Shown here in pieces: positions 1 through 22,024 of a stretch of DNA of 22,024 nucleotides. This DNA is from a virus: positions 1 through 22,024 of IMG/VR virus record IMGVR_UViG_3300036832_001273. One strand, written 5' to 3'. Both the position numbers and the translations under genes were made by a program. Below the pieces are notes generated by a model that saw only the letters and a list, made by a program, of their open reading frames with translations, was not told the DNA's origin and did not search any database. Positions within the stretch are counted from its first letter, which is position 1, and each line of letters begins with the position of its first letter.

Positions 1-227
1 CGCGGCCGTACCACCAGGTATTGCTTGCGCACCGTGGTCTTGTTCGTCCGCGGCGCCGCCTTGAGCCCCTTGGTCGAGTAGCCGCGCAACCGATAGGACC
101 GCCCGACCACCGCCCCCTTGCTCTTGCCCAGCCGCTCGCCGATCAGGCTGGCCGACAGCCCCAGCCGCTCGAGCGCCTGCAGCTGCGCGTCCTGCTCCTC
201 GCTCCAGGTCTGGTTGCCGTGGGTCAA
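1..227 (-). CDS. GcrA-like cell-cycle regulator, partial (3' end outside window)
   Basis: The reading frame is open from a TTG at 227 to the left edge of the window, about 75 residues. Near the N-terminus it shows W-S-E-E, then an L-x-x-L-x-x-x-GLSA segment, then IGERLGKSKGAVVGR and a YRLRG end. This is the pattern of the GcrA N-terminal helix-turn-helix (W-T-x-E ... GLSAxxIA..LG..xRNAVIGKxxRL). GcrA proteins help RNA polymerase at promoters carrying CcrM-methylated GANTC in alphaproteobacteria, and phage copies are common. Here the usual R-N-A-V-I is K-G-A-V-V. The TTG start lies 5 nt after the stop of the preceding gene, and a GAGG-type ribosome site lies in that gene's last codons. It is the third gene of the leftward regulatory operon. 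A generic homeodomain-like DNA-binding protein is the alternative. Confidence 0.55.
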   Translation of the reverse strand, partial: MTHGNQTWSEEQDAQLQALERLGLSASLIGERLGKSKGAVVGRSYRLRGYSTKGLKAAPRTNKTTVRKQYLVVRP

Positions 228-231
228 ATTC

Positions 232-489
232 TCAGCCTCGGTGCTTCGCCATGATCATCTGCTCGTTCACCTCGATCAACTGACGCACGGTGTCGAGCCA
301 TTGTCCGATCAGCTGCTCGCGGTGCTTGGCGGTCTCAATAGCGCCGCGTGTGTCGAAATGACCGGCGATCCACATGGCGACCAGATCGGCAAGCGCAGCG
401 CCAATAATATCCGGCGGATTGCCGGCGAGAACAGGCCGCACGCGCTCGGCTAGCGACAAGGCGGTGGTGGCATCCCGGCGCGCGCTCAC
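232..489 (-). CDS. Small conserved phage protein of unknown function (GTG start)
   Basis: This 85-residue protein starts at a GTG whose last two bases lie inside the TGA stop of the upstream helix-turn-helix gene (GTGA overlap), which argues for translational coupling and decides the start. The longer frame reaching back to 798 is rejected because it would cover the whole regulator gene. The sequence is mostly helical, with an ALSLAERVRPVLAG segment, a GAALADLVAMWIAGH segment and a C-terminal IGQWLDTVRQLIEVNEQMI helix. I recognise the type (a small protein near phage regulators, with a 'LAxRxRPLLAG...GAALADLxAxWLAGH' layout) but know no function. It has no cysteines and no membrane segment. 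Confidence 0.6.
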   Translation of the reverse strand: MSARRDATTALSLAERVRPVLAGNPPDIIGAALADLVAMWIAGHFDTRGAIETAKHREQLIGQWLDTVRQLIEVNEQMIMAKHRG

Positions 490-722
490 GCCTTTGCCCG
501 CTCGCGCTTGCGCGCTATGTCGCCCAGCTTCGCCAATACCATCCGGGCTACCGCAGCAGGCGCTCCGGGCGGCACCCCCGCCCGCTCCCAGCCCACATAG
601 CTTTGACGACTGACCGGGAAATGTCGACTGAATTGCAGCTGGGTTTCTCCCCAGCGGGCCCGCATCGTGCGCAACCGCTCGCCCAGCGCGCGGTCGCGTG
701 GCCGTCGTTTTTTTGGGTCCAT
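486..722 (-). CDS. Helix-turn-helix transcriptional regulator (XRE/Cro-like)
   Basis: This is a 78-residue basic protein. After a lysine/arginine-rich N-terminus (residues 3-11), residues 14-48 read GERLRTMRARWGETQLQFSR then HFPVSRQSYVGWERAG, the usual layout of an XRE/Cro helix-turn-helix: T/Q-x-x-F-S at the first helix, V-S-R-Q-S-Y for recognition and W-E-x-A-G after it. I placed the start at the ATG at 722 because CAGGAG lies 8 nt before it; the upstream in-frame codon at 761 would lie in the operator region. The gene is first in the leftward operon and diverges from the recombination operon. An inverted repeat at 752-783 lies between the operons, so autoregulation and control of the rightward genes are likely but inferred. 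Confidence 0.75.
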   Translation of the reverse strand: MDPKKRRPRDRALGERLRTMRARWGETQLQFSRHFPVSRQSYVGWERAGVPPGAPAAVARMVLAKLGDIARKRERAKA

Positions 723-751
723 TTGCACACTCCTGGAAAAATTCATTTGTC

Positions 752-783
752 GTCTTGACACGAGCGCGCGGTACTGTCAAGAC
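752..783. promoter_or_regulatory. Operator-like inverted repeat with divergent TTGACA boxes
   Basis: GTCTTGACA (752-760) and TGTCAAGAC (775-783) are perfect 9-bp inverted repeats separated by 14 nt. With one 2-nt gap the symmetry extends outward (TGTCGT on the left, ACGACA on the right). Each arm contains TTGACA, a -35-like hexamer, one pointing toward each divergent operon. The sequence 17 nt downstream of each is CAAGAC, a poor -10, so a promoter call is tentative. It lies 29 nt upstream of the helix-turn-helix gene start and 7 nt before the pentamer array. The simplest reading is a binding site for the adjacent regulator. Confidence 0.55.
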
Positions 784-790
784 ACGACAG

Positions 791-930
791 CGCGGCATGG
801 TGTGGCGGGGCCGGGCGTGGCGGGGCGTGGTGCGGCTTGGCGCGGCTGGGCAGGGTGGGGCGCGGCGCGGCTAGGCGGGGCGGGGCGGGGCTGGGCAAGG
901 CATGGCAAGGCAAGACGAGGCAAGGCAAGG
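791..930 (+). repeat. Pentamer array A: 28 units of (C/T)NNGG
   Basis: The 140 nt divide exactly into 28 consecutive 5-nt units. Twenty-seven end in GG (the exception is CAAGA at 921-925) and all begin with C or T, mostly C. There is no insertion or deletion in the register. The 5' part is G/C-rich (CGGGG, CGCGG, CGTGG); the last units are CAAGG, CATGG, CAAGG, CAAGA, CGAGG, CAAGG, CAAGG. The array is in the leader of the rightward recombination operon. A separate Shine-Dalgarno (AAAGGAAG) sits between its end and the ATG at 959. The G-rich strand is the RNA-like strand. It makes up most of the 236-nt non-coding gap. Confidence 0.9.
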
Positions 931-958
931 TTCTTAAACATGAAAGGAAGCAAGCATC

Positions 959-1579
959 ATGGACGCGAAAGTAAAAGACAAAGACGTAGTGAAGATCTCC
1001 CTCCCGACAGAGCTGGTTACAAGAAAGGTTCTGCTGGTCGGGCTCACGGAGATAATGTTCGACCGTTATCCAGGCGACAACGATACCAAGCTCGAGCCGC
1101 ACCAGAAGCTCTACCTCCAACCTGGCGGGTCACGAATTATTGGGCTGCCGGCATTGAACATTATGTCGTTTCTTTCGGCGCACAACACCAATTCTGCGCC
1201 CAAGCGGCTACGCGACCCGCGCAAGTTCAAGAAGATCGCTGACGCGATGCTGTCGTTCTGCTCGATCCGCGAGCAGTTCCTGCCGTTCCTGCGCGACGGC
1301 AAGCCGATCGTGTTTGGCAAGCTGGAGAACGACAGGGACCCGGTGAGCGGGGTGTACGTGCATAGGAGCGTGGCGCGGCTCGACAAGGGCATCCCGAATC
1401 CGAAGGTGCGCCCGGTGCTGCCGCTTGATTGGGCGTTGCAGTTCACCATGGATATTTACCCCAATCGCGAAATAAAAGAGGTTGACGTTCAGAATCTCAT
1501 CGAAGAAGGCGGCCGCGCACTCGGATTAGGTACCTTCCGCGGAGTGTTTGGGAAATTCCGCATCGAACGGTGGGATTGA
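959..1579 (+). CDS. Conserved phage protein of unknown function, first gene of recombination operon
   Basis: This is a 206-residue soluble protein with no signal peptide or membrane segment. I do not know its function. Visible blocks are LLVGLTEIMFDRYPGD (25-40), PHQKLYL (48-54), a REQFLPFLRDGKPI region (104-117), RPVLPLDWALQFTMDI (151-166) and the C-terminal GLGTFRGVFGKFRIERWD (189-206). The last block is a glycine loop of the form G-x-G-x-x-R-x-x-x-G-x-F, which recalls but does not prove a RAMP/RRM-type fold. The start is set by GGAAG 8 nt before the ATG. Being directly upstream of exonuclease and annealing genes, it may take part in DNA recombination or end processing. That role is inferred from position only. 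Pentamer array A precedes it and array B follows 2 nt after its stop. Confidence 0.8.
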   Translation: MDAKVKDKDVVKISLPTELVTRKVLLVGLTEIMFDRYPGDNDTKLEPHQKLYLQPGGSRIIGLPALNIMSFLSAHNTNSAPKRLRDPRKFKKIADAMLSFCSIREQFLPFLRDGKPIVFGKLENDRDPVSGVYVHRSVARLDKGIPNPKVRPVLPLDWALQFTMDIYPNREIKEVDVQNLIEEGGRALGLGTFRGVFGKFRIERWD

Positions 1580-1581
1580 TT

Positions 1582-1711
1582 CGCGGCTAGGCGTGGCTGG
1601 TCAGGGCACGGCTTGGCATGGCGAGGCAAGGCGTGGCCTGACGAGGCGGGGCACGGCGCGGCACGGCATGGCCAGACTGGGCAAGGCATGGCAAGGCTCG
1701 GCAAGGCAAGG
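1582..1711 (+). repeat. Pentamer array B: 26 units of CNNGG
   Basis: The array begins 2 nt after the TGA of the preceding gene and ends 11 nt before the exonuclease ATG, so it fills the intercistronic gap. All 130 nt fall into 26 five-nt units without an indel. Every unit begins with C and 23 end in GG; the exceptions are CTGGT, CCTGA and CCAGA. The run CTGGGCAAGGCATGGCAAGG at 1677-1696 is identical to 891-910 in array A. The final CAAGG followed by AA makes AAGGAA, the Shine-Dalgarno of the exonuclease gene, so the array reads directly into the ribosome site. Confidence 0.9.
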
Positions 1712-1722
1712 AACGAAACGAT

Positions 1723-2511
1723 ATGGCACTCACCGAGAAACAACTAGCCGCCCGCGCTGGTAAACTCACAGCTTCGCGGGTCGCCGTTCTGATGAGGGGT
1801 GACGCCGCAGGCATTCTGCAATTGTACCGAGAGATGATCGGCGAGATTCCTGAGGAGAATCTTGACGACGTGTGGCCGGTGCAGCTCGGCAGCGCCACCG
1901 AGCAACTTTCCTTGGACTGGTTTGAGCGAAAGAACCATATAGCGGTGACCCACCGCGGAGAAGTGGTCGTCCACCCCAAACATTCGTGGGCTGCTTGCAC
2001 GCTGGATGGATGGGTGGATCAGATTAAATGTCCCATAGAAGCCAAACATTGCGGCGGCCGCGAACCAATCGAAATTCTCATTGATCGTTATCAACCACAA
2101 ATGCAGTACCAGATGTGGGTCACTGAAGCCGCCCAGTGCGCGCTATCCATCATTCTCGGCGCCAATGAACCGGTCGTGGAATACATAAGCCGCCATGACG
2201 CCTACATTGAGCAGATGGTTGATCGGGCGGACTATTTTCTCATGTGCGTCGCACTACGCAAGCCGCCGGTGCAACTGGCGCCGGTGGCCCCGCCGATCGA
2301 GCCGACCGCCGAGATAAACATGCAGGGCAACGAGAAGTGGGCGACGCAGGCGCTGCGCTGGCTGCAGACCCACGGCGCCGCCGACGTTGCCAAGGATAGC
2401 GAGAAGATCCTCAAGTCATTGGTGCCGCCGGAGGCCAAGCGCTGCTTTGGCCACGGCGTCAAAATTAGTCGCGATCGCGCTGGTCGCCTGTCGCTGCGAG
2501 AGGGAGACTGA
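1723..2511 (+). CDS. YqaJ/lambda-type phage exonuclease
   Basis: This 262-residue protein has the landmarks of the YqaJ/lambda-exonuclease branch of the PD-(D/E)XK superfamily. These are GKLTASRV with T16-A17-S18 near the N-terminus, a glutamate at E60 (GSATEQ), the metal-binding D95 in ACTLDGWV, E106-A-K108 in PIEAKH, and a YQPQMQYQMWV helix (123-133) corresponding to the conserved Q-containing motif. Such enzymes degrade one strand of double-stranded DNA ends 5' to 3' and hand the 3' single strand to an annealing protein. The next gene, 3 nt downstream, is an ERF annealing protein, giving a complete two-component recombination pair. Residues 185-262 form an additional C-terminal region after a proline-rich linker. 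The start is set by AAGGAA from the end of array B. Confidence 0.88.
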   Translation: MALTEKQLAARAGKLTASRVAVLMRGDAAGILQLYREMIGEIPEENLDDVWPVQLGSATEQLSLDWFERKNHIAVTHRGEVVVHPKHSWAACTLDGWVDQIKCPIEAKHCGGREPIEILIDRYQPQMQYQMWVTEAAQCALSIILGANEPVVEYISRHDAYIEQMVDRADYFLMCVALRKPPVQLAPVAPPIEPTAEINMQGNEKWATQALRWLQTHGAADVAKDSEKILKSLVPPEAKRCFGHGVKISRDRAGRLSLREGD

Positions 2512-2514
2512 AAC

Positions 2515-3444
2515 ATGACCGACACCGAAAAACCAGAGAAGCGGCCGGCGCGCGTGATCGATATATTGCCGCCGCCGAATCCGATGCAGATCCTGTCGCG
2601 CGCCGTCGCCGATGGCGCCTCACTGGAGGTGCTGGAAAAGCTGATGGGGCTGCAGGAACGCTGGGAAGCCAACGAGGCCCGCAAGGCATTCGAGAAGGCG
2701 ATGGCTGCGGCCTCGACTGAAATGCCGGCCCTGGTGAAGAACCGCGCGGTCAAATTTGGCACTACATCCTACAAGCACGAGGACCTGGCCGAGGTGGTGA
2801 GCGCCATCGCGCCGGTGCTCGGCAAGCACGGCCTGTCGCACCGGTTCGAGACCACCACCGAGCCCGGGCGGATCACAGTCACCTGCATCATCTCGCACGA
2901 GCTGGGCCACTCGATCCGCAATTCCTTGTCGGGGCCGGCCGACAACAGCGGCGGCAAGAACGCCATCCAGTCGATCGGCTCGAGCATCACGTACTTGAGC
3001 CGTTACGCGCTCAAGGCCGCGCTCGGCTTGGCTGCCGCCCACGACGACGACGGCAACAGCACCACCGCCGTCGACAAGGAGCCGGTGGCCAAGCCCGACG
3101 CCATGAAGCGGCCCGCACCGCCGCCTCCGCCGCCTCCTCCGCCAGAGCCTGAAAAGGCCGCACCCAACCCCAGGCTCAACATCAAGCAGATCATGGCGCT
3201 CGAGCAGGCGGCGCGCGCGGCCGCAGCGAAGGGCAGCGCAGAATTTACCCTGTTCTGGCGCACCCACGCCACCGACAACGAGCGCGCCATCATCAAGGGG
3301 CTGGGAGTGGAGTTGGCGGCCATCCGGGACGCGGCCGATGCCCGCATCATGGCGGAGGCCGCCCATGAAGCCGGTGAAACCACCGACATTTACAACCCCG
3401 AAACCGGCGAGGTGGAGCACGGCGAGCCGGGGCAGGGGACATGA
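2515..3444 (+). CDS. erf: ERF-family single-strand annealing protein
   Basis: This is a 309-residue protein. Residues 45-180 match the ERF domain: LQERWEANEARKAFEKAMAA, KNRAVKFGTTSYKHEDLAEV, VLGKHGLSHRFETT, then IGSSITYLSRYALKAALGLA and the acidic H-D-D-D-G end, typical of the family. ERF proteins anneal complementary single strands during phage recombination and genome circularisation. A run of nine prolines (202-210) links to a C-terminal region (220-309) with two or three predicted helices, whose role is unknown. The gene starts 3 nt after the exonuclease stop, with GGGAG inside the end of that gene as ribosome site. Its stop overlaps the next start (ATGA). It is expected to act with the upstream exonuclease. 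Confidence 0.9.
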   Translation: MTDTEKPEKRPARVIDILPPPNPMQILSRAVADGASLEVLEKLMGLQERWEANEARKAFEKAMAAASTEMPALVKNRAVKFGTTSYKHEDLAEVVSAIAPVLGKHGLSHRFETTTEPGRITVTCIISHELGHSIRNSLSGPADNSGGKNAIQSIGSSITYLSRYALKAALGLAAAHDDDGNSTTAVDKEPVAKPDAMKRPAPPPPPPPPPEPEKAAPNPRLNIKQIMALEQAARAAAAKGSAEFTLFWRTHATDNERAIIKGLGVELAAIRDAADARIMAEAAHEAGETTDIYNPETGEVEHGEPGQGT

Positions 3445-3671
3445 AAGCTAGGATCGAGAAAATCTATCCCGAGATTGGCCGCAGGATGAAGCAGTTGCGC
3501 GTGGATTCCGCCATGACGCAGGCGGAGACCGCCAAGCGCATGGGCATTAACCGCAACCACCTCGCCTACATGGAGAACGGCGGCCAGCGCATCCACCTGC
3601 ACACCCTGGTGGCCTTCGGCAAGGTGCTCGGGGTCTCGGTCCATCACATGCTCGAAGGGATAGCACCCTGA
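3441..3671 (+). CDS. Small XRE-family helix-turn-helix protein
   Basis: This 76-residue protein is nearly all one XRE domain: IGRRMKQLRVDSAMTQAETA, KRMGINRNHLAYMENGGQR, then the HLHTLVAFGKVLGVSVHHML tail. T26-Q27-A-E-T, G35-I-N-R-N-H-L and the E45-N-G turn are the usual conserved positions. The start overlaps the ERF stop by 4 nt (ATGA). Its place inside the recombination operon, rather than at a control region, suggests a Cro-like or late-acting role, possibly on the inverted repeat at 752-783. That link is inference. Confidence 0.85.
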   Translation: MKARIEKIYPEIGRRMKQLRVDSAMTQAETAKRMGINRNHLAYMENGGQRIHLHTLVAFGKVLGVSVHHMLEGIAP

Positions 3672-4036
3672 TGCGAAAAGTTCTTCCTGATATTGTCGAA
3701 CGCGCCCGCCTGCGCGAGGGCCGGCTCGGCAGCGATAGCTCATACGGTTGCAACGGCGCCTTCAATTTGATCGGGCCGACCGGGATGAATTTGGCGGTGA
3801 TTGCCAGCGACAACTTGGGCTGGGAGCATGTCAGTGTTTCGCTCAAGCACCGCCCGCCGAACTGGGCCGAGATGTGCTTCGTCAAGAACCTGTTCTGGGA
3901 CGAGGAGGAGACCGTGCTGCAGTTTCATCCGGCCAAATCCGAATATGTAAACTGCCACCCAAACTGCTTGCATTTATGGAAAGCGATCGGGCCGCAGCCG
4001 GAGCTTCCGCCCGCCATCATGGTAGGTCCCAAATGA
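3671..4036 (+). CDS. Conserved phage protein, DUF7694-like
   Basis: This is a 121-residue protein of unknown function. It contains the recognisable string WEHVSVSLKHRPPNWAEMCF (residues 52-71), followed by VKNLFWDEEETVLQFHPAKS and EYVNCHPNCLHLWKAI. This layout (W-E-H-V-S-V-S, R-x-P-x-W-x-E-M, L-F-W-x-E-E, Q-x-H-P, H-x-x-C-L-H-L-W) is that of a domain widespread in phages of proteobacteria, which I believe is DUF7694. The conserved H and C residues could bind metal. The start overlaps the previous stop by one base (TGATG) and the end overlaps the next start (ATGA), so the gene is tightly coupled. Confidence 0.78.
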   Translation: MRKVLPDIVERARLREGRLGSDSSYGCNGAFNLIGPTGMNLAVIASDNLGWEHVSVSLKHRPPNWAEMCFVKNLFWDEEETVLQFHPAKSEYVNCHPNCLHLWKAIGPQPELPPAIMVGPK

Positions 4037-4284
4037 AGAACGCCATCGGCGCCAAGCAGTGCGGCACCTGCCGGTATTTCCACAATCCGCAGGACGGCAA
4101 TGTGGGGGTCTGCGTCTTCAACCCTCCGACCGCGTTCATCGTCGGGGTGGTGCCGTCGTCGCCCTTGGTCGACCCGCGCAAGCCGGGCGCCGACATGGCG
4201 CATGTGGTGCGGGGGTATTTCCCGATGGTGGGCAAGGAGGACGGCTGCGCCAAGCACGCGCCAGATGTGGGAGCACTCAATTGA
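4033..4284 (+). CDS. Small putative zinc-binding phage protein
   Basis: This is an 83-residue protein. The longer frame from 3748 is rejected because it would overlap the whole preceding gene. The ATG at 4033 overlaps that gene's TGA (ATGA), which fixes the start. Cysteines C10-x-x-C13, C27 and C72-x-x-x-H75 form a plausible zinc site around GTCRYFHNP, GVCVFNPP and GYFPMVGKEDGCAKH. This 'CxxC-RYF ... C-x-x-x-PP ... FP-x-V-x-x-x-D-x-C' layout occurs in many small phage proteins of unknown function. Confidence 0.75.
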   Translation: MKNAIGAKQCGTCRYFHNPQDGNVGVCVFNPPTAFIVGVVPSSPLVDPRKPGADMAHVVRGYFPMVGKEDGCAKHAPDVGALN

Positions 4285-4499
4285 CCAGAGAAAAGCACTT
4301 GGCTTGGTGCAAGACCCGCGCGCTTGAATATGTCGACCGCGGCGAGCCGATAGACGGCTTAACGTCTATGATGAGTGATCTAAGGAAGCATCCTGATCTG
4401 GAGAAGCATCCAGGCATCCAGCTTGGCACCATGCTGCTGCTCGGCGGCCACTTGTCTCATCCGCGCGAGGTGCGGCGTTTCATCGAGGGGTTTAACTAA
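4281..4499 (+). CDS. Small conserved phage protein (TTG start)
   Basis: This is a 72-residue protein with the distinctive text REKHLAWCKTRALEYVDRGE, TSMMSDLRKHPDLEKHPGIQ and LSHPREVRRFIEGFN. I recognise it as a small conserved protein of prophages and podoviruses without known function. The start is a TTG overlapping the previous stop (TTGA), with GGGAG 7 nt upstream; the protein text begins TREKH in related sequences I remember, which supports this start. It is the last gene of the rightward operon. Its TAA overlaps the stop codon of the convergent minus-strand gene by 4 nt in all. Confidence 0.75.
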   Translation: MTREKHLAWCKTRALEYVDRGEPIDGLTSMMSDLRKHPDLEKHPGIQLGTMLLLGGHLSHPREVRRFIEGFN

Positions 4500-4726
4500 A
4501 GCTCGGTGATGTGCTTGGGGTGCGGCAGTTCCTGCAGCGGCGGCGGCGTGACCACCGGCCCCTCCGGGGCGCTGCCGACAAACGCGGCGGCGGCAGCATG
4601 GGCGGCGGCCTTCTCGGCCTCGGTGGCGCTCTCTTGGAACCAGATGGTTTTGCCGTCGGCGCTGACGCCTTCGATCGGGGCCACGGCGGCGATGGCGGCG
4701 TGGAAGGCTTGCAGGTTGTTAATCAT
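4496..4726 (-). CDS. Small conserved phage protein, end of late operon
   Basis: This protein has 76 residues from the ATG at 4726 (ATGA overlap with the fibre gene stop), or 78 from the ATG at 4732; both are in frame and neither has a clear ribosome site. The sequence opens with INNLQAFHAAIAAVAPIEGV, continues with DGKTIWFQESATEAEKAAAH (a predicted amphipathic helix) and ends in a proline-rich tail. The type is often found next to phage tail-fibre genes. The function is unknown; an assembly or chaperone-like role is only a guess from position. Confidence 0.65.
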   Translation of the reverse strand: MINNLQAFHAAIAAVAPIEGVSADGKTIWFQESATEAEKAAAHAAAAAFVGSAPEGPVVTPPPLQELPHPKHITEL

Positions 4727-6051
4727 AGCCATGACCGAAAGCCCAACTGATTGTTGTTTGATGAGTTGAATGTATTGGCGTTTGTTCCGTCGCCAAGTTC
4801 ATTGGCAGAGGTAACATGAAGGCCCGTGGCCGACACCAAGAGCAGAGCGTTCATCCTGCTTGCGGCAATGGCGGCCGACTGCCCCTGGAATACCATAGGA
4901 GACACGAACGCTGTGATGGTATCAAATCCCATGCCCAAAAAAGCCGTACTGCCGTTGACGGCCGCCGTAACCACACCACCGTAATAAGAAAAATTCATCG
5001 CCCGCTCGGAACTGGTCTGCAGGATCGTGATTTGATTATAAGTTCTGGCCCCTGCTTGTCTCACGGTGTTGCCGGCGTAAGTGTAACTCGATCCTGTGTC
5101 TTGCACAAAACCGGTGAACAGAACTGTATTGTAGTAGTTACTGAGGCCAAAGATACCGGCAGTGACGTTGCCAGGAAATTGCCAGGTCACCAAGCCGTTC
5201 GCGCTGGTGTAAAAAGACCCGAGGAACGTCGCCTGGTTGGCCGCCACTGCAACCGTGCTGGGTGTTCCAGCGGGTGAAATGAGCATATTGGTGGCGCCTG
5301 AGTTGGTCAGGAAGCCGCCGAATATGCTCAACGTCATGGCCCTGGTGGTGGTGTTGGTCCATTGCAGTGCCGCCAGGGTGAGCACCCCGGCATTTAAAAT
5401 CATGAAAATGTCGAACACGGCACCGCTGGGAAAGATGGCGCTGCCGTTCATGTTCAGGATGAGACCGATATGGTCGTTAAGCGGGGTGGAGAATTGATAC
5501 ATCTGCACCGCCGAACCGTTGAACAGCGGAACGAACGGATGGACGTAGGGCGCGTAATAGATGGTGCCGGTGGGAGCGGCACTAGTAAAATTCACCGGCA
5601 CTGCAGACTGCGTCGTCAGCCGGCCGCCGGGCGTGAACCAAGCCAATGTCGGATTGGGCTGCGACGGCGCCTCGAAGTAGAAGCCGCCGAGGCCGCCATT
5701 GAGCGTCGAGTGGAAGGTGAAGATGTACTGCTGGCCGATCACTACGTCGGCGGTGCCGGCCTGGGTCACGCCGTCGGCATGATACACCGGCAGGAACCCG
5801 AGCCCGTTGTACTGCGCGGTGACCAGTCCGGTGGAGGTGCCCAGCGCCACAAAGCGGTAGCTGCCCAGGTCGTTATAGGACGACAGCGCCGGGCAGTTGA
5901 CGTTCGGGGTCAGCGCGATGGCGTTGGTGCCCGAGGGCGTGCAGGGGATGGAAACCATCGCCCCGACCTGATTGAACATCGTATCCAAGCTCGCCATCGG
6001 CTCCGGCGAGGTGGCGGTGCCAAACGGATAGGGCGGGCTGGGCCAGGACAT
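4723..6051 (-). CDS. Putative tail fibre / receptor-binding protein
   Basis: This is a 442-residue protein rich in T, S, N, G and aromatic residues, with almost no charged residues over long stretches and many short beta-like segments, as expected for a phage fibre or spike. There is no signal peptide. Residues 58-100 (SYNDLGSYRFVALGTSTG then LVTAQYNGLGFLPVYHADG) resemble a repeated beta module of phage fibre proteins in which a Y-R-F strand is followed by a linker and 'LPVY'. The C-terminus ends in an N/S-rich region and a final LGFRSWL. It starts 3 nt after the upstream gene stop. Position at the distal end of the late operon also fits a host-recognition protein. No catalytic motif is seen. 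Confidence 0.6.
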   Translation of the reverse strand: MSWPSPPYPFGTATSPEPMASLDTMFNQVGAMVSIPCTPSGTNAIALTPNVNCPALSSYNDLGSYRFVALGTSTGLVTAQYNGLGFLPVYHADGVTQAGTADVVIGQQYIFTFHSTLNGGLGGFYFEAPSQPNPTLAWFTPGGRLTTQSAVPVNFTSAAPTGTIYYAPYVHPFVPLFNGSAVQMYQFSTPLNDHIGLILNMNGSAIFPSGAVFDIFMILNAGVLTLAALQWTNTTTRAMTLSIFGGFLTNSGATNMLISPAGTPSTVAVAANQATFLGSFYTSANGLVTWQFPGNVTAGIFGLSNYYNTVLFTGFVQDTGSSYTYAGNTVRQAGARTYNQITILQTSSERAMNFSYYGGVVTAAVNGSTAFLGMGFDTITAFVSPMVFQGQSAAIAASRMNALLLVSATGLHVTSANELGDGTNANTFNSSNNNQLGFRSWL

Positions 6052-6054
6052 GGG

Positions 6055-6351
6055 TTAGACCCACTCGATCACAGTACAGGTCCCGGCCGCACTGGCGAGC
6101 GCCCGCCAGCCGCAGGCGCACTTCAAGTTGTCGATCTGCAGGAAGCCGCCGGGCGAGAGCTGGATGCCGGTGTTGGTCGCCGCCGCCACCGTGCCGCTCA
6201 GCGGCTGCGGCACCAAGTAGAGGATGGCGGTGGCGTTGGGGTTGCTGAGAATCAACCCCTTGCGCTGCGCATTGGCGGGAATGAGCAGGCCATCGGCAAG
6301 ACCGACCGCCACCTGGGTGAGGATGGGAATGTCGCTGGTGACGCTGGTCAT
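6055..6351 (-). CDS. Small beta-rich virion-associated protein, paralogue of 16707..17033
   Basis: This is a 98-residue protein from the ATG at 6351, which has AAGGAA 8 nt upstream at the end of pentamer array C; an in-frame TTG at 6357 is the alternative start. Residues 20-60 read IPANAQRKGLILSNPNATAI and so on, ending with CTVIEWV. The 108-residue protein at 16707..17033 has the same plan: VPANPSRAGLYVFNPGTVAI, a Q-x-x-x-G-I-x-x-x-P region and an ITLWEHY end. Both look like one small beta-sandwich. The family is often seen next to phage fibre genes, so a capsid/tail decoration or fibre-accessory role is plausible but inferred. Confidence 0.65.
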   Translation of the reverse strand: MTSVTSDIPILTQVAVGLADGLLIPANAQRKGLILSNPNATAILYLVPQPLSGTVAAATNTGIQLSPGGFLQIDNLKCACGWRALASAAGTCTVIEWV

Positions 6352-6361
6352 TTTCAAAATT

Positions 6362-6446
6362 CCTTGCCTTGCCTCGCCGCGCCGGGCCGCGCCGAGCCAG
6401 GCCCTGCCCGGCCGAGCCTCGCCGTGCCTGGCCGCGCCCAGCCTCG
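6362..6446 (-). repeat. Pentamer array C: 17 perfect CNNGG units
   Basis: Read on the minus strand, the 85 nt are 17 consecutive C-N-N-G-G units with no exception and no indel. The array starts 1 nt after the stop of the 55-residue gene and ends 10 nt before the ATG at 6351, filling the gap. The 3' units are CGCGG, CCCGG, CGCGG, CGAGG, CAAGG, CAAGG, and the following AA completes the AAGGAA ribosome site. The last units closely match the end of array D. Confidence 0.9.
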
Positions 6447-6447
6447 A

Positions 6448-6615
6448 TCAGCCGCGTCGCCCGCGCCGAACCTTACGGCCGCGCGCGCGTTTGCCTCGAT
6501 CCGCCGCGCGAAACTCGCGCGCGACGCTCCCCGAAATTCCTGCCTCGCGGGCGAACTTCGGGTCCGCCGCCGCCTTCGCCATGAAGCGTTTCTGTCGCGG
6601 GCTGGTGCTGGGCAT
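6448..6615 (-). CDS. 55-residue conserved basic phage protein
   Basis: This short gene has an excellent ribosome site (GAGGAGGGAGA, 5-12 nt before the ATG) and overlaps no other supported gene. The protein begins MPSTSPRQKRFMAKAAADPK and continues FAREAGISGSVAREFRAADR, then a strongly basic tail with alternating K, R and G. The layout 'MPS-x-S-x-x-Q-x-x-F-M ... A-x-x-x-G-I-x-x-S-V-x-x-E-F-x-x-A-D' is one I recognise from many small phage proteins of unknown function. The basic tail suggests nucleic-acid or membrane binding. Its start lies 11 nt after the stop of the upstream secreted protein, and array C begins 1 nt after its own stop. Confidence 0.78.
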   Translation of the reverse strand: MPSTSPRQKRFMAKAAADPKFAREAGISGSVAREFRAADRGKRARGRKVRRGRRG

Positions 6616-6626
6616 TGTCTCCCTCC

Positions 6627-6890
6627 TCAGTGCGGGGGCGCTTCAGCATGTCCGGTCGAGCGAAAAATCAAGGCATGAACCGAATTGCCATCGACCAACG
6701 CGCCTCCTTTCAAATCATACGCAGGCGCGAGGCGATCGCCCTTTTCAGGTTTGACACTGTCGAACATATGGCCAGCTCTCTCGTTAAATGTCATGGCGTG
6801 CGCTGGCGTCGGAATTTGGAGATAATGAATCCAGATCAAGCCGAGGCTGAAGCCGGATAGAAATAAGAGAGTCAGAAGAGAGGTTCTCAT
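6627..6890 (-). CDS. Small protein with N-terminal signal or anchor sequence
   Basis: This is an 87-residue protein. Residues 3-24 are hydrophobic (SLLTLLFLSGFSLGLIWIHY) after a single arginine, and P-T-P-A-H-A at 27-32 fits a signal-peptidase A-x-A site; otherwise the segment is an N-terminal anchor. The remaining ~55 residues are hydrophilic with no cysteine and no known motif. The gene lies in a stretch of small membrane-type genes, so a lysis accessory (spanin- or holin-like) or a host-surface role is possible; none can be shown. AAGGA lies 6 nt before the ATG and can pair with an upstream TCCTT (see the hairpin entry). Confidence 0.6.
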   Translation of the reverse strand: MRTSLLTLLFLSGFSLGLIWIHYLQIPTPAHAMTFNERAGHMFDSVKPEKGDRLAPAYDLKGGALVDGNSVHALIFRSTGHAEAPPH

Positions 6891-6896
6891 GATGTT

Positions 6897-6909
6897 TCCT
6901 TTCGAAGGA
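6897..6909 (-). promoter_or_regulatory. Hairpin enclosing the Shine-Dalgarno of the 87-residue gene
   Basis: On the minus strand TCCTT-CGA-AAGGA forms a perfect 5-bp stem with a 3-nt loop. The right arm is the ribosome-binding sequence of the gene starting at 6890 and the left arm copies the 16S anti-Shine-Dalgarno UCCUU. The stem is short, so its effect is uncertain. Confidence 0.4.
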
Positions 6910-6920
6910 TGGTTTCAGTT

Positions 6921-7020
6921 CCTTGCCATGCCTTGCCTCGCCGGGCCGCGCCAAGCCAGGCCAAGCCACGCCTTGCCCCACCATGCCCGGCCGTGCCTAG
7001 CCACGCCTTGCTAGGCCTTG
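6921..7020 (-). repeat. Pentamer array D: 20 units of CNNGG, entering the upstream CDS
   Basis: Read on the minus strand, the 100 nt form 20 units in unbroken 5-nt register; 19 end in GG (the exception is CCTAG, which contains the stop codon) and one begins with T. The first two units lie inside the end of the 140-residue gene, supplying its last codons and its TAG. The 3' end reads CGCGG, CCCGG, CGAGG, CAAGG, CATGG, CAAGG. The start codon of the next gene is 30 nt beyond, with its own ribosome site. Confidence 0.88.
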
Positions 7021-7433
7021 GGCTTTTCACCGGCCATTCCGGCGCGCCAGTATATTGCCACGACGGGGAGGAACACTGTTAGCGAAAAGATACCTCCAGC
7101 GACGATGCGCCATGGCTGCGGGTCCCACGCGATGCCGCCCCAAATCAGACAAGCCGCCATCAGGCAGATGAGACCGAGAAGGCGGGCCGAAAGCACGTCA
7201 AGGGCAAGCTCGATCGCAGCCGGATACTGCATCTTAATTTGGGCTGTCGAGGGTGGCGTGACCACCACAGGTGGGGGCGGTGCGACCGGGATGGGCTTTA
7301 CCAAGTTTTCCGGCTCGGGCGGTAGGAAACTGCCACGCCCGGATGCAAGGTGCAGCACCCGCGGACCGTCGACCAGGTCAGCCTCGGTGACGCCGTCTGG
7401 TAGAGGCTTATCGCTTGGTGAAGAATGCTCCAT
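7011..7433 (-). CDS. Small two-helix membrane protein
   Basis: This is a 140-residue protein. Residues 1-70 are hydrophilic with a proline-rich stretch (VAPPPPVVVTPP). Two membrane segments follow at about 84-102 (RLLGLICLMAACLIWGG) and 109-127 (IVAGGIFSLTVFLPVVAIYW), then a short basic tail. The size and two-helix plan fit a holin, but the long proline-rich N-terminus is unusual and no endolysin is visible beside it. GGAGG lies 8 nt before the ATG, and the start overlaps the preceding gene by 26 nt. The last codons are made of pentamer-array sequence, which suggests the array has grown into, or replaced, the original 3' end. Confidence 0.65.
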   Translation of the reverse strand: MEHSSPSDKPLPDGVTEADLVDGPRVLHLASGRGSFLPPEPENLVKPIPVAPPPPVVVTPPSTAQIKMQYPAAIELALDVLSARLLGLICLMAACLIWGGIAWDPQPWRIVAGGIFSLTVFLPVVAIYWRAGMAGEKPKA

Positions 7434-7596
7434 CGGTCGCGCCTCCGTCCTGGATCTTGTGCCGGATCATCAGCACCTTGGCCCCCGCCTCGATCGCCTT
7501 CAGGCGCTCGGTGTTGGTGAGGGTGTCCTTCTTGAGCATGTCGATAATGCCGCGCTCCATCCGGTCGAGCAGGTCATCGCTTTTTTTCGCCGTCAT
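7408..7596 (-). CDS. Small conserved helical phage protein
   Basis: This 62-residue, mostly helical, charged protein reads KKSDDLLDRMERGIIDMLKK then TERLKAIEAGAKVLMIRHKI. I recognise this layout (D-L-L-D/E-R-M-E-R ... T-x-x-E-R-x-x-A-I-x-A-G-A-K-L-L-x-I-R-H-K-I) from small phage proteins near structural genes; the function is unknown. The ATG overlaps the stop of the 676-residue gene (ATGA), which sets the start. Confidence 0.7.
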   Translation of the reverse strand: MTAKKSDDLLDRMERGIIDMLKKDTLTNTERLKAIEAGAKVLMIRHKIQDGGATDGAFFTKR

Positions 7597-9623
7597 TGCA
7601 CCGGGATTCCGGACGGGTTGTCGAGCACGTCATAGGGGTGAGCGTAACTGCTCGGCTGGCTGGGGGTCTCGCCCTGGCCGGCCGCGAACACCGGATTAAG
7701 CACCGTTCCGACATTGCTGGTCTTGCGGGCGGCGCTGGCGAGCGGGTTGACCGGGGGCGGGTTGAACTTGCCCGAAAGCCGCTGCTCCAACTCGCCGCCC
7801 TTATTGATGGGCGTAGCAAACAGGATGCGGGCCACCTCCTCGTTGACCTTCTCGTTGGGCTGGAAGCCCATGGCCCGCCAGAGGCGCAGCGCGCCACTCG
7901 TGGCCGCCAAATAGGAACCAGAGGCCACGTTTTTGGCAAGATGGGCCACGCCCATCGCCGCCTCGCTGCGGCTGTCCTCGGCCGCGCGCTCGGCCGTCTG
8001 CGAACCGCCCTTGGTGGCGAACTTGGTGCCGAACATCTCGCTTTCCCAGGCGACCGACTGCGCAAAATCGTCAAATTCCTTGTCGCTGCGGAACACCGGC
8101 TTCAACTGGTCCTTCACCCATGGGTTCTTAATGAGAGACTTGGCCTCATCGCCAGATACACCGGTCTTGGCCAGCCGCTCGCGCACCGCGTCCGCAATGC
8201 CGATGCGATAAAACTCCCGGCCGCTTGGACTGAGATTGGCCATCTGCTCGCTTATTTCCTCGGGAGATGATTGGAACGCCGCCCGGCCGGCGCGAATCTG
8301 ATCCATGCTGGCGGACGGTCCCTCCCACAGGGCGCGGGCATTCGCGTAAGTGCCCTTGGTGTCGAGCTTGTCTATTTCTCCAATGTACGCCCGCCGCACC
8401 TTGTCGAGCGCCACGCCGCGCTGCGACAACCGCCCGGTCAACTCGTTGCGCTCGTCCGCAATCATGGCATCGAGCCCCATCTTGCCCATGTGCAGCACGC
8501 GCATGTTAGGAGTGGCCAATAGCTTGATGTTGCCCTCGGCATCCAGGTCGACGCCCATCTGCGTCGGGTTGAACGGGCGGTTTTCGGCCAAGCTCTCCAA
8601 GCGCTCAATCTCATAGCCGCGCGACAATCCAGCCTTTACGGCACGGTCATCGATGAACTGTTGCAGGCGTGGGCTCCAGATGCCGCCCATGGCGCGCACG
8701 TCGTCCCACGCCGGCTTGCCGGCCGCGCTGCGAGCCTCAATCAGGGCCTTGGTGGTCTTCTGCATGGACGGGCCGCCATGCAGGTTTTCGCTGATGGACT
8801 GCGACATGCGCGACGCCGCGCCCTTGTCGCGCGACTCCAGCAATTGGTCCATGAAGCCCTGCGCCGGGCCGCCCTCGCGGTATACGTTGCCGGCGAGCGC
8901 CTTGACCCGCTTGCCGCCCACGTCCGCCATGGTCAGCGGCGTGCCGCGCGTGCTGGCCTCGTTCACCACGTCCATGGCCTGCTGGGCCGTCAGCCCGCCG
9001 CCGGCCTTGTCCTGCTCGAACCGCTTGAGGATCTTCTGCACCGCCTGCGAGCGGACGTTCTCGGGAAACTCGCGCGCCAGATAGGCGCCGAGCGCGTCGA
9101 CCCCCTTCGACCCAGCCTTGCCGAGCACCGATGCCCCGGCACCAAATTCAGCACCGTGCTCGAGTTGCGCGATCTTGCCGGTCGCAAAATCCTTGTCGCT
9201 GGTCGGCTGCAGAGCGCTGGTGACGGCGCCACCGAGCACATTCTTGGCCAGCGAGCCGGCCCGCGGCAGCACTTTGCCGATGCCGGCGGGCGCGATGTAA
9301 TTGAGCGGATCGGCCATTTCGCCCGCAATGCGCGCCGGGTCCAGTTCGGAGACCGGCTCACGTTTGACGGGCTTTGGCGCTGGGGGAGCGCGCTGCACAT
9401 TAAAGGGAAGCGTAGAAATATCCGCCTTCGGACCCGAGGGAATGACGTGGCTCAATCCTTGTACAATCCCCTCACCAGATGAGGTAAGGCCGCCCATGAA
9501 CTTCTCAGTTTCGGTCGGCTCCGCTGGCGGCAGCGCCTGAAACGATTGCTTCGGATTGAACGCAGGCTTGCTGGCCGGCTGGAACGGCTGCGACGGATCA
9601 AACGCTGGCTTATCGTCGGCCAT
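7593..9623 (-). CDS. Putative internal virion / DNA-ejection protein (676 aa)
   Basis: This is a large soluble, helical protein rich in A, G, E and K, without cysteine-rich or catalytic motifs. The N-terminus carries two copies of K-P-A-F-(D/N)-P-x-Q-x-F-Q (residues 5-15 and 19-29), a repeat type I know from N-termini of large internal proteins of podoviruses. Residues 90-175 contain glycine/alanine-rich stretches (ADPLNYIAPAGIGKVLPRAG; GAEFGAGASVLGKAGSKGVD) that could interact with membranes. The rest is charged helix. With the two genes upstream it forms a run of three large proteins placed where T7-like phages encode the internal core (gp14-16 region). No lysozyme or transglycosylase motif is visible. 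The start overlaps the previous stop by one base (TAATG). Confidence 0.55.
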   Translation of the reverse strand: MADDKPAFDPSQPFQPASKPAFNPKQSFQALPPAEPTETEKFMGGLTSSGEGIVQGLSHVIPSGPKADISTLPFNVQRAPPAPKPVKREPVSELDPARIAGEMADPLNYIAPAGIGKVLPRAGSLAKNVLGGAVTSALQPTSDKDFATGKIAQLEHGAEFGAGASVLGKAGSKGVDALGAYLAREFPENVRSQAVQKILKRFEQDKAGGGLTAQQAMDVVNEASTRGTPLTMADVGGKRVKALAGNVYREGGPAQGFMDQLLESRDKGAASRMSQSISENLHGGPSMQKTTKALIEARSAAGKPAWDDVRAMGGIWSPRLQQFIDDRAVKAGLSRGYEIERLESLAENRPFNPTQMGVDLDAEGNIKLLATPNMRVLHMGKMGLDAMIADERNELTGRLSQRGVALDKVRRAYIGEIDKLDTKGTYANARALWEGPSASMDQIRAGRAAFQSSPEEISEQMANLSPSGREFYRIGIADAVRERLAKTGVSGDEAKSLIKNPWVKDQLKPVFRSDKEFDDFAQSVAWESEMFGTKFATKGGSQTAERAAEDSRSEAAMGVAHLAKNVASGSYLAATSGALRLWRAMGFQPNEKVNEEVARILFATPINKGGELEQRLSGKFNPPPVNPLASAARKTSNVGTVLNPVFAAGQGETPSQPSSYAHPYDVLDNPSGIPVQ

Positions 9624-11227
9624 TACTTGTAGGTCCCGTCAGGCTGCAGATCGTAGGTATGACCGTTCTGGATAACCTGCTGCGGTTTGCCACCGCTGGC
9701 ATCACCACCCCCGCCAGCATTGCCGCCACCGCCTTGCCCGAAAATGTCATCGTCTGGTATCACATCTTCCTTGGAGATTTGGTCGAGCGGGCGCATCTTC
9801 ATTTTTTCACGGACCTTGCCGGGAGCCTGCTTTTCTATCTGCATTTCCTGCATCATGGCTCTGATTTGGGCTTTCATGGCATCCCGCGGCATGTTCGGGC
9901 TGAGCATTTCGCGCGCATGAGTTTGACCTGAAACAGTGGAAACGCCGCCGCTGATGGCTCTGGCATAGAGATTATTGAACGTGTTGACGCGGGCGACCAT
10001 GTCCTGGTATTTCGGGTCACCCTTCTGTGCGGCCCATCTGCCCTCCGCTTCGGACCAGATCGCCAGCCCGGTTCCAGCTGACTGATTGACGGACTGGGCC
10101 AGAAGCGGCCCAGAATCGAGGGCCGTCTGCACCGCAGTGCCGATGTTCGCCTCGCGGGTGTAGGTGGCGCGCAGACCGGCAGTCAGGGCGGAAAAGTCCT
10201 GCACCTTGGCGGCAACGTCCGCCCCGCTCATGTTTCTCTCTTTGGCAAGTTGCGTGATCGCATCGCGCACCGCCATAATGTTGCGTCCGCCCGATGGGCC
10301 GCGCGACAGATTGGTGATTGCCGACTTGTCGCCTGCCAGGTATTGCTCGGCAATCGTTTTAATCGAATCCGGCGAGAGAACCTGTCCCTGCGCAAGCTCC
10401 ATTGACAATCTGATCTTGTCGGTCACTGCAACCGACTTGTTGTGATCATCCTCAAGCTTGCGTTGCAAATCCTCCTGTCTTCCCATCGCCAGACCGAGCG
10501 CCTGATACTGCTTGGAGTCCGCCATGTTGTAGGTAATCTCGTCATCGTACTCCTGGGCGACGATCTTGATCTGCGCCAGCTTCATGTCCATCGACAGTTT
10601 CTTGTTGTTGAAGATCATGTTGTACTGGTCGATCTTGGTCTGGTTGTTTTCCTTCAGGCGCGTCGAAGCCTCCTTCCATTCCTCGATGCTGGCCTCGTAC
10701 TGCTGCCGGTTGCCCTCGGTAAAACCCTTGATCGCACTGCCGAAAGCGTTGAGCGCAAAGGTGGCGTTGCGCCGGCCCAGCCCGCCGGCCAGCGCGCCGA
10801 GCGCGGTGGCGACCTGCATGTATTCCATCGCGCCCTTGCCGAGTTGCTGCGCCGACGGCTGCTGTGGAATCTCTTTCAGGTCCGGCAGCGGCTGCGATGT
10901 AAGGTTCTGGCGGCCGGCCTCGAGGGTATCGATCATCGCGGAAGTGGCTGCGCGCTTGCCTTTCACCAGTTCACCGCGTTCTTCCTTCGCGTCACGCAGT
11001 TCCTTGAGCATGTCCTGCCAGACTGCGTCGTGGGGAGCAGCATGACCGTTCTTGGATTCGCTTTGACTGACCGATGACGGCAGCGGGTCGGCACCACCCA
11101 GCGGGCCACCGCCAGATGCTTGGTTCCCGCCGGTAGGATCGCCGCCCTGGCTAGCAGCCGTTGCACTCTGATTGCTTCCGGTCGGGTCATTGGGATCCGT
11201 GCCAGGATCATTTTGGTCGTCGGTCAT
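9623..11227 (-). CDS. Putative internal virion protein with helical core and disordered ends (534 aa)
   Basis: Residues 1-55 are disordered and contain DPNDPTGSNQS (11-21) and DPTGGNQ (30-36), motifs also found in the 780-residue protein two genes upstream. Residues 60-300 are strongly helical with coiled-coil character (WQDMLKELRDAKEERGELVK; QYEASIEEWKEASTRLKENN), interrupted by a glycine-rich AATALGALAGGLGRRN-like stretch around 135-155. The last 45 residues are G/D-rich (GQGGGGNAGGGGDASGGKPQ). The composition and position suit an internal core or ejection protein, but I see no known domain. Its ATG overlaps the upstream stop by 4 nt (ATGA). Confidence 0.5.
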   Translation of the reverse strand: MTDDQNDPGTDPNDPTGSNQSATAASQGGDPTGGNQASGGGPLGGADPLPSSVSQSESKNGHAAPHDAVWQDMLKELRDAKEERGELVKGKRAATSAMIDTLEAGRQNLTSQPLPDLKEIPQQPSAQQLGKGAMEYMQVATALGALAGGLGRRNATFALNAFGSAIKGFTEGNRQQYEASIEEWKEASTRLKENNQTKIDQYNMIFNNKKLSMDMKLAQIKIVAQEYDDEITYNMADSKQYQALGLAMGRQEDLQRKLEDDHNKSVAVTDKIRLSMELAQGQVLSPDSIKTIAEQYLAGDKSAITNLSRGPSGGRNIMAVRDAITQLAKERNMSGADVAAKVQDFSALTAGLRATYTREANIGTAVQTALDSGPLLAQSVNQSAGTGLAIWSEAEGRWAAQKGDPKYQDMVARVNTFNNLYARAISGGVSTVSGQTHAREMLSPNMPRDAMKAQIRAMMQEMQIEKQAPGKVREKMKMRPLDQISKEDVIPDDDIFGQGGGGNAGGGGDASGGKPQQVIQNGHTYDLQPDGTYK

Positions 11228-12729
11228 GCTGTTGCCGTTGTGTTGCTACCGCCGAACTTGCCACTGAGCGCCGCCAGCAAGCCGAACGACTGCAGCGCCG
11301 AGCTGGACGCCTGCTGGAAGGCCTGATCCTGCTGCACCTGCAACTGCGCCGCATCCATCAGGGTCTTGTCGAGCGCGCTGGTCACGGCGGAGGACGCGCC
11401 GATGGCCGAGGTGGCGGCACCGGAAGCTTGAAAGGCGGTGCTGATCAACTGATTGACCATCTGCACCTGTGCCGTCAGCGCCTGCTGATTGATCTGGTTG
11501 ACGCCCTCCGCCCATGCCGTGGTCTTGGTCGGGTCGGTGTTCCCCTCGTTGGCGAGCTGCTGGTAGAGCTGGTTCTTGGCGTTGTCGGAGTCGGTCTTGA
11601 TGGCGGCCGCCTGCGCCGGGCTGATCTGGAAGTTGTTCGCCAGGTTCAGGTCGGCGGCGGCGGTCTGATTGTACAGATCGACGTTGGCGGCCGCCTTGCC
11701 TTGCAGCGGCGCGAATTGGTTTTCAGCATTCTGCACCGCAAGGTTGGCCTGTGGCGCGATCGGGGCCGGGCCCTTGGCCAGATTGTAGCCGAGCATGCCG
11801 AGCGGGATGCCCAGCTCGGCCGCCTTGGTCCAGGGCGAGTTGAGCACGTTGCCGAGTTGGCTGGTGATGCCACCGCCGCCGGCTGCGGCCGGTGCATTGT
11901 TCAAGGCTTCCAACGCATTGGCGGAGGTTGCATTGGCGGTGGGACTGATGCCGCCCTCGGCCCCCAACTGTCCGACAATATCGGCGTTGGTGGTAATTTC
12001 AGATGGCGTGGTGGCGGCCGGCGTGGCGATGCCCTCGGCCGTTGGCGCCGGATTGGCCGAGGCCGCATAGCTCATCAGGCTTGGGTCGGTGGGCGGAGTT
12101 GGTGGTGCTTGGCCGAGCGCGGCCAAGAGATTCGGGTTCTCGCCTGCCAATTCGGTCGAGGCCGGAACCGTGCCGCCGACCCCCAGATTGCTCTCGATCG
12201 CGCCCGGGACTGCGGACGTGGCAGGAGTGGCAGCGGGCGTAGGAATGCCGACGGTGGCGGCCCCCGGATCACTGAGGAATCCGGTCAGCGAGGTGTCGAT
12301 GCCACCAGCCTGCGGCGCGGCGGTGTCGGCCAGCGCCAGCGCGCTATCCACCCCTTCGCCCAAGCCACCACCGGCGGCAGCCAGATCGCCCGCAACGCCA
12401 CCCCCCACGTCACCCGCGGCACCCGCGGCACCCGCCGCAATGTCAGCTCCGGCTCCGGCGGCACCGAGCGCGCCAGCGCCTGCCGCCAATTCGCCCAATC
12501 CACCGGCACCACCGGCCGCAAGCTCCCCGGCCGCTCCGGTAGCCGCCGCCTCGGCCGCGGTCGTGCCAGCAATGTCGCCGCCGATGATGCCGGCGCCAAT
12601 ATCGGCACCCGCCGTTGCCCCAATGTCGGCGGCCGCCGCAGCGCCAAGATCCGCTGCCGCTATATCGGCCCCTCCGGCGAACAGGGAGCCGAGAAACTCC
12701 GGAGCGATGAAGCCAAGCGCAACGGCCAT
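11224..12729 (-). CDS. Alanine/glycine-rich putative internal virion protein (501 aa)
   Basis: Residues 1-165 are made almost only of A, G, D, I and L (for example ADLGAAAAADIGATAGADIG), a low-complexity run that could form membrane-active helices. Residues 165-290 are a proline/threonine/alanine linker. A conserved-looking core begins near 290 (NVLNSPWTKAAELGIPLGML, GYNLAKG) and continues as a Q/A/N-rich helical domain to about 490 with QLYQQLANEGNTDPTKTTAW. The C-terminal part has the look of a real folded phage structural domain. AGGAGG lies 6 nt before the ATG. Together with its two downstream neighbours it probably forms the internal core; this is inference from order and composition. 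Confidence 0.5.
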   Translation of the reverse strand: MAVALGFIAPEFLGSLFAGGADIAAADLGAAAAADIGATAGADIGAGIIGGDIAGTTAAEAAATGAAGELAAGGAGGLGELAAGAGALGAAGAGADIAAGAAGAAGDVGGGVAGDLAAAGGGLGEGVDSALALADTAAPQAGGIDTSLTGFLSDPGAATVGIPTPAATPATSAVPGAIESNLGVGGTVPASTELAGENPNLLAALGQAPPTPPTDPSLMSYAASANPAPTAEGIATPAATTPSEITTNADIVGQLGAEGGISPTANATSANALEALNNAPAAAGGGGITSQLGNVLNSPWTKAAELGIPLGMLGYNLAKGPAPIAPQANLAVQNAENQFAPLQGKAAANVDLYNQTAAADLNLANNFQISPAQAAAIKTDSDNAKNQLYQQLANEGNTDPTKTTAWAEGVNQINQQALTAQVQMVNQLISTAFQASGAATSAIGASSAVTSALDKTLMDAAQLQVQQDQAFQQASSSALQSFGLLAALSGKFGGSNTTATA

Positions 12730-12738
12730 GGTCGCCTC

Positions 12739-15081
12739 CTATGCGCCAGTGTCGACCGCATTATTGAGGGCGTCAAACACCAGATTCGGGTTGGGCGGCG
12801 GCGGGACGGGGCCCGGAATGCCGCCCGGGACTCCGGTCGCGCCGCCCGGCAGGCCAGGGATGCCGAACAATCCGGCGTTGGGGTTGATGTTGCCGAAGCC
12901 AATGTCCTCGAGCGGCGGCGGTCCTGGCGGCACGAACGGCGAGGGTGCTGCGGGAGCAGCCGGGGTGCCTTGGGTGCCGCCACCGGGCGCGCCCGGGATG
13001 GGCTGGATGAGTTGCTGCGGGCTGATGGCCGCATTGGCGGCCGGCGATGTGCTGGTACCACCTCCGCCATCCGCCGAATTGAGCGCCCGGGTCACTTCCG
13101 GGGTGGTGGTGTCGCCCGGGCCCTCGCTCGGTGCCTCGGTCACTGTCTTGGTTGGGCCAGCGTCAACAACTCCGGGTGCCGGTGGCGTGGTGTCGGGCGA
13201 AGGCGGCGCCTGCTGAGTTGATGGCGCACCTCCGGGTCCAACGGGGAATTGGGCGGTATCGAATGGCGATGGCCCCTGGGTGCCAGGAATCTGCGGCGCC
13301 GAATCCGGCCGCGGCGTTGGCGTCGGTACGTTGTCAGCCACTTGGGGCGAAGCCAGCGGCAGGGTGTTGTCAAACTCACCCTGTTCCGCAGCCTGATTAA
13401 TCCTGGCTTGAGCCGTTTCCAGACTATCGCCCTTTAGCGCTCGGTTGACCTGCGCCGCAGTCGAGCCAGCAGTTGGCAGGCCAGCAACAGCTGGTTCATT
13501 GAATTGGGCTCGCGCCGCCGCCGGATCTGGCTCCGAGAGTTGCGCAACGGCTGTGATGTTGCCAAAAGGATCGCTCGCATCCTGTACGCCTGGTTGCTTG
13601 GGATTAACATTGAACGGGTTGTTCTCCACGTTGGGGTAGGGAGCTATCGGAGTTGCCCCAACGTCCCACGGCGAAACGATTGTTTCGGTTGTCGGCCCCT
13701 GCCCGGTCATTGTCAGATTCGGGTTCGATGGCCCCAGCGGCATCAGGTTTTCACCAGGGCCGAAAGCGTTGGCCGCATTCGCCGTGCCGATGCCGAGCAT
13801 GTTTTGTATAAGGTTGCCAATGCTGGCTTGTCCTTGGGAGGCCGGTGGTTGGAATGCCGGGCTAGGTTGCTCTATGCTTGGATCGACCGAAGGATCTTGC
13901 GGTGATCTTATTATGTTGTCTGGCGTTTTATAGCTTGGCCACTCAAGAGGAGACAACGATGGGTCGGGGTCGAGAGGCGCTTGGATCGCTGGAGCTTGTT
14001 GGTCCGGGTTGCCATATGGTGCAAAAGTCGGGTCCTGAAAACTTCCCGGATCGATCAGGTCTTTGGCTGGAGCAGGAGCGCCTTGCCCGAAGCTGAAGGT
14101 TGGGGCGTCGAACATGCCAGGCTGTTGTTCTTGATTGAAGGTCGATGGCGCGGCCGCGTCCAGCGCCTGCGACACCGGGGTGTCGCCGGCCAGCACATCG
14201 CGCGCCGAGGAGATGCCGCCCTGGCCTAGCGTGTTGGCGGCATTGGTCACGTCCACCGATGGAGTGTTGGCATCATTGAGCGCCGCGCCTACGTCGCCGC
14301 CGACCCGGGTGCCGAGACCGGCCTCGAGCGTCGGGCTCTGGTTGCCGCCGGTCGGGTCGTTGGGGTCGGTGGTTACCTGCGAGCCTTGCTGGCCGCCACC
14401 ACCCTCTGGAGCGCGAGCAGCCGCTGACGGGCTCTGGTTGCCTCCGGTCGGGTCAGTCAGATCAGTGCCGGGGTCTTGCGAGCTGGTACCCCCACCCGCG
14501 CGGGCGGCCGCAGCGGCTTGCTCGCGGGAGACCCGTTCTTGTTCCGACAAATTCTCATCACTCAGGCCGGCCAAGCGATCGGCGCCCGGATCAACGCTCT
14601 GGGCACCGCCGGCTGCAGCAGCATCGCGGGCGGCTTGCTCGCGGCCCTGAGCACTGGTGTCGGCACTGCTCGGGCCATCTGCTGGTCCCGACTCGGCCCC
14701 GCCAGTATCCGCACCACCGATATTGCCACCATCGTCGCTGGGGCCGGTTGGGGTACCGCTATCGTTAACGCCACCACCAAACTCATTGCTTGGGTCATTG
14801 CCGTCCGGGCCATCGGCGGGACCAGGCTCTGCGCCTCCGGTATCCCCATCACCGACGTTGCCGCCCTCGCTGCCGCCGCTATAGCCGGTGTTCCCGTCAC
14901 CCTCCCCGCCGGCCCCGCTGCCGGTGTTATCGTCATCGCCGCCGCCATCAGCCGAAGCAGCGCCGCCGTCATCGCCACCATCGTCACCGCCACCATCGTC
15001 GCCACCGCCGTCGTCATCGGCGCTGCATAGCCAAACCGGACCCCAATCCCACCAATCCCACGGCCACAGATTATTCCTCAT
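12739..15081 (-). CDS. Very large disordered acidic/glycine-rich phage protein (780 aa)
   Basis: The N-terminus is tryptophan-rich: NLWPWDWWDWGPVWLCS carries six W in residues 6-17. Residues 22-60 are D/G blocks (DDDGGGDDGGGDDGGDDGG). Two 20-residue imperfect repeats follow (73-92 and 118-137, GGN-(V/I)-G...DTGGAE-x-GPADGP), then two R-E-Q-A-A...DPG-x-D repeats (147-169, 186-207) and two DPTGGNQSP motifs (210-218, 242-250). The remainder is rich in P, G, S, T, Q and N with no domain I recognise; a few FDP/PYGNPDQ segments around 290-350 may be linear motifs. AAGGAG precedes the ATG, and the start overlaps the GNAT gene stop by 11 nt. It has no folded family match; a virion-internal or DNA-mimic role is conceivable, not shown. 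Confidence 0.6.
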   Translation of the reverse strand: MRNNLWPWDWWDWGPVWLCSADDDGGGDDGGGDDGGDDGGAASADGGGDDDNTGSGAGGEGDGNTGYSGGSEGGNVGDGDTGGAEPGPADGPDGNDPSNEFGGGVNDSGTPTGPSDDGGNIGGADTGGAESGPADGPSSADTSAQGREQAARDAAAAGGAQSVDPGADRLAGLSDENLSEQERVSREQAAAAARAGGGTSSQDPGTDLTDPTGGNQSPSAAARAPEGGGGQQGSQVTTDPNDPTGGNQSPTLEAGLGTRVGGDVGAALNDANTPSVDVTNAANTLGQGGISSARDVLAGDTPVSQALDAAAPSTFNQEQQPGMFDAPTFSFGQGAPAPAKDLIDPGSFQDPTFAPYGNPDQQAPAIQAPLDPDPSLSPLEWPSYKTPDNIIRSPQDPSVDPSIEQPSPAFQPPASQGQASIGNLIQNMLGIGTANAANAFGPGENLMPLGPSNPNLTMTGQGPTTETIVSPWDVGATPIAPYPNVENNPFNVNPKQPGVQDASDPFGNITAVAQLSEPDPAAARAQFNEPAVAGLPTAGSTAAQVNRALKGDSLETAQARINQAAEQGEFDNTLPLASPQVADNVPTPTPRPDSAPQIPGTQGPSPFDTAQFPVGPGGAPSTQQAPPSPDTTPPAPGVVDAGPTKTVTEAPSEGPGDTTTPEVTRALNSADGGGGTSTSPAANAAISPQQLIQPIPGAPGGGTQGTPAAPAAPSPFVPPGPPPLEDIGFGNINPNAGLFGIPGLPGGATGVPGGIPGPVPPPPNPNLVFDALNNAVDTGA

Positions 15082-15538
15082 GGGTCAGCTCCTTCAGAAA
15101 CACCAGATCGGTCAGCTTGTAGCCCAGCGCCTCGAAGATATAGCCGTGGCTCTGGTCCGCCTTGCAGCGCATCGAGAACACGGTGGCGCCGCGCTCGGTC
15201 GCCGTCTTCTCGGCAAACTCTATCATCTTCTTGCCGGCGCCCTGGCCGCGGTACTCCGGCATCAGGTAGTGGGCGTCGTCGAGCGCCACCTTGCTCTGCT
15301 TATAATGCAAGTGGGCCTGCAGGAAGATCGCCATGTAGCCCACCAGCTTGCCGATGCCGATCCGGGCGGTGACCAGGAAAAACTCGCCCTTGTCCTGCGC
15401 CTCCATGTAGCGCGCCCAGTCCAGATCCTGCTTGAACACCCGCTTGATGGGCGCGTTCTCGTCGTAGTGGTCGAGCAGCAGCCACTGCGGGATCAGGTTC
15501 TGGCTCAACTGCTCGACGGCAAAGCGAATGTCGTCCAT
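15071..15538 (-). CDS. GNAT-fold acetyltransferase-like phage protein
   Basis: This is a 155-residue protein of GNAT size. Motif A is visible as HYLMPEYRGQGAGKKMIEFA (90-109), with the acetyl-CoA loop R97-G-Q-G-A-G102, and the last part (GYIFEALGYKLTDLVFLKEL) matches the GNAT C-terminal strand with F-E-x-L-G-Y. GNAT-like proteins sit in the virion gene clusters of many T7-like podoviruses next to internal proteins (I recall the T7 gp13 family as GNAT-related, but have not checked). The order here, tail hub then GNAT then internal proteins, is consistent. The substrate is unknown. The start overlaps the previous stop (TAATG). Confidence 0.78.
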   Translation of the reverse strand: MDDIRFAVEQLSQNLIPQWLLLDHYDENAPIKRVFKQDLDWARYMEAQDKGEFFLVTARIGIGKLVGYMAIFLQAHLHYKQSKVALDDAHYLMPEYRGQGAGKKMIEFAEKTATERGATVFSMRCKADQSHGYIFEALGYKLTDLVFLKELTHEE

Positions 15539-15888
15539 TAGAATATCCCCATCGCTCGTCTAAGGTCAGCATGCTCGGCAGCGTGGCTATCTATCCAATC
15601 TGTGAATTGATCGTCCTGCGATAGATCAACGTCCGACAGGTCGATGCCGGAAACGCCGGTGCGATCGCGCAGCGCCTGATGCGCGGCCTGGTGCGACTCC
15701 AGCCAGGCGCTGGTGACCTTTTTGTCGTCGCTCCAGAGCGCGAAGTTGTAGTCTGGAATGAAGACCGGCGGCGACTTGCCTTGGAATATTTGTACGAACT
15801 GGGCGTGCTCCAAATAATGTTCCTGTAGCCAGATCGAGAAGCCGATCGGGTCCTTGGGCAAAAGCGTGGAGTGGAAGAAGATGGCCAT
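15538..15888 (-). CDS. Histidine-containing conserved phage protein (116 aa)
   Basis: I do not recognise a function. The protein has three H-x-x-x-H or similar patterns: LQEHYLEHAQFV (21-32), ESHQAAHQALR (63-73) and DSHAAEHADLRRAMG (99-113). Each lies in a predicted helix following a D/W-rich turn, giving an impression of a repeated helix-loop unit. The N-terminus is AIFFHSTLLPKDPIGFSIWL. It lies between the fibre-like gene and the GNAT gene, 9 nt after the former's stop and overlapping the latter's start by one base. No strong ribosome site is seen. Confidence 0.6.
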   Translation of the reverse strand: MAIFFHSTLLPKDPIGFSIWLQEHYLEHAQFVQIFQGKSPPVFIPDYNFALWSDDKKVTSAWLESHQAAHQALRDRTGVSGIDLSDVDLSQDDQFTDWIDSHAAEHADLRRAMGIF

Positions 15889-15897
15889 TTCACACGC

Positions 15898-16710
15898 TCA
15901 TTGGTTTTCATAAGTGCCGGTAATTATCGTATGAGAGTTTACCGAAAGCGCAGACGACGAAAGACAATTCAGCACCATTACTGCCCCAAGCGCGTTGCAC
16001 GCAAAGGCAACGTTAAAACCACCATACTCAAAGCCAGGGAACAGAGCAGTGCTATTTGACGAGACGGGAAGCGTCAAATTGAGGACGGCAGCGCCGGTGC
16101 ATGTACCAATCGACGTTATTGCTAAGTCAACATTTATGTGCGTCACTTTCCCGATAGTCTTGTATTTTGCCGAGTTGACCGTGAAAATCGCGGTGCCGCA
16201 CGCTGGCGCAGGCGCGAATGTCGTCCATGCGGTTCCGCTCTCGCCGGTGCCGCCGCTGGTGACAGGCAAGGGAGTGGTGATGGCGACACTAGTGAAAGAG
16301 CCAGCCGCCCGAGTGGTGCCGCCGATGACGGTGCCGTCGATGTTGCCGCCGGTGATGGCGGTATTGTTGATGGTACCTCCAGTAATCGCGGTGCTGGCGA
16401 TAGTTCCGCCGGTGATGGCGCTGCTGGCGATGGTGCCGCCGGTCGCCGCCACGGTGCCGGGCGCAATCTGCGTCAGGGTGTAGTCGTTGGGCTGCGCCAC
16501 CACGACGCCCATGCGGCCGAACACGCTGGTGACCGACACGCCGGTGCCGCCGCAGGCAGCCCCGGCATCCTGCAATTGCAGGGTCGAGGCGAACGAGGTG
16601 CAATGGCCCGGGGTGACGGCGCCGATGACGGTCACGCCCGGCTGCTGCGACTGCGCCGCGCCAACAAGAGAAATGAACGCTACAGCGGCGACGATGAGCC
16701 AGTTTTTCAT
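15898..16710 (-). CDS. Fibre-like protein with signal peptide and decapeptide repeats
   Basis: This is a 270-residue protein from the ATG at 16710, which overlaps the upstream TGA (ATGA); the TTG at 16725 is less likely. Residues 1-20 (MKNWLIVAAVAFISLVGAAQ) look like a Sec signal peptide or N-terminal anchor, odd for a virion protein. Residues 90-129 are four tandem decapeptides of the form T-G-G-T-I-A-S-x-A-I, followed by GGTTRAAGSFTSVAITTPLP and SGGTG, a layout common in phage tail fibre and spike stalks. The C-terminal 110 residues contain five cysteines (C171, C204, C238, C249 and neighbours) and beta-like segments. It could be a side fibre or a secreted host-surface factor; the function is unproven. 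Confidence 0.6.
   Translation of the reverse strand: MKNWLIVAAVAFISLVGAAQSQQPGVTVIGAVTPGHCTSFASTLQLQDAGAACGGTGVSVTSVFGRMGVVVAQPNDYTLTQIAPGTVAATGGTIASSAITGGTIASTAITGGTINNTAITGGNIDGTVIGGTTRAAGSFTSVAITTPLPVTSGGTGESGTAWTTFAPAPACGTAIFTVNSAKYKTIGKVTHINVDLAITSIGTCTGAAVLNLTLPVSSNSTALFPGFEYGGFNVAFACNALGAVMVLNCLSSSALSVNSHTIITGTYENQ
16324..16443 (-). repeat. Four tandem 30-nt coding repeats (TGGTIASxAI units)
   Basis: Four consecutive 30-nt units encode residues 90-129 of the fibre-like protein. The unit sequences are close at DNA level (GCGATG/GGTACC-type differences), so copy number could change by slippage. They probably form a beta-helical or triple-stranded stalk. Confidence 0.7.
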
Positions 16711-17033
16711 GGGTAGTGTTCCCAAAGTGTGATCGGGTTGGTGGTGCCGGAGGCCGCGATAGCGTTCATGCCCTGCGTGAACGGCGGCATTCCTGGCGCC
16801 CCGAACATGATGCCCTGCTGCGGCTGGATCGGGATCGAGCCGGATCCGGCCACTGCGGCAGCGAGCGGCAGGCCATTGTTCGACAGCGACGGGCAGACCC
16901 AGATCGCCACCGTTCCGGGATTGAACACATAGAGCCCGGCGCGCGAGGGATTGGCCGGCACCACGGTGACGCTGTTGGCGGCCGGGACATTGACGGCGAC
17001 GGCGGCCTGCGGGCTCGGGAATGTTCCTGCCAT
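16707..17033 (-). CDS. Small beta-rich virion protein, paralogue of 6055..6351
   Basis: This is a 108-residue protein with NSVTVVPANPSRAGLYVFNP, a GTVAIWVCPS strand, IPIQPQQGIMFGAPG, MNAIAASGTTNPITLWEHYP and no charged core. The plan is the same as in the 98-residue protein by the tail fibre gene (VPAN-x-x-R-x-GL ... NP-x-x-x-A-I ... ending in a T-x-x-E-x strand), so the two are probably paralogues. It starts after AGGAAA, 8 nt past the beta-propeller gene stop, and its stop overlaps the next start. Its place between tail hub and fibre-like gene fits a small head-tail or fibre-attachment component. Confidence 0.6.
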   Translation of the reverse strand: MAGTFPSPQAAVAVNVPAANSVTVVPANPSRAGLYVFNPGTVAIWVCPSLSNNGLPLAAAVAGSGSIPIQPQQGIMFGAPGMPPFTQGMNAIAASGTTNPITLWEHYP

Positions 17034-17041
17034 GGTGTTTC

Positions 17042-18847
17042 CTATGCGCTCATTTTCGATGCCAGCACAGCCTTGTCCTGATATTCAAGTACCAGCGCGG
17101 TGATGATCAGTCCCTGCGCTGCCCCGGTGGTGCCGCCGCCGCCGACCTGGCCGGCGAAGGTGCCGGTCAGGGTCAGCCCGAGGAACACGCCGGAGCCCTC
17201 GAGCTTCACCCGCTGATAGACGAATCCGGTCGACGCCCAGGCGATGCTCTGCAACAGATTGTTCTGCCACTGGATGGTCTGGCCGGCATTGTTCTGCCAG
17301 ATGATCTGGTTGGCGGTCAGGAACTGGAACGGGATGCCGGGATTGAGGTTTTCGCTGTCGCAGGTGCCGTGCATGGTGGTGAGCGAGCCGGAGGAGAGCG
17401 CCACCGCTCCCGACAAGGCCTTTTTGCCGATCTGAATCTCTTGATTCGGCGACAGCGAGGTGCGCAGGATGATCGGGATCGGCACCAGCGACTGGAAGAT
17501 CTGGCTAATGTCGGAACCGGAGGAGGAGAAGGTCTCGATGATGCCGCCGATCGGGGCCGAGCAGATGGTCAGCATGTTGCTGCCCTGGTTGGCGACGAAC
17601 CAGCGGTTCTTGTAGAAGCACATGATCAGCGAGCGGGTGAAGCCGGCGGCGGCGTCTTTGTAGCGAACTAATAGAAGGAAAGTGTGGAGAGATGTGTGAA
17701 GATCGTTCACCGCCGCCTGCATCGGCTGCGAGTAGTCGATCGAGGCAAATATCCCATCCATCTGATCGGAGATTTTCTCCACCGAGGCCCCGAGTATCGC
17801 ATACACCCCGACTTTATTCGCGAACAGAATTAGCCTGTTATATGAGGCAATGGCACGGGGGAATGGGGTGCCCTGATCCGACGACAGAGTGACGATGTTG
17901 AATATCGTAATTGATCCGCTCACCGTGATGGTGCCGATCGACTTGATCGAGTTGTCGCCGAAGATGTAGAGGAAGTTGTTGAGCGCGCGCAGCGCGGTGA
18001 TCGAGTGCACCAGGTCGTCGTCGTTCAGGGTCGTTGAGCCCGCAGCATTCGCCGGCGCAGCATCGTCGAAGCCTTTTGTGCCCGTCCAAGTGAGGAAGCG
18101 CGTGCCCGCCAGCCAGACGCGGCCGGCATAGATGGCGAGCGTAGTGACCGGGACGCCAAAGCTTGGCCAGACGATAGCGCTTGCAGCAGCCGTGCCGCTG
18201 CCGAAAGTGACAGTGAGGGTGTCCCCCGGCTTGTAGCCGGTCCCGGCGGCATCGAGAACAACTGCTGTGACCACTCCGCCGGTGATAATGGTGTGGGCAG
18301 TGGCGCCGGAGCCCGATCCACCGCTGATGGTGACGGACGGGGGAGACGCATAGCCGGAACCTCCATTGGTGATGGTGAACTTGGGCGACACCCCGCCGCT
18401 CTGCGCGAAGGCATTGCCGTCCCAGGTGCAGTAGCCGGCGACCGGGTCGGCGATCAGGATGCGCTGCGACGACCACACCGTCATGTCGGGGGTGGGCGAG
18501 AAGGTGCCGGCGAGCGCGAACTTGGCGACAATCCCGGTCGCGGCGTTGACCTGATAGCCGGCGCCCGACTGGGTGAAGCAGATGATGTAGTCGGTATTGA
18601 CGCCGCCGGGCGGGGTGAAGTTGGCGAAATACTGCGAGGAGATGCTCTCGCCCGGCAGGCTGTTGATGGGCGAGGCCGGGCCGTTGCAGGACACCAACTG
18701 GTTGGGGCCGACGATCTGCAGGTTCTCGCACCAGGCCAGCCGGGTCGGCGGCAGCGCCTCGCGCGCCGACTGCGTGTCCATGGTTTCGAAGCCGGAGAAC
18801 ACCATGAACTTCTTGGTCGCGGTTTGCAGGTCGGTAATACCTGGCAT
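17042..18847 (-). CDS. Beta-propeller tail hub protein (tail tubular protein B / P22 gp10-like)
   Basis: This is a 601-residue protein made of repeated short strands with blade-like units (TLAIYAGRVWLAGTRFLTWT; LRALNNFLYIFGDNSIKSIG; ASYNRLILFANKVGVYAILG; FTRSLIMCFYKNRWFVANQG). This is the arrangement of podovirus nozzle/hub proteins such as T7 gp12 and P22 gp10. It follows directly after the adaptor gene, as in those phages. Residues about 156-224 hold an extra glycine-rich module (NGGSGYASPPSVTISGGSGS ... DAAGTGYKPGDTLTVTFGSG) inserted between blades, shared with neighbouring proteins. The ATG overlaps the adaptor stop (TGATG). Identification is by composition, blade pattern and gene order. 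Confidence 0.72.
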   Translation of the reverse strand: MPGITDLQTATKKFMVFSGFETMDTQSAREALPPTRLAWCENLQIVGPNQLVSCNGPASPINSLPGESISSQYFANFTPPGGVNTDYIICFTQSGAGYQVNAATGIVAKFALAGTFSPTPDMTVWSSQRILIADPVAGYCTWDGNAFAQSGGVSPKFTITNGGSGYASPPSVTISGGSGSGATAHTIITGGVVTAVVLDAAGTGYKPGDTLTVTFGSGTAAASAIVWPSFGVPVTTLAIYAGRVWLAGTRFLTWTGTKGFDDAAPANAAGSTTLNDDDLVHSITALRALNNFLYIFGDNSIKSIGTITVSGSITIFNIVTLSSDQGTPFPRAIASYNRLILFANKVGVYAILGASVEKISDQMDGIFASIDYSQPMQAAVNDLHTSLHTFLLLVRYKDAAAGFTRSLIMCFYKNRWFVANQGSNMLTICSAPIGGIIETFSSSGSDISQIFQSLVPIPIILRTSLSPNQEIQIGKKALSGAVALSSGSLTTMHGTCDSENLNPGIPFQFLTANQIIWQNNAGQTIQWQNNLLQSIAWASTGFVYQRVKLEGSGVFLGLTLTGTFAGQVGGGGTTGAAQGLIITALVLEYQDKAVLASKMSA

Positions 18848-19734
18848 CAGTACCCCCGCTGCACCCGCCGCCAGACGTTCTGGTAGATGTTGGGCCGCCG
18901 CGGGGCAAAGCGGCTGGCCCCCAGCTTGGTCTTCCAGCCTTCGTAGGTCTTCTGATAATAGTCCGCCTGGGCGAAGTTCTGCGCCTTGAGCAGCGCCTTG
19001 TAGGCGGCCCAGAACTGCACGCAGGTCGAGTATGGCGACAGGATCTGGCTGTCGGTGTCGGTGGCGTTGACCAGTGGGAATGGCTCCACGAAGGCGTCAA
19101 TCTCCAGCGGGTAGTTCTGGTCGACCAGCGCGGGATACAGATAGAACAGGTTCTGCTCGTTGTATCCGCTCCACATCCCGGGCCGGCCGGCGCTGGTGGC
19201 GTTGGCGCGGAAGATGGCGTTGAACTTGCCGAACGGCGACCACATCAGCATGGTGCGCTGCGTGCCGTAGAGCGCCGAGACCGTGTAAATGTCCAGCACG
19301 TTGAGCATGGCGGTGGCGGTGGCGGTGGCGGCGCCGGAGCCGAAGGTGACGGCCGGGGCCGAGGTGTAGCCCAGGCCCCAGTTGGTCATGGCTATGGAGG
19401 AAACGAACTGCGCCGCGCCGCTGCCGCCCATGACGGCGGTGCCGGTGGCCTGGATGCCGCCGACGGGTGGCGGAGCGAAGCTGACACTCGGGGGCGATGC
19501 ATAAACCCCTCCGGCCGTCACTTTCGCTCCACCAACACCCGAGGTGATCGGATAGGCCTCCTGGCCCACGATGGTGGTCAGGCTGGTGATGTACTGGCGC
19601 ACGCACCAAAAGTCGCGCGCCACCAGCGCCCGGGCCTCGTTGATCCAGACCGTCAGTTCAGACGTGGTGTAATCGATGCTGGAAGTGTCGTGCACCAGCT
19701 CCTGCACCTGCAGAATGTAATCGGACAGGAGCAT
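18847..19734 (-). CDS. Head-to-tail adaptor (tail tubular protein A-like)
   Basis: This is a 295-residue protein. The N-terminus (SDYILQVQELVHDTSSIDYT, SELTVWINEARALVARDFWC, then QEAYPI) has the helical opening and 'Q-x-x-Y-x-L/I' strand of podovirus adaptor proteins (T7 gp11 / P22 gp4 type), which dock on the portal and start the tail. After an insertion of about 70 residues (70-143, with GGVYASPPSVSF and GLGYTSAPAVTFGSG) the adaptor pattern resumes with NVLDIYTVSALYGTQRTMLM. It then has L-Y-P-A-L-V and a C-terminal helix pair (YSTCVQFWAAYKALLKAQNF; ADYYQKTYEGWKTKLGA) with a basic tail. The inserted module recurs in the next two virion genes. No clear ribosome site; it starts 8 nt after the preceding stop. 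Confidence 0.72.
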   Translation of the reverse strand: MLLSDYILQVQELVHDTSSIDYTTSELTVWINEARALVARDFWCVRQYITSLTTIVGQEAYPITSGVGGAKVTAGGVYASPPSVSFAPPPVGGIQATGTAVMGGSGAAQFVSSIAMTNWGLGYTSAPAVTFGSGAATATATAMLNVLDIYTVSALYGTQRTMLMWSPFGKFNAIFRANATSAGRPGMWSGYNEQNLFYLYPALVDQNYPLEIDAFVEPFPLVNATDTDSQILSPYSTCVQFWAAYKALLKAQNFAQADYYQKTYEGWKTKLGASRFAPRRPNIYQNVWRRVQRGY

Positions 19735-19742
19735 GGGTCATT

Positions 19743-20162
19743 TTACGGTGCAGCTCGCGCCGCCTCCCGCTCATCGACGGCGTCCATCAGCCGATTCGGC
19801 TTCGGGGCGCGTTCCTTGCGCAGCGGCGTCCCGCTGCTGTCCACCTCCACCGGCACCATGCGGTACATGATGGGCTGGAACTTGAGCGCATCGTAGAACA
19901 GCCCGGAGCGGCCGCTTTCCAGCATGGCCGGGGTGTTCCAGCCGAAGCGTTTCATGACGTAGTTCTTCATGACCGCCGGATCCACCTCGCGATGCCAGCC
20001 GAAGATGTGGTAGGCGGCGTCGATCGGGATCGAAAGCGCCTTGCCGTCCTTCTCGAACGTGTAGGGCACGCCGTCGAAGCGGTCGGAAATGGTAAAATCG
20101 TTGTTGTTGATCACCCGGATGGACATAATCTCGGGTTCCAGGTCGTCATTTTCGGCGGCCAT
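19743..20162 (-). CDS. Conserved phage structural-region protein (139 aa)
   Basis: The start is the ATG at 20162, with AAGGAG 6 nt upstream; the longer arginine-rich extension to 20279 lies inside the previous gene and is rejected. The sequence has the recognisable core MSIRVINNNDFTISDRFDGV, PYTFEKDGKALSIPIDAAYH, IFGWH and KRFGWNTPAM, a family I know from the head-tail region of many podoviruses and siphoviruses without assigned function. It overlaps the preceding gene by 17 nt. A head completion or scaffold-related role is possible. Confidence 0.7.
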   Translation of the reverse strand: MAAENDDLEPEIMSIRVINNNDFTISDRFDGVPYTFEKDGKALSIPIDAAYHIFGWHREVDPAVMKNYVMKRFGWNTPAMLESGRSGLFYDALKFQPIMYRMVPVEVDSSGTPLRKERAPKPNRLMDAVDEREAARAAP

Positions 20163-20649
20163 GCCTGCTCCTTGTGGTCGAATCCGTGTTTTCGTCGGTC
20201 GCCTCCTCCTCGGGCGCCGCCTCTTCGACGACTTGCGGCGCCGTGAAGGTAAAATCCACCGCATTGGACCTGTTGGCACCGTTACGCACCGTCACCGGCA
20301 CGACCGCGGGAGCGAACAGTGACGGCTTTACGATCGTCGTCACCTCGGTATCGGACACGAAGGTGGTCGGCTCGTCCACGGAACCGAACACGATGACGCA
20401 ATCGGCGGTAAAATCGGTGCCATCGCAGGACAGCGTAAGGTCGGCATCGCCGGAAACCGCCGTATCGGGCGTCAGCGCGGACAGAACCGGAGTCGGGTGG
20501 CTCTTCATGTACTGGTCAAGCGCCTGCATCATGGCCAGGAAGATGGCGGCGTCGACATGCGCGGGGGTAGTGCGCGGCGCGGTTTCGTAGGCGTCGCGGC
20601 GCGCCTGGGCCAACTCGTCCAGCAGCTCCGTGTAAGTGGACCAGTCCAT
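20146..20649 (-). CDS. Virion-region protein with IPT/TIG-type Ig-like domain
   Basis: This is a 167-residue protein. Residues 1-52 are helical (DELAQARRDAYETAPRTTPA; AAIFLAMMQALDQYMKSH). Residues 54-136 read as an Ig-like domain of the IPT/TIG type: PVLSALTPDTAVSGDADLTL, S-C-D-G-T-D-F, VIVFGSVDEPTTFVSDTEVT and VPVTVRNGANRSNAVDFTFT. The C-terminus is acidic then basic. IPT/TIG domains in phages are usually surface decorations of capsid or tail. It starts 12 nt after the preceding stop and overlaps the next gene by 17 nt. Confidence 0.68.
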   Translation of the reverse strand: MDWSTYTELLDELAQARRDAYETAPRTTPAHVDAAIFLAMMQALDQYMKSHPTPVLSALTPDTAVSGDADLTLSCDGTDFTADCVIVFGSVDEPTTFVSDTEVTTIVKPSLFAPAVVPVTVRNGANRSNAVDFTFTAPQVVEEAAPEEEATDENTDSTTRSRHGRRK

Positions 20650-20661
20650 CAGGGGGCGCCT

Positions 20662-21609
20662 TTATTCATTGATGAAGGCCTGGATGATCGAGGTGTCTGA
20701 GGCGGCGGCGGCGCCCAGGACGGCGGTGGCAGCCGCGGTGCCGAGCGCGGTGCCCCCGAAGGTGATGGCGGGGGCCGCCGCATAGGCCGAGCCGCCTTCG
20801 GTGATCACGATGCCGGTCAGGGTGCCGGATCCGGTGAGCGCCCCGGAGGTGACCAGCGCGCCGGACGAGAACGGGAATGCGCCCTGCAGGCCCTGCATGA
20901 AGTTCTGCGGGATGTAGGCGGCCGATCCGCCCCCGGGGCCGATGGCGATGAGGCCGGGCGGGAAGTTGGGCGCCACCGGGGTGGGCGGATTCGGGATCAC
21001 GCCCGGGATGGCGGGCGCGCCCGGATAGTCCAGGAACTGCGGGATCACATAGAAGTTGGGCGGCGTGGCGTAGCCGGCGCCGGGATTGACCAGGGTGACG
21101 GTGGCGAGCGCCCCACCGGCCGTGATGGTGGCAACGGCGGTGGCCTGGATGCCGCCGGCCGGCGGCGGATCGATCAGAATGAGGGGTACGGCCGTGAACT
21201 GCGCGCCGGGCTGGGTGACGGTCGGGGCCGCCAGAGCGCCACCGACGATGACATAGCCCTTGGCGGTCAGGCCGGCGCCCGCCGCGAACGCCACCGTGGA
21301 GCCGGTCGCGGTCGGCCCAATGCCGTTGACGCCGCCGGAGCCGGCAACGAGGCCGCTGGTGGCGGTCACCGCGCCCGACACATTGGCCAGGCGATAGTTG
21401 TAGCCGTCGCACGAGAGCTGGAAGGCGTGGTCGGTGGCCGACAGTCCGCCGCGCCAGGTGTAGCCGGTGGGATCCCACCATTGCAGCGCGGTCAGCGGCC
21501 CCAGGTTCATCAGGTACTGGCCGGGCGGCACATAGAAATACGCACCGGCGCCGAGCGCGATCGGGAACGAGCCCGCCGGGTTGAATGGAAACGCGCCACC
21601 GATCCTCAT
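20662..21609 (-). CDS. Glycine-rich minor virion protein with G-x-G-Y modules (315 aa)
   Basis: Nearly charge-free G/A/T/P-rich protein. The N-terminal 75 residues (GAGAYFYVPPGQYLMNLGPL, TALQWWDPTGYTW, HAFQLSCDGYNYRLANVSGA) look like a specific phage beta domain. From about 117 on it carries at least two copies of the glycine-rich module also found in the adaptor and tail hub: PPPAGGIQATAVATIT...NPGAGYATPPNFYV (148-190) and SGTLTGIVITEGGSAYAAAP-AITFG (261-285). GAGGTGA lies just before the ATG. Placed between the capsid gene and the head-tail genes, it could be a head decoration or head fibre protein; I do not know a named family. Confidence 0.6.
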   Translation of the reverse strand: MRIGGAFPFNPAGSFPIALGAGAYFYVPPGQYLMNLGPLTALQWWDPTGYTWRGGLSATDHAFQLSCDGYNYRLANVSGAVTATSGLVAGSGGVNGIGPTATGSTVAFAAGAGLTAKGYVIVGGALAAPTVTQPGAQFTAVPLILIDPPPAGGIQATAVATITAGGALATVTLVNPGAGYATPPNFYVIPQFLDYPGAPAIPGVIPNPPTPVAPNFPPGLIAIGPGGGSAAYIPQNFMQGLQGAFPFSSGALVTSGALTGSGTLTGIVITEGGSAYAAAPAITFGGTALGTAAATAVLGAAAASDTSIIQAFINE

Positions 21610-21628
21610 GGTGTCACCTCACGCAGAC

Positions 21629-21642
21629 GGGTGCGAGCACCC
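21629..21642 (-). terminator. Small hairpin after the capsid gene (weak attenuator candidate)
   Basis: GGGTGC-GA-GCACCC is a perfect 6-bp palindrome in the 54-nt gap between the capsid stop and the next start. No T-run follows on the minus strand, so it is not a classical terminator; it may reduce read-through or protect the capsid mRNA 3' end. Confidence 0.3.
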
Positions 21643-21663
21643 TGATGAGCTACGCGCCCGCCT

Positions 21664-22024
21664 TTAGATTGGCAGAAACGCGATGTTGTCGAACTTGCCG
21701 TGCGCCTTGCATTTCACGTCGACCATCTCGAGCAGGGTCAGGAGCGCGCCGATGTAGCCGAACTGGCCGTTGGAGAGGGTGCTCTCAAAGCCAGTAAAAT
21801 AGAAAGACGCCCGCTCGTGAACATAAAGCGACAGATAGTCGGTGTTGAGCAGATAGAGCGTTCCCTCGGGGCAATACGGATCGGGGTAGAAAGGAACGCC
21901 CGCCACGTCGAGAGCGCGGAAGAGTGCTTCCACCTTGCCTTCGCCGAAGGCGGAGCCCGGGGTGACCACGTAGCGTTCATTGGGGGTAAAGTCCTGTGCC
22001 AGGTTGGTCCAGGTGCCGAATCCC
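21664..22024 (-). CDS. Major capsid protein, C-terminal part (5' end outside window)
   Basis: The frame is open to the right edge and gives 119 residues. It contains FGTWTNLAQDFTPNERYVVT, EGTLYLLNTDYLSLYVHERA, SFYFTGFESTLSNGQFGYIG and ALLTLLEMVDVKCKAHGKFD. The 'LNTDYL-x-L-x-V-H...F-x-x-T-G-F...NGQ-x-G-x-I-G-x-L-L-T-L' layout is that of the C-terminal axial-domain/P-domain region of HK97-fold coat proteins from podoviruses. Its position upstream of the head-tail connector genes fits. The GTG at 21969 is internal, not the start. The rest of the gene and the late promoter lie outside the window. Confidence 0.65.
   Translation of the reverse strand, partial: GFGTWTNLAQDFTPNERYVVTPGSAFGEGKVEALFRALDVAGVPFYPDPYCPEGTLYLLNTDYLSLYVHERASFYFTGFESTLSNGQFGYIGALLTLLEMVDVKCKAHGKFDNIAFLPI

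Follow-up and report, generated by a model that had tools for sequence, protein, structure and literature searches.

YNNGG repeat arrays and a Vipr-family gene in a viral genome record point to a VIPR system with additional arrays in the late operon

VIPR (Viral Interference Programmable Repeat), first reported in a bioRxiv preprint of April 2026 (PMC13142463), is a viral RNA-guided DNA-binding system related to CRISPR. In the characterised systems its guide RNAs (vrRNAs) carry 9-16 repeats of YNNGG; the protein binds GGY as a scaffold and NN pairs with double-stranded DNA, one base being skipped per pair; the skipped base is often the codon wobble position, and the system represses competing phages (PMC13142463). 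Two further systems resemble the locus described here. Csm3 and Cas7 of class 1 CRISPR share with its protein the predicted fold, a glycine-rich C-terminal motif and an expected periodic binding of guide RNA, but the locus has a period of 5 rather than 6, a single-domain protein and YNNGG arrays in place of a repeat-spacer design, and no CRISPR array or other cas gene was seen. TIGR-Tas (PMC12045711) is likewise carried by phages and joins a small RNA-guided protein to guides in tandem arrays, but is set apart by another protein family and another array design.

The DNA analysed here (the window) is the whole 22,024-nt stretch at positions 1 to 22,024 of IMG/VR record IMGVR_UViG_3300036832_001273. 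With a probability of about 0.94, it carries a VIPR system in which a Vipr protein of the RAMP family would load YNNGG guides to repress genes of competing phages. To this reading the present analysis contributes the homology and predicted fold of Vipr, the arrays beside its gene, the reciprocal linkage of the two, the sense orientation of the arrays and their codon phase; RNA binding, the 1-nt skip rule and repression come from the published SUSP1 work (PMC13142463). As in the described systems (SUSP1, P. fulva prophage type; PMC13142463, PDB 36pp), a phage-encoded Vipr RAMP homologue is accompanied by tandem YNNGG arrays on either side of its gene and in the same orientation, and these adjoining arrays have a held GGY and hypervariable NN. 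Literature searches for pentameric or CNNGG phage repeats found nothing relevant, and the link to VIPR came through the neighbouring protein; the result is an independent rediscovery of VIPR from raw sequence.

Run scoring identified exactly four CNNGG arrays in the window, with segment scores of 15-17. Among 200 order-2 Markov copies of the window the best score was 5 and was usually 2-3, so the four in-register arrays of the sequence-only reading stand far above shuffled sequence. Array 1 (791-930, plus strand; 28 pentamers, 27 of them YNNGG) lies directly 5' of vipr. Array 2 (1582-1711, plus strand; 26 pentamers, 23 YNNGG) begins 2 nt past the vipr stop codon, and its 3' end, CAAGGCAAGGAA, precedes the next start codon. 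Array 3 (6362-6446, minus strand; 17 pentamers, all YNNGG) is located between two small late-operon genes, and array 4 (6921-7010, minus strand; 18 pentamers, all YNNGG) begins right after the stop codon of the gene at 7011-7433. The first three arrays had been placed and counted correctly; the fourth had been given as 20 units (6921-7020), but at 7011-7020 the sequence is still that of the upstream gene, whose coding region ends in AAG GCC TAG, and two end units were therefore dropped. Across the 91 units originally claimed, 86 are YNNGG, and exactly five lack the final GG (CAAGA, CTGGT, CCTGA, CCAGA and CCTAG), as had been counted. The first base is a pyrimidine in all 91: C in 87 and T in 4 (TGTGG, TGCGG, TGGGG and TGGGG). 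Because departures at this position are all T, the consensus is YNNGG and not CNNGG; the earlier description of a held C and GG with free NN stands, except that the first base is Y and that NN, by the published code, is the targeting information. By the ORF list, the window has four gaps longer than 60 nt (762-958, 1580-1722, 6358-6448 and 6891-7010), each holding one array as previously noticed, and three of the four arrays begin 0-2 nt past a stop codon. Every array is on the transcribed-sense strand, in agreement with the earlier statement that the G-rich strand is the RNA-like one. The reversed pattern, searched across the record, gave no match, and neither did an Rfam search of the window.

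The vipr gene (959-1579, plus strand), between arrays 1 and 2, encodes a 206-aa RAMP-family protein. It is the window's member of a recurring family found beside arrays, whose proteins end in G(L/V)G.(W/F)RP...GRF; all 34 aligned members, including that of the window (E-value: 8e-6), match phrog_4652 (function unknown). A profile of the family matched one solved protein, PDB 36pp, the "SUSP1 Vipr protein" (E-value: 4.1e-41). As the window protein had been part of this profile, an HMM was rebuilt with that protein and its nearest relative removed, and its sole match among the window ORFs was 959-1579 (E-value: 6e-15, or 2.8e-14 on its own). When an AlphaFold model of the protein (pLDDT 92) was compared with the PDB, the best match was Csm3 (Foldseek E-value: 7.5e-7; Z 12.8, rmsd 3.8, 167 residues), with other RAMPs also among the Foldseek matches. 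The predicted model has the RRM core and G-loop of the RAMP fold, with the motif GLGTFRGVFGKF. Based on these results, the product of 959-1579 is Vipr, a small RAMP with a predicted Csm3-like fold. A tblastn search with the window protein found no match in named phages or in 385 alphaproteobacterial genomes.

Downstream of array 2 are genes for a YqaJ/RecE-like exonuclease (1723-2511, plus strand; Pfam YqaJ 2.9e-14, phrog_434 3.1e-32) and an Erf-like single-strand annealing protein (2515-3444, plus strand; Pfam ERF 6.4e-22), the latter nearest, weakly, to that of a Bradyrhizobium phage (54%). A helix-turn-helix regulator (486-761, minus strand; phrog_2328 transcriptional repressor, 1.7e-4) is divergent from the vipr operon. 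Adjacency of vipr to a YqaJ exonuclease distinguishes the window from the published systems; the exonuclease may be an accessory protein (vap), or it may merely belong to the phage recombination module. No cas or defence match was found among the three operon proteins scanned.

Similar arrays are widespread. An IMG/VR scan for eight perfect units returned at least 120 stretches, and the GC content of the array contigs ranged from 39 to 76% among the matches listed. By simple gene calls, the gene 5' of an array shared its strand in 116 cases and had the opposite one in 6. When loci were fetched by array alone, 85 of 115 encoded Vipr; the 262 arrays at those 85 loci lie a median of 186 nt from vipr, and 255 of them are on its strand. 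Conversely, 63 of 80 loci fetched by Vipr protein alone have an array within 3 kb, as compared with 9 of 80 in a reversed-sequence control, and the vipr strand holds 153 of the 154 arrays listed at them. The arrays had earlier been tied to recombination genes as such; that association gives way to one with the Vipr gene. Array-bearing named phages include Cheoctovirus mycobacteriophages, Gordonia phages Trine and Pipp and Cyanophage Cy-LDV1, and the arrays lie in the early region of those that are annotated. VIPR is thus common in environmental phages and also present in well-studied named ones.

The codon phase of NN provides a check of the VIPR code that is absent from the main text of the preprint (PMC13142463). 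A guide that reads a coding target with period 3 keeps all NN of an array in one codon phase, while periods of 2, 4 or 5 mix phases. For 356 distinct arrays, with 200 shuffles per control, the mean best phase log-likelihood was 1.455, versus 1.168 (sd 0.037) when NN were dealt out among arrays and 1.234 (sd 0.035) for GC-matched shuffles. Pooled NN are closest to codon positions 1-2 (r 0.70), and window arrays 1, 2 and 4 also score best in that phase, weakly. This coherence is evidence for period 3 at the level of the family and tells little about individual arrays.

These data also bear on what else the arrays might be. The last bases of arrays 2 and 3 are AAGGA, which lies about 10 nt ahead of a start codon, and AA has a frequency of about 0.2 in the last two units versus about 0.1 elsewhere, as would suit expanded Shine-Dalgarno leaders in which repeated CAAGG loads ribosomes or couples translation across the gaps, with no guide role. 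The last units of these two arrays likely do carry the ribosome site of the next gene, but this is likely a second use of them: leaders would not explain the linkage to one RAMP family, the coherent codon phase, or why C is kept and NN varies at a distance from the start codon, and arrays in other phages end before hairpins or terminators. We therefore regard leaders with no guide role as very unlikely. Still less probable is a G-rich sense-strand element (an RNA G-quadruplex, R-loop or recombination hotspot), which would account for the 5-nt recurrence of GG on the non-template strand close to the YqaJ and Erf genes but would not require a Vipr gene or conservation of the C and leaves the codon phase unexplained. 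Least probable of all are simple tandem repeats grown by slippage, as seen in the homogeneous CNNGG microsatellites common in bacterial chromosomes (mostly 1-3 NN types), since the viral arrays have many NN types, neighbouring NN that are nearly independent (9.0% of adjacent pairs identical versus 7.5% expected, in line with the earlier argument against simple copying), and a strand bias and reciprocal Vipr linkage that together with this independence refute slippage for the viral class.

The arrays match the published vrRNAs, with GGY as scaffold and NN as target-reading bases, and the 5-nt periodic RNA or DNA property that the sequence-only reading proposed to be under selection is the vrRNA guide function of a VIPR system. 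By analogy with SUSP1, the window Vipr would assemble along the array RNA, one subunit per pentamer, gripping GGY and presenting NN. Through its successive NN pairs the guide would recognise the double-stranded DNA of a phage or prophage in competition with this one by base pairing, one target base, usually a codon wobble position, being skipped per pair, and the bound Vipr-guide complexes would repress the target gene. On this model the phage's arrays would be processed and loaded, arrays 3 and 4 would serve the same Vipr in trans, and particular genes would be silenced.

The window departs from the published VIPR systems in several respects. Its arrays have 17-28 units rather than 9-16. No stable or shared structure was found 3' of the window arrays (z -0.9 to +1.8), and the RNA continues into the ribosome site of the next gene. 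Type II (SUSP1-like) systems have 9-16 repeats and a conserved structured 3' tail; neither is seen in the window, and the system is not filed as type II because of the lack of such structure after the arrays. Array length counts against type II but not against VIPR, since the mature RNA may be shorter than the array. Furthermore, arrays 3 and 4 are separated from vipr by 4.8-5.3 kb and run on the other strand, where their operon includes virion genes (the surrounding genes have capsid, head and tail matches). None of the 262 arrays above is more than 2.2 kb from vipr within the same fetched stretch, a count that understates distant arrays because these stretches are short; in one other record, arrays share the strand of vipr at a distance of about 10 kb. 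The distant opposite-strand pair, the missing structured tail and the use of terminal units as ribosome sites are the unusual features of the window. A tentative interpretation, which we consider rather less than an even chance, is a split VIPR, with one pair of early guides flanking vipr and a late opposite-strand pair that forms untranslated leaders of virion mRNAs, with no dedicated tail. The lytic programme would then set when guides are supplied, and the same RNA would act as messenger leader and as guide. Late-operon guides, and guides with a second role as mRNA leaders, would be layouts added to those described.

Targets were sought for the window guides. Exact 8-unit skip-1 patterns over IMG/VR each matched 4-31 stretches, and those extended, all from the scans before the last one (which gave four stretches), ran no further than chance. 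Within the 385 alphaproteobacterial genomes, array 2 had only two 3-mismatch matches, in small genomes and consistent with chance, and array 3 had none. No target was thus found for the window guides in IMG/VR (skip-1) or, for arrays 2 and 3, in the alphaproteobacterial genomes. Guides matched their own genome at no more than 7 of 10 units. Eight-unit skip-1 matches within the collected loci numbered 9, versus 6 and 2 in shuffles; as this is not clearly above the shuffles, single matches of this kind are weak.

One pair of records deserves description. A guide of L288 (4419-4509, plus strand) matches the major capsid gene of L058 (5807-5859) over nine consecutive units, 18 of 18 bases, with a 1-nt skip. 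The L288 capsid gene (HK97-fold capsid, NCBIfam 6.9e-100) encodes the same peptide, DLGQAYIMS, but has TTG for CTG and AGC for TCC. Both are synonymous changes at codon positions 1-2, which only amino acids with six codons allow. The two units that they disrupt are exactly those at which L288's own gene does not match the guide (7 of 9 units match). The swaps are a possible self-sparing signature, and the pair suggests a way in which a phage might keep a wobble-skipping guide off one of its own genes. L058, a 22.4-kb contig with no detectable Vipr, also has a 10-unit array (6559-6609, minus strand); its units 1-8 match, in antisense, the conserved start of vipr (ALLMHNAR) in L288 and two relatives, L281 and L305. 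As the example was noticed after the search, each of the two guides matches along only part of its length, and a nine-unit run also occurred at skip 0 and another at skip 3, we regard it as a strong lead that falls short of proof.

Twelve viral records (10-105 kb, some of them fragments) have YNNGG arrays and no Vipr by profile search (L010, L015, L031, L042, L053, L073, L090, L100, L102, L004, L027 and L080). These may be solo arrays, may encode a diverged Vipr or may have lost Vipr with missing sequence. The Cheoctovirus phages Quico (L249) and Brocalys (L251) have an identical pentamer sub-block, bounded by a 4-nt CAGG, in otherwise different arrays; array modules seem to be exchanged. A diversity-generating retroelement (A-specific mutagenesis of CAAGG) was dropped as a source of the variation because NN are random, yet the blocks common to these two phages are intact. 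At L252 (2988-3257) and L253 (764-1150), publicly annotated hypothetical genes overlie vrRNA arrays; the sense frames of these arrays are nearly stop-free and readily attract false gene calls.

Several phages have arrays that alternate with conserved hairpins or T-arm-like mini-helices. Each array in L020 (2142-2460) and L038 (150-540) is followed by a conserved hairpin, AAACACAC-stem-AGTTTGC, with stem changes that compensate between copies; it is likely a vrRNA tail, in a repeat-unit design. In L019, L092 and L104, arrays alternate with mini-helices bearing a tRNA T-arm-like GGTTCGACTCC. ARAGORN found no tRNA in most loci, and tRNA-like pieces between arrays were rejected; the mini-helices are probably vrRNA tails, and possibly processing signals of the arrays. 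In L400, a close relative of the window, each of the three arrays is followed by CAAGGCAAGG and then an inverted repeat (CCAGC...GCTGG). Genes on either side of the L400 vipr (5328-5771 and 6664-7464) are metallophosphoesterase-like by motif and may encode accessory proteins.

Follow-up and report, generated by a model that had tools for sequence, protein, structure and literature searches.

The window analysed here, the whole 22,024-nt stretch of viral DNA at positions 1 to 22,024 of the IMG/VR virus record IMGVR_UViG_3300036832_001273, contains four tandem arrays of a five-nucleotide GGC-NN unit (arrays A–D) that converge on the same 3′ end, and the question raised by this locus is what constrains that end. 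Alternating GGY and hypervariable NN elements followed by a constant 3′ tail make up the guide RNAs (vrRNAs) of VIPR, phage-borne systems built on a small RAMP protein named Vipr, which were described in 2026 (preprint) as possibly ancestral to CRISPR effectors and of which seven types are distinguished (PMC13142463). Published vrRNA arrays have 9–16 units, and their NN dinucleotides target DNA by a one-nucleotide-skip rule; the named examples include phage SUSP1 and Pseudomonas fulva prophage types, and vap (vipr-accessory) genes are also named (PMC13142463). The main text of that article holds no statement of the last NN units being fixed. In the preliminary description of the window, the downstream end of the arrays was taken to be their constrained part, and to be so by becoming the ribosome-binding site of the next gene.

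Repeat arrays of the window

The four arrays, and the stretch of array B on which the question bears, are as follows.

794–930, plus strand: array A, candidate vrRNA(s) and leader of the Vipr gene; 27 GGC-NN units (794–928) and a final GG
1585–1711, plus strand: array B; 25 GGC-NN units (1585–1709) and a final GG, starting 5 nt past the Vipr stop codon
1677–1711, plus strand: 3′ end of array B, units TG AA AT AA TC AA AA; putative constant 3′ module of the arrays
6362–6443, minus strand: array C; 16 unbroken GGC-NN units (6364–6443) and a final GG, about 5 kb from the Vipr gene
6921–7017, minus strand: array D; 19 GGC-NN units (6923–7017) and a final GG, beginning at the stop codon of the ORF 7011–7433

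Array scores for A–D ranged from 48 to 69, against at most 15 among 100 randomizations of the window by a first-order Markov model. Defects in the GGC scaffold are few and scattered in A, B and D and absent from C. Long ORFs cross the arrays, but a coding role was rejected, as the unit measures five rather than three nucleotides and all four arrays are intergenic. Rfam at gathering thresholds returned no match in the window, hence no hammerhead was seen there, and no CRISPR-like direct-repeat array was found in the whole window, the two repeat families detected lying outside the arrays and being devoid of regular unique spacers. Arrays A, C and D are predicted to fold no better than shuffled sequences (z scores of −0.71, −0.57 and −1.42, respectively) and array B moderately better (z = −2.84); stable hairpins directly follow arrays in the relatives L006 (z = −3.42) and L018 (z = −4.39). 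Arrays C and D lie among apparent late genes on the opposite strand, about 5 kb away, and are possibly guides of another stage.

The final units are those given in the preliminary description, each string being located in the window: CGAGG-CAAGG-CAAGG in A, CTCGG-CAAGG-CAAGG in B and, on the minus strand, CGAGG-CAAGG-CAAGG in C and CGAGG-CAAGG-CATGG-CAAGG in D. The 20 nt at 1677–1696 are also identical to those at 891–910 (CTGGGCAAGGCATGGCAAGG). A run of at least four NN units common to A and B arose in 40 of 2000 shuffles (about 2%), so that this identity is by itself modest evidence; the notable part of the likeness between A and B is their common register near the 3′ end.

The genes and elements that surround arrays A and B are listed below.

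486–723, minus strand: gene for a small HTH protein, divergent from array A (Pfam HTH_31, E = 3.2e-4, 21.4 bits, below the cut-off of 27; PHROG transcriptional repressor, E = 1.7e-4)
752–783, no strand assigned: inverted repeat (GTCTTGACACGAGCGC / GCGGTACTGTCAAGAC) in the space separating the HTH gene from array A, with 81% complementarity between its two 16-nt arms
959–1579, plus strand: predicted Vipr homologue, a 206-residue RAMP-fold protein with a C-terminal glycine-rich loop (GLGTFRGVFGK), directly after array A
1723–2511, plus strand: YqaJ/RecE-like exonuclease gene, downstream of array B (PHROG 434, E = 3e-32; Pfam YqaJ, E = 2.9e-14)
2515–3444, plus strand: Erf-like single-strand annealing protein gene (PHROG 155, E = 4e-35)

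The ORF of the HTH protein (486–761) opens at a GTG, and the ATG at 723, which has a Shine–Dalgarno sequence, is the likelier start. The protein is a candidate repressor and the inverted repeat a candidate operator and promoter region for an operon of array A and the Vipr gene. Since array A begins just past the inverted repeat and opposite the HTH gene, a repressor may control both the array and the Vipr gene.

A RAMP-fold protein of the Vipr family

Homologues of the protein encoded by 959–1579 were collected from IMG/VR by protein (7 sequences) and by profile (41 loci, of which 7 repeat the contigs of L001–L007), together with one bacterial metagenome-assembled genome (MAG) contig. The alignment of 33 sequences used below omits L007, L019, L048, near-duplicates and L040, the start of which lies beyond the called ORF. 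Searched against all PDB sequences, its profile matched SUSP1 Vipr (PDB entry 36pp) with an E value of 7.2e-7, the runner-up having an E value of 1.2; a profile of seven sequences had already matched SUSP1 Vipr at 1.1e-4. With hhalign, the match to the SUSP1 coding sequence at 28474–29061 had a probability of 95.7% and an E value of 8.7e-9 over 52 columns. Similarity to SUSP1 Vipr at the sequence level extends over the C-terminal 52–54 residues only, within the C-terminal third, which contains the glycine-rich loop.

A model calculated with AlphaFold2 from the 33 homologues reached a pLDDT of 93.2 and a pTM of 0.85, compared with a pLDDT of 32.7 from the single sequence. The best 50 Foldseek matches listed from the PDB were all type III/VII RAMP subunits or Cas7-11, and entry 36pp was absent among these 50; VIA gave Z scores of up to 12.7 to Csm3/Cas7 chains, with 166 residues aligned at an r.m.s.d. 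of 4.2. The protein is assigned to the RAMP-fold Vipr family, whole-chain membership resting on fold and context. It shares this fold with the Csm3/Cas7 RAMPs of class 1 CRISPR–Cas systems and, as an idea, the RAMP filament on a guide RNA, and differs from them in that the guide code is spread over five-nucleotide units.

Pfam gave no match for the Vipr homologue, PADLOC returned nothing for three proteins, and a tblastn search with the Vipr homologue against isolated phages and plasmids found none. The carriers are IMG/VR virus records (the window and its relatives) and the one bacterial MAG contig.

Arrays accompany the Vipr gene

Arrays lie beside the Vipr gene in 42 of 43 loci, the window included: in 41 at the standard threshold and in L028, where arrays with a mixed GGA/GGC scaffold (193–1132) adjoin an intact Vipr homologue and still end in GGCAAGGTT. 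One of the L028 arrays is followed by a terminator-like hairpin. The sole locus without arrays, L007, has a frameshifted Vipr homologue (near 6935–7563), and its arrays seem to have been lost along with the protein. Among 26 relatives (mostly whole contigs, some of them near-duplicates), all 64 arrays are on the Vipr strand and within 2.8 kb of the gene, the two relatives without arrays at the same threshold being the frameshifted one and that of L028. No array was detected in 43 unrelated viral loci (399 kb), and the same detector found three arrays around the SUSP1 Vipr gene. In 34 of the 35 loci that have a downstream array, the distance from the end of the Vipr ORF to the start of this array lies between −1 and +26 nt.

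The arrays have a median length of 18 units (range 9–89), and 43 of 102 have no more than 16. In L019 (5995–6765) the Vipr frame continues into the downstream array, which represents either an unusual C-terminus or a frameshift in the record. Internal block duplications and near-identical adjacent arrays occur in L001 (6732–6906), L005 (6574–6822) and L006 (7599–7764); such block copies look as if guides to one target had been copied and then varied by whole units.

There is no conserved neighbouring gene, the commonest cluster being present in 7 of 33 loci; one neighbour listing took plus-strand genes only, and adjacent minus-strand genes would escape it. YqaJ, RecT, helicase and metallophosphoesterase genes are among the neighbours of the Vipr gene; these partly resemble the nucleases and helicases of VIPR types III–V, yet are ordinary phage recombination genes as well.

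On these grounds, arrays A–D are very probably the vrRNA arrays of a VIPR system. In common with the systems of SUSP1 and P. fulva, a phage RAMP protein of about 20 kDa is flanked by GGY/hypervariable-NN arrays on both sides of its gene and on its strand, and a constant 3′ end, seen here in the A-rich last units, follows the variable part. The differences concern the scaffold, mostly GGT in SUSP1 and GGC here; the ends, since the three SUSP1 arrays close with GT, AT and AT followed by GGGTRG and the last NN units here are fixed as AA; and the lengths, which at 9–89 units often exceed the published 9–16. Unlike in VIPR as published, two of the arrays of the window are far away on the other strand, in which they also differ from the 64 arrays of the relatives, and arrays lie in the 5′ leaders of genes.

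The variable code ends on AA

The check proposed in the preliminary description, a count of conservation unit by unit starting at the 3′ end, was applied to 100 complete, non-redundant arrays, obtained from 118 by removing 16 duplicates and two truncated arrays. A sharp gradient was found, which supports the downstream end being the constrained part. NN is AA in 64% of the arrays at unit 2 and in 60% at unit 3 from the end, compared with 11% of the 1709 body units. With the end of an array defined as its last GGC unit, AA occupies 157 of the 300 last-three units, whereas 2000 within-array shuffles gave 58 on average and never more than 79; among the first three units AA occurs in 20 of 300. 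Without the four arrays of the window, the proportion at unit 2 is 62/96. Counting the second N alone, A is found in 80, 81, 72, 45 and 28 of the 100 arrays from the last unit to the fifth-last, respectively, a gradient that spans about four units. The NN dinucleotides vary along the array until, over its final two to four units, they converge on AA. The preliminary description had also called the 5′ parts of the arrays far more degenerate, which is correct for the NN dinucleotides and incorrect for the GGC scaffold, which is kept at 79–100% at every position across the relatives and shows no gradient towards the 3′ end.

Tails following the arrays are only modestly more alike within loci (0.51) than between loci (0.39), the corresponding values for the 5′ flanks being 0.44 and 0.38. 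Repeated tails are clear by eye in L004, L005, L006, L013, L015, L039 and L044, and less so in the window.

A common end could also be a trace of descent, the arrays of one genome being recent duplicates of each other rather than bearers of a constant module. Arrays A and B do share, besides the 20-nt block, six of their last 7–8 units if one extra unit in A is allowed, and C and D both end in GC CC .. GA AA. The convergence nevertheless persists when one array is taken from each of 35 loci (62% AA at unit 2), it is found in arrays with differing bodies, and outside the last units the longest NN run shared by the other array pairs is at the level expected by chance; recent duplication is for these reasons an unlikely source of the shared ends.

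Pentanucleotide slippage would account for the arrays in yet another manner, as functionless simple-sequence expansions with the 3′ GGCAA units as the freshest. Pure GGCAA runs do exist in some arrays (as in L011, on the minus strand), as do internal block duplications (L001), and A and B have last units in common, as neighbouring duplicates would. A free expansion is difficult to reconcile with the tie of the arrays to the Vipr gene and its strand (64/64) and their absence from the 43 unrelated loci, with the high NN diversity of the body next to a GGC scaffold kept about equally everywhere, and with an end rule that recurs in 35 loci, so that we regard this explanation as extremely improbable. 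Slippage or shared ancestry could still have contributed part of the A-rich end.

Ribosome-binding site or guide module

The distances between the arrays and the following genes agree with the preliminary description. From the final GG to the ATG there are 11 nt in B (1712–1722) and 10 nt in C (6361–6352, with the ATG at 6351), and in both cases the AAGGAA furnished by the array end is the sole Shine–Dalgarno-like string seen before the start codon. In A and D the gaps are 28 nt (931–958) and 30 nt (6920–6891, with the ATG at 6890), and a separate ribosome site, AAAGGAAG or AAAGGAAA, is present. It could thus be argued that CAAGG units act as Shine–Dalgarno-like or ribosome standby sites, the last of which is retained as the ribosome-binding site of the next gene.

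What decides between a translation signal and a part of the guide is whether the end is kept where no gene follows. When 99 arrays were sorted by what comes next (three of 102, at contig ends, being omitted), 36 preceded another array, 44 an ORF start with a Shine–Dalgarno-like string and 19 neither. AA occupies unit 2 in 25 of the 36, 26 of the 44 and 13 of the 19 arrays, and unit 3 in 19, 22 and 10 of them, respectively. At least one AA is found among the last three units of every array that precedes another array (36/36), compared with 36/44 of those that precede an ORF. The constraint therefore exists without a downstream gene, and the claim that the end is held by becoming a ribosome-binding site is not sustained; because the AA end is equally kept before arrays, it is most likely to be a constant module at the 3′ end of the guide RNA.

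Of the 44 arrays that precede an ORF, 16, including B and C of the window, are near enough to the start codon to provide its Shine–Dalgarno sequence, and in one of the 16 (array A of the window) the start picked is an upstream ATG that does not belong to the Vipr gene. A separate and stronger Shine–Dalgarno sequence, such as the AAGGAGG of L018 and L001, is present in the tail of many arrays that precede an ORF; moreover, the conserved signal sits in NN, whereas the GG of every unit would presumably suffice for ribosome binding. Conservation of the last CAAGG unit as a translation signal is accordingly very unlikely. The overlap with the ribosome-binding site in B and C is real yet looks secondary, a product of the packing of arrays between co-oriented genes; it may help the phage and leaves the AA rule unexplained.

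Search for targets

The variable part of the arrays was compared with possible targets. Searches by the one-nucleotide-skip rule and by other skips (four lengths) gave chance-level scores in the 43 family loci, and one seed of array D, with up to three mismatches, matched none of 42 whole records. Against IMG/VR, the seeds of arrays C, B and D had 5, 34 and 4 matches, respectively, none convincingly extended, the best match of array B agreeing at 15 of 34 outside bases compared with about nine expected. The L005 seed had ten matches in IMG/VR, none of which extends. With the L006 seed there were three, each extending by one unit, two of them at identical, promoter-like sites and one in a short phage ORF. 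The identical sites (L166, 6495–6520; L167, 7170–7195) match ten consecutive NN units of the L006 array by the one-nucleotide-skip rule. The base composition at the L006-seed sites is unlike that of L006, and they were discounted as targets and may be due to chance. A seed from SUSP1, used as a positive control, had 11 matches, none convincing; as this control was also negative, the target negatives are uninformative either way.

Among six classes, the NN composition is nearest to that of sense codon positions 1–2, with a Kullback–Leibler (KL) value of 0.156 against 0.20–0.38. Such a likeness would be expected if the skipped base is the wobble base, but it is a weak and loose fit that may have other causes.

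Conclusions

Taken as a whole, it is highly probable that the window carries the vrRNA guide arrays of a VIPR system in a tailed phage, with a constant 3′ module and a secondary overlap of this module with ribosome-binding sites. The arrays would be transcribed together with the co-oriented neighbouring genes, and Vipr subunits would coat the GGY-NN repeats by binding the GGY positions, leaving the variable NN pairs to pick DNA targets in competing phages by the one-nucleotide-skip rule. The A-rich last units, together with the short A/U-rich stretch behind them, may form a constant 3′ module that marks the end of the guide or the start of Vipr assembly, comparable to the tail of the SUSP1 vrRNA. 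With the arrays packed between co-transcribed genes, this module coincides with the ribosome-binding site of the following gene in B and C, and not in A and D.

A more tentative and rather doubtful extension is that the module has a second role as the ribosome-binding region of the following gene, whose translation would be shut off by Vipr assembly on the array. If such feedback exists, its targets would be vipr itself (after A), the RecE-like exonuclease gene (after B) and late genes (after C and D), and an RNA-level loop within the arrays would keep guide loading in balance with protein supply.

The window and its relatives represent a VIPR-like family from uncultivated phages that comprises roughly 100 distinct arrays, from which a measurable guide rule emerges: the hypervariable NN code stops short of the 3′ end by two to four units, over which AA takes its place. 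The rule predicts the end point of the guide, the units dispensable for targeting and the part that Vipr recognizes first. As arrays are also placed in front of genes, as their 5′ leaders, assembly of the guide and translation could interfere with each other.
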